Shown: positions 1 through 59,857 of the stretch, piece by piece
Layout of the letters: each line of letters begins with the position of its first letter
How positions within the stretch are numbered: position 1 is the stretch's first letter
DNA from: Trueperaceae bacterium
GTDB lineage: Bacteria > Deinococcota > Deinococci > Deinococcales > Trueperaceae
Direction of reading: 5' to 3'
NCBI GenBank assembly: GCA_020431825.1
Contig: JAGQHN010000017.1
Location: 1-59,857 of the forward strand
DNA: 59,857 nt
Notes under the pieces: model-generated
Seen by the model: the letters and a program-made list of their open reading frames with translations, nothing else
Told to the model about the DNA's origin: nothing
The model's database searches: none
Translations under genes and position numbers: made by a program

Positions 1-59
1 AGGTACTTAGCAAGAGTTTGGGTCAGACCTGGATAGCGTTTGACCTCTTTTCGTTTTGA

Positions 60-257
60 TATCCAGGTCTTTCCAAACAACTGTCAACCAAAAAGTCAAG
101 GATAGGTTTTTCTGATGTGTTAATCAGACTTTTGGATTCAGTAGACCAGGAGACAGCAGTAGCAATTAGCTATCTCTATCGTCATGCATTTTTATTTGGC
201 CGTTTTGAGCCTACTGGTTCTATACGTTTTTCTTTTGGTCGCTTTTACAGGAATTAA
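60..257 (+). other. Unrecognised open frame, possible gene remnant
   Basis: An open frame runs from just after a TGA at 57-59 to a TAA at 255-257 and reads like protein, with an aromatic and arginine-rich tail ending in SFGRFYRN. The only reasonable start is GTG at 117, and no ribosome binding site is visible. It overlaps the last bases of the epimerase gene on the other strand. It could be the decayed 3' end of an upstream gene (a glycosyltransferase is a guess from the neighbour). No family was recognised. Confidence 0.25.
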
Positions 258-1237
258 GTCTTGGGAATATTGTAGTATTTCTGGTCATCTGGATTAAGAA
301 TAAACCCTTGTTGCACGAGCTCTGCAATTTCCCGAATGCCATCTGGAACCGTTTGGGTTAGTTCAAAGTTGAGTTGCGTTTTTATTTTTTCAAAGCTTAC
401 CCGGTAGTCTCTGGGGTCCTCATTCTTTTGCACAAACTTTATCTTAGCTTCAGGGATAACGTGCTGAATAAGTTCGATAATGGTTTGTTTTTGATAATTT
501 TCGGACGTGTCACCAACGTTAAAAACGTCAAAGGCAACTTTTTCAGCATCAGACTCGAGCATCAAAACAGCCGATCTTGCCAGATCCACTACATGGCAAT
601 ACGGTCGCCAGAACTGCTCACCAAAGACGACCAGTTCACGACCAAGGGCTAATTCCTTTGTAAACTCATTAACAGTCAGATCAAAACGTATACGTGGAGA
701 AAGTCCGTATACGGTGGAGAACCTCAGGGACGTAGCTTTACAGTGATTCGTTCTTGCTTGACTCAAAAGGAACTTTTCAAAGGCTACTTTGGTTTCAGCA
801 TAAATAGAAACAGGGCTCAGCTCTGAAGTCTCGTTAACATAGGAGTTGGGGTTTTTCATCTTCCCATAGTTCGAGCAGGTTGAGGCAAAGACAAAGCGTT
901 CAACGCCTGTCTGCTCTGCCAGTTGATAAAGTCTTTTTGAAGCCTCGAGGTTGGTTTCCCTAGCGAGTTCAGGCTCTCTGGCACAAGCTGGGTCCCCCAC
1001 AATTGCTGCCAGATGAACGATTGCCCAGACATCTTTTAGCGAAGTTTTCAGGGAGTCAGTTTCCAGGACATCCCCTTTAACAAATTCAAAATGGGGGTGT
1101 TTTAAAACATCGAGTAGGGCTTCGCCGCCAAAGCGAAGATTGTCTAGCACGCGTACTTTATAGCCTTTTTCTAGAAGCTGGCGGGTCAGAACTGAGCCAA
1201 TATAGCCAGCGCCACCTGTAACAAGAATGCGTTTCAT
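254..1237 (-). CDS. NAD-dependent sugar-nucleotide epimerase/dehydratase (extended SDR)
   Basis: This 327-aa protein is an extended short-chain dehydrogenase of the UDP-glucose 4-epimerase/dTDP-glucose dehydratase type. The N-terminus carries the Rossmann motif GGAGYIG (residues 8-14). An acidic residue follows the second strand (VLDNL), and the active-site pair YAETK lies near residue 146, with an upstream Ser/Thr run (FASTCSNYG). Length is normal for the family. Such enzymes act in the cytoplasm on nucleotide-activated sugars for surface polysaccharides; the exact substrate cannot be read from sequence. It stands alone: the next gene on this strand (fabF) is upstream across 340 bp with its own terminator. 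The start is ATG at 1237, preceded by a weak GAG. Confidence 0.85.
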   Translation of the reverse strand: MKRILVTGGAGYIGSVLTRQLLEKGYKVRVLDNLRFGGEALLDVLKHPHFEFVKGDVLETDSLKTSLKDVWAIVHLAAIVGDPACAREPELARETNLEASKRLYQLAEQTGVERFVFASTCSNYGKMKNPNSYVNETSELSPVSIYAETKVAFEKFLLSQARTNHCKATSLRFSTVYGLSPRIRFDLTVNEFTKELALGRELVVFGEQFWRPYCHVVDLARSAVLMLESDAEKVAFDVFNVGDTSENYQKQTIIELIQHVIPEAKIKFVQKNEDPRDYRVSFEKIKTQLNFELTQTVPDGIREIAELVQQGFILNPDDQKYYNIPKT

Positions 1238-1578
1238 CTCTAACAGTCTGACGCCAAAATAGGGGTTGTGTACTGAAAAGCATTACAGTTAGCCTGTGAA
1301 CGGTAACGCCTGACTCGAGCCTGCGTCACCAGGCACCCTCAAGATTCATATTTTCATACGGTCGTCAATAAGATTTTCTAACTCTGTTTAGAAATCGGTA
1401 GTGGTGGTGAGCAGATCGCTAGGATGCGAGAAGCCTACTGGGAAATGCTGTTTTTAGAGAAGGTTGCAAGCGGAGGGGTAATCGGGCTACCTGTCCGGAT
1501 GAAACTACCTAGAAAAAAAGCAGCTGAGCGAATTTCTGCCCAGCTTCCCTAACAAGAATGTTGTTGCTTTATCGCTGG
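1238..1578. other. Intergenic stretch with an orphan open frame
   Basis: No confident gene lies here. The stretch holds the fabF terminator and one unexplained open frame on the plus strand (1382-1552, ATG at 1424, about 43 codons from that ATG) ending in RKKAAERISAQLP. The frame overlaps the terminator, has no clear ribosome binding site and matches no family I know, so it may be a remnant or chance. Confidence 0.35.
1513..1545 (-). terminator. Rho-independent terminator after fabF
   Basis: Read on the minus strand, an 8-bp stem (AGCTGGGC with GCTCAGCT, one G-U pair, 8-nt loop) is followed by a G-C and seven T. It lies 34 bp past the fabF stop. Confidence 0.8.
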
Positions 1579-2808
1579 CTAAACCTTTGCTAGTACCAGG
1601 GCAGCATTATGCCCACCAAAGCCAAAGGAATTTGACAGGGCATACCTTACAGGCTGTTCTCTGGCTTCATTCGGTATAAAGTCAAGATCAAGCTCTGGGT
1701 CAGGCTTATCAAGGTTAATCGTTGGAGGCAAGATGCCACTGATAAGTGCCTGTACCGAGGCAATAGCTTCAACTGCGCCAGCAGCGCCCAAAAGGTGCCC
1801 GGTCATTGATTTGGTAGATGAAACGGCAAGGTGATCTTTAGCTCGTTTAAAAACCTGTTTTATCGCCAGGGTTTCAGCTCTATCGCCTGCTGGAGTTGAG
1901 GTAGCATGGGCATTCAGATAGCCAATCTCATCGGGGTTAAGCTTTGCTTCTGCAAGCGCCCTTGACATAGCGAGTGCTGCACCTTTTCCTTCTGGGTGAG
2001 GGTCAGTTAAATGATAGGCGTCGGTGCTGCGACCATAGCCTTTAAGCTCAGCGTAGATGTTTGCTCCGCGGTTTTGAGCATGCTCGAGCGTTTCTAAAAC
2101 CAGTATGCCAGCGCCTTCGCCCATAAGAAAACCGTCCCTATCGGCGGCAAACGGGCGACTTGCTTTGCTTGGTTCGTCATTGCGCGTGGTCAAGGCTTTG
2201 ATGACGGCAAAACTCCCAATCCCAAGAGGCGTTATGGCGGCTTCAGCGCCTCCAGCAAAACAGACATCGGCTTCACCATGTTGCAGTGCCCGCAGTGCCT
2301 GACCGAGCGCGTCTGCTCCTGAGGTGCATGCGGTGACGGTGTCAAGACTTGGCCCCATAAAGCCCCACTTCATAGCAATCTGAGCAGCGGCCATATTGCC
2401 AAGCAAAAGGGGCATAAAAAAGGGACTCACGCGCATCGGGCTTTTTTCGTGGCTGATACGGGCATTTTCTTCAAAGCTTGCCATACCCCCAAGGCCGCAT
2501 CCCACAAATGTACCAATGCGCTCGAGGTTTTCTTTCTCTAGCTCGAGCCCACTGTCTTCAAAGGCAAAATTGGCAGCAACGAGGGCAAACTGGGTAAATC
2601 GGTCCATGCGCTTTTGCTGTTTGCGGTCAAGCCACTGACTCATATCGGCTTTTACTTCGGCGGCAATCTGACAGCTAAGATTGCTGGCATCAAATTGTGA
2701 GATAATACCAGCACCACTTTCTCCAGCAAGCTGGGCTTTGTGAAATGCGTCAGCGCCAATGCCTAAAGGATTGAGCGTGCCCATGCCTGTAATAACAATT
2801 CGTTTCAT
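1579..2808 (-). CDS. fabF: Beta-ketoacyl-ACP synthase II (FabF)
   Basis: This 409-aa protein condenses malonyl-ACP with acyl-ACP in the elongation step of type II fatty acid synthesis in the cytoplasm. The thiolase-fold catalytic triad is complete: Cys161 in TACTSGA, His301 in NAHATSTPAGD and His338 in TKSMTGHLLGA. The glycine-rich C-terminal motif NSFGFGGHN is also present. Length matches FabF (about 410 aa). The ATG at 2808 follows a GGAG Shine-Dalgarno that lies inside the last codons of the TetR gene, and only 2 nt separate the two genes, so they are probably translationally coupled. Other fab genes are not in the window, so this is a separate fabF locus under its own TetR regulator, perhaps for adjusting membrane lipids. 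Confidence 0.95.
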   Translation of the reverse strand: MKRIVITGMGTLNPLGIGADAFHKAQLAGESGAGIISQFDASNLSCQIAAEVKADMSQWLDRKQQKRMDRFTQFALVAANFAFEDSGLELEKENLERIGTFVGCGLGGMASFEENARISHEKSPMRVSPFFMPLLLGNMAAAQIAMKWGFMGPSLDTVTACTSGADALGQALRALQHGEADVCFAGGAEAAITPLGIGSFAVIKALTTRNDEPSKASRPFAADRDGFLMGEGAGILVLETLEHAQNRGANIYAELKGYGRSTDAYHLTDPHPEGKGAALAMSRALAEAKLNPDEIGYLNAHATSTPAGDRAETLAIKQVFKRAKDHLAVSSTKSMTGHLLGAAGAVEAIASVQALISGILPPTINLDKPDPELDLDFIPNEAREQPVRYALSNSFGFGGHNAALVLAKV

Positions 2809-2810
2809 GC

Positions 2811-3404
2811 TTACTCCTTGATGGTCAAACTTTCGATATGAGCTTTTAAATGGTCAATAATGCGCCGGATATACGTTTTGTCTGCGTAAAGTTTTGCGAG
2901 CATAACGGCACCTTCTAATGAGGCAATCATGACGGCGCCAAGTTGCTCTGCGTCAACAGCTTTGATTTCCTGGCGACTGACACCTTTTTGAATGATCATT
3001 TTGATGGTGTGACGCCATTCGTCCATGGCGCAGCGTGCTCGTTGTTTGAGTTCAGGATGGGTGTCATCAGCCTCTACAGCCGTATTTTGGATAGGGCAAC
3101 CACCCTCGAGATAGGGGTCACCTAAGAGGGAACCGTGAAGCTCGAGTACAGCTATCAGGCGTTTTTGCGCGTCAGTAAGCCGAAAAACCTCATCCCGGTA
3201 GCGCTTTTTGAGACGATTATAGGCAAAATCAAAAGCTGCTAATGCCAGTTCATCTTTGCTGGCAAAGTAGCGGTAAATACCACCCTTTTTAAGCTGGGTA
3301 GCCTCCATTATGTCTTGTAATGAACTTTGGCTATAGCCTTTTGAGTTAAAGACTTTTGCCGCCTCTGCGGTTATCCGTAACTTGGTTTGTTCACCTTTGC
3401 TCAT
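2811..3404 (-). CDS. TetR/AcrR-family transcriptional regulator
   Basis: The N-terminal 50 residues form a TetR-type helix-turn-helix (SLQDIMEATQLKKGGIYRYF, with the typical YRYF-xxKDEL tail). The rest is an alpha-helical ligand-binding domain with two cysteines. I place the start at ATG 3404 (MSKGEQTK, 197 aa). The longer frame to 3416 would need a TTG start inside the putative operator. No Shine-Dalgarno is visible upstream. The gene is directly followed by fabF (2-nt gap), so it probably controls both itself and fabF through the palindrome just upstream. The ligand is unknown; acyl-CoA or an electrophile would suit the context but is inference. Confidence 0.85.
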   Translation of the reverse strand: MSKGEQTKLRITAEAAKVFNSKGYSQSSLQDIMEATQLKKGGIYRYFASKDELALAAFDFAYNRLKKRYRDEVFRLTDAQKRLIAVLELHGSLLGDPYLEGGCPIQNTAVEADDTHPELKQRARCAMDEWRHTIKMIIQKGVSRQEIKAVDAEQLGAVMIASLEGAVMLAKLYADKTYIRRIIDHLKAHIESLTIKE

Positions 3405-3410
3405 AAAAAA

Positions 3411-3422
3411 GACCAACCGGTC
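3411..3422. promoter_or_regulatory. Putative TetR operator
   Basis: The interrupted palindrome GACCAACCGGTC lies 7 nt upstream of the TetR ATG. It resembles the GACC-N4-GGTC boxes known for several AcrR/NemR-like TetR repressors. Its position would block transcription of the tetR-fabF pair. Binding is inferred, not shown. Confidence 0.5.
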
Positions 3423-3450
3423 GCTTTGAGCTTAGCAGGTTTTTCTGTTA

Positions 3451-3490
3451 ATTGCTACACAGCTTCATTGCTACACAGCTTCATTGCTAC
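3451..3490. repeat. 16-bp tandem repeat, 2.5 copies
   Basis: The unit ATTGCTACACAGCTTC occurs exactly at 3451-3466 and 3467-3482, and a third partial copy starts at 3483. It lies between the divergent TetR and FIST genes and may be a slippage product; no function is evident. Confidence 0.75.
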
Positions 3491-3592
3491 CCGGCGGCGT
3501 GGAGCATTTTCTCCAGATTTCCAGGTATCGTAATGAATTTGTAATAGACATAGGGCTAGACTGGCAAAGTAAGCCAGAAAGTGCGGAGTCAG

Positions 3593-4738
3593 ATGTGTAC
3601 GGCTAAATCAATTCAAACCTTTTCTTATCATGAGGTGTCAGGCTGGAGTCTGCCAGAGTTTCCACCACTTGATTCTGAAAAGACATTGGTCTTAGTGTTT
3701 GCCGATTCGGATTTTATTGCTAGACCCCAGCTGTTGTCTGATTTAAAGCAAGCTTATCCCACAGCAAAAATGATGGGCTGCTCAACCTCGGGTGAAATTG
3801 CAGGCTCGAGCCTTTCTGAAAATTCGGCGGTAGTCGCCGTTGTTCAGTTTGAAAAAACCAGCCTGCGACTGGCTTCTGTTGCAGTTGCTTCATCGGGTAC
3901 TTCCTACGACGCTGCAGTAAGCCTGGCCCAGGACTTAGCCGCGCCAGATCTGCGTGGGGTATTCGTTTTGTCAGACGGTCTCAGAGTAAATGGCAGCGAT
4001 CTTGTAAGAGGCTTGCGCGAAACCTTAGCGGAGCACGTTACGATCACGGGCGGACTTGCCGGAGATAAAACAAAGTTTGAGCGGACCTGGGTTATTGATC
4101 AGGGGAGAGCTGCAAGTGGCAAAGTGACAGCTCTTGGGTTTTATGGTGAGCATATTCGCATGGGCTACGGTTCTCAGGGGGGCTGGGATATTTTTGGTAT
4201 TGAGCGTAAAGTTACCCGGGCAAAAGGCAATGTGCTCTTCGAGATTGACCATAAGCCTGCACTCGAGCTTTATAAAAAGTATTTAGGCGAGCTGGTTTCG
4301 GGCTTACCTGGTACCGCACTCCTTTTTCCGCTTGGTTTGCGTATGGAAGATCATGGGCAGCAGTATCTGGTCAGAACCATTCTTGGTGTAGACGAAGACC
4401 ATCAGTCATTGACTTTTGCCGGAGACATTCCGGAAGGTAGCTGGGTCAGGTTAATGAAAGCTCACCCGGAAAGGCTGATTGATGGGGCGGCAAGGTCAGC
4501 GCAGCTTGCTGTTTCAGGAGGTTTTAGCGAAAATGCCCTGAGCATTGCTGTAAGCTGCGTCGGTCGGCGCCTCGTCCTAAAACAGCGCACTGAAGAAGAA
4601 CTCGAGGCAAGCCTTGAGCATATGCCTCAGGTTCGGCAAATTGGCTTTTATTCGTATGGTGAAATTTCTCCGCTAAATGGGGGTCGCTGCGATTTGCATA
4701 ATCAAACCATGACTCTGACGTTACTTTATGAAACCTAA
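3593..4738 (+). CDS. FIST domain-containing sensory protein
   Basis: This protein of about 381 aa consists of FIST_N (about residues 30-210; CSTSGEI, FVLSDGL, GGLAGD) and FIST_C (about 220-370; ending FYSYGEISP). FIST domains are presumed cytoplasmic small-ligand sensors, possibly of amino acids, found alone or fused to signalling modules. The ATG at 3593 is preferred to the upstream GTG (3581) because GCGGAG lies just before it. The stop is 24 bp before a GAF/GGDEF/EAL protein, so the two genes very likely form one signalling operon with the FIST protein supplying the sensor. Confidence 0.88.
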   Translation: MCTAKSIQTFSYHEVSGWSLPEFPPLDSEKTLVLVFADSDFIARPQLLSDLKQAYPTAKMMGCSTSGEIAGSSLSENSAVVAVVQFEKTSLRLASVAVASSGTSYDAAVSLAQDLAAPDLRGVFVLSDGLRVNGSDLVRGLRETLAEHVTITGGLAGDKTKFERTWVIDQGRAASGKVTALGFYGEHIRMGYGSQGGWDIFGIERKVTRAKGNVLFEIDHKPALELYKKYLGELVSGLPGTALLFPLGLRMEDHGQQYLVRTILGVDEDHQSLTFAGDIPEGSWVRLMKAHPERLIDGAARSAQLAVSGGFSENALSIAVSCVGRRLVLKQRTEEELEASLEHMPQVRQIGFYSYGEISPLNGGRCDLHNQTMTLTLLYET

Positions 4739-4762
4739 GGTTATGAAATCAAGAGCCTGACC

Positions 4763-6853
4763 ATGATTGATCATCCCTTACTAAAACGACAGCTAAAAAC
4801 GCTTGGATTAGCTGCGGATACTCAGCCTCAGTTAGACGCCTGGAAAGTCTTTCTGCAAAGAATTAATGCTGCTTATCATGAAGAAGATCAGGGGCGTTAC
4901 CTGCTTGAACGTTCATTAACATTATCCTCAGACGAAATGCGCGAACTTAACGAAGAATTGCGCACCTCTACGGTACTACTCGAGGCAGATAAACAAAAGC
5001 TCGAGCGCTGGCAGCTGTTCCACCGAGACCTCATTAGCTTTGTGACGGAAGCACTTTATTCTGGAATGGAAGATGACTTCTACAAGCGGGTTCTGGACTT
5101 TGCTCTTTTGTTTTTCCCGCAGGCAGAGGCAGGAAGTGTCTTACAGCGAGATGAATTGAACTCCTTTTACTTTGTCGCAGCCAAAGGGTTTGACCTGCAG
5201 GAATTGCAGACCCTTTTGATTCCGGAAGAGGCAATGCTGATTGAGGCCGAGCCCGAACCTCGAGTGGTTTATCGAAATGAGGAAGCTTACCAGAAAGAAG
5301 CGAATCCTAGTGACCAGCTTAAGCGCTTAAGAATAATAGGCAGAGTCGATGAGATTAAAGCAACCCTGTTTATACCGATTCTTTTTGAAGATAAACTTAT
5401 TGCCAGTATCAACCTGGACTCCTTTAGCCAAACCCTCGAGCTAGATGAAGAACTCTATGCAATGATCCGAGTCTTTTCCACGCAGATAGGGGTTTTGTTG
5501 CAGAGGTTTAGACTCTCAGGGGAACTCGAAGCCAGCAACCGCAGACTTGAAAACCTGGCTAATTTTGACCCATTAACGGGCTTACCAAACCGCAGTCATT
5601 TTTTAAAGCGCCTTAATAGTGCTATAGAGGAACAGGTCGCAGGATTTGCCCTCCTATTTATAGATCTTGATGGTTTCAAACTTGTTAATGATTCTTTGGG
5701 CCATACCTATGGAGATCGGCTCTTACTTGAAGTTGCAAAGCGTTTGCGGAAAAGTGTACGGCGAAGTGATTTTGTGTCCCGTTTGGGAGGTGACGAATTT
5801 ACCATCATTGTCAACGACCTCGAAAATCCGGTAATCGCTGTGAAAATCGCAGATAAAATTCTGAAAAGTTTCATGCAGCCCTTTAGTTTAGAGGGCAACG
5901 ACTTTAAAGTGACCGCCAGTATTGGTATAGCGCACTACCCAGCGCATAGTCAGAATGCGCAGTTGCTTATTAAACAGGCAGATATCGCCATGTATCAGGC
6001 AAAAAATCTAGGGCGAAACCGCAGCTTTTTATTTACCGAAGAACTAGACCAAAGTGTTAATGAAAGAATTCACCTTTTACAGGATTTGAGGAGAGCCATT
6101 GATAAGGGGGAACTCGAGCTTTACTACCAGCCCAGAATCGCGCTACAAGACCTGAGCATGACCAGTGTCGAAGCCTTGTTGCGCTGGCAGCATCCAAAAA
6201 GGGGCTTTGTTTCGCCTGCGATATTTATTCCTCTGGCCGAGGAAAGTGGGCTTATTCACGCTCTGGGACAGTGGGTACTTCATGAGGTCTGTCAGCAGTT
6301 GGGCCGCTGGCAAAGTGAAGGTATTTCAACGCGTATTGCGGTAAATGTCTCAATGCATGAACTTCAGGCAGAAGGTTTCGTGAACAAAACCAAGGCGGTG
6401 CTCGAGCATAATCACATCAACGCGGCTCTGCTCGAGCTGGAAATTACGGAGAGTGCTGCCATGTACAACGTAGAACTCAATATTGATAAACTCGAGCGCC
6501 TGCAGGCTCATGGTATTAAGCTCGCCATTGATGATTTTGGGACGGCCTACTCCTCCTTAAATTACTTGAAGCGCTTGCCAGTTCATAGTTTAAAAATTGA
6601 CAGAAGTTTTATTATGGATATTGATGAGAATGAATCGGTGAATAAGGCTATTGTTCGCTCAATTATTGCCCTGGCGAAGTCTATGGAGCTTGAAGTTGTG
6701 GCTGAAGGTGTTGAAACCCTGGCTCAAGTCGAGTTTTTACGCGCCCTCGGTTGCGATGAAGCGCAGGGTTATTATTTTAGTAGACCTGTTCCTGTTAAGA
6801 GCCTCGAGCCGTTTTTTGCCAAAGAATCGCAGCTGCTAAGCCCTTTTAACTAG
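4763..6853 (+). CDS. Diguanylate cyclase/phosphodiesterase (GAF-GGDEF-EAL)
   Basis: This 696-aa cytoplasmic protein has a helical N-terminus (about 40-85, with the ERSLTLSSDEM motif common in FIST-linked signalling proteins), a GAF-like sensor domain (about 90-250), a GGDEF domain (motif GGDEF at 342-346, substrate motif FDPLTGLPNR) and an EAL domain (EALLRW from 470, DDFGTAYSSL further on). Both catalytic signatures look intact, so it could make and break cyclic di-GMP; an RxxD inhibitory site was not identified with confidence. No transmembrane segment is present. It lies directly downstream of the FIST gene and probably converts the FIST signal into a change in c-di-GMP. Confidence 0.93.
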   Translation: MIDHPLLKRQLKTLGLAADTQPQLDAWKVFLQRINAAYHEEDQGRYLLERSLTLSSDEMRELNEELRTSTVLLEADKQKLERWQLFHRDLISFVTEALYSGMEDDFYKRVLDFALLFFPQAEAGSVLQRDELNSFYFVAAKGFDLQELQTLLIPEEAMLIEAEPEPRVVYRNEEAYQKEANPSDQLKRLRIIGRVDEIKATLFIPILFEDKLIASINLDSFSQTLELDEELYAMIRVFSTQIGVLLQRFRLSGELEASNRRLENLANFDPLTGLPNRSHFLKRLNSAIEEQVAGFALLFIDLDGFKLVNDSLGHTYGDRLLLEVAKRLRKSVRRSDFVSRLGGDEFTIIVNDLENPVIAVKIADKILKSFMQPFSLEGNDFKVTASIGIAHYPAHSQNAQLLIKQADIAMYQAKNLGRNRSFLFTEELDQSVNERIHLLQDLRRAIDKGELELYYQPRIALQDLSMTSVEALLRWQHPKRGFVSPAIFIPLAEESGLIHALGQWVLHEVCQQLGRWQSEGISTRIAVNVSMHELQAEGFVNKTKAVLEHNHINAALLELEITESAAMYNVELNIDKLERLQAHGIKLAIDDFGTAYSSLNYLKRLPVHSLKIDRSFIMDIDENESVNKAIVRSIIALAKSMELEVVAEGVETLAQVEFLRALGCDEAQGYYFSRPVPVKSLEPFFAKESQLLSPFN

Positions 6854-6968
6854 CTCGAACCAAAACAATCCAAATTCATCACAAGGCCCAACGAAGCAAA
6901 AAGAATGGCTCTAAAATGCTAGCTTGCTTTGCTCACTGCTGTCTCAGGCGGACTATAGGAATGGGTGA

Positions 6969-6992
6969 ATTGCGCCTTGCGCAACCTTTTGT
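6969..6992 (+). terminator. Possible terminator after the GGDEF/EAL gene
   Basis: TTGCGC and GCGCAA form a 6-bp stem with a 3-nt loop (6970-6984), followed by CCTTTTGTTT. The U-tract is interrupted. Confidence 0.45.
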
Positions 6993-7032
6993 TTAGGACT
7001 CGAGCTTTAAACTTAGGGTATACGGAGGCGTC

Positions 7033-8154
7033 ATGCAAGAACTTATTCGGCTGCTAAATGCCATTGAAGATGTTCGGTCAGCAGGTCTGGATGCGGCCAT
7101 TGCTACAGTGGTTCGGGTGAAAGGAAGTGCCTACCGGCGCGAGGGCACCAAAATGCTTATTGACGCCACAGGTAAGCAGGTCTGCATGATTTCTGGAGGT
7201 TGCCTCGAGCAAGAAGTGGGCGAAATTGCCCAGCAAGTTATGGCGAGTGGTGAACCGCAGGTTCATTTTTTTGATCTGGATGAAGATCTGGTCTGGGGTT
7301 TGGGTTTGGGTTGTGGCGGCGCGGTCGATGTCTACATTGAACCATTTGATGAAGGGGAAGCGCACAGGCTCTGGCTTGCCGCAGTGAGGGGGCAAGCGTC
7401 TGCCTGTCTGGCGACCGTCATTGCGTCTGAAAACCCAGAAATAACTAAGGGTAGTCGGATGTTTATTGACGAAGCAGTAACGGCTACAGGATCCCTTGAC
7501 AATAGTGAGCTCGAGGCTAAAGTGCTTGCTTTAGCCAAACAAAAGATGTCTGAACTGTATCCTCGGTCTCAAACAAGCAGTTTTGAGCTTCCTGGGGGCA
7601 GCGTCGATGTCTTTTTGGATGTGACTGTACCTGCTCCTGACTTAGTCATTTTTGGTGCAGGTCATGACGCCATTCCTATGGCTGAGTTTGGTCACAAGCT
7701 TGGGTTTAACATTATTGTTGTTGATGCACGTCATGCCTTTGTTACCGAGGAACGTTTTCCAATGGCTGATCAGCTTATAAGAACCCATCCGAGCGGTCTG
7801 GCTGAAAAAGTTATCCTGGGTCCAAGAAGCTATGCCATTGTCATGAATCACCACCTCGAGCGCGATAAAGAGACGCTAAAGTTTTTGCTGAATACGCCTG
7901 CACCCTATATAGGCGTTTTGGGCCCACGTAAACGCTACAATGATATGCTGGCTGCTTTCAAGGATGAAGCGTTTGAACCTGACGCTGAAGATTTAAAACG
8001 GGTTCGTAATCCTATAGGGGTAGACGTTGGTGCAGATACCCCTGAAGAAATTGCCGTCAGTGTCATGTCAGAACTTCTTGCTGTTAGAGGCGGCTATGAG
8101 GCGGGCTTTCTCAATGAGCGCAGTGGAAGAATACATGCAAGGCTCGAGGGCTAA
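7033..8154 (+). CDS. XdhC/CoxI-family protein
   Basis: This 373-aa protein has the XdhC/CoxI N-terminal domain (KGSAYRREGTKMLI, ISGGCLEQEVG, LGLGCGG) and the C-terminal Rossmann domain (IFGAGHDAIPMAEFG near residues 200-215, then GPRKRYNDML). Family members bind molybdenum cofactor and help mature xanthine dehydrogenase or CO-dehydrogenase-type enzymes. No molybdenum hydroxylase or mobA-type partner is adjacent, so this is an orphan copy. It starts at ATG 7033 after GGAGG at a good spacing. The gene carries several CTCGAG sites like its neighbours. Confidence 0.88.
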   Translation: MQELIRLLNAIEDVRSAGLDAAIATVVRVKGSAYRREGTKMLIDATGKQVCMISGGCLEQEVGEIAQQVMASGEPQVHFFDLDEDLVWGLGLGCGGAVDVYIEPFDEGEAHRLWLAAVRGQASACLATVIASENPEITKGSRMFIDEAVTATGSLDNSELEAKVLALAKQKMSELYPRSQTSSFELPGGSVDVFLDVTVPAPDLVIFGAGHDAIPMAEFGHKLGFNIIVVDARHAFVTEERFPMADQLIRTHPSGLAEKVILGPRSYAIVMNHHLERDKETLKFLLNTPAPYIGVLGPRKRYNDMLAAFKDEAFEPDAEDLKRVRNPIGVDVGADTPEEIAVSVMSELLAVRGGYEAGFLNERSGRIHARLEG

Positions 8155-8155
8155 T

Positions 8156-8179
8156 CGGCAAGGTCCAATTTACTTGCCG
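8156..8179 (+). terminator. Hairpin after the xdhC-like gene
   Basis: CGGCAAG pairs with CTTGCCG across a 10-nt loop immediately after the stop codon. There is no good U-run, so it may be a weak terminator or a transcript-end stabiliser. Confidence 0.4.
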
Positions 8180-8398
8180 GTCCTATAGAGGGTTTTATTT
8201 CCATAAGTGACATGCGTTTAAGGCGGTGCGCTTTCATGGTTTTGTAAAAAAAAGGAAGCTGTGCAGCTTAAACGGTTGACGTTACACCAGGACTAAGGTT
8301 CAAAAGTTAAAAACCTCACATCAAATAGGGTATTCTAGCGCAGAGACATTCTGAGAAGATGTCTATCTATAGATTTGGGAAGGTGGTGCATAGTGCCA

Positions 8399-9466
8399 AT
8401 GCGCAAGATTCTAATTGCTCTTGCATCATTAGTGTTGTTGGGTTTTGCTATTCTGCAGACGGGAACCGATGGCTGGAAGGGCGAGGCGCTACAGCAACTA
8501 AGCAATCAAGGAATAAGTATATCTTTTCCAGATGGATCATTTTTAGGAGAAGATACCTTAACCGGTTATCAGGCAGCTTTACTTCTGGGTGAAGCGCTCC
8601 GATCCATCGAGTCGAGCAGTGGATGTCAAACCCCTAGCACTGCTGCGAGTTCTTTTCGTTTTACAGATGTGCCGGATGGTCACTGGGCAAGTAGCTATGT
8701 ACATCAGCTCGAGGCTCTTGGGGTGAGTGAAGCGTTTCCCAGTGGACAGTTTCAGGGTGAAAACTTCCTGACAGGCTACCAAACTGCATTTTTGGTTAGC
8801 AAAGTTGTTGAGCAGTTAAATCAGAGTGTTCAGTGTGGACTCGAGAATTCAAGAGGAACTCTGACGCAGCTCAATAATGATATGACGCAGCTCAAGGCTG
8901 AACTTGCTTCCGGAGGATTACAAGGACCCGCCGGACCCGCCGGACCCGCAGGTCCTCCAGGACCCGCCGGACCCGCAGGTCCTCCAGGACCCGCCGGAGC
9001 TGATGGTCTAGCCGGCCCAATTGGTCCAGTCGGCCCTCAGGGCTTAGCAGGAACAGCCGGGCCTAGAGGTCCAGCTGGCCCCGTTGGCCCAACTGGCTCC
9101 GTAGGCCCTGCCGGCCCAGCTGGCCCGGCTGGTATTGCTGGACCTGCCGGAGAAGCTGGCATCTCCTGCTGGGATAGTGATGGTGACGGCAGACAAGATC
9201 TTTCTGAAGACATCAACCTTGACGGTACATTTGATGCCGCAGATTGCGTCGGACCTGCCGGTCCAGAAGGACCCCAAGGACCCCCTGGCGCTGCTGGGCC
9301 AAGAGGTCCCACCGGGCCAGCCGGCCCAGCTGGACCCCAAGGGGAAAGAGGTCCGACAGGACCAAAAGGGGATGACGGCGATAGAGGCCCAACTGGTCCC
9401 CAAGGCCCGCAGGGACCTCAGGGTCCCCAAGGTCCCCAGGGTCCTCCAGGACCTCCAGGGAGTTAA
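8399..9466 (+). CDS. SLH-domain surface protein with collagen-like stalk
   Basis: The protein starts with a signal-like hydrophobic stretch ([19 protein letters not shown]), then has two SLH-like units; the second is clear ([14 protein letters not shown] through LTGYQTAF). A short coiled-coil-like segment follows ([12 protein letters not shown]). The C-terminal half is a Gly-X-Y collagen-like tract rich in GPAGPAGP and GPQGPQGP. It is broken once by a Cys-flanked acidic insert ([12 protein letters not shown] to DAADC) that resembles calcium-binding DxDxDG loops. SLH domains bind secondary cell-wall polymers or peptidoglycan, so the collagen part probably projects from the envelope as a stalk. 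ATG 8399 is used; GTG 8393 is two codons earlier and better spaced from AAGGTGG. Collagen coding repeats run through nearly identical codons, which invites slippage. Confidence 0.85.
8930..9463 (+). repeat. Collagen-type Gly-X-Y coding repeat
   Basis: Nine-base units such as GGACCCGCC and GGTCCTCCA are repeated in tandem, encoding about 50 Gly-X-Y triplets in two blocks separated by the Cys/Asp insert at about 9160-9250. The long GP-rich open frames on the opposite strand are shadows of this repeat. Confidence 0.9.
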
Positions 9467-9470
9467 ACCA

Positions 9471-9500
9471 AAAGAGGCAGGTAAATCCTGCCTCTTTTTT
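9471..9500 (+). terminator. Strong terminator after the collagen-like gene
   Basis: AAAGAGGCAGG pairs with CCTGCCTCTTT across a 5-nt loop and runs into six T, 5 bp after the stop codon. Confidence 0.92.
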
Positions 9501-9888
9501 CGCTAAAAGTGTTTGCACTTCAAAAACAGCTTGTCCCGTTTGCTGAGTCTATTGGTTTTAACTCGCAAATTGGTTTAGGCTCACACTAGCATTTTCGATA
9601 GTTTCGGATTAGTTCGCAATAAGTATTGCTTGCTTCTAAACCAGAATGCATTCCTCTAGGCTTGCCACTACCAAGGGTGGCATCAAAGAAGATGAGCGTT
9701 TAGCGGTGTTTACGAGATTCGAATATATGCCTCGTCCGCTTTTGGCGAGGCATTTTTGTTTCCGAAATTAAAAGGTTTAAAGGTGTAAACTTCCTGGAAA
9801 GGCTATCTATAGAAAGTCTTTTAGAAATGAGACTACAGTAGCTTGTTTGTTGGTTGAGAGATTGGGTAGTTCCAGAGAAAGTTTACGT
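9501..9888. other. Gene-free stretch carrying repeat element copy A
   Basis: No coding frame was seen. The middle is occupied by copy A of the dispersed element (9627-9757). The rest is unremarkable AT-rich DNA. Confidence 0.6.
9627..9757 (+). ncRNA. Dispersed intergenic element, copy A (candidate small RNA)
   Basis: This stretch of about 130 bp is clearly related to 55682-55811 (plus) and to 47050-47193 (minus). Shared blocks include CTAAACC, TGCATTC, GTGGCATCAAA, GATGAGCG, CGAGATTC and CGTCCGCTT. Copy A ends in a perfect terminator hairpin (ATGCCTCG with CGAGGCAT, then TTTTT at 9727-9757) and contains an internal hairpin (TGCCAC with GTGGCA). It could be an independently terminated small RNA or a miniature mobile repeat; no promoter was identified. 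Confidence 0.55.
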
Positions 9889-10074
9889 TTAGCAGTTTCG
9901 CAACGCGCCACGTTCAGCAAGCTCGAGCTGGCACAAAATAAATTCCAGATAGTCTTCGTCTGAGGCAATACCTTGCTCAATGCGTTTTTGCATGGAAGCG
10001 ACGCGGCTACTTAATTCCGTCTCATTCATCTGATGAATGGTTTCAGGTACCTCTGTGAACGAATTTTCTCCCAT
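9889..10074 (-). CDS. Small hypothetical protein (61 aa)
   Basis: This is a short, acidic, probably helical cytoplasmic protein with no signal peptide or membrane segment. The C-terminal half (EDYLEFILCQLELAERG) looks like an amphipathic helix and contains the local CTCGAG motif in the Leu-Glu frame. The ATG is preceded by AGGA at a usable distance. No family was recognised. Supporting a real gene are protein-like composition and the start signal; against it are shortness and isolation. Confidence 0.55.
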   Translation of the reverse strand: MGENSFTEVPETIHQMNETELSSRVASMQKRIEQGIASDEDYLEFILCQLELAERGALRNC

Positions 10075-10515
10075 GATGTCCTAACCTTCCAGCGTCATCC
10101 CATAATGCGCTGACATCATACTGGATGAATTCTTACAAAATTCTTACAAATATTTGCTTGGTCAAGATTTTTGAGTTCAACTGGAGCAAACCTGATAGCT
10201 TTTGCTGAAGTTAATATGGGATTAGGGGATGGGGCTAAAGCCTCTAAATCAAAATGCATAAAAAATTCACCACCAGCTCTCTTGGTTTAAACTATAACTT
10301 GCTTAGTCTTAGGATTGTCTGAGAAGGGGTCGCACTTGGGTCGCAGTTGAACTTGTTCATAGCATGGATGGTTTTTTAGTAAAAGTGCGCTCACTGTGAC
10401 CAAGAATAACGATACTTGTGCTAACAAAATGGCGAGGCCAATGAGATGCAACTAGCAGCAATTCGTTTAAACTGCTGCTAGTAAGAATAGCTAAAATAAA
10501 GTATTTGAATGACAC
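10075..10515. other. Gene-free stretch downstream of pfkA
   Basis: No supported gene was found in 440 bp. The only structure seen is a perfect 9-bp inverted repeat, CTAGCAGCA/TGCTGCTAG (10452-10481). Confidence 0.5.
10452..10481. repeat. Inverted repeat 3' of pfkA
   Basis: A perfect 9-bp stem (CTAGCAGCA/TGCTGCTAG) with a 12-nt loop begins 35 bp past the pfkA stop. No T-run follows on either strand, so intrinsic termination is doubtful; it could be an RNA-end hairpin. Confidence 0.5.
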
Positions 10516-11484
10516 TTAAACAGCCAGAATTTTGGCAGTTTCATAAAGTTCCCAGTCGAATTCTTTTTGACCTTCGAAAACTTCTTTAAGCGGGATGCGT
10601 ACTGAGCCTCGTTTGTCAATACCAACCATGACGCCGTGTCGACCGTTAACGAGACACTTAACCGCTTCATAACCGAGCCGTGAAGCGAGCACGCGGTCTC
10701 TGGTACTTGGTGAGCCGCCCCTTTGCATATGTCCCAGGATACTGGTGCGAACTTCATAACCACACTTTTGCTCGAGCTGTTTTTGTAAAGCCAATGCACC
10801 ACCCGGAAAAGCACCTTCTGCTACCACGATGACGCTTGACAGTTTGCCCCGTTCCTTTGCCGAAACCACGGCGTCCAGAATACTTTGTGCATCTGCCTCG
10901 GCCTCGGGAACCAGGATGGCTTCAGCGCCACCTGCGACACCCACATAAAGGGCAATATGCCCCGCATGTCGCCCCATTACCTCTACAAGAATGAGGCGAT
11001 CATGGCTTGCTGCTGTATCTCGGAGACGGTCAACGGCGTCCAGGGCGATATTAATGGCGGTATTAAAGCCAATAGAAACATCGGTACCGTAGATGTCATT
11101 GTCAATAGTTCCTGGAATACCGACCACCGGAAAATCATGCTCTTCGAAAAGTTTTAGTGCCCCGCGAAAAGAACCATCGCCACCAATAACAACCAGGCCA
11201 TCAATACCATGTTTTTTTAAGGTTTCGGCGGCTGTAGCTCGTCCTTCGGGTGCATAAAAGGCCTGGCACCGGGCAGTCCTTAAGATAGTACCGCCTTTTT
11301 GGATAATATTGGCAACACTTCTGGGACCAAATTCTACAATGTTGTCGTCAATTAGTCCTTGATAGCCTTGATAAACTGCAGAAACTCTAAGCCCTTTAAA
11401 GATAGCAGTTCGTACAACTGCTCGAATTGCAGCATTCATGCCGGGGGCATCGCCACCACTTGTTAATACAGCAATATGATTCAT
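10516..11484 (-). CDS. pfkA: ATP-dependent 6-phosphofructokinase
   Basis: This 322-aa enzyme phosphorylates fructose 6-phosphate with ATP, the committed step of glycolysis. The family motifs are complete: TSGGDAPGMN (8-17), GGDGSFRGA at 101-109 (Gly in the GGDGS motif indicates ATP rather than pyrophosphate use), catalytic PGTIDND (124-130), and MGRHAGH for sugar phosphate binding. Length is typical of bacterial group A PfkA (about 320 aa). The start codon follows a short GAGG at suitable spacing. It is monocistronic, with long intergenic spacers on both sides. Confidence 0.96.
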   Translation of the reverse strand: MNHIAVLTSGGDAPGMNAAIRAVVRTAIFKGLRVSAVYQGYQGLIDDNIVEFGPRSVANIIQKGGTILRTARCQAFYAPEGRATAAETLKKHGIDGLVVIGGDGSFRGALKLFEEHDFPVVGIPGTIDNDIYGTDVSIGFNTAINIALDAVDRLRDTAASHDRLILVEVMGRHAGHIALYVGVAGGAEAILVPEAEADAQSILDAVVSAKERGKLSSVIVVAEGAFPGGALALQKQLEQKCGYEVRTSILGHMQRGGSPSTRDRVLASRLGYEAVKCLVNGRHGVMVGIDKRGSVRIPLKEVFEGQKEFDWELYETAKILAV

Positions 11485-11710
11485 AGCTTAACCTCGCACA
11501 ATGTAGACAAGAAATTTCAATAAACCAGGGAGAAGGGTGTGTATTTATCGCTCCAATTACACCGCTACGTACACAAAAATAGTATCTCATTAAATACTAA
11601 TCTCGTCTAGCCCTTGAGACACGCTTGAAGTTGACTGTGATGACTGTTCTAAAACAGAGTTGGCGTCTTGCTAGATTGAACCAGAAGTTGCTGAAAGCCT
11701 GCACTGCAAA

Positions 11711-13141
11711 ATGATGAGAAAGAAACTGGTTTTGTTAAGAAAATCTGGCTTGGGCCTACTCGTCCTGGGACTATTGGGTGCCTGCTCGAGCCCCCTGGCA
11801 ACGCCTAGCTATGTTGCCAAAGCTGAGCCAAATCTCCTCTTACACATAGAACCTGCTACAAATCCTTTACCAGCTCAACAAGGGTATAAACCCACAGGTG
11901 CCAAGAAAAGCATATCTGATTTTATCCTCGAGGCAGACGTGCCGATTCAAGCTTTTGGACTTAAGCTGCCCGATCTTACAAAACCTCAAGGACACTTAAA
12001 GCTGCTACAAATGACGGAACTTTGGGAGCAGGTTCAGGGAAGGAACCTGACGGTTGCAGTAATTGACAGTGGGGTCAATGCTACTGAAAGCCTCGAGGCT
12101 GCACTCCTACCAGGCTATGACTTTGTCAGTCAGCAGCCTTTACAAAAGGATGAAAGTGGACATGGGACGGCAGTCGCAACCCTCATTGCTGGTCGAGGGC
12201 CGTACTGGGGCATGGCACCAGAGGCCAGGATTTTACCGCTCAAAGTTTTAGACGAGCATAATCAAGGCTCGAGTAGCAGCTTGGTTCAGGCTCTGCTGTT
12301 TGCTGCAGATCTTCTAGAAGATTTACCGAACCCTCACCCAGCAGACATAATCAATTTGAGTTTGGGTAGCTATAGCTATAGTCCGCTCCTCTATGAGACG
12401 CTGGTAAAGCTGGACAAGTTGGGCATTATGGTGCTTGCTGCGGCGGGCAATGACAGTGGTGATATCGCCTTTCCTGCGCGGTTTTCAGAAGTGATTAGCG
12501 TGTCAGCGGCAGAAGTGCAGAGGGGTAACTGGAGCCTAGCTCCCTATGCCAATTTTGGTGAGGGGCTTGATCTTTTAGCACCACTCGGCGGCTGGACATC
12601 GACTCAAGCGGGTACCTATGCCGAGACGGGGGTTTTAAGTTACGGCCTTCAGGAGGAGCGTTTTCAAGGAACATCCTTTGCTACTGCTGAGATTTCCGGA
12701 CTTGCGGCCTTAGCCCTCGAGTTAACTGGCTCGAGCCTGTTAGCGCGCGAGGCATTACTCAAATCAGCTACAGATTTAAGCCTTCCTGGTTGGGATGCGA
12801 CGACGGGTTATGGCCTTATCAATCCAGCGGCACTTATCCATGCAAGTCAAGAGACTGTGCGAAATCAAGTTGAGATGATTCGTGTGCAAGTTTTGGATGC
12901 GGGAAGTGGGCAGGAAATAAGTCGGTACTACGGTGGGCTCGAGCAGGCACTGGTGGTGCCAGCAGGCCAGTATCTTATAAGAATCTGGCAAGATCAGAAC
13001 CAGAATAGTTACTGGGAAAGTGCTGAGCCGTTTAACTGGTATGAGAAATCAGTAAACCTGGCGACATCTCAACCTACTTCACTGACGCTAAAGCTCGAGT
13101 ACCTTGACTCAACCGCTGCTCAAGGAATATTGACCAGGTGA
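11711..13141 (+). CDS. Subtilisin-like serine protease lipoprotein (S8)
   Basis: This 476-aa protein begins with a lipoprotein signal (lipobox LLGAC, Cys25), so it should be anchored to an envelope membrane. The S8 triad is complete: Asp119 in AVIDSG, His151 in ESGHGTAVA and Ser322 in GTSFATAE; the oxyanion Asn247 lies in AAAGND. After the catalytic domain (about 95-385) comes a beta-rich tail of about 90 residues resembling a small prealbumin/PEGA-like domain (VPAGQYLIRIWQDQN). The start is the tandem ATGATG at 11711. It converges on the membrane-protein gene with a 9-bp gap. The substrate is unknown; processing of surface proteins or peptide scavenging are plausible. Confidence 0.92.
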   Translation: MMRKKLVLLRKSGLGLLVLGLLGACSSPLATPSYVAKAEPNLLLHIEPATNPLPAQQGYKPTGAKKSISDFILEADVPIQAFGLKLPDLTKPQGHLKLLQMTELWEQVQGRNLTVAVIDSGVNATESLEAALLPGYDFVSQQPLQKDESGHGTAVATLIAGRGPYWGMAPEARILPLKVLDEHNQGSSSSLVQALLFAADLLEDLPNPHPADIINLSLGSYSYSPLLYETLVKLDKLGIMVLAAAGNDSGDIAFPARFSEVISVSAAEVQRGNWSLAPYANFGEGLDLLAPLGGWTSTQAGTYAETGVLSYGLQEERFQGTSFATAEISGLAALALELTGSSLLAREALLKSATDLSLPGWDATTGYGLINPAALIHASQETVRNQVEMIRVQVLDAGSGQEISRYYGGLEQALVVPAGQYLIRIWQDQNQNSYWESAEPFNWYEKSVNLATSQPTSLTLKLEYLDSTAAQGILTR

Positions 13142-13150
13142 GTATAAAAG

Positions 13151-14044
13151 CTAATTTTTAGAATTTGCTAAGTTTGGCACTTCAATGTGTTCTAAGGTCC
13201 GGTTCCCCGGTTTTGCCTTGGTGATCTGGTCAGGTGAAACAAGTTCACTCAGTTTAGATTTTTCTTTGTTTCGCTCAAAGGAGAAAAGATTTAAGCGATC
13301 TGGACTCAGCAATGAGCGAACCTTTGGTTTACTCGAGTAAGTTGAAACTGTCTCTACAGGCGTTAAAACATGTGGTGCACTTGTTTCGTCTGCTTTTGGC
13401 ATGACATCCGGAATAATCGCTGAATACGGAAAAAGCTTTTGGTAAAAGGATGGCGGAATAAGGGCAATGACCGTTGCCATACCCAGCAGTCCTGGAATTG
13501 CAGATGCATGATAGGTGAGGTGTTCCAGTAAATTTGCGCCAGTTCTAAATTGCCATTGTAGATAAAAAGACCCTGCTGCTGCCCAGGTAAGACAGTAGGC
13601 AAAGATTGCACTAAAAAGCCCGGCTCCCCAATATTGCCTGGGTGATGGACTGATAGCAAACCAGCCCAGCACGCTGAGTTCAAGGAGCAAGATGATATCT
13701 GGAAGCTGTAGCAAATTCGCAAAAGACAAGAAAAGTATACCTGCAACTAGGCCAGCACTTGGCCCAAAAGCCAGGGCAATAATATAGAGGGGAAGTCGAC
13801 TTAGCCCCGCTGCAAAGTTGCCCATCTGCGGAATGAAATCAAGCAGCAAAATCCGAACGGAAAGCGCACTAAAAACTGCCAGTATAATACTGATGAGTCC
13901 TCGAGCGTTTAAGGCCTCCATAAAATCCAGCCTTACAATACCGGAAAGAATTGACACCGAAAAGAGAATGATGCTGGCCAAAAGAGAGTAGGCCAAAAAC
14001 GGCTGTTGCTGGAAGAATAAAAGAAGAAGCTCCGAATCTAGCAC
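13151..14044 (-). CDS. Multi-pass membrane protein of unknown function
   Basis: This 297-aa protein has about six hydrophobic segments in residues 15-215, then a basic, Ser/Lys-rich cytoplasm-like tail of about 80 residues. The segment RLPLYIIALAFGPSAGLVAG resembles the conserved helix of ECF-transporter S-components or 5TM-type sensors, but the match is impressionistic. No transporter partner is adjacent. The start is ATG 14044 without an obvious Shine-Dalgarno. It is convergent with the protease gene. Confidence 0.6.
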   Translation of the reverse strand: MLDSELLLLFFQQQPFLAYSLLASIILFSVSILSGIVRLDFMEALNARGLISIILAVFSALSVRILLLDFIPQMGNFAAGLSRLPLYIIALAFGPSAGLVAGILFLSFANLLQLPDIILLLELSVLGWFAISPSPRQYWGAGLFSAIFAYCLTWAAAGSFYLQWQFRTGANLLEHLTYHASAIPGLLGMATVIALIPPSFYQKLFPYSAIIPDVMPKADETSAPHVLTPVETVSTYSSKPKVRSLLSPDRLNLFSFERNKEKSKLSELVSPDQITKAKPGNRTLEHIEVPNLANSKN

Positions 14045-14409
14045 CTGTAAAGTATATCATAGTGCCAAAATGCCCCTTTTAGCCTCTAACAACGGCTGTT
14101 GCTTGATGCTGTTTCTTGCCTCGATCTTTCACAAATTTTCTCAAAACTCCCTCTTGGCTGGTTCTCGAGCATCACAAAAAGGTTTTTAAGTCATTTTAAT
14201 TTTCTGTCCGTTTACAGACTAACTAAAATCACTGAATATTCCTTTGCCAATTTGTAATGGTAGGGTGTAAACAGATTCTTTAAAGATATAAGGGGTTAGA
14301 AAACAACGCATCTGGAGGGGTTCGCAAACAATATCTTAATTGGACCATCTGTCAGCATGATGCCACTGCCGCTAATTTTTGCTCAAAGGCGAAATGCTAG
14401 ATTGTTTAA
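14045..14409. other. Divergent promoter region, no gene seen
   Basis: These 365 bp separate the membrane-protein gene and the binding-protein gene and probably hold both promoters. Apart from the TAGATT box near 14398 I see no structure. Confidence 0.5.
14398..14409 (+). promoter_or_regulatory. Leaderless -10 box
   Basis: TAGATT lies 6 nt before the ATG at 14410, and no Shine-Dalgarno is present, so transcription probably starts at or next to the start codon. Confidence 0.5.
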
Positions 14410-15510
14410 ATGTTGAATTGGCTAAAAATCTTGCTTCTTTGTCTATTTTTTTCCTTCACCCAGGCTCAGACCTTAACCATTGGCCTCATCTTGCCTCTTT
14501 CTGGGGAAGACGCTGCTCAAGGACAGGCGTACAGCCGTGCGCTTGAAGCTTTCCAGCTTGATTTAGCCAAAACCAAGCCTTATCTTACTGGGGCACTGGC
14601 TATTACCGTTGTAGATAGTGGCTCGAGTCCTATTCATACGTTAGAACTGGCGCAGCAAGTCTTAGCCCAAAGTGTACAGGTTCTGATTTGCTGCACTAAG
14701 CCAGAGGCGACCAGCGAAGTTTTGCCACTGGCTCAGGCTCGAGGCTTGCCCGTTATTTCTCTTTCCCAATTAGAGGAAAGTGCAGCCTGGGGTTACTCTC
14801 TGAACTTGAGTGAAGAGGATAAAATCCGTGCGGTGTTTCTCGCTATGGCAGAGCGTGGCCTGAGCAGATTAGCGGTGATGGCCGAAGAAAGCCGCCGCGC
14901 TGACCTGGAATTTATATTGAGCCGCTTGTCGGTGCCTGGTGGAGTGGCAGTCATTGATCTGACAACGTATCCTTTTGATGCCGAGGTACTGAGTCCTGAA
15001 GCACTCTGGGTAGCGACACGGCAACCTGACGCGGTACTTCTCTGGGATGAACTTTACCGAACAGGGCTGGCTTATGCAGGGTTACGGGCTCGAGGCTATG
15101 AACAAAACGTCTTTATTTCCCCCGACTTATTTGAAGAAGCCTGGTTTTCGCAATTTTCTGGTGCCTTAAGCGTGGTCGCACCCCTTCAGGCAGTTGATCT
15201 TGCTCCTGAACATCCTGCTTTTGAAAAGGTAGTGAGATACCGAAACGCCTACCGTGAAGCGCAAATGGGGGCTGTGTTCTCGGCTGAAGGCGCAGAGCTT
15301 TATGATGGTTTGACTGCGATAAGTTTGGCCCTTGAGGAAGTGATGAGTTATGGCATTCAAGATCAGCAAGCCTTGCAAAGTGCCCTGGTAGATAGCCTGA
15401 GACAGCTTGGTGAAGTGCAGGGCGTATCAGGTCGGTTTAGCTTTTCTCAGTTTGGCAACGCTTTAAAGGCAGATTCTCTGGTTCTTAGCCGCGTGCCTAT
15501 AAGACCGTAA
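14410..15510 (+). CDS. ABC-type branched-chain amino acid/urea-like substrate-binding protein
   Basis: This 366-aa protein has a Sec signal peptide (about residues 1-19, ending FTQAQ) and a type I periplasmic binding fold (Peripla_BP_6): TLTIGLILPLSGEDAAQGQ near the N-terminus, DSGSSPIHTLELAQQVL as the second strand-helix unit, and the YDGLTAI and LGEVQGVSGRFSF motifs near the C-terminus. Such proteins deliver small amides or amino acids to Liv/Urt transporters. No permease or ATPase is adjacent, so it is an orphan receptor. prfA follows 55 bp downstream on the same strand but has its own promoter-like box. Confidence 0.85.
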   Translation: MLNWLKILLLCLFFSFTQAQTLTIGLILPLSGEDAAQGQAYSRALEAFQLDLAKTKPYLTGALAITVVDSGSSPIHTLELAQQVLAQSVQVLICCTKPEATSEVLPLAQARGLPVISLSQLEESAAWGYSLNLSEEDKIRAVFLAMAERGLSRLAVMAEESRRADLEFILSRLSVPGGVAVIDLTTYPFDAEVLSPEALWVATRQPDAVLLWDELYRTGLAYAGLRARGYEQNVFISPDLFEEAWFSQFSGALSVVAPLQAVDLAPEHPAFEKVVRYRNAYREAQMGAVFSAEGAELYDGLTAISLALEEVMSYGIQDQQALQSALVDSLRQLGEVQGVSGRFSFSQFGNALKADSLVLSRVPIRP

Positions 15511-15552
15511 TAATGCGTTTTTTCATATAGCTACTTGCCTGAGTATTCAAGG

Positions 15553-15558
15553 TAGACT
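15553..15558 (+). promoter_or_regulatory. Leaderless -10 box of prfA
   Basis: TAGACT ends 7 nt before the prfA ATG, with no Shine-Dalgarno in between. Confidence 0.5.
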
Positions 15559-15565
15559 AGCTTTA

Positions 15566-16648
15566 ATGTTGGATAAATTGGAAACCTTAAGTCAAGAATT
15601 TGCTCAGCTCGAGGTTAGCCTGGGCGATCCGGAGCTTATCAGTAATCAAGATAAGTACCGTGTTGCTATGCAGCGCTACAGTGAGCTGACGCCAGTGGTT
15701 AAAACCTATCAGGACTATAGTGAAGTATTAAAGCGCCTCAGCGAAGCAAAAGAGCTCATAAACGATGCCGATTTTGCCGATATGGCACAGGAGGAATTAA
15801 CAGAACTCGAGCCAAAAAAGCTCGAGCTCGAGGGGCAACTTGAAAAACTTCTTTTGCCCAAAGACCCCTACGACGACAAGAACGTTATCATCGAGATTCG
15901 GGCTGCTGCAGGGGGAGATGAGGCAAGTCTGTTTGCCGCCGAAATCCTTAATATGTACCTTCGCTATGCGGAAACCCTTGGCTTTAAAGCCGAAGTTTTA
16001 GACACCCATACCACAGACGTTGGGGGGCTGAGTAAGGTCTCGTTTGAAATTAATGGTAAAGGTGCCTACAGCAAATTTAAGTTTGAATCGGGTGTACATA
16101 GAGTGCAGCGTGTTCCTGAAACAGAAACGCAGGGTCGAATTCATACCAGTACCATCACGGTTGCTGTACTTCCCGAAGCCGAAGATGTAGATGTCAACTT
16201 AAGCCCCAACGACTACCGGGTTGATGTCTACCGCTCTTCGGGGCCAGGTGGTCAGTCCGTTAACACCACAGACTCAGCAGTTCGTATCACCTATAAACCG
16301 GGAACCGGGGAGGAAATCGTCGTTATCTGTCAGGATGGCAAGTCACAAATTAAAAATCGTGAAAAAGCGCTGACGGTGTTGCGGGCAAGGTTACTCGAGC
16401 GTGAAAGAGAAAAAGCACAGGCTGAGCGCCGGGAAGCGCGCCTTGTTCAGATTGGTTCTGGCGAGCGAAGTGAAAAGATACGAACTTATAACTTTCCTCA
16501 GTCAAGGATTACCGATCACCGAATAGGCTTCACCACACATAGCCTCACAGACATTATGATGGGAAATATGGGTGAATTGACGGCAGCATTAAGTGAAGCA
16601 GAGCAGGCCGAACGGCTTGATGAGCTAGGTCAAGGTGGCGCGGCGTGA
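15566..16648 (+). CDS. prfA: Peptide chain release factor 1
   Basis: This 360-aa class I release factor recognises UAA/UAG and triggers peptidyl-tRNA hydrolysis on the ribosome. The GGQ motif lies at residues 228-230 within SSGPGGQSVNTTDSAVRITY, and the RF1-specific tripeptide is PET (in VPETETQGRIHTS), where RF2 would have SPF. Length is typical. It lacks a Shine-Dalgarno and looks leaderless. Its 3' end overlaps a nudix gene by 14 nt, so the two form an operon. The N-terminal helical domain contains a tandem CTCGAGCTCGAG in the Leu-Glu frame. Confidence 0.96.
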   Translation: MLDKLETLSQEFAQLEVSLGDPELISNQDKYRVAMQRYSELTPVVKTYQDYSEVLKRLSEAKELINDADFADMAQEELTELEPKKLELEGQLEKLLLPKDPYDDKNVIIEIRAAAGGDEASLFAAEILNMYLRYAETLGFKAEVLDTHTTDVGGLSKVSFEINGKGAYSKFKFESGVHRVQRVPETETQGRIHTSTITVAVLPEAEDVDVNLSPNDYRVDVYRSSGPGGQSVNTTDSAVRITYKPGTGEEIVVICQDGKSQIKNREKALTVLRARLLEREREKAQAERREARLVQIGSGERSEKIRTYNFPQSRITDHRIGFTTHSLTDIMMGNMGELTAALSEAEQAERLDELGQGGAA

Positions 16649-17108
16649 GTTTGTCGTTGCTGCCGCAATACTGCTCGATAGGATGGGTCGGGTACTCCTG
16701 GTAGGCAACGACTGGCAAGGCTTTGGTAATGTGCGCTATACCTTACCTGGAGGTGTAGTTGAGCGTGGAGAGTCCACACTTCATGCACTGGTTCGTGAAG
16801 TAAAAGAAGAGACAGGTCTAAAAATTACTTCAATAACGCATCTGGCCTATGCTGTGCATGTTGAAGATGTTAAGAGAAATGATCGCGCAGTATCGTTTGC
16901 TTTTTTAGCCGAATACGATGGTTTGCTAAATCCAAGAGACCCAGATGGATTTATTGTGGAGGCAAGATTTGTTCCGGTGAATGAAATTGCCGAGCTTATT
17001 CCTATACCCCCTATAAGAGAACCCCTTATTGCCTATTTGAAAGAGCGAGAGCCGGGAAAGTTTTATGCTTATGGTGGCTGGGATGGTCGCGAGATGAAAG
17101 ATATTTAG
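16635..17108 (+). CDS. Nudix hydrolase
   Basis: This 157-aa protein has a complete Nudix box at residues 40-62 (G-x5-E-x7-REVKEETGL), which coordinates divalent metal for hydrolysis of nucleoside diphosphate derivatives. The substrate cannot be assigned; the family covers oxidised nucleotides, ADP-ribose and NADH, and such enzymes are numerous in Deinococcus. The GTG start lies inside prfA (14-nt overlap), implying translational coupling. A strong hairpin follows about 75 bp downstream. Confidence 0.9.
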   Translation: MARREFVVAAAILLDRMGRVLLVGNDWQGFGNVRYTLPGGVVERGESTLHALVREVKEETGLKITSITHLAYAVHVEDVKRNDRAVSFAFLAEYDGLLNPRDPDGFIVEARFVPVNEIAELIPIPPIREPLIAYLKEREPGKFYAYGGWDGREMKDI

Positions 17109-17181
17109 ATCCTGAGGGAAAACCGTAACTCAAATCCGTTTTAAATGCTAAAAAGCTATACGATATTAGATCAAAGAAATT

Positions 17182-17218
17182 AGGACGCTTTTCTAGCGTC
17201 CTAAAAGTATTTTTCAAA
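17182..17218. terminator. Terminator between the nudix and esterase genes
   Basis: AGGACGCT and AGCGTCCT form a perfect 8-bp stem with a 5-nt loop. A short T-run (TATTTTTC) follows on the plus strand after several A. It sits between convergent genes and may serve both. Confidence 0.7.
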
Positions 17219-17299
17219 AATGAGTTTAGAGTTTAAGGCTATGGTGGAAATCAAGAGTGATACTTTTTCCTAGACACTCCTCTTTAGATGAGGTTAAAC

Positions 17300-18394
17300 C
17301 TAGGGTATGGCTGCTGGTTTAATATCAGCAACAGATTTGCCTGAGAGGTAGTCGGTTAACCAGTCAACAAGCTTGATGCCATTTTCGGTTTTATTATAAA
17401 GTTCATTGCTGGGAATGATGCAGTGCTGAGAACCCTGCGCCAGATAAGAACTAAAGTTGCTGGTTTGGGACTCGATTTTTGCTATAGAATCCTGCATGAT
17501 TCCTGACCATTGGACTGCGACTTGTTGAGCGTTATCAGGATCAAGCTGACCAGTGATAAGGGCATAAAATTTCACCTGTGTGTTATCGAACAAGGTATGG
17601 TACTGCGCCATACTAAGGTTAGTTTTGTATTTGTTTGCTGTGTTGATGTATGTAGTATTAACAAACTCTGCATTTAAAGGTTTATTAACATTCCAATTCG
17701 CCTGAACAAGCGCGCCAAAGCCATCCGTTGAAGCCCCGACACCACAGTCACCCAGTTGATAAACCTGAGTGTCAGGATAGTTGGCCTTAATGGTTTCCGT
17801 CCAGAATGTAGCGCCGTACGCTCCAGCACTGCATCCGGTTATAAAAACTTCATCGGGGTTTGTAAACGTATCAAATGTCCAGTCCAGGACAGATTTGGCA
17901 TTCACGGCACCTTTGTGCTCTATGGTGTAGGTAACCTGATTTTGGGGATTAACGTACTCTTTTGTGTTATTTCCCATATGTAAGTCACCTGTACAATAAG
18001 GAATATGCACGTGGTACCAGTCTTTCACCGGATTTGCTGAATTGCTATGGTTATAGAGGCCAGCATTTAGGTCTGCTGTCGTGGTGGCTATGGTATCGGC
18101 ATAAAGGGCATTTTCCTCACCTACAGCCTGGTAGCTTGCTAAACAAGTCGCATCATTAAAGCAGGCTCCACCACCTTGAAAGTCAATAACAAGTTTATTT
18201 ACTGTTCCCTTATTTACAAAGTATTTATAGTCAGACCCACTTGCGCAGACTGTACCTGTGTCTCCGTCAAATTCTGACCATTCTCCAGCTGTCAGATTCG
18301 GCAAGGGGAGAGGGGTAGCAGCCTGATTACATGCCGCGAGCGCTAACAGAAAGAGGATGACAATCCCGAGAATAAACTTCGAACGTGTCGTCAT
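17300..18394 (-). CDS. Pectin-acetylesterase/Notum-like lipoprotein hydrolase
   Basis: This 364-aa protein has a lipoprotein signal (LALAAC, Cys22) followed by an alpha/beta-hydrolase of the pectin acetylesterase (PAE/Notum) type. Family hallmarks are DFQGGGACFN, HIPYCTGDLHMG, the nucleophile Ser189 in ITGCSAGAYGA, an acidic residue in GQLDPDN and the C-terminal His in GSQHC. It should remove ester groups (acetyl or acyl) from an extracellular polymer, though the true substrate is uncertain. Unlike nearly all neighbours it contains no CTCGAG site over 1.1 kb, which suggests acquisition by transfer. An intrinsic terminator separates it from the nudix gene. Confidence 0.85.
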   Translation of the reverse strand: MTTRSKFILGIVILFLLALAACNQAATPLPLPNLTAGEWSEFDGDTGTVCASGSDYKYFVNKGTVNKLVIDFQGGGACFNDATCLASYQAVGEENALYADTIATTTADLNAGLYNHSNSANPVKDWYHVHIPYCTGDLHMGNNTKEYVNPQNQVTYTIEHKGAVNAKSVLDWTFDTFTNPDEVFITGCSAGAYGATFWTETIKANYPDTQVYQLGDCGVGASTDGFGALVQANWNVNKPLNAEFVNTTYINTANKYKTNLSMAQYHTLFDNTQVKFYALITGQLDPDNAQQVAVQWSGIMQDSIAKIESQTSNFSSYLAQGSQHCIIPSNELYNKTENGIKLVDWLTDYLSGKSVADIKPAAIP

Positions 18395-18562
18395 TTTGAA
18401 CCTCCTAAATTGTTGCCTGAGACACAGTTTAACGCTTACTGGTTGTCCCTCGAGTCGGCAGATTGCTTACATTCGAGTCATGGTTATCACCACATAATCG
18501 AAGCATGGGGTGGGTGAAGCAACTAAGAAAAAGAGTGCATGGCTTAGCGTTTATGTGGGGGT

Positions 18563-18595
18563 AAAAAACAAAAAGGCAGACCAATTGGCCTGCCT
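18563..18595 (-). terminator. Terminator copied with the Yip1-like fragment
   Basis: On the minus strand AGGCAG and CTGCCT form a stem followed by TTTTTGTTTTTT. The same hairpin with near-identical loop lies after the intact gene at 59501-59530. Confidence 0.8.
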
Positions 18596-18613
18596 CGAGT
18601 GCTTTTAGAAGAC

Positions 18614-18778
18614 TTATCTAAATAGAATTGCCGTAATGATTCCGTTTACAACACCAGCACCGAGTGCAGCCAGTATAAGAACCAAGCAGGTGTTGCCACC
18701 TGCAGGTAGATGCATGCTTGACTCTACCACAAGATAGGTGCAATCAATATTAGTGATAGATTTTGTTCTGACACCCAC
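18614..18778 (-). pseudogene. Truncated duplicate of the Yip1-like membrane protein gene
   Basis: This segment is nearly identical to the 3' part of the gene at the right edge of the window (59549 onward). About 120 bp including the C-terminal membrane helix (LAALGAGVVNGIITAILFR) are almost unchanged, and similarity then fades upstream but stays in frame (ITNIDCTYLVVESSMHLPAGG against IANIYFAYLAVQSSMNLPAGG). The frame could start at GTG 18778 next to AAGGAG, giving 54 aa, so a small expressed protein is possible. Loss of the N-terminal helices argues for a degenerate duplicate. Confidence 0.7.
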
Positions 18779-18798
18779 TCTCCTTTATGAATCTCTGC

Positions 18799-18804
18799 TA
18801 GGCT
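18799..18804 (+). promoter_or_regulatory. Leaderless -10 box
   Basis: TAGGCT lies 6 nt before the GTG start at 18811, and there is no Shine-Dalgarno. Confidence 0.4.
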
Positions 18805-18810
18805 TCTAGT

Positions 18811-19455
18811 GTGCCTGCGCTGCCCATTTTCCCCTTACCTTCAACAGTAGTATTTCCAGGCATGCACATTCCTCTTTATGTATTTGAGGCGCGCTACCGA
18901 AGGCTGGTTAGTTACTGCCTCGAGGAAGGGCTCGAGCACTTTATTATTAGTTTGCACTCCGCCAAAGGATTGGACAATAGCCAACCCTTTTACACTGTTG
19001 GAACGCTGATAAAGATTTTAGACGTCTCAGAAAATCCTGATGGAACCTATGAGCTTATGGGTTATGGGCAGGAAAAATGCCAGATTTCTGTCGTGAAACA
19101 GGAGCGTCACGCCGAACCAGACGGCAATGAGAGAATACTTTATTTTTCTGAAAAGCAAGAACTCCCCTTAAAGCGCGATGACCCCAATGCTGAAGTTCTT
19201 GCAGCCTGGGACGCACTTGAAGGTTTTAAGCGCTACGCGAAAGTCTTTTTCCCAAAAGAGACCTTTTTGAAAATTGATGAACTTGTACCGGAAGATTTAC
19301 TGCTTCAGGCTTCTTTCATTGCCGCTAATATTCGAATTTTGGCGGATGATAGGCAAAGGTTGCTCGAGGCAAGTTCACTGACAAATCGTTTCATGCTGAC
19401 TCAAGCCTTTATGGAAGAACACCTTGCGGCTCATAAACCACCAAAAGATTTATAG
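18811..19455 (+). CDS. Lon N-terminal (LON substrate-binding) domain protein
   Basis: This 214-aa protein consists of a single LON_substr_bdg domain (PALPIFPLPSTVVFPGMHIPL, then FEARYRRLV), without the ATPase or protease parts of Lon. Stand-alone proteins of this family are widespread in bacteria with poorly defined function, perhaps binding misfolded proteins. The start is GTG 18811. It converges on the holB-like gene with a 13-bp gap. Confidence 0.88.
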   Translation: MPALPIFPLPSTVVFPGMHIPLYVFEARYRRLVSYCLEEGLEHFIISLHSAKGLDNSQPFYTVGTLIKILDVSENPDGTYELMGYGQEKCQISVVKQERHAEPDGNERILYFSEKQELPLKRDDPNAEVLAAWDALEGFKRYAKVFFPKETFLKIDELVPEDLLLQASFIAANIRILADDRQRLLEASSLTNRFMLTQAFMEEHLAAHKPPKDL

Positions 19456-19468
19456 GTCGGTTGTGCTC

Positions 19469-20344
19469 TTAAGCTACTTTTAAACAGCTACGTAACTCGA
19501 GTGTCAGAACCAGCATTGCCAGATGACTCGAGCTGTAGCTGCTCAGTGCCTTTTCAAATTCTTCTAGGGCAGCGTTAGCCATGTAGTAACTACTGGGCAC
19601 TTCGGCACTGAGTCTAGCCAGTAAAAGTTCACTGGCATCGGAGCTGGTTTCCCAGCCTTTTTCCAGTGCATCTGCTGCTTCAAAAGCCTCTTCCAGATTG
19701 CCTTTTAAGCCCTTAAGGTAGGACTCGATCAGATCTCCAAGTTCTGTCTCGGTATTTGTCTTACTTTCGCCAAACCGACCCAGCCTTGCCAGTGGAGTGT
19801 CACGGTTCACTAGCTGTCTGTCCGGGGCAAAGGAGACAATAGTACAGCGAGAGGTGAGGGTAGGCAATATTGCCTGTCCTGAAGGCGCAATAAGAATAAT
19901 TTTGGCCCAGCTTGGAGGTTCCTCGAGCGTCTTTAGAAAGGCATTGGCAGCGCTCAGGTTGAGCAGGTGGGCACCGTCTATAACGCCCAATTTTGTTTTG
20001 AAGGTGGGTCTGGACTCGAGCCAGGTAGCCAGGGCAAACTCTGAGGAGCCTTGTCTTGGGACGAGTTGCGAAATTCTGATTTCGGGTCGCCGATTTAAGC
20101 GACCAGTTGTGGTCATCAGGTCAGGGTGAACTTCACGGTAATCGGGGTGCTCATCTTGCGCTATAAGGCGACAGCTTTGACACTGGCCACACGGCTCTTC
20201 ACCAGGGGTTTGACAGTTGAGGAGAGCACAAAACCAGCGAGCTGCCTGACGTCGCCCAACTTTTTCAGGTCCGGTAAACAGTAAGGTATGAGCCGAAATC
20301 TGTCTTAGAAGGCTTTTTGCGCTGCTATGACCCTCGAGTACCAT
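19469..20344 (-). CDS. holB: DNA polymerase III delta-prime-like clamp-loader subunit
   Basis: This 291-aa protein resembles the clamp-loader delta-prime subunit. It has a degenerate P-loop (FTGPEKVGRRQAA, Arg where ATPases have Lys-Thr/Ser), a zinc module with cysteines in CQTPGEEPCGQCQSC, LSAANAFLKTLEEPP (the sensor region characteristic of delta-prime and tau), and SRCTIVSF. Loss of the Walker Lys fits delta-prime, which does not hydrolyse ATP. It acts with tau and delta to load the sliding clamp. The start ATG abuts the stop of the phosphoesterase gene (TAAATG), so the two are cotranscribed and probably coupled. Confidence 0.85.
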   Translation of the reverse strand: MVLEGHSSAKSLLRQISAHTLLFTGPEKVGRRQAARWFCALLNCQTPGEEPCGQCQSCRLIAQDEHPDYREVHPDLMTTTGRLNRRPEIRISQLVPRQGSSEFALATWLESRPTFKTKLGVIDGAHLLNLSAANAFLKTLEEPPSWAKIILIAPSGQAILPTLTSRCTIVSFAPDRQLVNRDTPLARLGRFGESKTNTETELGDLIESYLKGLKGNLEEAFEAADALEKGWETSSDASELLLARLSAEVPSSYYMANAALEEFEKALSSYSSSHLAMLVLTLELRSCLKVA

Positions 20345-21106
20345 TTATTTGCCAACAACAAGGCGCTTGCCTAAAACTTCAGGATAGTTTTGTTCCCGCA
20401 GCAGACGCTGTACCTGAAAGATATCAAACTCCACCCTGAAATGATCAATGCTGCGCAAATCCTCATCAAAAATTGCATAGCTTGCCAGAGCAATCCCGTC
20501 CCTGGGCTGGCCCACCGAACCAGGATTAAAGAAAATTTTGGCTTTTGGCGGCAGTCGGTAGGTCATCTGGGTATTTTTAAAGGGAAGTGTACGCCACATT
20601 TCTCCTTTGGGCGTTTCAACGGAGGCATAAATAATAGGCACATGGGTATGTCCAATAAAGCAAAGATCTCGTTGCATAAAAGCTGCATTGCTCTGAGCAT
20701 TTTGCAGGGTTGACAAGTACTCCCACTGGGCTCTAAGCCCACCGTGCGTCACTTCCCAGGTGTCACAGATGACTCGATCTTTTAGTTCACGTATAAAGAC
20801 CATATTGTCAGGGGTAATTTGACCAGCATGAATTTGAATGACTTCACTCACAATGCTGTCTTCTTTTAGGGCCATGTGGTGAGGTTCCGCCATAAACTTG
20901 ATCAGGAGGTCCTCATGATTACCAATGATGGAGATGATGGGGTTCAGCTCGCGTATTAGCTGCACAACTTCATTGGGCTGTGAATAATAACCAACTGCAT
21001 CCCCTAGAAAAATCACTTTATCCCAACGTTTGGTTTTGGCATGGCGTAAAACTGCCTCGAGCGCAACCGCATTACCGTGAACATCGCTTAAGAGTAAATA
21101 GCGCAT
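20345..21106 (-). CDS. Calcineurin-like metallophosphoesterase
   Basis: This 253-aa protein is of the YfcE/Icc-like class. All metal motifs are visible: SDVHGN (Asp8, His10), LGDAVGYY (Asp36), GNHE (Asn63, His64), VTHGGL and GHTHVP. Two divalent metals would drive phosphodiester or phosphomonoester hydrolysis in the cytoplasm; the substrate is unknown. It is the first gene of a two-gene operon with the holB-like gene and diverges from the PEGA gene across 51 bp. Confidence 0.92.
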   Translation of the reverse strand: MRYLLLSDVHGNAVALEAVLRHAKTKRWDKVIFLGDAVGYYSQPNEVVQLIRELNPIISIIGNHEDLLIKFMAEPHHMALKEDSIVSEVIQIHAGQITPDNMVFIRELKDRVICDTWEVTHGGLRAQWEYLSTLQNAQSNAAFMQRDLCFIGHTHVPIIYASVETPKGEMWRTLPFKNTQMTYRLPPKAKIFFNPGSVGQPRDGIALASYAIFDEDLRSIDHFRVEFDIFQVQRLLREQNYPEVLGKRLVVGK

Positions 21107-21146
21107 CTGATGAATACCATACCACTAGCACCCCCGGTTTGAGGTA

Positions 21147-21152
21147 TATACT
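21147..21152 (+). promoter_or_regulatory. Leaderless -10 box of PEGA gene
   Basis: TATACT lies 5 nt before the GTG at 21158, without a Shine-Dalgarno. Confidence 0.5.
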
Positions 21153-21157
21153 GACAT

Positions 21158-22270
21158 GTGCAAGTGCGGCATTTTACATTTTCCTTTCTGGTTTCCCTAA
21201 TGCTCATGCTTGGAGCAGCATGGGCGCAAATTGCGGTACCCACTTTTGGCATTCGCGGAGACGTAAATGACGTCTTTTTACAGGATTTTATGAACCAGTT
21301 TCGGCGTCAGCTTTCCCTCGAGCTTGGTCTTGAAATCAATAATGCCGAGGTTATTACGCAAGGGGTTGCCGGAAGTTTGCAGGCCGATATGACTTTTCTG
21401 ATTACCGATGTGATGAAGCAGCGTTACGCCATTAGTGGAGAACTAAGTCAGGAAGACCGATTGGGTGGAAAAGCGCCTTATTCTGTGCGCATCCTTATGG
21501 TTGACAATCAGGAGAAGCGGGCTTCAGACATTATTAGTTTGCCTCTGACAGATAGTGCAGTCTCTGAAGTGGTTCGCAACTTAACAGAACAAGTGGCTGC
21601 CTTTATTCAACCAGGGGGTGAACCGAGGCTGGGTACGGCAGGTTTATTTGTTATTAGTGAACCAATTACAGCAGAAGTGTATATAGACGGCGTTCTGGTA
21701 ACGAAAACGCCTTTGCAAAGCGCAATCATGCTCGAGCCTGGCCCCTACGAGGTTGAACTGCGCAAGGAGGGGTTTGTGCCCAGCTCCCGCCTGGTAGTGC
21801 TGGAGGCCCAACGGGAAATGATGGAGCGCTTTACCCTGACACCTATTGTTGGGGGAAGTATACAGGTCAAGAGTCAGCCTGAAGCAAGTGTTTACCTTGA
21901 TGGTAGTCTTAAGGGTAAGACCCCTTTAACCCTTCAGGCGCTTCCCGGAAACCACAGTATGATTCTTGAGCGACCAGGGTTTAAACCAAGCAGTTTTAAT
22001 ATTCGGGTTGAAAATTATCGCGTAAGTCGGGTAGATCAGAAGCTCGAGCCTAATTCAGCCGTGGTTCTCTACTGGACTGCACTGCCCAGTGAGCTTGTAT
22101 TTATCAATGGCGAATTACAAACGCGCGATTATCTGGATAACTTGGGCACCGGGCGTTATCAAATTGATTTGCGCTCAGGGGGCGCTAGGCGTAGTTTTTC
22201 AGTCACTATTGCTATTGAGGGCGCATACCGTATTGATTTTTCTCTTGAGCAAGCCGTCAGGCTCGAGTAA
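21158..22270 (+). CDS. Secreted PEGA-domain protein
   Basis: This 370-aa protein has a signal peptide (FTFSFLVSLMLMLGAAWA), a mixed N-terminal domain (about 25-150), then two clear PEGA repeats (GLFVISEPITAEVYIDG with EPGPYEVELRKEGF, and GSIQVKSQPEASVYLDG with LPGNHSMILERPGF) and a third degenerate unit. PEGA domains are S-layer-associated beta modules thought to act in surface assembly. The start is GTG 21158; the ATG 2 nt earlier is out of frame. A terminator hairpin overlaps its stop codon. A related DUF4384/PEGA protein lies at 30.6 kb. Confidence 0.88.
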   Translation: MQVRHFTFSFLVSLMLMLGAAWAQIAVPTFGIRGDVNDVFLQDFMNQFRRQLSLELGLEINNAEVITQGVAGSLQADMTFLITDVMKQRYAISGELSQEDRLGGKAPYSVRILMVDNQEKRASDIISLPLTDSAVSEVVRNLTEQVAAFIQPGGEPRLGTAGLFVISEPITAEVYIDGVLVTKTPLQSAIMLEPGPYEVELRKEGFVPSSRLVVLEAQREMMERFTLTPIVGGSIQVKSQPEASVYLDGSLKGKTPLTLQALPGNHSMILERPGFKPSSFNIRVENYRVSRVDQKLEPNSAVVLYWTALPSELVFINGELQTRDYLDNLGTGRYQIDLRSGGARRSFSVTIAIEGAYRIDFSLEQAVRLE

Positions 22271-22291
22271 CCCACAAGCAAGTTACTTTTT
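22266..22291 (+). terminator. Terminator overlapping the PEGA stop codon
   Basis: AGTAAC pairs with GTTACT across a 10-nt loop and leads into TTTT. The 5' arm contains the TAA stop. Confidence 0.55.
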
Positions 22292-22326
22292 GACCATTGC
22301 AATGTGAAGGTTACAGGTCGGGTGAG

Positions 22327-23286
22327 CTATCGCAACTCATCTTTGGGTAAGTCAAAGCTATAGGCTAGTTTTACTAGTGCACTAAAATTATCAGCGTTTT
22401 GACTGCCTCCCAGTGAAAATCTGAGCTGACCGTAATCCAGCTCCTTGTCCACAAAGGCCAGTAGCTGGAGGGTCTCACGGTTAAGAGTATAGGGCTCCCA
22501 GGCACCCTTAAGACCGACGGTGCTCTGCTCTTCGGTGAGGTCTTGTTTAAGCTCGAGCCTGACTCCAGGCCAGACACCTGCACTGCCTGCACCCAGCCAG
22601 AGTTCGGCGACCAGGTTTGGCCAATCAGAGCGGTTTACATCGTAGGCAAAGCCCAGAGCGCCGTAACCTCCATCAAATCCTGGAGAGGCGTACACGGCGG
22701 CTTTGATTGCGGCGTCATCTCGGTCGACAAATTTCAGCAAATTGTAAGCAGCCGAGAGTTCTGCAGACACTCCTGAGTCGAGTAAATAGCTAAGCTCGAG
22801 TTCGCCATCCAGAATAGTCGTGCGGTCAAGGCGATAGCGCGCCTGTCCTCCCAGACTAAAACCAAGACCTTCCGTAAAGCTTCGGTAGCTTTCTGTAAGT
22901 GCAGTTTCTAAAGAGAAGACGCTGTAGGGCACGTTGAAACTGGTCAGACTTAGAGAGCCTGCGACCGGACCAATAACGCCACTGCCCGCCAGAGCAATAT
23001 GAAACTGACCCAGGGTGTTTAGTTCGTTTTGTGACAACACAATAACGTTGCCAAGAGGTCCCAGAGAATTGGTATAGCGGGCGCCAAGACCCAGTTCAAG
23101 CGGTCCGCTGATTCCTCCGGCAAGGCGCCCATTTAGCTTAAGCTCCGCAAGATCAATATTCGAGACCAAAACCTCAGGTTCGACAAAGCCACGGGGGTCC
23201 AGACTGGTTGCTACAGTAAAGTTTTGTGCTTTACTCAAAGCCAAGGATAAAAAGCCAATCAGTAAGGCGAAATAAAGCTGTTTCAC
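22327..23286 (-). CDS. Putative outer-membrane beta-barrel protein
   Basis: This 319-aa protein has a Sec signal peptide (LYFALLIGFLSLALSKAQ). The mature part is a series of alternating hydrophobic/polar strands rich in Gly and aromatics (LELGLGARYTNSL, GFSLGGQARYRLD, LVAELWLGAGS, LRFSLGGSQ, ALVKLAYSFDLP), the pattern of a transmembrane beta barrel with about 12-16 strands. It lacks the classical terminal Phe. No family name was recognised. The start is GTG 23286, with a TAAGTT box 6 nt upstream. Confidence 0.65.
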   Translation of the reverse strand: MKQLYFALLIGFLSLALSKAQNFTVATSLDPRGFVEPEVLVSNIDLAELKLNGRLAGGISGPLELGLGARYTNSLGPLGNVIVLSQNELNTLGQFHIALAGSGVIGPVAGSLSLTSFNVPYSVFSLETALTESYRSFTEGLGFSLGGQARYRLDRTTILDGELELSYLLDSGVSAELSAAYNLLKFVDRDDAAIKAAVYASPGFDGGYGALGFAYDVNRSDWPNLVAELWLGAGSAGVWPGVRLELKQDLTEEQSTVGLKGAWEPYTLNRETLQLLAFVDKELDYGQLRFSLGGSQNADNFSALVKLAYSFDLPKDELR

Positions 23287-23587
23287 ACCTACAACTTACC
23301 TCAAAACCTTTGCACTTTGCAGCTAAACTGGACCCTATGCCTGATTTCACCTATTCCGGCATGAAACAGTCCCTTACAGGCTGTCTCCGTGCTGCCCTGA
23401 AAGTTCTGGTTTAAAGGTTTCCTTGTGCAAAATGTGCGCTATAGCACAGCAGCTCGGCGCCTACTTGTTAAGCTTTGGGCTAGAAACAGCGCAACTTAGC
23501 TGTTAAACTTGCCACGATTGTCTTGCTAAGCCTCCTGCTAACAACAGCCTAAAGCAGACACTGTTTGTATGAACCCCTAGGAGACCC
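23287..23587. other. Divergent intergenic region, no gene
   Basis: These 301 bp lie between the barrel gene and glgP. The barrel promoter box is at 23293-23298; no coding frame or hairpin of note was seen. Confidence 0.5.
23293..23298 (-). promoter_or_regulatory. Leaderless -10 box of barrel gene
   Basis: On the minus strand TAAGTT lies 6 nt before the GTG start. Confidence 0.45.
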
Positions 23588-26149
23588 ATGAACATTTTAG
23601 GACGCGTAACCGTACTGCCTAATTTGCCTGTGCCCATTAGTCGTCTTGATGAATTGGCCCATAACCTTTACTGGACCTGGAGTCAGGAAGCAAGGGCTTT
23701 ATTTAGAAATCTCGAGCCCACTATCTGGGAGAGGGTTGGCCATAACCCTGTCCAGCTTCTTAGAGATATCTCTCAAGACAGACTCGAGCAGGCAGCCAAA
23801 GATAAAACTTTTCTTAAAGAATATAAGACGGTGCTTGATAACTTTGATGCTTATCTGGCAGAAACAACCTGGTTTTCAACCTTAAAAGCTAGCCAAGATG
23901 ATGTTTATGCCTATTTCTGCGCTGAATATGGCTGGCATGAAGGCGTGCCTCTTTACTCTGGCGGCTTAGGTGTTCTTGCCGGAGATCACACGAAAGCTGC
24001 GTCAGACCTTGGTGTGCCGCTGGTTGGTATTGGTCTCTGGTATCCCGAAGGTTATTTCCATCAGAGAGTAAACGCGGACGGACAGCAAAATGCTGTCTAT
24101 GTCCGAAAGAGTCCTTATGAATTGCCGCTAAGTCCTGTGCTTGATAAAGAAGGCAAGGAACTGCGGGTCAGTGTCAATCTCACGGGACGAGATGTGCAGC
24201 TGCGGGCATGGCAGGTATGTGTAGGCAGAGTTTCTATCTATTTGCTCGACGTTGACTTGCCGGAAAACAACCAGGAAGATCGTGACATATTAAAACGCCT
24301 CTATGGTGGTGACCAGAGAACCCGAATTTCTCAGGAGATTATTCTGGGTATAGGCGGAGTGCGTCTGCTAAGGCGTCTCGGTGTTGCGCCTACGACCTGG
24401 CATATGAATGAGGGACATAGTGCCTTTATGGCACTCGAGCGTTGCCGTGAACTCGTAGCTGAGGGGCTCAGTTTTGAAGAAGCCAGAGAAGTGGTACGAG
24501 CCAACACTGTTTTTACCGTTCATACCCCGGTCGCAGCCGGAAATGACGCTTTCCCCTTTGATCTGATGAGCCAGTATTTTAGTGGTTTCTGGGGCAGCCT
24601 TGGTTTAAATCAGCAGAGTTTTCTGGACTTAGCCCGTCATGATCTGGGCTGGGGTGCCATGTTTAGTATGCCCGCACTCGCGCTGCGCTTCTCGACCGGT
24701 AGAAACGGTGTGGCTGCTCTGCACGGCGATACCAGTCGCCGAATCTGGAATGACCTGTGGCCTGAAGTGCCTACCGAAGAAGTGCCGATAGGGCATGTAA
24801 CCAATGGCGTTCATTACAATACCTGGGTCGCAGCCGAGATACAGGAACTGGTTTCAAAAGTTCTGCCCAAAGATTGGCGCTCCAATCTTACCGATGAGAG
24901 CATGTGGCAGGGTGTCAAGAATATTGCCAATAAAGAGCTCTGGGAAAATCGCAAAAAACTTAAGCAGCAAAGTGTTAGATTTTTGCGCCGCCGGGTTCTA
25001 CGTCAGTTAACAAGGCATGGGGCTACAGCAACCGCGCAGCATGATACTGATGAACTATTAAGTCCTGAAATCTTAACCATCGGCTTTGCCAGACGCTTTG
25101 CAACCTATAAAAGAGCTACGCTTATCTTTAGCGATTTAGAAAGGCTCGAGCGTCTACTCAACAACCCCAGTCAGCCTGTTCAACTGCTCTTTTCAGGTAA
25201 GGCTCACCCAGCAGATCGGCCCGGTCAGGAACTTATTCAGCAAATTCATATGCTGTCACAGGATGAGCGCTTTAGAGGCAAAATCCTCTTTATTGAAGAC
25301 TATGATATGGCGATTGGTCGCGCCCTCACCAGAGGCGTGGATGTCTGGTTAAACAATCCTCGTCGCCCGCTCGAGGCTTCTGGCACAAGTGGGCAAAAGG
25401 CCGCCATGAATGGGGTTTTGAATCTCAGTATTCTAGATGGCTGGTGGCCCGAAGGCTATAACGGGGTAGACGGCTGGGCCATTGGTACGGAGGCTATGAA
25501 TACCGATGAGCTTCCCCCTGAGCAAAAGGATAACCGCATAGATGACGCGGATGCCGATAGTCTCTATAACTTGCTGGAAAAAGAAGTGGTGCCCCTTTAC
25601 TACAAGCGTGATAAAGCAGGTATACCACAGGAATGGCTCGAGCGCTCCAAAGACGCCATTGCTACCTGTAGCCCCCGGTTTTCCTCGCAGCGTCAGGTAA
25701 AAGATTATGTCAATCAGTACTATGCTCCGGCCTCGAGGCGTAATGAACTTGTAACGAAAAAACAGTTTGCGCTTGCCAGCGACCTGGCTGCCTGGAAGCA
25801 AAAGGTTCAGTCTGGTTGGCATGGAATCTACCTCAATGCTAAAGCCGCCGAGACCAGTCGCAATAAAATGGGGGAACCTCTAAGTTTTGAGGCTGTTTTG
25901 CACCCAAGAGACCTGGCGGATATTGACTTAAGAATCGAAGTTGTCTATAGCCTCGAGGAAGACGGTCTCAAGCATAATATTTATACAGTGGCCATGAAAC
26001 AGGTTGATACTTACCCCGACGGCGCAAGGAAATACGAGGTTGACTTTGTGCCTGAGATTAGCGGTGAACTGGTTTACGGCATTCGGGTTTACCCCTACAA
26101 TAAAAACCTTGTTAGCCCCTTTGATGCTGGAGTAATCCGCTGGGCTTGA
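23588..26149 (+). CDS. glgP: Alpha-glucan phosphorylase (GT35, Thermus type)
   Basis: This 853-aa enzyme releases glucose 1-phosphate from glycogen or maltodextrin. It has the short-form architecture with an N-terminal DUF3417-like segment (PISRLDELAHNLYWTWSQEA) and phosphorylase motifs LYSGGLGVLAGDH, HMNEGHSAF, TIGFARRFATYKRA and the PLP site EASGTSGQKAAMNG, with PLP Lys at residue 604. Length fits the Thermus/archaeal subgroup rather than E. coli GlgP/MalP. It starts at ATG 23588 after AGGAG. A strong terminator follows. Confidence 0.95.
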   Translation: MNILGRVTVLPNLPVPISRLDELAHNLYWTWSQEARALFRNLEPTIWERVGHNPVQLLRDISQDRLEQAAKDKTFLKEYKTVLDNFDAYLAETTWFSTLKASQDDVYAYFCAEYGWHEGVPLYSGGLGVLAGDHTKAASDLGVPLVGIGLWYPEGYFHQRVNADGQQNAVYVRKSPYELPLSPVLDKEGKELRVSVNLTGRDVQLRAWQVCVGRVSIYLLDVDLPENNQEDRDILKRLYGGDQRTRISQEIILGIGGVRLLRRLGVAPTTWHMNEGHSAFMALERCRELVAEGLSFEEAREVVRANTVFTVHTPVAAGNDAFPFDLMSQYFSGFWGSLGLNQQSFLDLARHDLGWGAMFSMPALALRFSTGRNGVAALHGDTSRRIWNDLWPEVPTEEVPIGHVTNGVHYNTWVAAEIQELVSKVLPKDWRSNLTDESMWQGVKNIANKELWENRKKLKQQSVRFLRRRVLRQLTRHGATATAQHDTDELLSPEILTIGFARRFATYKRATLIFSDLERLERLLNNPSQPVQLLFSGKAHPADRPGQELIQQIHMLSQDERFRGKILFIEDYDMAIGRALTRGVDVWLNNPRRPLEASGTSGQKAAMNGVLNLSILDGWWPEGYNGVDGWAIGTEAMNTDELPPEQKDNRIDDADADSLYNLLEKEVVPLYYKRDKAGIPQEWLERSKDAIATCSPRFSSQRQVKDYVNQYYAPASRRNELVTKKQFALASDLAAWKQKVQSGWHGIYLNAKAAETSRNKMGEPLSFEAVLHPRDLADIDLRIEVVYSLEEDGLKHNIYTVAMKQVDTYPDGARKYEVDFVPEISGELVYGIRVYPYNKNLVSPFDAGVIRWA

Positions 26150-26471
26150 GGCTAAACAAAAGGTGATTCATTAGATTTTGTGTATGGCTATCTGTGAACC
26201 CAAGCATTATTTGGGGTAAAAGTGTACAGATACATAAAATGGAAAACTTCAAAAAGAAGGCGCATTCAGCTATCGAATACGCCTTCTTTTTTCCCAATGT
26301 CAAAGGCCAGGGCGATTTTTTCAACAAAAGCGTCCTTGGCAATAGTTGATGAGCGCGAATGTAAGGTAGAGTCGGTCAAGGAGAAGGTAAAAAAGCCTTA
26401 AAGAGTAATGTGGAAGCCATAAAAATATCACGAGTATAAAATCGTGAATTAAATCACTAAAGGAGTATCAT
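26150..26471. other. Intergenic region with glgP terminator
   Basis: It contains the terminator at 26251-26292 and, further on, the promoter region of the oxidoreductase gene. No gene was seen. Confidence 0.5.
26251..26292 (+). terminator. Intrinsic terminator of glgP
   Basis: AAAAAGAAGGCG pairs with CGCCTTCTTTTT across a loop of about 17 nt; the pairing arm ends in six T. Confidence 0.8.
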
Positions 26472-27476
26472 ATGTTGGTATCAAGACAGCTAAAACTAGT
26501 TCAGCGACCAAGTGGATTATTTCAAGCTGATAATTTTACCCTGGCAGAGGAGACGTTAACTGAACTTGCTGACGGAGAAATTCTGGTTAAAGTTATTTAT
26601 TTGTCCCTTGATCCTACCCAGCGCGTCTGGGCGCAGATGGATAGTTATTTACCCGCGGTGAAACTTGGCACCGTTATGAGAAGTTTTGGGCTTGGTGTCG
26701 TTGTTGAAAGTCGAGCTGAAGGGTTTGAAAAAGGAGATTTGGTTTCGGGGTTAACGGGTTGGCAAACTTACCTGGTGGCAGAGGCCAGGCAGTTGCAGAA
26801 AATTCCTCGAGTCCCTGATTTACCCTTGGATGCCTACCTTGGGCCATTAGGCATGACAGGTTTAACCGCCTATTTTGGCCTGCTTGATGTCGGAACACCA
26901 AAAGCAGGCGAGACGCTGGTGGTTTCGGCCGCGGCAGGTGCGGTCGGAAGTATGGTCTGCCAGATGGGTAAATTAAAAGGTTTGCGCGTTATTGGTACTA
27001 CGGGTACAGAGGCAAAATGTCAGTGGTTGCAAGATGAACTGGGCGTTGATCAGGTCATTAATTATAAAGAGCAAAACGTCTACCGCGCACTGAGAAAAGC
27101 AGCCCCAGAGGGCATAGATATCTTTTTTGACAATGTTGGCGGAGAAATGCTTGATACGGTGCTGACTCAGATAAATATTGGTGCCAGGATTCCACTTTGC
27201 GGTTATATATCAGCGTATGCGGCAAATGAGGTTCCTGGTATTAAGAATCTGAGTGTGCTCATTTCAAAGCGGGCTAAAATCCAGGGCTTTTTGGTTTCAG
27301 ACTATTACCCTAGAGCTGCTGAAGCGTTTACTGAAATGGCGGGCTGGCTTAAAGCAGGAAAGCTTCATTACCGCTCCGATATTTATGAGGGTCTGGAAAC
27401 TGCGCCAGACGTCATCAACAAGCTTTTTACCGGCGAGAATACGGGTAAGTTGTTAATAAAACTGGCAGATGCGTAG
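26472..27476 (+). CDS. NADP-dependent oxidoreductase, zinc-free MDR (CurA/LTB4DH-like)
   Basis: This 334-aa medium-chain reductase is of the prostaglandin reductase/CurA type. It shows the N-terminal pattern YLSLDPTQRVWAQ, GPLGMTGLTAYFGLLDVG, the cofactor motif AAAGAVGSMVCQMGKLKG (about residues 156-173) and FDNVGGEMLDTVL. There are no zinc-ligand cysteines, as expected for this group, which reduces alpha,beta-unsaturated ketones or aldehydes with NADPH. The ATG follows AAAGGAG. It is monocistronic. Confidence 0.9.
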   Translation: MLVSRQLKLVQRPSGLFQADNFTLAEETLTELADGEILVKVIYLSLDPTQRVWAQMDSYLPAVKLGTVMRSFGLGVVVESRAEGFEKGDLVSGLTGWQTYLVAEARQLQKIPRVPDLPLDAYLGPLGMTGLTAYFGLLDVGTPKAGETLVVSAAAGAVGSMVCQMGKLKGLRVIGTTGTEAKCQWLQDELGVDQVINYKEQNVYRALRKAAPEGIDIFFDNVGGEMLDTVLTQINIGARIPLCGYISAYAANEVPGIKNLSVLISKRAKIQGFLVSDYYPRAAEAFTEMAGWLKAGKLHYRSDIYEGLETAPDVINKLFTGENTGKLLIKLADA

Positions 27477-27529
27477 GTGCTTATAAAAGCTTTCATTGAC
27501 CTGAAACTGAGGTTTTCTGGCGCAGCTTT

Positions 27530-27535
27530 TATACT
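27530..27535 (+). promoter_or_regulatory. Leaderless -10 box of tsaD
   Basis: TATACT ends exactly 6 nt before the tsaD ATG, and no Shine-Dalgarno is present. Confidence 0.6.
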
Positions 27536-27541
27536 AACCGT

Positions 27542-28537
27542 ATGATTGTTTTAGGGATTGACACGTCCTGCGATGATACCGGTGTTGGTATTGCCCAGGG
27601 AAATAAAGTTCTGGCAAATAGTGTGGCTTCCCAAACCGCTATCCATGCCTCCTGGGGTGGCGTGGTTCCAGAAAAAGCCAGCCGTGAACACCTGAGCGTT
27701 ATAGACGCTGTGGTTGACGAGGCTCTTGCGACCGCTAAACTCGAGCTATCCCAGATTGACGCAGTCGCGGCTACCTATGGGCCGGGATTGGTAGGGGCAT
27801 TGCTTGTCGGGCTAAATTACGCCAAGGCACTGGCCTGGTCACTGGGAAAACCTTTTATCGGAGTTCATCATCTCGAGGGACATATTGCCTCGAGCCTTGG
27901 CGCAGCTCAGCTCGAGCCTCCCTTTTTGTGCCTTATTGCCTCAGGAGGGCATACCAGCTTATTTGCGGTTAGCCGCTGGGGCAAGTATGAAGAATTGGGA
28001 AAAACCAGAGACGATGCAGCAGGTGAAGCCTTTGACAAGGTAGCAAGGCTGCTAGGACTCGGCTTTCCCGGTGGTCCCGAATTAGCCAGTCTAGCCGAAA
28101 CTGGAGACGATCAAGGGGTAAGCCTACCCATGCCACTGAGGGGCCAGGGTGGCTACGAATTCTCTTTTAGTGGGCTAAAAACCGCAGTCTCTGTCTTGCT
28201 TCAAAAACAGCCAGAGCTGAATAAAGCCGATCTTGCGGCAAGTTTTGAGCGGGTGGTCGTTGACAGCCTGATTGATGTTGTGGTTAGAGCCTCAGCAGCT
28301 ACCGGATACACAGATGTGGTGGTCGCAGGCGGGGTTGCCGCAAACCAGCGGTTAAGAAGGGGGTTTATAGACGCAAAGCTGAATGCGTTTTTTCCTCCCC
28401 TTTCACTGGCAACAGATAATGGCGCTATGATTGCTCTGGCAGCGCACTACAAACTTGGTCAAAACTCGAACTGGTTGCGGGATGCCCAGCCTTACTTGCC
28501 ACTTGATGCAAGTCTGCGCTCGAGTGCTTCCTCATAG
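27542..28537 (+). CDS. tsaD: tRNA N6-adenosine threonylcarbamoyltransferase TsaD
   Basis: This 331-aa ASKHA-fold protein transfers threonylcarbamoyl to A37 of ANN-decoding tRNAs, working with TsaB and TsaE. Diagnostic motifs are GIDTSCDDTGVG, ATYGPGLVGALLVG, the metal-binding GVHHLEGH (His110, His114), IASGGHTSL, GEAFDKVARLLGLG and VAGGVAANQRLR. Length is normal. Its 3' end overlaps the 3' end of the convergent bshA-like gene by 46 bp. Confidence 0.96.
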   Translation: MIVLGIDTSCDDTGVGIAQGNKVLANSVASQTAIHASWGGVVPEKASREHLSVIDAVVDEALATAKLELSQIDAVAATYGPGLVGALLVGLNYAKALAWSLGKPFIGVHHLEGHIASSLGAAQLEPPFLCLIASGGHTSLFAVSRWGKYEELGKTRDDAAGEAFDKVARLLGLGFPGGPELASLAETGDDQGVSLPMPLRGQGGYEFSFSGLKTAVSVLLQKQPELNKADLAASFERVVVDSLIDVVVRASAATGYTDVVVAGGVAANQRLRRGFIDAKLNAFFPPLSLATDNGAMIALAAHYKLGQNSNWLRDAQPYLPLDASLRSSASS

Positions 28538-29640
28538 GCTTTTTGGTACAAAGGTAAAACAACTGATTCACTAAACGCAGTTTCGGCTCGTTCACGGGCT
28601 GCTCTGGCAAATCTATGGTGCATTGCGGTATCTGACAAAAGTTTTATGGCTGATTCAGTCATAGAGGTAACATCTTTAACGGGATGTAAAAACCCTGTAA
28701 TCCCGTTTTTGACGACTTCCGGAATTCCACCTGAATCTGAAGCGATGACGGGGACACCACTTGCCATGGCCTCGAGGGCGGCAAGCCCAAAGGATTCTTT
28801 GGAGCTGGGCAGAAGGAAAAGATCGGTTACCGACAACAGTTCTTCTATGCGCGGAAAACTGCCTAAAAAAGCGACTCTGCCACTTACACCCAGTTCGCCA
28901 GCCAGTTCAAAAGAGCGGTGTCTGTCGGGGCCGTCACCAATCATCAAGAGTCTTGCGCCAATATGCTCCGAGACTCCAGCAAAGATTCTTACAACATCTT
29001 CAACTCGCTTTACTTCACGGAAGTTGGAAATATGAACCAGGAGCTTTTCGTCAGGGTGAGCGTAGCGCAGCCTTAACTCGGGCAGGGTCCTTGGTTTAAA
29101 CCGCTGTAGGTCTACGGCATTCGGGATGACATGAATGGGGCGGCGGACTCCCATTTCATCTCGAGTGTAATCAGCCAGATATTGACTGACGGCGGTAACG
29201 AGATCAGAGTGCTCAATCGAATATTGGGTTGTTCGTAAATAGGCCGGGTCAAGACCGACCAATGTGACATCGGTGCCATGCAGCGTAGTAATAACCACAG
29301 GCTGAGGAACACCGCGGACCATATCCCTTGCCAGCGTGGCTGCAGTGGCATGAGGTACAGCGTAGTGAGCATGGATGACATCTATGCCATATTCTTCAAT
29401 GACTTCAGCAAGTTTCGAGGCCTCAGCGATGGTGGTTAAAGGCGCATCAAAAAGTGGATACATCATGCTTTGAACCTGGTGAAAATAGACATTTGGTGCG
29501 CCAAGCTCGGTTAAACGAAAAGGCACGCGGTCAGCAACAAAGTGGACATTGTGCCCTGATTTGGCAAAGCACAGGCCAAGCTCTGTGGCGACAACGCCAC
29601 TTCCACCAGCACCGCCGTGAAGCAAAACGGCAATATTCAT
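28492..29640 (-). CDS. bshA: N-acetyl-alpha-D-glucosaminyl L-malate synthase (bacillithiol BshA)
   Basis: This 382-aa GT4 glycosyltransferase (GT-B fold) has the BshA signature GGSGVVATELG at the N-terminus, DVIHAHYAVPHA, TTLHGTDVTLVG, NFREVKRVEDV and the nucleotide-sugar motif ESFGLAALEAMASGVPVI. BshA joins UDP-GlcNAc and L-malate in the first step of bacillithiol synthesis, a thiol known from Firmicutes and Deinococcus. A nucleotidyltransferase gene lies upstream on the same strand (49-bp gap). The other bsh genes are not in the window. Confidence 0.9.
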   Translation of the reverse strand: MNIAVLLHGGAGGSGVVATELGLCFAKSGHNVHFVADRVPFRLTELGAPNVYFHQVQSMMYPLFDAPLTTIAEASKLAEVIEEYGIDVIHAHYAVPHATAATLARDMVRGVPQPVVITTLHGTDVTLVGLDPAYLRTTQYSIEHSDLVTAVSQYLADYTRDEMGVRRPIHVIPNAVDLQRFKPRTLPELRLRYAHPDEKLLVHISNFREVKRVEDVVRIFAGVSEHIGARLLMIGDGPDRHRSFELAGELGVSGRVAFLGSFPRIEELLSVTDLFLLPSSKESFGLAALEAMASGVPVIASDSGGIPEVVKNGITGFLHPVKDVTSMTESAIKLLSDTAMHHRFARAARERAETAFSESVVLPLYQKAYEEALERRLASSGK

Positions 29641-29689
29641 ACTCTTTTTAGTCCTAAGGTGTTCATTAGCGTCAGAATACGTGTCGCAG

Positions 29690-30442
29690 TTAAGCTTGTT
29701 TGCTGTGCAGCTTACGAGCCTGTGCTAAATGCTCAGGTTTATCTATATCTGCGCCCAGGCCAGGGTCTTCTGAAATAAAGACTCGAGCCTTTAAATTCAG
29801 AACCTGGGATACCCGTTTTTCCAAACTGCTGATGGGCAGGTTTCCCAGCGCCAACTGAATGAGCGTTCCAAACCCTACCAGTTTGGCAAGTCCTAACGGG
29901 TTTTTTCGGGATGCATAAAGCTGATTGACAAAGGGTAGTAACTGCGTTTCTGCCCCAGGTTTCAGGAGTAACACATTACCTCCAGTAAAGCTGCCTTCCT
30001 TAAAACGGACAAAGGTTCTTTTTTGCTCTGGAAATTGCTCGAGTACTCTCGCTTTCGTAATCGCCGCATAAACGAGGTCTGCTGCTGGTGATTGGCAAAA
30101 AGCCTCAATGCCTTGTGCAGTTAGCCAGGGCAAATCTGCTGTAACAAAGAGTATCGCCTCTGGATATTGCTTTTGGGCTAGCTCGAGTCCATTACCAAGA
30201 CTCTCGGCCAAGGTTTTTCCTGCTTCGCTGTGGGCATCAATTTGAGCTCGTAATTCCTCTGAGATGGGGCCTATATAACTGATATGAAAGATGCTTTCGG
30301 CCTGCCTGAGAGCTTCAATAACGTAGGCAGCCAGGGCTTTGTTTCCAAGCCCTATTAGCGCTTTGGAACGAACCCCTTCCTGAAGCGCAAGGGCATCTTG
30401 CTCTCCACCCGCAAGAATGACAGCAGCAAGTCTTGAAGTCAC
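29690..30442 (-). CDS. MobA-like nucleotidyltransferase
   Basis: This 250-aa protein begins with the nucleotidyltransferase motif AAVILAGGEQDAL and has KALIGLGNKALAAYV (base/sugar site), VTADLPWLT (metal-binding Asp) and SFTGGNVLLLK. The overall pattern matches NTP_transf_3/MobA-like transferases; the nucleotide and acceptor are unknown. It is just upstream of bshA on the same strand, so co-expression is likely. The start is GTG 30442, 6 nt after a TAAACT box. Confidence 0.82.
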   Translation of the reverse strand: MTSRLAAVILAGGEQDALALQEGVRSKALIGLGNKALAAYVIEALRQAESIFHISYIGPISEELRAQIDAHSEAGKTLAESLGNGLELAQKQYPEAILFVTADLPWLTAQGIEAFCQSPAADLVYAAITKARVLEQFPEQKRTFVRFKEGSFTGGNVLLLKPGAETQLLPFVNQLYASRKNPLGLAKLVGFGTLIQLALGNLPISSLEKRVSQVLNLKARVFISEDPGLGADIDKPEHLAQARKLHSKQA

Positions 30443-30448
30443 GGCTCT

Positions 30449-30454
30449 AGTTTA
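30449..30454 (-). promoter_or_regulatory. Leaderless -10 box
   Basis: On the minus strand TAAACT lies 6 nt before the GTG start at 30442. Confidence 0.5.
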
Positions 30455-30593
30455 CTTGTTTTTGCTTAAGGGAAGCTTATCTTCGTCCAATAGACAAAAA
30501 GTACTTTTTAACATAATAGAGGTAGAGGCTAGGGTTCATGGGTCTTATGACCCTGCTCCGGGGAGTTAGTCAGTGAGGCTAAGATACCCCAAT

Positions 30594-30626
30594 AAAAAAG
30601 AAGCTCGAGCATGCTCGAGCTTCTTT
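30594..30626 (-). terminator. Terminator built from two CTCGAG motifs
   Basis: A perfect 30-bp palindrome (30597-30626) has arms AAAGAAGCTCGAGCA and TGCTCGAGCTTCTTT. It lies 15 bp after the stop of the DUF4384/PEGA gene, with a T-run beyond the stem on the minus strand. Confidence 0.85.
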
Positions 30627-30640
30627 AAGGTCTTTTTAAC

Positions 30641-31882
30641 TTAACGACTAAGACTGGTTTGAGTAACCTGGACTTCTACGGTTTCTCCACCACGGATGGT
30701 AACGGTGCTTACATGGGTGCTAAAACCAGGAGCTATAACGACAAGTTCGTGATTACCTGCGGCTAAGCCAGAGAAACTATTTACGCCTGTACCGTTGGTG
30801 ACACTACCAGCTTGTTGTCCATCAATGAAGATGAGGGCGCCGCCAATATTAGAACGGGTCGTGAGGCTGCCACTCAGAGCTCTAAGTTCACCGCTAATGG
30901 TTTGACTTGAGCCGGCATTTACGTTAAAGGAGTAGCTGTTTTCACTATAACCATTCAGGACAAATCTGACCTGGTGGCTACCTGCATTAAAGCTAACGGC
31001 ACCAGTAGGTGTTACACCGATATACTGACCATCAACATAAACCTGTGCACCCTGAGGCTGACTGACAAAATTAACTGTGCCCGTACTAACTACCGGGTTT
31101 AGTGTGGCATTGATTGCTGTCGTTTGCCCACCTGGAACATTTACCGAACTGCTATAGGTTTGGTAGCCAGAGGCACGTACTTCTACCGTATGAGAGCCGC
31201 TCGTTGTACCGTAGCGAACGGGTGTTAGACCAATATACTGACCATCTACATAGGCTTCGGCGCGGTTAGGAGAGGAGGTGATGCTGATGGTGCCGTACCT
31301 GGGAGCCGCAGGTGGATTGCCTACATTAAACAGTGCGGTATCCGTAACCCATGAGTTTTGGGGTTTTGGACGAATGATTATGCTTAAGGTTTGAGCAAAG
31401 CCTTCCTGACCAATATTGCTGCTGGCAAAGTTGCCATTGTTACCAAAGTCAGCGAGCTGTCTGGTATCAAGTGGTTCTTTACTGGCTACCGCAATGACTT
31501 TATCGGTGCCCTGAGGGCCGTCAACGCTAAAGGTGTAGCGTGCGCCCTGAGGTGGAAAGAGTTTGGTTTCTCCTGCCTGCAAATAATTGTTCTCTCCGGC
31601 AGGGTCCATGCGGTTAGGGATGATCTGGTCGATGGTGCCATTAGACCTGACGTCAAAAAGATATACATAGGACGCTTCTGTTACCCGGACACCGATAGTG
31701 ATTTGTTCACCAATTGAGTAAGTAGGAGTGCTATCTCCTGAGGGGTCTTTATTTACAAAGACCTCAACACCAAAACTGGGTATGGGGTTGATTACGATGG
31801 TTTGGGGACTGAAGACTATATTGGGTTGCGCTAAACTTAAGCTAACGAAGGCAAAAAGAATTAAGCTAAACAGCTTTTTCAT
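30641..31882 (-). CDS. Secreted DUF4384 and PEGA-domain protein
   Basis: From ATG 31882 (413 aa), preceded by GGAGAG, the protein has a signal peptide (KKLFSLILFAFVSLSLAQ). A DUF4384 domain follows (YSIGEQITIGVRVTEASYVY, then NRMDPAGENNYLQAGE), and then three PEGA repeats (EAYVDGQYIGLTPVR; VYVDGQYIGVTPTG; a third with IFIDGQQAGSV). The longer frame to 31927 lacks a ribosome binding site. DUF4384 plus PEGA proteins are typical of Deinococcus envelopes; the role is unknown. The gene contains no CTCGAG, while its terminator has two. Confidence 0.9.
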   Translation of the reverse strand: MKKLFSLILFAFVSLSLAQPNIVFSPQTIVINPIPSFGVEVFVNKDPSGDSTPTYSIGEQITIGVRVTEASYVYLFDVRSNGTIDQIIPNRMDPAGENNYLQAGETKLFPPQGARYTFSVDGPQGTDKVIAVASKEPLDTRQLADFGNNGNFASSNIGQEGFAQTLSIIIRPKPQNSWVTDTALFNVGNPPAAPRYGTISITSSPNRAEAYVDGQYIGLTPVRYGTTSGSHTVEVRASGYQTYSSSVNVPGGQTTAINATLNPVVSTGTVNFVSQPQGAQVYVDGQYIGVTPTGAVSFNAGSHQVRFVLNGYSENSYSFNVNAGSSQTISGELRALSGSLTTRSNIGGALIFIDGQQAGSVTNGTGVNSFSGLAAGNHELVVIAPGFSTHVSTVTIRGGETVEVQVTQTSLSR

Positions 31883-31927
31883 GGCCCTCTCCTTTCCTAA
31901 TAGCCCTATTTTTGGTAGAGCTATCAT

Positions 31928-32232
31928 CTACCTGTAAAGTAGCATGCCACACAATATCAAAATGTGGGCAAACTAAAACAGTCTTAATCTTTGCTCCTCG
32001 AGCTAAAACCTCTGTTTATGGCTTTAAACCTTGAAGCAAGGCAATCATACCCTCATAAAAATGCTCTATATGCGTAAAAACTTTACTTGAACTCTGATTT
32101 TTGTCTCATGAAACTGAAGATTTCTTAAGTTTAGCCAGGCTTGATAAAGGTGGATTCATGTGGGTGCTAAAAAGGAGACATAATGAGAGAACCTGGGCCC
32201 CTCTTTTTGGGTGTTAAGCTGGTATAAAGGTC
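31928..32232. other. Intergenic region with possible leader ORF
   Basis: This is the divergent region between the PEGA gene and the ABC ATPase gene. The only notable content is a short, well-started ORF at 32183-32227. Confidence 0.5.
32183..32227 (+). CDS. Possible 14-aa leader peptide
   Basis: AAAAAGGAGACATA precedes an ATG that opens a 14-codon ORF (MREPGPLFLGVKLV), which stops 5 nt before the ATG of the ABC ATPase gene. The strong ribosome binding site belongs to the leader while the ATPase gene has only a weak one, which suggests translational coupling. It may be coincidental. Confidence 0.35.
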   Translation: MREPGPLFLGVKLV

Positions 32233-33297
32233 ATGGCAACCATCGTTCTCGAGCACATTTCTAAAAGCTTTAACCGTGAAGGCAGCCTCTTTGAAAAACA
32301 GGCGGTGCTTGCTGATATAAACCTGACCCTTCCTAATGGACGAGTAAGCGTTATTTTGGGGCCAAGTGGTTGTGGGAAAACAACGCTGCTGAAAATTGTT
32401 GCAGGTCTGGTGCGAGCTGACCAGGGGGAGATTTATTTTTCAGGCCAAGCCATGTCAACCGTTCCACCCAAAGAACGAAGACTTGGCATGGTCTTTCAGG
32501 ATTTTGCGCTCTACCCAAATTGGTATGTCAAAGATAACATCCTGTCTTACTTTAAATTTCGGCCCAAAACCCAGGAGCTTAGCCAGGAAGCCGAAGAAAA
32601 ATATGCCAGAACCAGCGAACTCATGGGGGTTGAACTTGGCTATTTGCTTGACCGAAAGCCAAAAAATTTATCACCTGGGGAAAAGCAGCGCGTTGCGATG
32701 GCCCGCTGTATTACCAGAGACCCTGTACTTTTTTTACTTGATGAACCGTTCAGTCATCTTGACCAGCATCTTAGGGAAAAGTACCGCACGAATCTCAAGC
32801 GGCTGCTCCATGAATTTAAAATTACTACGCTCTATGTAACGCATGATCAAAATGAGGCGCTCATTTTGGCAGATGACATTGTGATGATGCGGGCGGGCAA
32901 AGTGGAACAGGTGGGAAGCTACAATGACCTGCACTATAAACCCAGAAATTTATTTGTTGCCAGTTTTCTTAATCCTAATCCGATCGCACCCGCGCTAAAC
33001 GTGCTTAAGGGTGAGTGGCTTGCCCCTGACTTTGCTGGCAAACTCATTGGCATAAGACCTCAAGACCTGAGCCTCGAGCCCGAAGGCTGCCGTTATGGCC
33101 TCGAGCTAAACCTGAACAGTCGCTACGATTTACCAGCCCTGCCTATGACGCTGCTCACCACAGAATTTCAGGGTGAGACTATTTACGCTTATGTGCCCCA
33201 TCCTAACCGGCAAGTTCCTGAGAGGTTACGGCTGGGCATCAGTAAATTTATGATTTTTAATGCCCAAACAGAACTTACGGAAGGCCACTATCCCTAA
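32233..33297 (+). CDS. Sugar ABC transporter ATPase (MalK/UgpC-like)
   Basis: This 354-aa ATPase has Walker A GPSGCGKTT (43-51), signature LSPGEKQRVAMAR (from 146), Walker B VLFLLDEP (165-172), a switch His in YVTHDQNEA and a C-terminal TOBE-like regulatory domain (IGIRPQDLSLEP). It fits the CUT1 sugar-importer class; such ATPases often serve several binding-protein/permease sets, and none is adjacent. It is followed 20 bp downstream by the cyclophilin gene, which has its own start-proximal -10-like box. Confidence 0.9.
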   Translation: MATIVLEHISKSFNREGSLFEKQAVLADINLTLPNGRVSVILGPSGCGKTTLLKIVAGLVRADQGEIYFSGQAMSTVPPKERRLGMVFQDFALYPNWYVKDNILSYFKFRPKTQELSQEAEEKYARTSELMGVELGYLLDRKPKNLSPGEKQRVAMARCITRDPVLFLLDEPFSHLDQHLREKYRTNLKRLLHEFKITTLYVTHDQNEALILADDIVMMRAGKVEQVGSYNDLHYKPRNLFVASFLNPNPIAPALNVLKGEWLAPDFAGKLIGIRPQDLSLEPEGCRYGLELNLNSRYDLPALPMTLLTTEFQGETIYAYVPHPNRQVPERLRLGISKFMIFNAQTELTEGHYP

Positions 33298-33305
33298 AAT
33301 CTGGT

Positions 33306-33311
33306 TAAACT
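33306..33311 (+). promoter_or_regulatory. Leaderless -10 box of cyclophilin gene
   Basis: TAAACT lies 6 nt before ATG 33318. The spacer AGGTGA could also act as a weak Shine-Dalgarno. Confidence 0.45.
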
Positions 33312-33317
33312 AGGTGA

Positions 33318-33860
33318 ATGGTCAAAAGTACAAATCCTGTTATTGTCATTGAGACTGCGCTTGGAGAGATTAGCCTCGAGCTGTTTATCAATCAGGCCCC
33401 CCTTACCTCACAGAATTTCCTTACATATGTGCAAAATGGAGATTTTGATTCCTCGAGTTTTTACCGAGTAGTTCGGCCTGATACTTTGTCTTCTAACCCG
33501 GTGCCCAATGCTATCCCTATTGAAGTTATACAAGGTGGGTTAGGCATGGCGCCCCATGCAAATAAACGTGATCCCATTATCCTGGAGCGCACATCGGAAA
33601 CGGGGCTTAGTCACAAGGAAGGTGCTCTAAGTATGGGAAGACTTGAGCCTAATAGTGCAAGTTCAGAATTTTTTATTTGTGTAAGTGATCAACCAGAGTT
33701 AGATTTTGGCGGTAAGCGTAACCCAGATGGGCAGGGCTTTGCGGCCTTTGGTCAAGTCATTAGCGGAATGGATGTGGTGAAAGCCATCTGGCAATGTCCA
33801 GCCGTTGGGCAAAAGCTCGAGCCAGAAATAGCTATACACAAAATTTATGTAGCCAAGTAG
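33318..33860 (+). CDS. Cyclophilin-type peptidyl-prolyl isomerase
   Basis: This 180-aa protein without signal peptide catalyses cis/trans isomerisation of prolyl bonds in the cytoplasm. Cyclophilin features are IELFINQAPLTSQNFL-like N-terminus (LELFINQAPLTSQNFLTYV), FYRVVRPD, EGALSMGRLEPNSASSEFFI and FAAFGQVISGMDVV. The usual active-site Arg is represented by FYRV. It is smaller than eukaryotic cyclophilins but normal for bacterial ones. The P-loop kinase gene begins 8 bp downstream. Confidence 0.9.
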   Translation: MVKSTNPVIVIETALGEISLELFINQAPLTSQNFLTYVQNGDFDSSSFYRVVRPDTLSSNPVPNAIPIEVIQGGLGMAPHANKRDPIILERTSETGLSHKEGALSMGRLEPNSASSEFFICVSDQPELDFGGKRNPDGQGFAAFGQVISGMDVVKAIWQCPAVGQKLEPEIAIHKIYVAK

Positions 33861-33868
33861 GCCAACTT

Positions 33869-34393
33869 ATGCTTCCTGTCATTGTCATTACTGGGCCGGT
33901 CGGAGTAGGGAAGAGCACGGTTGCAAGGGCACTTTCGGAGAAACTCGAGCACCAAAATATCTCCCACGCTCTGATCGATATGGACTGGCTACGCTGGCTC
34001 TACCCTGCAAAGCCTGAAGATCGCTTTCGGGTAAAGCTTGGCCATAAAAATCTTGCCTGCCTTGCTGAAAATTATAGAGCAGAAGGCGCAAAGCTACTTT
34101 TGCTCGCTGATGTACTTGAAAGTTCTGAAGATTACCGGGCCTACCTCGAGGCCATTCCTGCTGCCAGGCTAACGGTTGTGCGCCTAAAGGCAGATATTGC
34201 CACTATTCATAAACGGCTTAGAGACAGAGAGTCAGCAGAAACCCTTTCCTGGTATAAAGCCAGAGCGCTCGAGCTTTCCGATCTTATGGAGGCTCGGCAG
34301 ATAGGAGACATGGTGGTGGATAGTGCAGACATGACGGCAAGCCAGATTTCCGAAGTCGTCTGGCAGAACTTGTCAGCTCGACTGTCTTTATGA
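33869..34393 (+). CDS. P-loop nucleotide kinase-like protein
   Basis: From ATG 33869 (174 aa) the protein opens with a P-loop (VIVITGPVGVGKSTVARAL) and has DMDWLRWLYP, a DR-like lid region (RLRDRESAETLSWYKARALEL) and a terminal strand VVDSA. This is the pattern of small adenylylsulfate/gluconate/shikimate-kinase-like AAA_33 proteins; the substrate is unknown. The longer frame starting at 33794 inside the cyclophilin gene is unlikely. It follows cyclophilin by 8 bp, so the two are cotranscribed. Confidence 0.8.
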   Translation: MLPVIVITGPVGVGKSTVARALSEKLEHQNISHALIDMDWLRWLYPAKPEDRFRVKLGHKNLACLAENYRAEGAKLLLLADVLESSEDYRAYLEAIPAARLTVVRLKADIATIHKRLRDRESAETLSWYKARALELSDLMEARQIGDMVVDSADMTASQISEVVWQNLSARLSL

Positions 34394-34413
34394 ATACCTG
34401 TTAGGGTATTTTC
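34393..34413 (+). terminator. Weak hairpin after the kinase gene
   Basis: AATACC pairs with GGTATT across 6 nt, starting on the last base of the stop codon and followed by TTCC. It is a weak terminator candidate. Confidence 0.35.
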
Positions 34414-34437
34414 CACTTAAGATCTGACGGGCCATAA

Positions 34438-35265
34438 GTGTCGCCTGCTGTAAAACTCACTACAAGGTCCTTTGGCCAAAAGGCTTACTGTAGTTCCGAG
34501 ATGCAAAGTACCGTTGCTTCTAAGTTGCCCTTAAGATTACAGGTGACCCTGCATAGCCTGGCTTTTTTGTTTGGCGTTTCTATGGTCTTTATTTCCTTCG
34601 GTCTGCTTGGGGGTGCCATTGGGAATTTCCTATTTGACTATGGAAATCTGGTGCGCATTGTTGCTGGTATCTTTTTACTTTTCTTTGGTTTCATTATGCT
34701 TCGCTTACTTCCAGTGCCGTTTTTACAACGTGATCTAAGGGCTCACCTTAGCTCAAAACCGTCTGGTTATTTTGGCTCTGCCCTTGTGGGGCTGGCGTTT
34801 GGTGCAGGTTGGTCGCCTTGTATAGGCCCCATTCTGGCAAGTATTATTACCCTGGCGAGTGCCCGAGGGTCTGCCTTGCAGGGAGCTATACTCTTAGGCG
34901 TTTACTCTTTGGGTTTTGCCGTACCTTTTTTGCTTGCTGCTCAGGCTTTGCCTATGGTTAGAAAGCTAAATAAATATCTGCCTGTTATAGAGCGAGTTGG
35001 CGGCATTTTATTAGTGGTGGTTGGGCTGCTTTTATTAACCAATGCTGTTAATGCCCTGTCCCCATATCTGGGCAGTTTGGGTAGTTTAGAAAGTCTTTTA
35101 GGGGAGGGAATGGCAATATTACCCGGAGATCAGATACCCATCAGCCTTTATCCTCTGGCATTTTTAGCTGGCGCATTATCTTTCTTATCACCCTGTGTTT
35201 TGCCCATTTTACCCTCCTTTTTAGCCTATCTCACCGGGGTAAATGTTGCTTCAATGAGCAGCTGA
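34438..35265 (+). CDS. CcdA-like thiol-disulfide transporter with permuted helix order
   Basis: This 275-aa integral membrane protein belongs to the CcdA/DsbD-transmembrane family, which carries electrons from cytoplasmic thioredoxin across the membrane. Both redox cysteines are present but in reversed order. GAGWSPCIGPILASI, normally in the fourth helix, is near residue 127, while the LSFLSPCVLPILPSFLAYLTG helix that normally opens CcdA is at the very C-terminus (about 247-268). The N-terminus starts with what is normally the second helix (TLHSLAFLFGVSMVFISFG). Either GTG 34438 or ATG 34501 may be the start; neither has a clear ribosome binding site. It converges on lacI with a 10-bp gap. 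Confidence 0.82.
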   Translation: MSPAVKLTTRSFGQKAYCSSEMQSTVASKLPLRLQVTLHSLAFLFGVSMVFISFGLLGGAIGNFLFDYGNLVRIVAGIFLLFFGFIMLRLLPVPFLQRDLRAHLSSKPSGYFGSALVGLAFGAGWSPCIGPILASIITLASARGSALQGAILLGVYSLGFAVPFLLAAQALPMVRKLNKYLPVIERVGGILLVVVGLLLLTNAVNALSPYLGSLGSLESLLGEGMAILPGDQIPISLYPLAFLAGALSFLSPCVLPILPSFLAYLTGVNVASMSS

Positions 35266-35275
35266 CCTAGAAACT

Positions 35276-36319
35276 TTAATTTGGGGCTTTGCCAGTTGAT
35301 TCACGTATAACCAGTTTGGCAGGCAGACTTAAGACCCTTATGGGAAGTTCAGGATTATTGAGCCGCTCAATGAGCAATTTGGTGGCTTGCTGGCCTTCAA
35401 ATTTGGTTTCGCGAAAGACTGTAGTAAGCCTGGGGCTAAGGTAGCGGGCGAGGTCTATATCATCAAAACCCATCACCGAGAGATCTTGCGGAATCTTTAG
35501 ACTTAGGTCGGTAGCTGCCCGAAGTACGGCAATAGCAAGTAAATCATTGATTGCCAGGATGGCAGTGGGCCGGGGTACCTGGGTTAGCAGCTGCATGGCA
35601 GCCTGATAGCCTTCTTCAGGAGTAATTCCGCAATTAATTACGTTATGCTCCGCTTCAGGTATACCAGCCTGACTGAGCACTTCGTGATAGGGCTCGAGCC
35701 TATCGACCCCCACCACAAGTTCAGCGACACCATTTATAAAAGCAAAGCGTCTATGTCCAAGCTCGAGCAAGTAGCGGAGGGCTTCGCGAGTAGCGTCACG
35801 GTAGTGGGTGATGATGGCATCAAACTCGGAAGGGCTGTCACTGCACTCAACTACAGGACGCCCAGAGGCTAGAAGTCGCTTTTGAGTTTTAGGTGACAGA
35901 GCTTTGTTTGCCTTAATGATGATGAGACCACTGATCGTTCTGCGGGACAAACTTTGAATACAGTAATCCTCGAGGTTGATGTTGGCATTGCTATGAGCCA
36001 GTAGCAGATCATAGCCTGCTTTACGTGCTTCTTCCTCAACGCCCTCAACCGTTTGCCAGAAATGAGGGTTATGTATGTCAGGTATCAGTAGACCAATCGT
36101 TTTACTATCGCCAGAGCGTAAAGATTGCGCCCTGGTATCTGGTTGATAGCCAAGTTCTTCGATAACCTGGAGCACTCGCAGCCGTGTTTCATGAGAAATA
36201 GCCATATTGCCATTTCGGTCATTGAGCACATAAGAAACCGTGGCCCTTGAAACCCCAGCTTGCTTTGCGACATCTGACTGAGTGGGTCGTTTGGTAGCTA
36301 TAACTTGCCTTCTTTCCAT
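35276..36319 (-). CDS. LacI-family transcriptional regulator
   Basis: This protein (347 aa from ATG 36319; a GTG at 36334 is also possible) has an N-terminal LacI helix-turn-helix (TQSDVAKQAGVSRATVSYVLN) and hinge (LGYQPDTRAQSLRSG), then a periplasmic-binding-like effector domain (IGLLIPDIHNPHFWQTVEG; VMGFDDIDLARYLSP). Such regulators usually sense sugars. It is the last gene of the binding protein-permease-ATPase operon (about 40 bp after the last ATPase gene), so it is probably autoregulated and acts at the TTACACGTGTAA sites at 42.4 and 42.7 kb. Confidence 0.93.
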   Translation of the reverse strand: MERRQVIATKRPTQSDVAKQAGVSRATVSYVLNDRNGNMAISHETRLRVLQVIEELGYQPDTRAQSLRSGDSKTIGLLIPDIHNPHFWQTVEGVEEEARKAGYDLLLAHSNANINLEDYCIQSLSRRTISGLIIIKANKALSPKTQKRLLASGRPVVECSDSPSEFDAIITHYRDATREALRYLLELGHRRFAFINGVAELVVGVDRLEPYHEVLSQAGIPEAEHNVINCGITPEEGYQAAMQLLTQVPRPTAILAINDLLAIAVLRAATDLSLKIPQDLSVMGFDDIDLARYLSPRLTTVFRETKFEGQQATKLLIERLNNPELPIRVLSLPAKLVIRESTGKAPN

Positions 36320-36360
36320 GGGCTCGAGTTTCACTTCATGACAGCAGGTAAAGCATCAAC

Positions 36361-37347
36361 TCAGGCTACAGCATCTTCATAGAGAAAACACTTAACTGCT
36401 CTGCCGTCATGCTGAAAACTGGGTGGCTCCTGGGTTTTACATTTGTCCATAACAGCAGGACAGCGTCCGGCAAAGCGACAGCCTTTGCGCGTATACTCAT
36501 CAGCTTCCATTTCAGCCAAGTTGGTGGTTTTATCCCAGACCTTGTCTGGATCTGCCTGAGGTATGGAGTCCTTCAAATTTTGCGTGTAGGGGTGCATAGG
36601 ATTTCCAAGAACCTTTTCCACCGGACCCATCTCAACAATCCAGCCGCGTAACATCACAGCAATTCTGTCAGCCGAGTAGTAGGCAGTTGCCAGATCATGG
36701 GTAATGTATATGATGGTAACGCCATTTTCCTCTTTGAGCTTGCGGAACATGTTGACGATGGACATGCGTAAGGAGGCGTCAAGCATAGAGACAGGTTCAT
36801 CGGCAACGATCAGTGAAGGCTTGGTTATGAGCGCCCTGGCAATCGCCACCCTTTGTGCCTGCCCTCCAGACAATTCGTTGGGATAGCGTCCTTTGACTTC
36901 AGCAATAGACAGGCCAACTTCCTCGAGTACGCCATTTATATACTTGTCTGCCTCTGAACGCCTAACCACTTTATAATTCGCAACCGTCTCAAAAAGATAA
37001 TGGTCAATACGCTTGAGTGGGCTAAAGGCGGCAAAGGGGTCTTGAAAAACAGGTTGTACCTCGCTGTAAAACCAGGACCGTTTTTCCTTTTTGCTTAGGT
37101 TCGCAATGGGTTTGCCCTTGTAAGTAAGCTGTCCCAGACTTGGCAGCTCCATACCCAAAATCATTTTGGCAAGGGTTGATTTACCACTTCCGCTCTCACC
37201 TGCAATGCTGAAGATTTCGGGCTTTCCTGTTACCAGTTGAAAATTGGCGTCATCAACCGCATGAAAGGCTTTGCTTGAAAAACCCTGCCGAATGTCAAAG
37301 ATTTTGGTGAGGTGCTCAGCACTGAGGAGGTCTTTAGGCTGCTGCAT
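36361..37347 (-). CDS. Oligopeptide/dipeptide-type ABC ATPase (DppF/OppF-like)
   Basis: From ATG 37347, after GAGGAG (328 aa), the protein has Walker A AGESGSGKST, signature LSGGQAQRVAIARAL, Walker B LIVADEPVSMLD and the oligo_HPY C-terminal Cys motif (CRFAGRCPAVMDKC). The frame to 37416 lies inside the upstream ATPase gene and lacks a ribosome binding site. It overlaps the preceding gene by 14 nt, so translation is coupled. It forms the nucleotide-binding pair with the next gene, powering the two permeases. Confidence 0.9.
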   Translation of the reverse strand: MQQPKDLLSAEHLTKIFDIRQGFSSKAFHAVDDANFQLVTGKPEIFSIAGESGSGKSTLAKMILGMELPSLGQLTYKGKPIANLSKKEKRSWFYSEVQPVFQDPFAAFSPLKRIDHYLFETVANYKVVRRSEADKYINGVLEEVGLSIAEVKGRYPNELSGGQAQRVAIARALITKPSLIVADEPVSMLDASLRMSIVNMFRKLKEENGVTIIYITHDLATAYYSADRIAVMLRGWIVEMGPVEKVLGNPMHPYTQNLKDSIPQADPDKVWDKTTNLAEMEADEYTRKGCRFAGRCPAVMDKCKTQEPPSFQHDGRAVKCFLYEDAVA

Positions 37348-38338
37348 GGTTCGGCTCCTCGAGTAAGTGGCAGGCAGCTCTATGCCCGGGTGAAAGCTCG
37401 AGCATTTTAGGTTCAATGCTGCTGCATTTGGCTATTGCCATCGGGCAGCGGGGGTGAAATCTGCAACCAGACGGTGGATGATCTAAGGCTGGGGGACGCC
37501 CGGGAATACCTTCTCTAGCGCTTCGTTCTTCAAAGGTGGGCAAAGAGTTGATCAAGAATTGGGTGTAAGGATGCTTGGGTGACTTTAAGATAGTGCGAGT
37601 AGGTGCTTCTTCAACCAGTTTTCCTGCGTACAGCACGCCAATGCGATCAGCTAAATTAGCATGAACCCCCAGGTCATGAGTAATAAGAACAACCGTACTA
37701 CCTTCCTTTTGCTGAATGTCTTTAAGTAGTTGAATTACTCCCCGTTGTACCACCACATCAAGCGCTGTGGTTGGTTCATCGGCAAAGATAAGTTTGGGCC
37801 AGAGAATGGTCGCGAGAGCTATAGTGACGCGTTGACGCATACCGCCTGAAAGCTGGTGCGGATAGGAGCGCATGACCTTTTCTGGCAGGCCAAGATCACG
37901 CAGGTATTTACGGGTCATATCATAAGATTGTGATTTACTCGTGCCTTTATGCGTGGTTATAAAATCATGAAAGGTATCTTGAATACGCCTGACTGGGTTT
38001 AAAACATGCATTGAGCCCTGAGGAATATACGAGACCTTATTCCAGCGTATATCTCGTTTATCCTGCTCACTAAGTTTGGTGGCATCCTTGGTTTGGCCTT
38101 CAAAGTCGTAGGCAACCGAACCCTCTACGACTGTGAGTGGCGGTTGAAAATCGCCCAGTAAGACCTTTAAAAGTGTTGATTTGCCGCATCCTGACTCACC
38201 TGCCAGGCCATATACTTCGCCTGCCTTTATCGAGACAGAAATATCATCCACGGCCTTTACGGTACGCTCTACGCCGTAAGCCTTGGTAATGTAATAGGCT
38301 TTTAAATCCTTTGCTTCTACAATAGCGTCGCCTTGCAT
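37334..38338 (-). CDS. Oligopeptide/dipeptide-type ABC ATPase (DppD/OppD-like)
   Basis: This 334-aa protein has Walker A GLAGESGCGKST (about 44-55), signature LSGGMRQRVTIAL, Walker B LIFADEPTTALD, a switch His in LITHDLGVHA and the oligo_HPY tail with Cys motif (CRFHPRCPMAIAKC). It starts 2 nt after the permease stop, with AAGGAT inside the permease 3' end. Together with the OppF-like protein it energises import of the binding-protein substrate. Confidence 0.92.
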   Translation of the reverse strand: MQGDAIVEAKDLKAYYITKAYGVERTVKAVDDISVSIKAGEVYGLAGESGCGKSTLLKVLLGDFQPPLTVVEGSVAYDFEGQTKDATKLSEQDKRDIRWNKVSYIPQGSMHVLNPVRRIQDTFHDFITTHKGTSKSQSYDMTRKYLRDLGLPEKVMRSYPHQLSGGMRQRVTIALATILWPKLIFADEPTTALDVVVQRGVIQLLKDIQQKEGSTVVLITHDLGVHANLADRIGVLYAGKLVEEAPTRTILKSPKHPYTQFLINSLPTFEERSAREGIPGRPPALDHPPSGCRFHPRCPMAIAKCSSIEPKMLELSPGHRAACHLLEEPNHAAA

Positions 38339-38340
38339 GC

Positions 38341-39201
38341 TTATCCTTTCACCTGAAGCCGTGCCAGGCGGGTTCTTGGGTCAAGATAGGTAGTAAGTCC
38401 AACGGACACAAGATAAAAACCGACTACAACAATGATTGAAGCGCCGATTGGAGCAGCCAGCACCCAGACTTTATTGGTTAAAAGTGCCTGATAATAATTG
38501 CCCCAGTAGATCATGGTGCCAATGGTTTGAGAGTTCATATCTGCCAGACCAAAAATAGCCAGCGTGACCTCCATGCCAATGGCAAAAAGAAAACCACTGA
38601 CAATGTCTGCCAGCAAAAAGGGAATAATAAAGGGAAGGTGTTCTTGAGAGACGATCTTAAAAGTGCGCATTCCTGAAAAGATGGCAGTCTGGGTAAAATC
38701 ACGCTCTTTTAAACTCAGTATTTGAGAGCGGTAGCGTTTTGAAGGAAAGGCCCAGTCAAGGAGGCCAAGTAAGATTCCTAAGCCAATAATGGTCATTTGC
38801 CCCCGTACCATGGCAGCTATCAGAATTAGCAGCGGCAACCGCGGTATGACGATAAAGCTATCGACAATGGCTGATAAAACGCGGTCCCAGGTTCCACCAA
38901 GATAGCCTGAAATTAGCCCAAGAAAGACGCCGATGCCCCGGCCTATAAGAACTGCCAGACCAGCAACTAAGAGGCTATTGCGGACAGCAAAAGTAAGCAT
39001 CCAGAATACATCTTGACCCTGCGAATTGGTACCCATGACGTACTCGAGTGAAGGGGGCTCATTGCGGGGAACAACCCGTCTTTTATCGGGAGGGTAGGGT
39101 GAAAAAAACGACAGGATAAGGAGGACAAGCACCAGGAACAAAATAATGGCGCCCAGGCGAAACGAAGGGCTGTAGCGAAATAATCCTAAAACTGTTTTCA
39201 T
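38341..39201 (-). CDS. ABC permease (DppC/OppC-like)
   Basis: From ATG 39201 (286 aa) the protein has an N-terminal helix (IILFLVLVLLILSFF), a periplasmic stretch with MGTNSQGQDVFWML (the typical GTDxxGRD element) and about five further helices with the BPD_transp_1 region. The longer frame to 39234 would overlap the upstream permease gene. It is the second permease of the transporter. Confidence 0.9.
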   Translation of the reverse strand: MKTVLGLFRYSPSFRLGAIILFLVLVLLILSFFSPYPPDKRRVVPRNEPPSLEYVMGTNSQGQDVFWMLTFAVRNSLLVAGLAVLIGRGIGVFLGLISGYLGGTWDRVLSAIVDSFIVIPRLPLLILIAAMVRGQMTIIGLGILLGLLDWAFPSKRYRSQILSLKERDFTQTAIFSGMRTFKIVSQEHLPFIIPFLLADIVSGFLFAIGMEVTLAIFGLADMNSQTIGTMIYWGNYYQALLTNKVWVLAAPIGASIIVVVGFYLVSVGLTTYLDPRTRLARLQVKG

Positions 39202-39208
39202 AGACGAC

Positions 39209-40207
39209 CTAACTGTAGCGTACCCTGGGGTCAATTAGCGGATAGCTGAGATCAACCAGTAGCGACGCGGTAGCAATACCAAAAATGGATAAAAGGGTAA
39301 TGCCCATGATGACGTTATAATCAGCCGAGTTGATTGCCGATAAAAGGAGAGAGCCAATCCCAGGATAGCCGTAGACCGCCTCAGTAATCAGGGCACCCTC
39401 AAAAATAAGACCAAGAGAAAGACCTAAGTCCGTAACTTGCGGCAGCAAGGTGTTACGTATGAGGTAAGAAAATAAGATTTTATGTTTTGGTAGAGCGGCC
39501 ATTTCGGCAAAGCGAACATAATCACTCGAGCGCTCCGTTGAGGTGAGTGCCTTTGAAATGATAAAGCGGAACGCAACTCCCCCAATAATTAAGGATAATG
39601 CGGGCAAAAAGCCATAATAAACTAGGCTACTAAGGTAACTCCAGGTAAAACCAGGCGCACCTTTTGAACCCCCTACCAGAGGGAAAATGGGAAGATAATA
39701 AGTGAGTAGCATCAGCAGTACAAAGGCAACAATGTAGTAGGGAATAGGGTAGACAACAATTAGAGAATTTTCCATGGTTCTTGCCCACCAGGAGTTGGGA
39801 AAAAAGCCCGCGAGTGTGCCCAAAATCAGCCCAAGAATCCAGGCAATTACAATAGAAAGACTTAGTAGTCCTATGGTCCAGCCAATGCTTGACCCAATCA
39901 GTTTGGTAACAGGGGTTGGAAAGACGGTGAATGACGGACCCAGGTCAAAAGCAACAACACGTTTCCAAAAACTAAAATATTGCTGTAGCAAATTCCCATT
40001 AAGACCATAAAGATCCATAAGCGATTCTCTTAGGGCGACAGTAGCTTCAGGTGACATCGTTTGGAAGGCGGTCAGTCTGCCAAGAGCATTATCGACAGGG
40101 TTTATAGGCGACAGTCTTGGAATAAGAAAGGTAAGCGTTATGCCTACAAAAATGACTATCAGATACTGAACGATACGCGGTAAAATAAAGGTTCTTAATA
40201 GTTTCAC
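39209..40207 (-). CDS. ABC permease (DppB/OppB-like)
   Basis: This 332-aa protein has the classical N-terminus (LRTFILPRIVQYLIVIFVGITLTFLIPRLS), six membrane helices, and the EAA-like loop followed by RNTLLPQVTDLGLSLG and EAVYGYPGIGSLLLSAI. It forms the channel with the DppC-like protein. It lies 134 bp downstream of the binding-protein gene, past a hairpin that may lower its expression relative to the binding protein. Confidence 0.92.
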   Translation of the reverse strand: MKLLRTFILPRIVQYLIVIFVGITLTFLIPRLSPINPVDNALGRLTAFQTMSPEATVALRESLMDLYGLNGNLLQQYFSFWKRVVAFDLGPSFTVFPTPVTKLIGSSIGWTIGLLSLSIVIAWILGLILGTLAGFFPNSWWARTMENSLIVVYPIPYYIVAFVLLMLLTYYLPIFPLVGGSKGAPGFTWSYLSSLVYYGFLPALSLIIGGVAFRFIISKALTSTERSSDYVRFAEMAALPKHKILFSYLIRNTLLPQVTDLGLSLGLIFEGALITEAVYGYPGIGSLLLSAINSADYNVIMGITLLSIFGIATASLLVDLSYPLIDPRVRYS

Positions 40208-40302
40208 AAGTCTTTACCTTTATGAAATTGGGTCACGAGTGTCTCCTGCAAAATAATTTGAGTAAGCGTTATACGATTTAGAAAAATAGGAACTAAAAGA
40301 AT

Positions 40303-40327
40303 GAGGATGTGGATTAACCACATCCTC
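40303..40327 (-). terminator. Hairpin between binding-protein and permease genes
   Basis: A perfect 10-bp stem (GAGGATGTGG/CCACATCCTC, 5-nt loop) lies 15 bp after the binding-protein stop, with a T-rich stretch beyond it on the minus strand. Position and strength suit a partial terminator or 3' stabiliser that raises binding-protein output. Confidence 0.65.
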
Positions 40328-40341
40328 GAGCCAGCCAACGC

Positions 40342-42231
40342 TTATTGGGCGGGCTTTAAGCTTTGGAAGGCAAACTTACCACCGTGGAACCAGTACAGGG
40401 GCATGTAGTCTGGGTTCTCAGAGGTTGGGAAGCCTGTCCAGTAGCGTTCATCCCAGGTCACGAACTTCTTAAAGCTAATGGTGGTGATGAAGTACATTTC
40501 TTCAGTGAAGTACTTCAGGAAGTCCTGAGTGATTTGGATATTTTCGGGGCTTGAGGGATCAACGGACGCCATGGCGTCGATAAACTCACCAATTTTGGGG
40601 TCATTGATGCGGGCTTCGTTGGTACCACCTTTGCTGCGGAAATCCTCACCATTTGGAATGTAGTACTGAGGATGCCAGCCGCGTGACTCTGGCCAAGAAT
40701 CACCAGATGCCTGTACAAAGCTGTACCAAGGAGTACTAACTTCGAACTGCCCTACCCAGCGGTTTTGATCAACAACGCTGCGCTCAGGACCCTGTAAATC
40801 TACATCGATACCAAATTCACTCCACATATCTGCAGCGGCATTGGCCATACGGAATGCGTCGTTTTCATCTGGTGGAGAAATAATCTGGATTTTCCAGGCA
40901 GTACCATCAGGTTTTAGCCATTTACCATCGCCACCGCGACTAAAGCCATTATTGACAAGCAGTTTTTCGGCAGCTTCAGGGTCATACTTCCACCAGCCGG
41001 TACCAAATACGTCGCGAGGTTCCCCTGGAACGGTGTAACCCTGACCTTCGGCCCATGAGGCGATTTGCTCAGGAATCGTTGGGTCATAAGGGGTATACAT
41101 TTCGCCGTTGCCCAGATCAATTTGTAAACCCTGTAACCAGTCCTCCATGGGATCAAGATAGAGCTTGGTTAAAGATGCCGTTGGAGGAACAGGCATTGGG
41201 GTAACTTTGGCTACACCACCGATATAATCGGTTTGCAATTCAACAATATTGATAGCGAGTGCCAGCGCCCAGCGTACGTCTTTATTGGCATAAAGACCGT
41301 CTGCTGATTCCTGATTAAATACCAGTTGACGGGTACTGACTTCGTTTGGATAAGCCCAAGGGAACTCGGTGTACCAAGAGCGAGCAGTAGGGGTGGTATC
41401 AAGGGTTGTTTGGAAGGCTTCGTAGTCAGCATCGAAGTAAACATCAAGCTCGCCACGTGACATAGCAATGGCTTTTTTGGCGCTGTCACCATAGAAAATA
41501 GTCATGACATATTTGGGACCTGGGTTGCCAGTAATGATACCTGCTGGGGTATTTTCCCAATCATCACGGCGCTCGTAAAGTTCCCAGTAGCCGGTGGGGT
41601 CAAACTGGATAGGTTTATAAGCCCCTAAAACGACGGGATTTTCCAGGATATTGGTAGCCAGATCATCAATATTTTCGATGACATGCTTTGGCATCATATA
41701 GACACCATTCCAGCGGGTCTCAAAAAGACTATGGAAGCGGGGATTAGATTCTTTAAGATTAAATACGACGGTAGTGTCATCAATCTTCTCTACAGAATCC
41801 ATATATTGATTGAGCTGAGCTTTCCAGCCACCACTACCCGTAAGTCCATCGGTATCATTGATTTTCTGTACGGTGTACACCAGATCATCGGCACTAAAAG
41901 GAACGCCGTCACTCCACAAAAGATTGTCGCGGAGGTGAACTGTCATGGTGGTGAAATCATCGTTGTATTCAGGGTCAGAAACAGCGGCACCCATGAGGCG
42001 TTCACCCGTTTCCTGATCACGGTACCAGAGGGTTTCCATCATGAGAGCGTGACGGTGAGGGGTTTGACCACCCATCCATAGGTTGTAATCGCCAGGGTTA
42101 CTGTAACGATAAATCTGGTCGGCTACGAAGAGTTCCTCACGAGGAACATCAACGGGTAAGCCAGAGGGCTGCGCCCAGACAAGCGCAGTTAAAATTGAAA
42201 CAGCTAGAAAAGCCAATAACTTTTTATGCAT
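40342..42231 (-). CDS. Family-5 extracellular solute-binding protein
   Basis: This 629-aa protein has a Sec signal peptide (LLAFLAVSILTALVWAQ) and a cluster C (SBP_bac_5) fold, with the conserved segments LRDNLLWSDGVPFSADDLVYTV and VRWALALAINI. Family members bind peptides, but several bind oligosaccharides, and at 629 aa this one is on the large side. It heads the transporter operon, with GGGAG before ATG 42231. The LacI regulator and sugar-type enzymes nearby suggest a carbohydrate ligand (inference). The gene contains no CTCGAG in 1.9 kb. Confidence 0.92.
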   Translation of the reverse strand: MHKKLLAFLAVSILTALVWAQPSGLPVDVPREELFVADQIYRYSNPGDYNLWMGGQTPHRHALMMETLWYRDQETGERLMGAAVSDPEYNDDFTTMTVHLRDNLLWSDGVPFSADDLVYTVQKINDTDGLTGSGGWKAQLNQYMDSVEKIDDTTVVFNLKESNPRFHSLFETRWNGVYMMPKHVIENIDDLATNILENPVVLGAYKPIQFDPTGYWELYERRDDWENTPAGIITGNPGPKYVMTIFYGDSAKKAIAMSRGELDVYFDADYEAFQTTLDTTPTARSWYTEFPWAYPNEVSTRQLVFNQESADGLYANKDVRWALALAINIVELQTDYIGGVAKVTPMPVPPTASLTKLYLDPMEDWLQGLQIDLGNGEMYTPYDPTIPEQIASWAEGQGYTVPGEPRDVFGTGWWKYDPEAAEKLLVNNGFSRGGDGKWLKPDGTAWKIQIISPPDENDAFRMANAAADMWSEFGIDVDLQGPERSVVDQNRWVGQFEVSTPWYSFVQASGDSWPESRGWHPQYYIPNGEDFRSKGGTNEARINDPKIGEFIDAMASVDPSSPENIQITQDFLKYFTEEMYFITTISFKKFVTWDERYWTGFPTSENPDYMPLYWFHGGKFAFQSLKPAQ

Positions 42232-42412
42232 TTAAACTCCCTAATAGGATAAATGAGAAGTGCCTAAAACCAAACTCTGTTAAACAGCTGCTCTACCTAA
42301 CCTCCAAACCCGTGCCTCGAGTGCTAACCCGTATAAGAAGGTAGATCCAACGACTCGAGCTAAAAGCTGTATGCTCACTGCATACCCATGCACGAAAAAA
42401 CCATATTGTAAT

Positions 42413-42424
42413 TTACACGTGTAA
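42413..42424. promoter_or_regulatory. Putative LacI operator 1
   Basis: The perfect palindrome TTACACGTGTAA has the central CG usual for LacI-family operators. It is identical to operator 2, 317 bp away, and lies on the side of the binding-protein gene. Confidence 0.7.
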
Positions 42425-42499
42425 GCTTAGCATGTGATTTTTGCTTTGTGAAGAGGCTTTGCCTTAACCATTCTTATGAGATGCTTGTGCAATTATTCA

Positions 42500-42513
42500 T
42501 GAAAACGTTTGCA
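42500..42513. promoter_or_regulatory. LacI/CcpA-type site
   Basis: TGAAAACGTTTGCA fits TGNAANCGNTTNCA, the general LacI-family half-site arrangement. It may bind this or another LacI-type regulator. Confidence 0.45.
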
Positions 42514-42729
42514 GCTTCTCTGTGGACCAGGGCACCTATTGGGTCATTGATTTTAACTTCATTCATAGGTTTAGACTTCCCGAGAGCTTTAAGCAGCGCC
42601 GGGCTCAAAGCTTAATTCAGCTTAGATCTGTTAGGTGAAATGCCACCGCTGAGTTCTGGGAAGATTGCTGTAAAAGGGGTCTATTTAAGAGTTTATCTGT
42701 TTGCATAGTTGCCCATTGACATCTGGAAC

Positions 42730-42741
42730 TTACACGTGTAA
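42730..42741. promoter_or_regulatory. Putative LacI operator 2
   Basis: This second exact TTACACGTGTAA lies about 140 bp upstream of the sulfatase-like gene. Confidence 0.7.
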
Positions 42742-42878
42742 AGTCAATTTAAAGATTAAGTTAGACCGCTTGGTGACCAGAATGGTGGCTAGCGAACATC
42801 CCTATCAATTTCTGGTTCTCTTAGGGTAACACTTAAGGCTTAAGGAAGTAGCTATATTTCAGGCTAAAGGAGTTAAGC

Positions 42879-44339
42879 ATGAAAAAGCGTAAACCTAACA
42901 TCTTGCTGGTTGGGATTGATTCTCTAAGAGCAGATCACATGAGTTGTTATGGCTATAATCGCCTCACCACACCCCACCTTGATTCATTTGCCAGGGAAGG
43001 GGTTCTTTTTGAAAACACCTTTAGTGCCCATGTTCCCACTACCAGCGCTTACGGGTCCATGTTGACCGGAAAAGACGTTTTTGGTACTCAGGTCGTTGCG
43101 TTGCGGCATCAGGGTGGCCTAAGAACAGATATCAAAACTTTGGCGGAAATTCTTAAAGAAGATGGCTATACAAGTACCTGTGTGGGGTTTACTGGCAACC
43201 CCAGCTCGAGGGGCTTTGATAAGTATATTGACTTTCCGGGCTGGGGCAGCTGGAATGAAGGCCGCAGCCCTAAAGCCCAAAATCTTAATGATGTAACTAT
43301 TCCTGAAATTGATCGTCTGATGAAAGAAGATAAACCCTTCTTCCTCTTTTTACGACATATGGATCCTCATGCCCCGTACCTGCCGCCAGCACCGTATGAG
43401 CGCATGTTCTACCACGGCAATGAGACTGACCCCAGCAACACATCGATGGAACCTGTCATGAATTTCAAGCCGTTCCGAGATTTTTTTGCCAGCTGGATGC
43501 CCCCTGGCATAACGGATAAGGATTATGTGATTGCCCAGTATGACGGGGCAATTGCCTATATGGATGCCTGTATTAAAAGCCTTTTTGCAGCCCTCGAGCA
43601 TCACGGTATTCTTGATGAAACGCTAATTGTTATAAACGGTGACCACGGCGAAACGCTTTATGAGCACGAGTGCTGGTTTGATCATCACGGCATGTATGAC
43701 AATGTTCTGCATGTGCCACTGATTATTCGCTATCCCGGTAAAGTGCCTGCTAACAAAAGAGTAAAAGGCTACAACCAGCATAAGGATCTGGTGCCAACGA
43801 TACTCGAGCTTGCCGGTGTTAAGGCCAAAGGTCAGAAATTTGATGGTCAGAGCCTTATGAAACTCGTCAATGAGGAAAGCAGCTCTTTTGAGAGTGAAAT
43901 TTATATTACCGAGTGCACCTGGATGCGCAAACACGGCTGGCGCACACCTGAGTGGAAGCTTATTGTAGCGCTAGAACCTGACTTTCACTTCAAGCCTGAA
44001 CTCGAGCTTTATAACCTGATAGATGACCCTGAAGAAAATGTCAATCTGGCAGAAAAACACCCGGAGGTAGTGGACTTTTTGCGCGCCAGGATGGAAGCGC
44101 ATATTGACAGACGTGAAAAAGAAACGGGTAAATCCAACCCTATTTACCATCAGGGAGATTGGCACGGACACAAAGGTTTAGGTGCCTTTAAAACTTCCCA
44201 GCAAGCCTATGACACCCTTCATATTGGTGATCCAAATCAGGCCGCAAAACTTCAGGCAGGCGATAAAAAGGAAAGCAAAGCAAGTCCGAAAAAGACGAGT
44301 CAAAAAACGACCAAAAAGTCAGCATCAAAAAAAGCTTAG
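42879..44339 (+). CDS. Sulfatase-fold hydrolase with Thr at the formylglycine position
   Basis: This 486-aa cytoplasmic (no signal peptide) alkaline-phosphatase-superfamily enzyme has GIDSLRADHMSCYGY at the N-terminus, RHMDPHAPYLPP and NGDHGETLYEH (Asp254, His255), all metal-ligand regions of sulfatases. The C/S-x-P-x-R motif that becomes formylglycine is replaced by PTTSAYGSMLTG, placing Thr54 at the nucleophile position. A phosphatase, phosphodiesterase or transferase activity is therefore as likely as sulfatase. The last 30 residues form a Lys/Ser-rich basic tail. It starts at ATG 42879 after AAAGGAG and leads an operon divergent from the transporter. Confidence 0.88.
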   Translation: MKKRKPNILLVGIDSLRADHMSCYGYNRLTTPHLDSFAREGVLFENTFSAHVPTTSAYGSMLTGKDVFGTQVVALRHQGGLRTDIKTLAEILKEDGYTSTCVGFTGNPSSRGFDKYIDFPGWGSWNEGRSPKAQNLNDVTIPEIDRLMKEDKPFFLFLRHMDPHAPYLPPAPYERMFYHGNETDPSNTSMEPVMNFKPFRDFFASWMPPGITDKDYVIAQYDGAIAYMDACIKSLFAALEHHGILDETLIVINGDHGETLYEHECWFDHHGMYDNVLHVPLIIRYPGKVPANKRVKGYNQHKDLVPTILELAGVKAKGQKFDGQSLMKLVNEESSSFESEIYITECTWMRKHGWRTPEWKLIVALEPDFHFKPELELYNLIDDPEENVNLAEKHPEVVDFLRARMEAHIDRREKETGKSNPIYHQGDWHGHKGLGAFKTSQQAYDTLHIGDPNQAAKLQAGDKKESKASPKKTSQKTTKKSASKKA

Positions 44340-44372
44340 CAAAAAGGCTCTAGGGCCAGAGAAAGGATACGT

Positions 44373-45377
44373 ATGCCGTTAAACGTTGCAATTGTTGGAA
44401 TTGGGAATATTGGTAATACCCATGCCCGGGTTTATGCTGCTCACCCTGACTGCAAGATTGTGGCCGTGGTTGATGCCATCAGTGAAAAAGCCAAGGAAGG
44501 TGCAGAGAAGTACGGCGCGCAGGCGTTTAGTAGCATCTCTGAAATGCTTGCCAGTGGATTACAAATTGACGCCGCCAGTGTCTGCACGGCAGGTAAGGAA
44601 AATGGGGGAGACCACTATGAGCCAACCATAGAACTATTAAATGCAGGTATTCCTGTTTTGGGCGAAAAACCCATTTCAAATGAAATTCCTAAAGCTGAAG
44701 AGATGGTGGCTCTGGCGAGAGAGAAAAATGTTCGTTATGGTATCAACTTAAATCACCGTTTTACGCCTGCCGCCTATCTGGCAAAAGACTGGGTGAATCA
44801 GGGTCGACTCGGTGAACTCAATATGATTGATCTGACCATGTGGATTAATAATCCAAATGAAAGTTCTCCTCATTTCCATATGCGGGCTTTACATCCGCAT
44901 TCTTTTGATATTATGCGCTTTTTTGCGGATTCTGAAGTGGCTAAAGTGCATGCCTTCTTTAAAAAAGGCAAAGACCGCAATACCTGGACCAACGTGCAGG
45001 TCAATCTGCTCTATCAGAACGGCATCATTGGTCATTTACGGGGCAGCTATGAGGGTAACTTTGGCGCTGCCGGTACTTATGGGCTGGAAACACTTGATGT
45101 GGTGGGTTCAAATGGTCGTTTTGTGTTAAAAGATGCCTGTGAACATTTGACCTTTTATCCACGCTATGAAAAAGAGCTCGAGCAACAGGACTACGTGGGC
45201 GGCATGAAGCATTTCAGTGAGACCTTTGGTAGCCGCATTAATGTCTGGATTGATGAAAATCTTAAAGCTGTCGATCCCAAAGACGTTTCTGCATCTGGTG
45301 AGGATGCACTAAAAGGTCAAAAAGTTATTGAAGCCTGTATCGAATCCTGGGAAACGGGTCAGGTTATAAGTCTCTAA
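44373..45377 (+). CDS. Gfo/Idh/MocA-family oxidoreductase
   Basis: This 334-aa protein has an N-terminal Rossmann domain (VAIVGIGNIGNTHARVY), the catalytic-Lys motif GEKPIS near residue 96 and the C-terminal alpha/beta domain with HPHSFDIMRFF. The family oxidises or reduces sugars and inositols with NAD(P). The ATG follows AAAGGA at good spacing. It lies 33 bp after the sulfatase-like gene and overlaps the next start (TAATG). Confidence 0.92.
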   Translation: MPLNVAIVGIGNIGNTHARVYAAHPDCKIVAVVDAISEKAKEGAEKYGAQAFSSISEMLASGLQIDAASVCTAGKENGGDHYEPTIELLNAGIPVLGEKPISNEIPKAEEMVALAREKNVRYGINLNHRFTPAAYLAKDWVNQGRLGELNMIDLTMWINNPNESSPHFHMRALHPHSFDIMRFFADSEVAKVHAFFKKGKDRNTWTNVQVNLLYQNGIIGHLRGSYEGNFGAAGTYGLETLDVVGSNGRFVLKDACEHLTFYPRYEKELEQQDYVGGMKHFSETFGSRINVWIDENLKAVDPKDVSASGEDALKGQKVIEACIESWETGQVISL

Positions 45378-46093
45378 TGTCGCTGATTACCGTGATTGGG
45401 AGGGGGCACTCTGGAACCAGAGCCATCTCCCATACACTCTATGCCAGTGGCGTTTATATGGGGCGCCTGCTCAACGCTTCAGGTGATTTGGTGCCACCAG
45501 AAGCCATGTACGATGCCTGCCGGATTTTTGCCAATTACGTAGAGCATAAAGGTGGGCTCGAGTGGGACTTTAGCAGGGCGCTTGAGACAGAGCCAACCCC
45601 TGAATTTGTCGATTTTATCCAAAAATACCTGGATTCTGTTCTACATGACAAATCAGACAATCGCGGTTGGAAGATTCCTGAGACAACCCTTTGTTATCCA
45701 TGGATCATTCGCATGTTTCCCGAAGTCAAGTATATCTTCTGGATTCGGGACCCAAGGGACAGCATTTTGAGCCGACATGCTACTGATGATTTGGGAAGAT
45801 TTAATGTTCGCTATCCCATAACCGATGATGAAAGACTCCGGCGTGCCATTTCCTGGAAGTATCAGTATGACCTCGTGAAAGCGACTCCTAAACCCAAACA
45901 CTGGATTGAAGTGCGCTTTGAGGATTTTGTCCTTAACCAGGAAGAAACGCTTGAAAGGCTCGAGGACTATCTGGGTATAAAACTGGGTCGCATCATTGTC
46001 AGACCCGACGCGATTGAGCGCTGGAAATCAGATAAAGGAACGCATTATTTTGATTTCTTTGAGCCAGCTATGAAGGCATATGGATATAAGTAA
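45377..46093 (+). CDS. Sulfotransferase-like protein
   Basis: This 238-aa protein has a P-loop-like 5'-phosphosulfate motif GRGHSGTRAIS (8-18), a central FWIRDPRDSILSRH (the 3'-phosphate-binding RDPRDxxxS element) and a C-terminal VRFEDFVLNQEETLERLEDYLG typical of sulfotransferase_3 proteins. PAPS-dependent sulfation of a small molecule or sugar is the family activity. Its start overlaps the oxidoreductase stop by one base, so it belongs to the operon. It is unusual beside a sulfatase-fold gene in a catabolic locus. Confidence 0.85.
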   Translation: MSLITVIGRGHSGTRAISHTLYASGVYMGRLLNASGDLVPPEAMYDACRIFANYVEHKGGLEWDFSRALETEPTPEFVDFIQKYLDSVLHDKSDNRGWKIPETTLCYPWIIRMFPEVKYIFWIRDPRDSILSRHATDDLGRFNVRYPITDDERLRRAISWKYQYDLVKATPKPKHWIEVRFEDFVLNQEETLERLEDYLGIKLGRIIVRPDAIERWKSDKGTHYFDFFEPAMKAYGYK

Positions 46094-46160
46094 GACAATG
46101 AGTGGTTAGTGAAAAGTGATTAGTGGCTAGAAGCTGATGGCGGTCTACTGAGCGTTTAAA
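46094..46160 (+). repeat. Short degenerate AGTGNTTAGTG repeats
   Basis: The spacer contains AGTGGTTAGTG, AAGTGATTAGTG and TGGCTAG in close succession, a small quasi-repeat between the sulfotransferase-like and isomerase genes. Function is unknown. Confidence 0.4.
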
Positions 46161-46186
46161 AGATGAGTAACAGAAAGGAAGTAAGT

Positions 46187-46984
46187 ATGAAACTTGGTGC
46201 AAATACGGTTTTATTTGGCGGACATAGCATGGAAACTGCCTTTAAATATCTGGCGATGGCTGGCTATGACGGGGTTGAAGTCTCAGCAATTGACGGCATG
46301 AGTGAGCATCTGGTGCTGAGCCGCTGGCGGGAGATTGCGCCTGAAGTCAAAAGGCTTTCCAGTGAATATGGGCTCGAGCTTTTAGCCATGGAGCAGCCCA
46401 GACAGGATGCAGAGATTATGGAGCAGGCGATGCAGGCTGCCGTTGAAATTGGCATCCCGATTATTAACTGTGGTCCTGGTGGCAAAACGGATGACCCGGC
46501 TACGCTGCAGGCATCGATTGATTCTCTGGGTAAATTGGCCGAACGAGCTGAGCACTACGGCGTGACCTTGTGCGTCAAAGCCCATGTAGGTCAAAGCGTT
46601 TACAATACACCGACAACTTTAAAAATTATGGAAGCTATCAGCTCACCCGCCTTTGGCATTGACATGGACCCTTCGCATATTTACCGTGCCAATGAAAACC
46701 CGGTTGAGGCCATTGCTGCGGTGATTTCACGGGTTAAACACGTACATATTCGTGATTGTCTGGGTCGTCAGCAAGGTCCTGGCACCCCCGAAAATCAGGC
46801 CAATGGTCGTGGTGACATAGATCTGGTGGGTTATATCCGTACCCTGCATGAAGGTGGCTACACTGGCCCACTAAACCTCGAGGTTATTGGGGCAAAAGAT
46901 TATGACGTGACACGTTGCAGTGTTATTGCTGCCGAGGCCAAAGGTCACATGCAAGCCTGTTTACAGGCCTGTGGTGCTCGCTAA
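46187..46984 (+). CDS. Sugar phosphate isomerase/epimerase (AP_endonuc_2 TIM barrel)
   Basis: From ATG 46187, preceded by AAAGGAAG (265 aa), the protein is a xylose-isomerase-like TIM barrel: KLGANTVLFGG, AGYDGVEVSA, GIDMDPSHIYRA, HVHIRDCLGR and NLEVIGAKDYD (metal-binding Glu, His, Asp, Glu). Such enzymes isomerise keto- or inositol-type sugars and are commonly paired with Gfo/Idh/MocA oxidoreductases, as here. It is the last gene of the operon; a strong terminator follows. Confidence 0.9.
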   Translation: MKLGANTVLFGGHSMETAFKYLAMAGYDGVEVSAIDGMSEHLVLSRWREIAPEVKRLSSEYGLELLAMEQPRQDAEIMEQAMQAAVEIGIPIINCGPGGKTDDPATLQASIDSLGKLAERAEHYGVTLCVKAHVGQSVYNTPTTLKIMEAISSPAFGIDMDPSHIYRANENPVEAIAAVISRVKHVHIRDCLGRQQGPGTPENQANGRGDIDLVGYIRTLHEGGYTGPLNLEVIGAKDYDVTRCSVIAAEAKGHMQACLQACGAR

Positions 46985-46995
46985 CTAGGTCACAA

Positions 46996-47039
46996 GAAAG
47001 AAGCATCAGGTACCAATGCCTGATGCTTCTTTCATTTTT
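46996..47039 (+). terminator. Strong terminator ending the sulfatase operon
   Basis: A perfect 15-bp stem (arms 46996-47010 and 47019-47033, GAAAGAAGCATCAGG) with an 8-nt loop is followed by ATTTTTA. Confidence 0.92.
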
Positions 47040-47049
47040 AGATGTTATA

Positions 47050-47193
47050 AAAAATTCCCATCTCAAGCGGACGGAGTATTTACACGAATCTCGAAAACAT
47101 CATTCAAAGCTTGTCTGTTTTTTTGTCGTCTTTGTTTGACGCCACCCTTAGTAGTCGCAAGCCAAGAGGAATGCGTTATGGTTTAGATTCAAA
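47050..47193 (-). ncRNA. Dispersed intergenic element, copy C (candidate small RNA)
   Basis: On the minus strand this matches copies A (9.6 kb) and B (55.7 kb) at both ends: CTAAACC, GCATTCCTCTTGGCTTGC, AAGGGTGGC at the 5' side and CGAGATTC, CCGTCCGCTTGAGATGGGAA, TTTTTT at the 3' side. The middle differs and is slightly longer. It begins 8 bp past the phoU stop on the same strand. Confidence 0.5.
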
Positions 47194-47201
47194 CCTTATG
47201 T

Positions 47202-47891
47202 TTAGCCCTCGTAACGTTCATTCGTGAGCCAGAAAATGATGTGCTCGTTGACATTTTCAAGGTGGTCACCAAAACGCTCGAGGTTTCTGGCTACGGCGAG
47301 TAGTCGCGTAGCGATAGAGATAGTGCCGGGCTGTTCCATCATATAGGTTAGCAGTTCTCGCTGGATTTGCTCATAGAGATCATCGATTTGCTTGTCCATC
47401 TTATGAGCATCCTTGGCTTTTTCGACGCTGCTATCAGCAAGAGCATGAATCGTCATTTCGATCATGGTTGTCAGAATCTGCATAATGTGATTCATGTCGG
47501 TATATTTTTTAAGGGGCGGTTCATCGGCAAGGCTGGCACCGGCCTTGGCGACATGGCTGGCATAATCGCCTGCTCGTTCAATATCGGCAAGGGCACGGTA
47601 GATAGCGCCTAAAAAGCGCAAATCTTTGGCCGCAGGTTGGCGCCTGGCAATGACCGTCAAAATACGCTGCTCGAGCTCTGTCATCAGGGCGTCGACCTGT
47701 TCATCTAGGTGTACGCAACGTTCAGCGGCAATCACATCTGCTTCTATGAGTGCCTTTTGGGCGAGTTGATTTTCTTCTTTTACCAGGCTGAGCATGCGCA
47801 TTACCGAGGCGCTAATTTCCTGAAGATCATAAGCAAGGGCGTTCATAACGCTTGAGCGTATCATACCTAAAGTCTGCCCGAGTAGTGTCAT
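47202..47891 (-). CDS. phoU: Phosphate-signalling regulator PhoU
   Basis: This 229-aa all-alpha protein has two PhoU three-helix repeats, each with the metal-binding pattern (DEQVDALMTELEQRIL with DIERAGDYASHVAK; DKQIDDLYEQIQRELL with NLERFGDHLENVNEHI). PhoU links the Pst transporter to the PhoR kinase and keeps the Pho response off under phosphate sufficiency. No pst genes are in the window. It is divergent from the response regulator gene across 85 bp that contain a Pho-box-like repeat. Confidence 0.94.
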   Translation of the reverse strand: MTLLGQTLGMIRSSVMNALAYDLQEISASVMRMLSLVKEENQLAQKALIEADVIAAERCVHLDEQVDALMTELEQRILTVIARRQPAAKDLRFLGAIYRALADIERAGDYASHVAKAGASLADEPPLKKYTDMNHIMQILTTMIEMTIHALADSSVEKAKDAHKMDKQIDDLYEQIQRELLTYMMEQPGTISIATRLLAVARNLERFGDHLENVNEHIIFWLTNERYEG

Positions 47892-47915
47892 AGCTCTGTC
47901 AGCTCTGGGCCAAAG

Positions 47916-47937
47916 CTGACGTCAAGCTGACATTTGT
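47916..47937. promoter_or_regulatory. Pho-box-like direct repeat
   Basis: CTGACGTCAAG-CTGACATTTGT are two units at an 11-bp period, matching the layout of PhoB sites (CTGTCAT units). They lie between phoU and the PhoB-like gene, and a further CTGTCA is at 47896. Autoregulation is inferred. Confidence 0.55.
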
Positions 47938-47976
47938 CAGATTAGACTAAAAGGAGAAACCAAGCGGAGATAGCCC

Positions 47977-48645
47977 ATGCGAACCAGACTACTTTTGATT
48001 GAAGATGACGACGCCCTAAGAGAACTGCTCAGCTTTCACTTGAGTAAAGCCAATTTTGAAGTCATTGAAGCTGCCACCGCTGGCGACGCCTGGGCTCATA
48101 TTGCTGAAGTTTCTATCATTGTTCTGGACTGGATGCTCCCAGATGAATCGGGCATTGATTGGTTAAAGCGCTTCAGGCAGGCGGATAAGGGCGATTTGCC
48201 TGTACTTATGCTCACAGCCAGAGCCAGTGAAATGGATAAGGTTACAGGGCTTAATGCTGGTGCCGATGATTATCTGGCGAAACCTTTTTCTTCGGCAGAA
48301 TTGGTGGCCAGGCTAAACGCTTTATTGCGCCGAACCAAGACGGTTCAGCGCTCGGTTATTGGTGATTTGCTTATTGACCTCGAGCAGGGGGTTGCTCAGT
48401 TTAAGAACTCTCGGCTGGAATTGACCAGAAGAGAGTTTGATCTCTTAAGTTTTTTAGCCTTACATCCAGGACGGGTGTTTGGCAGAATGGAACTCTTAGA
48501 CAGGGTTTGGGGCGAAGACTTTCTGGGGACAGACCGTACGGTTGACCAGCATGTGGCGCAGCTCCGGGCACTGATTGGTTCTGAATATATTGAAACAGTG
48601 CGTGGACGGGGCTACCGGCTGGTTGATCCCAAAGCTATGAGTTAA
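47977..48645 (+). CDS. OmpR/PhoB-family response regulator
   Basis: This 222-aa protein has a receiver domain (acidic pocket IEDDDA, phospho-acceptor Asp51 in VLDWMLP, Lys in AKPF) and a C-terminal winged helix (LTRREFDLLSFLALHPGRVFGR, TVDQHVAQLR, IETVRGRGYRL). Its position beside phoU and a histidine kinase suggests it is the PhoB equivalent. The ATG follows CGGAG. The kinase gene follows about 30 bp downstream. Confidence 0.93.
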   Translation: MRTRLLLIEDDDALRELLSFHLSKANFEVIEAATAGDAWAHIAEVSIIVLDWMLPDESGIDWLKRFRQADKGDLPVLMLTARASEMDKVTGLNAGADDYLAKPFSSAELVARLNALLRRTKTVQRSVIGDLLIDLEQGVAQFKNSRLELTRREFDLLSFLALHPGRVFGRMELLDRVWGEDFLGTDRTVDQHVAQLRALIGSEYIETVRGRGYRLVDPKAMS

Positions 48646-48677
48646 GATTTAATACATCATTAAAGGTGCATACTGCG

Positions 48678-49622
48678 GTGAATAGGCTGCTAGAAGGAAA
48701 ACTCGAGACCTGGGTAGATTCGCTAAGCGAAGGTATTATTTTCTTTCAGGCGGGCCGGGTAAGAGCGCTTAATCAAGCAGCTGCCACCTTTCTGGAAATA
48801 GAAAAAGACCAGGCCATTAATTTGCCCCTGATTGGTGTCTTACGAGATCATAGGCTCGAGCAAGCTTTTTTTCAGCAGGAGAGTACCGAACTCGAGCTAA
48901 GTGGTCGGCAGCTTAAGGTTATCCCCTTTGAAAACGGCCTGATTTTAAGGGACATTTCCCCGATAAAACGTGCCGAAGAAAATGCTCGTGAACTTCTCGC
49001 GGTACTCTCTCACGAACTCAGAACGCCTGTTACTGTTATTAGGTCAACGCTCGAGGCCCTCCAGGACGATGTGCCGGACAAGCTGCGCAAGCGTTTCATG
49101 GACCGAGCCCTGACAGAAAGTGAGCGATTAGTCAGACTTTTGGAAGACCTAACGGTAGATGTCAAACCGCCTCAGTACAGGCGCATTGAAATTGTGTCAC
49201 TGGTGGCTCGAGCTGTCAATTTGCTGCAAAATACCTTTCTGAAGCATGGCATAAGCTTTGAAGAAAGAGTAGAGAATCTGCGCGTTTGGGCAGATGCCGA
49301 TAAATTGCTGCAAGTCCTCATAAATCTTCTGGAGAATGCCGCCATACATGGGCCTGACAATGCGCGTGTCAGGCTGCTGGTTGAGAGAAATCAGGGAGGG
49401 TTTGCCTGTATTCGAGTGCAGGATGAGGGTGCGCCTTTAGATCCGGCAACGCTCGAGCGCCTATTTGAGCCGCATGCCCGAGGGCCAAGCGTTAAGGCCA
49501 AAGGAACAGGCTTGGGCTTATATATAGTCAGAAATATTGCCAATGCCTGGGGTGGCGAAGCCTGGGCTAAGCCGCTGGCAGATGGCAATGAGTTTGGCGT
49601 TAGTATCCATTTGAAAGATTAA
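48678..49622 (+). CDS. PhoR-like sensor histidine kinase (soluble)
   Basis: From GTG 48678, preceded by AAAGGTG (314 aa), the protein has a PAS-like N-terminal domain (about 10-100), a HisKA dimerisation helix with phospho-His in LLAVLSHELRTPVTVIRS and a HATPase_c domain (INLLENAAIHGP; GTGLGLYIVRNIA). An alternative GTG at 48666 lacks ribosome-binding spacing. There is no transmembrane segment, so the sensor works in the cytoplasm, perhaps through PhoU. It forms an operon with the response regulator. Confidence 0.92.
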   Translation: MNRLLEGKLETWVDSLSEGIIFFQAGRVRALNQAAATFLEIEKDQAINLPLIGVLRDHRLEQAFFQQESTELELSGRQLKVIPFENGLILRDISPIKRAEENARELLAVLSHELRTPVTVIRSTLEALQDDVPDKLRKRFMDRALTESERLVRLLEDLTVDVKPPQYRRIEIVSLVARAVNLLQNTFLKHGISFEERVENLRVWADADKLLQVLINLLENAAIHGPDNARVRLLVERNQGGFACIRVQDEGAPLDPATLERLFEPHARGPSVKAKGTGLGLYIVRNIANAWGGEAWAKPLADGNEFGVSIHLKD

Positions 49623-49627
49623 GTAAC

Positions 49628-49665
49628 TACTGGGTTGGTTTGCAGGATTGCAAACCAACCCAGTA
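49628..49665 (+). terminator. Long perfect hairpin after the kinase gene
   Basis: A perfect 16-bp stem (arms 49628-49643 and 49650-49665, starting TACTGGGTTGG) with a 6-nt loop lies 5 bp after the stop. No U-run follows, so it may protect the transcript end rather than terminate. Confidence 0.6.
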
Positions 49666-49920
49666 CGGACAAACGAACTAAGCATCCTGCATATTCACCA
49701 TGGAGTAACTTAGGTACGGGTTTCATTCTGACAAAGAGCGTGCTTTGTTCATGCATGTGATTACTTATCAGGCGATTGTTCTAGCTCGAGGCTTATTTTC
49801 TTCTGCCAAAAGGCTTAAATGATGTCTTATCGCAGATGTCTAAGAGTACGCTCTCATGAGCGGTTTTAATGGTGAAAAAGACATTCAAACTGTATTCCGA
49901 TATTATGCAGTTGCCAATAC

Positions 49921-51018
49921 TTAGGGAATGCGCCCAAACTTTTTTATAATGGTTATCACTTGCTCAAGGGGAATCGCCTCAGCAGTATTGCCCTTAAACC
50001 CGGTCACAGTCGTTGCACAAAATAAAGAATTATAAACGGCTTCTTCGGTAGCTTCAACAATTGCCAGAAACAGGGCGTCCAAATATATATTGGCAACCAG
50101 TCGTGTTGCTGGAATGAAAGGGTCCTGTGAGTGTTGCAAAGTATAAGCAGTTGAAAAAGCAATGGCATAGTCCCCGGAGCCGTGAAACATGGGTGAGCCC
50201 GTTTTTGCCAGCCCAAAAAGGGAACGTTTTGCTAACCGTTTAAGGTTTCTAGGAGATAGGGGAGCGTCGGTAGCCAGCACAATCATGCAGGAACCCTGGG
50301 TTTGTTGATTCGCGATTACCTTATGGAAAGGATAAGTACCCAGTTCTTTTCCGACAGGTGCGCCATTTATGGTGAGTAAACCACCGTAGTTAGTTTGAAC
50401 AAGTACGCCTAAAGTATAGCCGCCGAGCTCATGAGGTAAAATGCGAGACGAAGTACCAATGCCACCCTTAAAGCCAAAGCAGGTTGTACCTGTTCCTGCG
50501 CCGATACTGCCCTCTTTGACCCGTCCACCCTCGGCACTACCGATTGCCTCGAGGACATCCTTGTCGGTGACATGCATCCCCCTGATGTCATTAAGAAAGC
50601 TGTCGTTGGTTTCTCCGACAACCGCGTTAACAGAGGTCACGTTTTCATTGCCGCTCTGTTCAAGAGTGTGGCGAATTAGACCGGTCAGGCCCGCTGCAAC
50701 ACTCAATGTATTGGTAAGAGCTATAGGGGTCTCGAGTGTTCCCAGCTCGGCAAGTTGCGTGTAGCCTGCCAGCTTGCCAAAAGCATTGCCCAGATAAATG
50801 GCAGCAGGAACTTTTTTTTGAAACAGGTTTCCCTCATGAGGCAAGATTGCTGTGACGCCAGTTCGAATATCATCGCCTTGCCATAGGGTCTTATGGCCGA
50901 CCTTAACCCCTGCTACATCGGTAATGGCATTAAAAGGTCCTGGCTTAAAAATGCCGACCTCGAGCCCTAAGTCTCTGGCTCGAGGTCTTTGCTGATTACT
51001 CTCTATAGAGTCTGACAT
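49921..51018 (-). CDS. P1-family (DmpA-like) aminopeptidase
   Basis: This protein of about 365 aa is of the DmpA/BapA N-terminal-nucleophile type, which self-cleaves before a Ser to form the active enzyme and releases N-terminal D- or L-residues or beta-peptides. Motifs are FNAITDVAGVKVGHKT at the N-terminus, ALTNTLSVG-like ALTNTLSVAAG, EGSIGAGTGTTCFGFKGGIG, and GSCMIVLATDAPLS with the Gly-Ser processing site. ATG 51018 is preferred: the frame to 51078 needs a TTG start overlapping the aminotransferase gene. It forms an operon with the class V aminotransferase upstream. Confidence 0.9.
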   Translation of the reverse strand: MSDSIESNQQRPRARDLGLEVGIFKPGPFNAITDVAGVKVGHKTLWQGDDIRTGVTAILPHEGNLFQKKVPAAIYLGNAFGKLAGYTQLAELGTLETPIALTNTLSVAAGLTGLIRHTLEQSGNENVTSVNAVVGETNDSFLNDIRGMHVTDKDVLEAIGSAEGGRVKEGSIGAGTGTTCFGFKGGIGTSSRILPHELGGYTLGVLVQTNYGGLLTINGAPVGKELGTYPFHKVIANQQTQGSCMIVLATDAPLSPRNLKRLAKRSLFGLAKTGSPMFHGSGDYAIAFSTAYTLQHSQDPFIPATRLVANIYLDALFLAIVEATEEAVYNSLFCATTVTGFKGNTAEAIPLEQVITIIKKFGRIP

Positions 51019-51058
51019 GCTCGTTGCACCTATATAAGAGCGCTGGCTCTGCAAAACC

Positions 51059-52204
51059 CTAATCTGCTGCGTTGACAAGCATGATCTGGTTTAGTGCCTG
51101 TTCAAAGGTTTTAACAGCACGATCTACATCTTGCAATTTATCCAGACCAAATAAGCCAATTCGGAAGCTTTGAAAGTCGCTAGGTTCGTCGCATTGCAGA
51201 GGCACCCCGGCAGCAATTTGCAGACCAAGCGCCGCAAATTTCTTGCCATTTTGAATTTCTTTGTCATCGGTATAGCTAACCACCACACCTGGAGCCTTAA
51301 AGCCTTCAGCAGCTACGCTTTTAAAACCTTTTGCCTCAAGCAATGCTCTAACTTTACTGCCGAGCTCGAGTTGCTGTGCTTTGAGTTTTTCAAAGCCGTA
51401 GTCTCTGGTTTCCTCTATGACTTTGGAAAAGCTCTTTAAAGCGTCTGTTGGCATGGTCGCGTGGTAAGCGTGCCCACCGTTTTCGTATGCCTGCATAATC
51501 TGGTGCCATTTTTTTAAGTCCATAGCAAAGCTCGAGCTGGTCGTGGACTCGAGTCGTGCCAGGGCCCTGTCACTAACCATAACCAGGCCACAGCAAGGTG
51601 AACCGCTCCAGCCTTTTTGTGGGGCACTTATAAGGACATCAATGCCGCACGCTTTCATATCGACCCATACTGTGCCTGAGGCAATGCAATCTAGTACAAA
51701 GAGTCCACCCACCTCATGAATAGCGTCAGCCACCGCTTTTAGGTAGTCATCGGGTAAAATCATACCTGCTGAGGTTTCTACATGCGGTGCAAAAACAAGA
51801 TCAGGTTTTTCTTCTTTAATAGTTGCCACAACCTGTTCAATGGGCGCAGGAGTAAACGCTGCCTGATGACCTGTACTGACTTGTTTGGCTTTTAAAACAG
51901 TATGTTGTGCGGGAATATTTCCCATGTCAAAAATTTGTGACCAGCGGTAAGAAAACCAGCCATTGCGTATAACCAGACAGGTTTTACCTGTCGCAAATTG
52001 CCTTGCCACAGCTTCCATGCCAAAGGTGCCACTACCTGGAACGACAATGGCAGCATCTGCCTGATAGACCTCTTTAAGGGTAGAAGAAATGGTTCTCATG
52101 GCCTTCTGAAAGGACTGAGACATGTGGTTAAGTGAGCGGTCAGTATAAACAACGGAATATTCTAAAAGACCATCGGGATCAATATCGGGTAGTAAACCTG
52201 GCAT
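51059..52204 (-). CDS. Class V aminotransferase (serine-pyruvate/alanine-glyoxylate-like)
   Basis: This 381-aa fold-type I PLP enzyme has PGSGTFGMEAVARQF (cofactor phosphate site), APHVETSAGMILPDDYL, LDCIASGT (PLP-pyridine Asp172), and PLP Lys197 in SAPQKGWSGSPCCG. The pattern fits small-substrate class V transaminases (serine, alanine, glyoxylate); the exact pair is open. It has a very strong AGGAGG ahead of ATG 52204 and is followed by the DmpA-like peptidase gene, suggesting use of amino acids released by the peptidase. Confidence 0.9.
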   Translation of the reverse strand: MPGLLPDIDPDGLLEYSVVYTDRSLNHMSQSFQKAMRTISSTLKEVYQADAAIVVPGSGTFGMEAVARQFATGKTCLVIRNGWFSYRWSQIFDMGNIPAQHTVLKAKQVSTGHQAAFTPAPIEQVVATIKEEKPDLVFAPHVETSAGMILPDDYLKAVADAIHEVGGLFVLDCIASGTVWVDMKACGIDVLISAPQKGWSGSPCCGLVMVSDRALARLESTTSSSFAMDLKKWHQIMQAYENGGHAYHATMPTDALKSFSKVIEETRDYGFEKLKAQQLELGSKVRALLEAKGFKSVAAEGFKAPGVVVSYTDDKEIQNGKKFAALGLQIAAGVPLQCDEPSDFQSFRIGLFGLDKLQDVDRAVKTFEQALNQIMLVNAAD

Positions 52205-52546
52205 CTTGCCTCCTAGGAAAAGCTATTGACCTAGTTTAAACCATCTAAACCTTACGTAAAGAAAAGAGACTTCTTTGACCCAGATATGAAATTTGTCAAA
52301 TCACAGATGTCGAATCAAAAAAATGATTTGTGGCATTTGAAATGACCTTGGATAGATTTTGAAAATCAAATCCTTGTTTTGGACAAAGTAACGAATATTC
52401 AGTGACAAATATTTAATCATTTTGGATTTTGTTGTTACTCTGATTTGAACTCGAGCTCCTTTAATAAACGCCAAACCATCCTGCAATTTAGAATAAAAGT
52501 AGAATTGTATAAAGTGAAACAGCATTTCATCTGGTTATAATCACCT
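52205..52546. other. AT-rich divergent promoter region
   Basis: This gene-free region has several AAATCA/TGATTT half repeats, including AATCAAAAAAATGATT (52314-52329). The perfect TATAAT before the BTAD regulator is at 52536-52541. Confidence 0.5.
52536..52541 (+). promoter_or_regulatory. TATAAT -10 box, leaderless
   Basis: A perfect TATAAT ends 5 nt before ATG 52547, with no Shine-Dalgarno, so the mRNA likely starts at the ATG. Confidence 0.65.
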
Positions 52547-55339
52547 ATGCCTTTTGAGGTACAGCTTTTGGGTGTGCCAGCCTATGTCCAAAATCAGCAA
52601 AAGATAGATATTCCGGCGAGTAATACGCTCTTACTGGTTGCTTACCTAGTCTATGCAGAGCGCTGGATTAGCCGTCAGGAGTTGGCAGGATTATTCTGGC
52701 CTGAAAAATCAGAACGTACCGCCCGTCATAACCTAAGCCAATTGCTTTATGTTTCAAAAGAGCAAGTCTGGACAGAAGGGCTCGAGTTAGAGCGAAGTCG
52801 TATTCGTTTTGCTGCGCCGAGTGATCTGAGTCTTTTTCGGCTGAATCTGTCAAAGGGAAAATGGGCTGAGGCTTTAAGGTACTATCATGGGGACTTTCTT
52901 GCCAGCATTGACCTAAAGGTTTCTTCTGAGTTTGATGCCTGGCTGAGTGATACGCGTCTGGAACTTTATACAAGCTGGCGAGAAGCAGCTTTAGCTCAGA
53001 GCGAGGTTTTAAGGGGCAAGGATGATTTTGCAGGTGCAGCCGGTTTGCTAGAGCAAGTACTACAGACCGATATCTTAGCTGAAGATATTTTGCAGAGCTA
53101 TTTGTCCTGTCATCTCGCACTCGAGGAAAGTCAGCGCCAGCAGGCAATCCTGATTTATGAGCGCTTTGAAAAAACGCTACAAGCGGAACTGGCTATGGAA
53201 CCTCTGGCTGAAACCCGGACACTGGTCAAAGCCTTAAGGGAGAAGACGAAGACTGTTTCTGCTGCAAAGCATGTGGCTGTGGCGTCGCGACAAGTTTACA
53301 ACTTCCCAGGTTACAGCAGCGGCTTCGTAGGGCGTGAGACAGAAATGCAAGAACTTGGCAACTTGCTGCAAAAGCCAGAAGTCAGACTTATAACCCTGCT
53401 GGGGCCTGGGGGAATCGGTAAAACGCGCCTTGTCAGTCACTTTGCTACAGAGCAAACCGGGTTTGCTGATGGGGTGGTTTTTGTTTCCCTTGCTGCACTT
53501 AATGATGCTGAGTTTGTCGCATCTGCTCTGGTCGCAGCCTTGAATTTAGCTGGTCAACCCGGTCTTTCAGCAAGAGATCAGATACTTGAGCATTTGCAGG
53601 ATAAGGCCATGCTTCTTGTCTTTGACAATTTTGAGTCGGTGATGGAGGCTGTAGAGTTTGTCCAGGATATTCTTGAGAAAACGCCTTGCCGCGTACTAGT
53701 GACCTCGAGGGAGGCACTCGAGCTTGCCGATGAATTTCTCTATGACCTTCCCGGATTAAGTTTCCCTGAGGAAAAAGGGGTTGCTACTGAGGCGTTTGAC
53801 TCAGTAAAGCTCTTTATTCGATGTGCGCAGCGTGTCGAGGCTGGCTATGCACTTAGTGAAACGAACAGTGCCGCTATAGGAGAACTGTGTAACTTACTTG
53901 AAGGCTCTGCGCTCGGGCTGGAGCTAGCGGCCTCGTGGCTACGTGTTTTTACAGTGGCAGATATGGTAAAGGAAGTGCGGCAGAACCTGGACTTTTTAGT
54001 GGCTGAGCATACTTTGGTGGCCGAGCATACTGAAGTGCCTTTAAGGCATCAGAGCCTGCGGGCGGTATTTAATTATTCCTGGAACCTGTTACTGGCAGAT
54101 GAACAGGATGCCTTGGCTCGCCTTTCGGTCTTTCGCGGCGGTTTTGATCGAGAAAGTGCTCAGGCTGTAACGAAGGTTTCGGTTAGAACCTTGCTAAGTC
54201 TGGTCAATAAATCTTTACTGCAACGTTCCCTGGAAGGACGATTTGAGGAACATGCCAGCCTGAGGCAATTTGGCGATGAGCGCCTTGCAGAACCAGACAA
54301 GTCAAGGTTTCAGCAAAGCCACGCCGAGCATATAGCGCATTTGGCTGCGCAGTTTCGACAATGCACCAATACCAAACAGGAAGAGGGCTGGCACAAGCGC
54401 CTTAAACCGGAGCTAGATAATATCCGGACTGCGGTGCGTTTTGCTAGGGACAGCGGTGCTACCAATCTTGGTCTACGTATTATGGTTGACCTGCGGCAGT
54501 ACTGGTACCGGGCTGGTCTTGTAACTGAAGCAAAAGATAGTCTTACGGGCTTATTAAGTCAGTCTACCAAAGACGTCGAGCCTAGTGTTTTGGCCTGGAG
54601 CTATGAGCTAAGTGCTGAACTCAGCCGTCTGTCGGGTCAGTTTAAGATTGCTCGGAAAAACTTTACTGAAAGCCTGCGCCTATTTAAAGAACTGAACGAT
54701 ATAAGAGCGTGCATTGCAGTTTACAACGGACTGGGGATAGCTGCCTATCTTGATGGCGACCAAAATGAAGCAAGACAGACCTGGGAGGAAGGCCTTGCCA
54801 ATGCTCGAGCCTTAAAAGATGAAAACGCCATTGCTAATTTGAGCATCAGTCTTGGCTTTTTAGCAAAAGATGATAATGATTATGGCCGCATGATGACCTT
54901 ATTCAGTCAGGCGCTAGAGCTTTACGAAGCGCGCGGTCATCAGTTTGGCATTTTATCAGCGAAGAGCAATCTGGGTTTTGCTACCTTACATCTCGAGGAC
55001 TATCGCAGCTCCTGGACCTATCAGCGGGAGGCACTAGAGTTGTCTCTCGAACTTGCCCATCAGGATTCGATTATTCGTTGCCTCGAGGACTTTGCTTCAC
55101 TCGCGGCAGCCTGCGGTGAGGCAGCGGTTGCCCTTCAACTGGCAGAGGCAACCTGTGTTCAGCGCAAAGCGCTAAACTTGCCTATTGAGCCACACGATCT
55201 GGCTTTTTTAGAGGCTTATCAAAAAAAGGCTCGAGCCAGTCTAGATAAAGATTCTATTGCAGTAGCCAGGGACATTGGCAGTGCCATGAGTTTGCAGGAA
55301 GCTGCCAGGGAAGCGCTGTCATTACAGCTAAAAATATAG
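52547..55339 (+). CDS. BTAD/NB-ARC/TPR transcriptional regulator (SARP/AfsR-like)
   Basis: This 930-aa regulator has an N-terminal DNA-binding winged-helix region (about 1-90; LAGLFWPEKSERTARHNLSQ), a bacterial transcriptional activation (BTAD) domain of TPR-like helices (about 95-235), an NB-ARC/STAND ATPase (P-loop LLGPGGIGKTRL at about 284-295, Walker B LLVFDNFE near 357, GSALGLELAASWL), then tetratricopeptide-type repeats (about 580-880). The layout is that of AfsR-type and STAND regulators, where ligand binding to the sensor opens an ATP-dependent switch. No obvious target operon is adjacent. Confidence 0.9.
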   Translation: MPFEVQLLGVPAYVQNQQKIDIPASNTLLLVAYLVYAERWISRQELAGLFWPEKSERTARHNLSQLLYVSKEQVWTEGLELERSRIRFAAPSDLSLFRLNLSKGKWAEALRYYHGDFLASIDLKVSSEFDAWLSDTRLELYTSWREAALAQSEVLRGKDDFAGAAGLLEQVLQTDILAEDILQSYLSCHLALEESQRQQAILIYERFEKTLQAELAMEPLAETRTLVKALREKTKTVSAAKHVAVASRQVYNFPGYSSGFVGRETEMQELGNLLQKPEVRLITLLGPGGIGKTRLVSHFATEQTGFADGVVFVSLAALNDAEFVASALVAALNLAGQPGLSARDQILEHLQDKAMLLVFDNFESVMEAVEFVQDILEKTPCRVLVTSREALELADEFLYDLPGLSFPEEKGVATEAFDSVKLFIRCAQRVEAGYALSETNSAAIGELCNLLEGSALGLELAASWLRVFTVADMVKEVRQNLDFLVAEHTLVAEHTEVPLRHQSLRAVFNYSWNLLLADEQDALARLSVFRGGFDRESAQAVTKVSVRTLLSLVNKSLLQRSLEGRFEEHASLRQFGDERLAEPDKSRFQQSHAEHIAHLAAQFRQCTNTKQEEGWHKRLKPELDNIRTAVRFARDSGATNLGLRIMVDLRQYWYRAGLVTEAKDSLTGLLSQSTKDVEPSVLAWSYELSAELSRLSGQFKIARKNFTESLRLFKELNDIRACIAVYNGLGIAAYLDGDQNEARQTWEEGLANARALKDENAIANLSISLGFLAKDDNDYGRMMTLFSQALELYEARGHQFGILSAKSNLGFATLHLEDYRSSWTYQREALELSLELAHQDSIIRCLEDFASLAAACGEAAVALQLAEATCVQRKALNLPIEPHDLAFLEAYQKKARASLDKDSIAVARDIGSAMSLQEAAREALSLQLKI

Positions 55340-55524
55340 AAAAAGCCCTCGAAAAGTCTGCTCATGAAATTAAATAATGTGCCTCTGACGTGAAAACTAT
55401 TCCTGAATGATAGTAAAATGATAGTCGTTTTTTAGACTAGACGTACTGAAGCAAAAGAGAAAAGAACTTCCTTTACAAGCTATTTTGGACCTCATTTAAG
55501 CAACTTTTCTCTGGAAGGTAAGGT

Positions 55525-55629
55525 ATGCCAGTCCTAGTCTCAAGATCACTAAAAGAATGTCGAGTCACACTTTTAACCCCCTTTTTAGATAGCAAATTAT
55601 TATCGGGAGATGAGTGGGTAGGGGGCTAA
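55525..55629 (+). CDS. Possible 34-aa peptide
   Basis: ATG 55525 follows GGAAGGTAAGGT and opens a 34-codon frame (MPVLVSRSLKECRVTLLTPF onward). The start signal is reasonable, but there is no homology that I know and the neighbourhood is non-coding. Confidence 0.25.
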   Translation: MPVLVSRSLKECRVTLLTPFLDSKLLSGDEWVGG

Positions 55630-55681
55630 ACTACTGAAAAAGAAACCTTCAGTCTGTGGTCGGAAATAGATAATACTAAAA

Positions 55682-55811
55682 TGCTTGAACCTAAACCAGG
55701 ATGCATTCTTCTTGGTTTGCAACGAACAAGATGGCATCAAAATTGATGAGCGCTTAGCTATGTTTTCGAGATTCAGATAAATGCCCCGTCCGCTTGAGGT
55801 GGGAATTTTTT
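55682..55811 (+). ncRNA. Dispersed intergenic element, copy B (candidate small RNA)
   Basis: It aligns to copy A over its full length with about one gap (TGCTTG, CTAAACCAGGATGCATTC, ATGGCATCAAA, TGATGAGCGCTTAGC, TTCGAGATTC, CCGTCCGCTT). It ends in an imperfect hairpin (AATGCCC/GGGAATT) with six T. It lies downstream of the BTAD regulator and converges on the next gene. Confidence 0.55.
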
Positions 55812-56044
55812 ATTGACGTCCTTTAAATTTTCCTAGTAGGACTTAGTGTAAACCGTATGACCTGCTCTGAAAGTTATTTTTACCAAGGTGCTGCAAATTG
55901 AACACTCAAAAAACTATAAAATCCCTTATAAGGTCAATTGCTGATTTTGATTTTAGGGAGCCTATACCAGCAGATAAGTATTTGTTGAAAACTCTAACTC
56001 CAGGTTACTCTTTCGGGTTAATTATAGGACATCAGGGTATAAAC

Positions 56045-56074
56045 CAAAAAAGCAGACAGAGTTAACTCTGTCTG
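56045..56074 (-). terminator. Terminator of the two-repeat secreted protein gene
   Basis: A perfect 24-bp palindrome (GCAGACAGAGTT/AACTCTGTCTGC) is followed on the minus strand by six T. Confidence 0.9.
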
Positions 56075-56098
56075 CTGATAACTTCTATTGTGAAATTG

Positions 56099-56881
56099 TT
56101 ACATCATAGGGGCTGAAAAGCTGATGGTAACCGGCAGCTGCTGCGCAGCTTGAATTTCTACGGTCGTAACACTTACTTCAGTATTTTCACCTTTTACTGC
56201 CAGTGCATAGACACCAGGCTCGAGGTCTTCAACCATCGTATCATTACTATAGGTTTGGCTATACCCATCGGGACCCGTAATTACCAATTCTTGATTGTCA
56301 GTTAAACCTGAAATCGAGAGGGCACCCATAGTATCAGTATTGTAAGCTTCGTAGTCATTTACTGTGTACCCACCATAAGGGTAACCCGGATAGGCATTGG
56401 TGTAACCATCGTAATTGCCCCAGTAACTTCTAGAATCGAAAGCATTGGCCTGATAAGCATTATCCCAGGGTTCTAAGTCAAAACTTACCCTGTTTACCTG
56501 CCCAGCTGTGACTCTAACCGTAGTTTGGCTTAAGCCTAAACCTTCATCGGTTGCGGCAATACTGTAAACACCAGGGGTTAATTCGTCTAAGACATATTCG
56601 GCACCTGCATCATCATCAAAATCGAAGTGTTTATAGTACCCATTAGGTCCTACAATATCGAAATTGGCATGTTGATCTTCAGGAGTGGTTTGGGTCAATA
56701 TGATTGAGCCTAAGTCGGTACTATCATAGGCATCAGTCATCGACGTAACCTGACCATACGGTCTGACCTGATCAAAATTGTAGTCATCACCGTATACCGG
56801 ATCTTGAGCCAGGGCAAAACCGATGAGCCCAATGACCATTGCTGCAATCATCGTTTTTAAACTATGTTTCGTTAATCTCAT
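56099..56881 (-). CDS. Secreted protein with two PEGA-like repeats
   Basis: This 260-aa protein has a signal peptide (MIAAMVIGLIGFALAQ) and two related beta-domains of about 75 residues (LTPGVYSIAATDEGL with TVRVTAGQVNRVSFDL, and LEPGVYALAVKGENT with TVEIQAAQQLPVTISF). They are joined by a Tyr/Asn/Gly-rich linker (NAYPGYPYGGYTVNDYEAY). The repeats resemble PEGA/prealbumin-like modules. It is highly acidic. The ATG follows AAAGGAAG. It lies 55 bp downstream of the PRC-barrel gene, so the two are probably cotranscribed. No named family was recognised. Confidence 0.75.
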   Translation of the reverse strand: MRLTKHSLKTMIAAMVIGLIGFALAQDPVYGDDYNFDQVRPYGQVTSMTDAYDSTDLGSIILTQTTPEDQHANFDIVGPNGYYKHFDFDDDAGAEYVLDELTPGVYSIAATDEGLGLSQTTVRVTAGQVNRVSFDLEPWDNAYQANAFDSRSYWGNYDGYTNAYPGYPYGGYTVNDYEAYNTDTMGALSISGLTDNQELVITGPDGYSQTYSNDTMVEDLEPGVYALAVKGENTEVSVTTVEIQAAQQLPVTISFSAPMM

Positions 56882-56936
56882 TTGCTTCCTTTCTGTTTTA
56901 TATTTTCTTGATTTGCTTAAAATTTATACGAGAAAT

Positions 56937-57374
56937 TTATACGAGTGGAAAGCCCGGATAGCGGTAGCCGCTGGTCCAGAAGCCTGGATAGCCGTACCAT
57001 CTGTAGGTGTCTTCCCAATTTGAGACATCCCGTTTTTCGCGGATTAAGTCGGGGTTGTAATCAGGTGAATCCATGATTTTTTTGCTGGTATGACCAAGGT
57101 GCACGTGATCATCATGAACTCGAGTCACGGCATCAACCGGAATTAAAAAGGTTTTCTCACTTATCCCCAGAAATCCACCAGCTCCGACTTCAAGAAATCT
57201 GACTCTGTGTTCATTGTTATCAATCAGCAAGTCGTTGACATCACCGATTTCCTGACCGTCTTTATCAATGACTTTATTGCCACGAATATCGGCACTATCA
57301 TCAGCTAGTGTCTGATCTGATTCACTGAGTTTCATCAGCGTGAAATCGTTGGATTTATCTATTTGGCTTGTCAT
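56937..57374 (-). CDS. PRC-barrel domain protein
   Basis: This 145-aa protein has a PRC-barrel at about residues 28-90 (IRGNKVIDKDGQEIGDVNDL, VRFLEVGAGGFLGI, KTFLIPVDAV). The tail of about 35 residues is rich in Tyr/Trp/Gly/Pro (YRWYGYPGFWTSGYRYPGF) and echoes the aromatic linker of the neighbouring secreted protein. Stand-alone PRC-barrels are often stress-related or RNA/photosystem-associated; the role here is unknown. No signal peptide is present. ATG 57374 follows GGAGG. Confidence 0.88.
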   Translation of the reverse strand: MTSQIDKSNDFTLMKLSESDQTLADDSADIRGNKVIDKDGQEIGDVNDLLIDNNEHRVRFLEVGAGGFLGISEKTFLIPVDAVTRVHDDHVHLGHTSKKIMDSPDYNPDLIREKRDVSNWEDTYRWYGYPGFWTSGYRYPGFPLV

Positions 57375-57751
57375 GTTTTCCTCCTTTGCTTTTAATGTGA
57401 ATGAAGTTCGAGAGACTAGCTGCTCTCTGTTTTCTCAAACTTACAATTTGCTTGGGTATTTGTTTTTAGTCGCGTCCAAAAACGCTCGAGTCGCTAGCAA
57501 AACTCGTATAACACGCTTCTTACTATGACAAGTTTTGGCAAGAGTAAACAGCCCCAGATGTCATAACTCGAGCATTTGCTGCGTACACTGCCAGGGAGTA
57601 TTTAGGTACTAAAGGCTTTGGTTACGCTTGAAAGAAATGGTCAGTTTGCTACAAAATATCTCTGAGAAAATCACCTCAACATGTGTCGAGGTAAGTCTTT
57701 GAAGGGGCTATGCAACTAGCCTCCAGGTCTTTAAAAGAATTTGCTAACAGG
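57375..57751. other. Gene-free stretch
   Basis: No gene, strong hairpin or repeat was seen in 377 bp between the PRC-barrel promoter side and the protease 3' end. Two CTCGAG sites occur. Confidence 0.5.
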
Positions 57752-58891
57752 TTAGGTCGTCTGCGTAGGGCTACGACCCTGATTTTGTATGGCTTTAATG
57801 AGATCTGTCTTACTCACAATGCCGACCATTTTGCCTAGCTGGTTAAGTACCACAAAGCGCCCCATCTGGCTCGAGGCTATCCGCTTTAAGGTTTCAAGGG
57901 CATTATCCGTTTCAAAAGCCGTTTCAGCCTTGCTCATAATGTCGGCAACCGTTTTTGTATCCAGGTCTGGGTCTTCCTGGTTTTCACCAAATTGTGAGGC
58001 GTCACGCAGCCTGATAAAGCCAATAAGATTATCCTCAAAATCTACGACCGGGTAACCTGTATGGTGCTTATAGTACATAAGCCGAATAAATTGACTGAGG
58101 GGCATATCAGGATAGACAGTGCTTACCTCGGTTGACATGACCTCTTTTACTGTGAGGTGCTCGAGCCCCTCGCTAATGCGGGCATACTGAGTTTCAGCAG
58201 TAACTGCATTGTAGATAAAAAAGGCAATTGCCAGTAAAAACAGCTCCTGATTCAAAAGGCCATAAATACCCAGCAAAATGGCAATAATACGACTGACAAT
58301 GCCAGCAACATTGGTTGCTCTTATGTAGGGCATACGCAGCGCTAAAAGGGAGCGCAGAACCCTGCCTCCGTCGAGAGGTAAGGCAGGTAATAAATTGAAA
58401 ATGGCCAGCGCGGCGTTGGTGGTCATTAGATAGCCCAAAACAAACGCGAGAGCTGCAGAATTATGGGGTGTGCGAAATAACAACCAGAACACGCCCGCCA
58501 GTAAGATGCTGGTAATGGGTCCGGCAATTGCTGTGATTGCCTCAGCCCCTTTTTGTTTTGGCATATCGTCAAATCTGGCTAATCCACCCAGAAACCAAAG
58601 GGTAATTTCCTTTGTTTCAACACCGTAAATCCGAGCAATGACGGCATGACCTAGTTCATGAATGAGGACACTTGTAAACAGGCCAATGGCAGCGATCAGG
58701 CCCAGGAGATAAGGCGTTGCTCCCTGAGTCAGGTTGTCTGCTGAGGTATTGCCTGCAAAGAGATGCACATAAGCAGGTAATTGGGAAGCAATAAGGAAAG
58801 CAAAAAGCGGGAGAATAAGCAAAAAGGACATATCCAGGCGGATAGGAATGCCTAAGAGTTTAAAAGGAAGAGTAATGGCCCGGCGAAACAT
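57752..58891 (-). CDS. Site-2 (M50) metalloprotease with CBS pair
   Basis: This 379-aa membrane protein has about six helices, zinc motif HELGH (78-82) and the third ligand in LLPALPLDGGR (Asp174). It is followed by two CBS domains (about 245-305 VMSTEVSTVYPD and 315-370 IMSKAETAF). It cleaves transmembrane substrates within the bilayer, and the CBS pair probably senses an adenine nucleotide. The architecture matches SpoIVFB-like/Mj-S2P proteases. ATG 58891 lies 6 nt after TACCAT and lacks a Shine-Dalgarno. Confidence 0.94.
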   Translation of the reverse strand: MFRRAITLPFKLLGIPIRLDMSFLLILPLFAFLIASQLPAYVHLFAGNTSADNLTQGATPYLLGLIAAIGLFTSVLIHELGHAVIARIYGVETKEITLWFLGGLARFDDMPKQKGAEAITAIAGPITSILLAGVFWLLFRTPHNSAALAFVLGYLMTTNAALAIFNLLPALPLDGGRVLRSLLALRMPYIRATNVAGIVSRIIAILLGIYGLLNQELFLLAIAFFIYNAVTAETQYARISEGLEHLTVKEVMSTEVSTVYPDMPLSQFIRLMYYKHHTGYPVVDFEDNLIGFIRLRDASQFGENQEDPDLDTKTVADIMSKAETAFETDNALETLKRIASSQMGRFVVLNQLGKMVGIVSKTDLIKAIQNQGRSPTQTT

Positions 58892-58897
58892 AAGAGT

Positions 58898-58903
58898 ATG
58901 GTA
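58898..58903 (-). promoter_or_regulatory. Leaderless -10 box of M50 gene
   Basis: On the minus strand TACCAT lies 6 nt before the ATG. Confidence 0.35.
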
Positions 58904-59429
58904 GCCGAATTATGCTCCAGAAAGTGTCAGGAAGCGCGGCTTTAAGCCTGGCTAAAAATTTTATAAGGAGTCTTTCATTTAAACTGTTTTGGCTAGATTT
59001 TCCGCTTAATCGTTTTGCCATCATTTTAAAATCTGAAATCAAACATATATAAGTACAGCTTTGGCATGCTTTTGGTCAGGTAAACGTGTTTCTCTGAGTC
59101 ACAATCAATCGCCAGCTCATCAAAGAATCTCAGAATGCTTTTCATTTTTAAGGCTGCTATTCCTAGAATTTCTTTGTCTTTTGTCTTAATTAATACTTCG
59201 GACAGATTTGATTTAACTCTTATGGCACGGCTTGTTCACAACTTAGCTCAAGCAATTAAGCCTTGATGTATGGCTTTGGAACATTTTAGAAAGTACGTCT
59301 GTGACAGCATTTCTAATTTATTACAAGTCAGCTTTTGACCTGAGTCTGATAAAAGTCTCCTTTTGCCCCTGAAATAGGAGTTGAAGTGACGTATAAGATT
59401 CCGAAGTATTGGTTTATTAGAGATAGGCT

Positions 59430-59450
59430 AAAGGAAACGCTTCCTTTTTT
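59430..59450 (+). terminator. Small terminator-like hairpin
   Basis: AAAGGAA and TTCCTTT (4-nt loop) are followed by more T on the plus strand. No clear plus-strand gene precedes it, so either an unseen small RNA ends here or it is chance. Confidence 0.35.
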
Positions 59451-59500
59451 CAGCTTACGGCATTTTTATGCACTCACCTCTCGTTTAATGTTAGACTATA

Positions 59501-59530
59501 AAAACAAAAAGGCAGACCAATTGGCTGCCT
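59501..59530 (-). terminator. Terminator of the Yip1-like gene
   Basis: AGGCAG and CTGCCT form a stem that is followed on the minus strand by TTTTTGTTTTT. It is near-identical to the hairpin at 18563-18595. Confidence 0.8.
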
Positions 59531-59548
59531 CGAGTCCTTATAGAAGAC

Positions 59549-59857
59549 TTATCTAAATAGAATTGCCGTAATGATTCCGTTTACAACACCAGCACCGAGT
59601 GCAGCCAGTATAAGAACCAACCAGGTTTTGCCACCTGCGGGTAAATTCATACTTGATTGAACAGCCAGATATGCAAAGTAGATGTTGGCAATCATGATAG
59701 CAATCACCAGGATGGGCAGAAAAACAATACCTATAACCGTAATTGTCAGAATAAGGGTGGCAATACCACCAATGACGGACAGAGGCACCCAGAAAAGCGA
59801 AAATGTATAAGCAACTTCGTCTAGACTTCCTGTGCCACCCTGTTGTTTGCCAATCCA
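59549..59857 (-). CDS. Yip1-like small membrane protein (5' end beyond window)
   Basis: The frame stays open to the window edge, so the gene is cut. The visible 102 residues start GKQQGGTGSLDEVAYTFSL, matching the pattern of Yip1-domain proteins (lGGxGsf/l... then helices), then have about three hydrophobic segments (IGGIATLILTITVIGIVFL, VIAIMIANIYFAYLAV, LVLILAALGAGVVNGIITAI). The GTG at 59788 is probably internal. Bacterial Yip1 proteins are of unknown function. Its 3' part and terminator are duplicated at 18.6 kb. Confidence 0.75.
   Translation of the reverse strand, partial: WIGKQQGGTGSLDEVAYTFSLFWVPLSVIGGIATLILTITVIGIVFLPILVIAIMIANIYFAYLAVQSSMNLPAGGKTWLVLILAALGAGVVNGIITAILFR

What the first reader, a model, noticed from the sequence alone, without database searches (positions are those of the whole stretch)
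9627..9757. Three-copy intergenic element ending in a terminator: new small RNA or miniature repeat
Copies at 9627-9757 (+), 55682-55811 (+) and 47050-47193 (-) share conserved blocks separated by variable ones, and end in a hairpin plus T-run. Copy A has a perfect hairpin and internal stem. Each lies downstream of a gene on the same strand and faces a convergent or opposite-strand feature. Three copies in 60 kb imply many per genome. It is not a riboswitch class, tRNA or 6S RNA that I can recognise. Small non-coding repeats of similar size are known in Deinococcus radiodurans, so a mobile origin is an alternative.
Basis: partly seen in the sequence, partly recalled or inferred. Interest (0 to 1): 0.75.

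Follow-up and report, generated by a model that had tools for sequence, protein, structure and literature searches.

The report
Decayed miniature IS200-type transposon repeats
The three repeats are old, transposase-less remnants of a very widespread kind of single-strand jumping DNA (IS200/IS605 family), not a new small RNA; their "terminator" hairpin is the right-hand end of the transposon.

Summary
The three copies are real, and the genome holds about 12 convincing ones; relatives in the same genus, family and order (Deinococcales) hold more. It is not a new RNA class. A scan of named genomes with the 3' hairpin found the same hairpin in at least 17 phylum-level groups. There it pairs with a left-end hairpin (TTnAAT|CTCTTTGGG...ATTCCCCG-hairpin), either in miniature units of about 95-195 nt or around a gene for an IS200/IS605-family transposase. 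A profile built only from units outside Deinococcota finds exactly the three reported copies in the window and nothing else, plus the relatives' copies. The sharp ends match those of the autonomous elements. A same-order genome carries the same left end directly before this transposase gene. Best reading: a non-autonomous IS200/IS605 derivative (MITE/PATE), once moved in trans by a Y1 transposase, now decayed; no matching transposase is in this assembly. A terminator role is incidental at most: 3 of 12 copies here lie between divergent genes, and the genes beside A and C have their own terminators. New member of a known kind; low interest.

The parts
9636..9761 (+). Copy A: non-autonomous IS200/IS605-type element (left end to right end)
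   Evidence: ends set by the family boundary profile
9630..9635 (+). Copy A presumed target / left cleavage site, TTGCTT (family consensus TTGAAT)
   Evidence: boundary profile
9727..9753 (+). Copy A right-end hairpin followed by a T-run (terminator-like)
55691..55814 (+). Copy B: same element
55685..55690 (+). Copy B presumed target / left cleavage site, TTGAAC
55785..55803 (+). Copy B right-end hairpin, then T-run
47046..47186 (-). Copy C: same element, with an internal insertion of about 16 nt
47187..47192 (-). Copy C presumed target / left cleavage site, TTGAAT, about 10 nt after the phoU stop codon
47057..47075 (-). Copy C right-end hairpin, then T-run
9470..9500 (+). Not part of the element: terminator-like hairpin (AAAAGAGGCAGG-TAAAT-CCTGCCTCTTTTTT) of the upstream collagen-like gene, lying before copy A
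   Evidence: sequence read (not listed by the scan, whose rule wants five T beyond the stem)
46996..47033 (.). Not part of the element: 17-pair terminator-like palindrome between the convergent phoU and TIM-barrel genes, beside copy C

Best explanation
Each copy is a non-autonomous derivative (MITE/PATE) of an IS200-group element of the IS200/IS605 family. It consists of a left end (TTGAAT|CTAAACCAGGATGCATTCCTCTTGGCTTGCCA...), a short non-coding middle and a right end (ATACCCCGTCCGCTTGCGGCGGGGATTTTTTATT). In autonomous relatives the same two ends flank a gene of about 147 codons for a Y1 (HUH) transposase. The inferred mechanism: when the DNA is single-stranded, the two subterminal hairpins are bound by a TnpA made in trans, which cuts after TTnAAT at the left and after TTCATT/TTTATT at the right, releases a single-strand circle and inserts it 3' of another TTnAAT-like site without target duplication. 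The window copies are old: copies are about 74% alike on average, their left hairpins are eroded, and no matching transposase is left in the assembly. The T-run after the right-end hairpin makes it terminator-like by construction. Shown: shared ends, sharp boundaries, link of these ends to tnpA genes, multi-copy dispersal with unrelated flanks. Inferred: trans-mobilisation, the single-strand mechanism, present inactivity.
For: In L073, L122, L146, L159 and L170 it follows, within 0-25 nt, a transposase ORF that is itself preceded by the left-end hairpin; the protein is Y1_Tnp (2.4e-39) and NCBIfam transpos_IS200 (136.7 bits, cut-off 55). A profile from 25 units outside Deinococcota finds the three window copies (7.4e-5, 0.002, 0.0034; the only window hits, spanning left and right ends) and relatives' copies down to 8e-14; shuffled and reversed windows give nothing (best 2.1). 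In the same order, G048 carries TCAATCTCTTCGGGTCTGATTCCCCGAGGCTTGCCTCGATG directly before this tnpA (70% identical), and G052 has a decayed copy with both ends. Boundaries: flank positions carry almost no information until TTnAAT on the left and after TTCATT on the right, in this genus and across phyla alike. Right-hairpin covariation: 105 of 115 unconstrained inner positions complementary against 53 expected, outer pair 111 against 87. Dispersal: cores alike (mean 74%; 89% in G010) while flanks are at background, 43-46%.
Against: No autonomous partner with these ends was found in G000 or G001: G000 has one partial Y1 transposase at a contig edge with a different right end, G001 has none. No clean empty site was obtained: orthologous G001 regions lack the element, but intergenic sequence is too diverged and contigs break there. 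The similarity of the three window copies alone to the cross-phylum profile is modest (E 7e-5 to 3e-3); the link runs largely through the G001, G010 and G048 copies. Strand is mixed (+,+,-), so no lagging-strand bias is visible.
Confidence: 0.93

Rival explanations
1. The element arose as an IS200-type MITE, but this lineage has co-opted it as a 3' UTR terminator or RNA-stability element, so that selection keeps the hairpin plus T-run.
For: In this genus the right end reads ATTTTTTATT instead of the commoner TAGTTCATT, giving a good T-run; 9 of 12 copies in this genome lie downstream of a same-strand gene; all three window copies score as terminator-like.
Against: Three of 12 copies lie between divergent genes, and the G010 copies, which have no T-run, mostly do not follow same-strand genes. 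The collagen-like gene and the phoU/TIM-barrel pair already have terminator-like hairpins of their own next to copies A and C. ATTTTT after this hairpin also occurs in SAR324 and Gammaproteobacteria (L077, L123, L137), so it is a variant of the IS end. 9 of 12 is not significant. B and C have weakened stems.
Confidence: 0.06
2. A dedicated multi-copy small RNA or riboswitch-like RNA with its own terminator.
For: Conserved blocks, a possible long-range pairing of GAATCT with AGATTC, and a terminator-like 3' end.
Against: No Rfam match; single-copy folds no better than shuffles for B and C, weak for A; only 2 of 25 consensus pairs with two-sided changes; both conserved ends accounted for by IS ends; no fixed gene context; the G010 family lacks the T-run.
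Confidence: 0.02
3. REP/REPIN sequences mobilised by a RAYT transposase.
For: Same Y1 superfamily, palindromic, intergenic.
Against: No GTAG tag; the linked transposase scores 37.7 against a cut-off of 80 for the REP-associated model but 136.7 against 55 for IS200/IS605; the ends flank an IS200-group gene in a complete IS.
Confidence: 0.01

Closest known systems
IS200-group insertion sequences (IS200/IS605 family, Y1/HUH transposase TnpA), e.g. IS608 and ISDra2
   Same: Subterminal imperfect palindromes at both ends and insertion 3' of a short fixed sequence: ISDra2 inserts 3' of TTGAT (PMC2806898), IS608 3' of TTAC (PMC5934647).
   Different: The window elements carry no tnpA; the target TTnAAT is inferred from boundaries only.
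PATEs (palindrome-associated transposable elements) of Haloquadratum
   Same: Near-terminal palindromes related to IS605-type transposons, no target duplication, too short for a transposase (PMC3119063).
   Different: Different sequences, bacterial host (Deinococcales), about 130 nt.
REP/REPIN elements (GTAG and CGTC super-families)
   Same: Palindromic intergenic repeats; GTAG REPs are linked to related Y1 transposases (PMC3733652).
   Different: Here CGTC lies inside the stem rather than as an unpaired end tag, and the linked transposase is IS200-type, not RAYT.
SNRs (small noncoding repeats) of Deinococcus radiodurans
   Same: Short dispersed non-coding repeats in the same order (295 copies, at least 9 types; PMC1978522).
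   Different: No sequence comparison was made here; they are reported absent from D. geothermalis. A lead only.

Membership tests
IS200/IS605-derived MITE/PATE | Too short to encode a transposase; non-coding | tested here: met
   Units of about 125-140 nt; copies differ by frame-breaking indels
IS200/IS605-derived MITE/PATE | Subterminal palindromes that match the ends of IS200/IS605 elements | tested here: met
   Left and right ends shared with elements carrying tnpA; cross-phylum profile finds the window copies
IS200/IS605-derived MITE/PATE | Insertion 3' of a fixed short sequence, with sharp ends | tested here: met
   TTnAAT at left, TTCATT/TTTATT at right, flanks uninformative
IS200/IS605-derived MITE/PATE | No target-site duplication | tested here: inconclusive
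   Read by eye only: bases after the right end differ among copies (A TCCGAA, B GACGTC, C AACATC) and do not repeat the left hexamer
IS200/IS605-derived MITE/PATE | Presence/absence polymorphism with a precise empty site | tested here: inconclusive
   Same-genus orthologous regions lack the element, but flanks are too diverged for a junction
IS200/IS605-derived MITE/PATE | Autonomous partner with the same ends in the same genome (usual, not strictly defining) | tested here: not met
   None in G000 or G001; present in other genera of the order. Not disqualifying: Haloquadratum PATEs are found although nearly all its IS200-type transposases are pseudogenes (PMC3119063), and this assembly is fragmented
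IS200/IS605-derived MITE/PATE | Mobilisation by TnpA through single-stranded DNA | not testable with these tools
   Needs a biochemical or genetic assay
Intact autonomous IS200/IS605 insertion sequence | Carries tnpA | tested here: not met
   No transposase-sized reading frame within the units
REP/REPIN with RAYT | GTAG tag and RAYT-type transposase | tested here: not met
   No GTAG end tag in the family consensus; transposase below the RAYT cut-off
Known structured RNA family (Rfam) | Covariance-model score at or above the gathering threshold | tested here: not met
   No match in the window
Intrinsic terminator | GC-rich hairpin followed by a T-run | tested here: met
   a sequence match only, termination activity not testable
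D. radiodurans SNR | Sequence match to SNR consensus | not tested
   Consensus sequences not at hand

The most novel reading that the evidence does not exclude
One lineage of IS200-type transposon ends, nearly unchanged in sequence, has spread with its miniature derivatives through at least 17 phylum-level groups, and in this Deinococcales genus its right end has become a portable transcription terminator that reshapes 3' ends of genes.
Probability: 0.07. Interest if true: 0.45.

Novelty: new member of a known kind. Interest (0 to 1): 0.2.

Why it matters
It removes a candidate new RNA class and shows where such candidates can come from: eroded ends of single-strand transposons look like small RNAs ending in terminators. 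The end consensus given here lets such repeats be recognised in any genome, including many uncultured phyla where they are probably unannotated.

Tried and rejected
Small protein: the consensus has an open frame (MHSSWLATNKDGIKVDERLAMFTRFG*), but copy B has a 1-nt deletion, C an insertion and L023 and L029 indels, so no frame is kept. Conserved RNA fold: RNAalifold gives only 2 pairs with two-sided changes and -8.4 kcal/mol. Rfam: nothing. Gene-context role: orientations mixed. Resident transposase as mobiliser: the G000 and G010 Y1 transposases have other right ends. Empty sites in G001 for copies A and C, and in G000 for L037 and L040: orthologous flanks found for some, but contigs end or intergenic sequence has diverged. 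CGTC-REP: name resemblance only.

Full report
Observation. The three copies exist as described. A search of the window's own genome (5.63 Mb, 338 contigs) with a sequence-only model finds 16 matches, 12 of them at E 4e-11 or better and 15 at 0.0012 or better; a same-genus genome (G001) has about 10, a same-family genome (G010) 9, a same-order genome (G048) 2, and the other relatives searched none. G048's contig of 27,368 bases is the record titled "Deinococcales bacterium" (L134), so the window is from Deinococcales.

What it is. The most conserved part is the 3' hairpin. Titles cover at least 17 phylum-level groups: Bacteroidota, Cyanobacteria, Desulfobacterota, Gammaproteobacteria, Nitrospinota, Nitrospirota, Chloroflexota, Bacillota, Acidobacteriota, Planctomycetota, Verrucomicrobiota, Deinococcota, Omnitrophota, Patescibacteria, SAR324, Poribacteria, WOR-1 and others. 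Most are metagenome bins, so single cases may be misbinned. Two forms appear. The first is a miniature unit, TTTAATCTCTTTGGGTTTAATTCCCCGCCGCTTGCGGCG - short middle - ATACCCCGTCCGCTTGCGGCGGGGTAGTTCATT, often in near-identical copies at different places of one genome (for example L059, L096, L103; L083, L101, L145, L157, L169). The second has the same two ends around a gene of about 147 codons; the proteins are Y1_Tnp and NCBIfam IS200/IS605 family transposases, and 11 of the 15 plasmid records that match by protein are annotated so.

Linking the window to it. A profile built only from 25 such units, none from Deinococcota, finds most G001, G010 and G048 copies at 1e-6 to 8e-14 and, in the window, only the three reported copies (7.4e-5, 0.002, 0.0034), spanning left end to right end; shuffled and reversed controls are clean. 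In G048 the left end stands directly before a tnpA of this type that is cut by the contig end, and G052 holds a decayed element with left end, broken tnpA and right end. Boundaries agree: information rises abruptly at TTnAAT on the left and falls to background after TTCATT or TTTATT on the right, in both sets. Palindrome pairing is under constraint: 105 of 115 unconstrained inner positions are complementary against 53 expected, though related copies inflate this. The stem base that has no partner (CCCCG-T-CCGC-TT-GCGG-CGGGG) resembles the imperfect palindromes of this family (PMC5934647); that is a resemblance, not a test.

How it most likely works. From what is established for IS608 and ISDra2 (PMC5934647, PMC2806898), TnpA binds the subterminal hairpins on one strand, cuts at both ends, forms a single-strand circle and inserts it 3' of a short target. 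A unit with both ends but no gene can be moved in trans. Flank-independent dispersal fits this (core mean 74% alike, flanks 43-46%), as do the G010 copies, which reach 98% identity at unrelated places. The window copies look dead: eroded left hairpins, one small internal insertion, and no matching transposase in the assembly.

Against a terminator or RNA role. Copies A and C sit beside terminator-like hairpins of the neighbouring genes (sequence at 9470-9500; 46996-47033). Three of 12 copies here lie between divergent genes, and the G010 copies lack a T-run. Folding and Rfam give no support. Co-option of some copies as terminators is not excluded.

Comparison. The precise known category is the PATE, the transposase-free, palindrome-ended derivative of IS605-type elements described in Haloquadratum (PMC3119063), or in wider usage an IS200/IS605 MITE. 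The sequence-level features tested are met, except that a clean empty site and absence of target duplication could not be settled and no autonomous partner is seen in the same genome, which PATEs need not retain. It is a new member of a known kind.

Noticed in passing
L057-L170: One pair of IS200-type ends, almost unchanged in sequence, occurs in at least 17 phylum-level groups including candidate phyla; many copies are miniature and probably unannotated.
   Followed up: partly
L094, L113, L136 (Gammaproteobacteria bacterium BWSM_42): Between the two IS200-type ends lies an inverted pair of GTAGGAGCGGGCTTGCCCGCGA-like repeats that looks like a REP/REPIN of Pseudomonas type nested in the miniature element.
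   Followed up: no
L171 (G000:C337:2-187): The only Y1 transposase seen in the window's genome is a partial IS200/IS605 TnpA at a contig edge with a different right end (AAGCCACCACCTTTGGTGGTGGTT).
   Followed up: partly
window 8375-9466 (+): Protein with an S-layer homology domain and long collagen-like Gly-X-Y repeats, followed by its own terminator-like hairpin.
   Followed up: no
window 52547-55339 (+): Large BTAD/NB-ARC/TPR regulator-like protein upstream of copy B; copy B's flanks have no match in the same-genus genome G001.
   Followed up: no
L040/L051 (G001:C463:1251-1452): A full copy followed directly by a second, partial right end, so two units lie in tandem.
   Followed up: no
G013:C1 (L199, L207 and five more places): Seven identical-scoring copies of another Y1 transposase in a single-contig genome of the same family, apparently a recently active IS200/IS605 element.
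   Followed up: no
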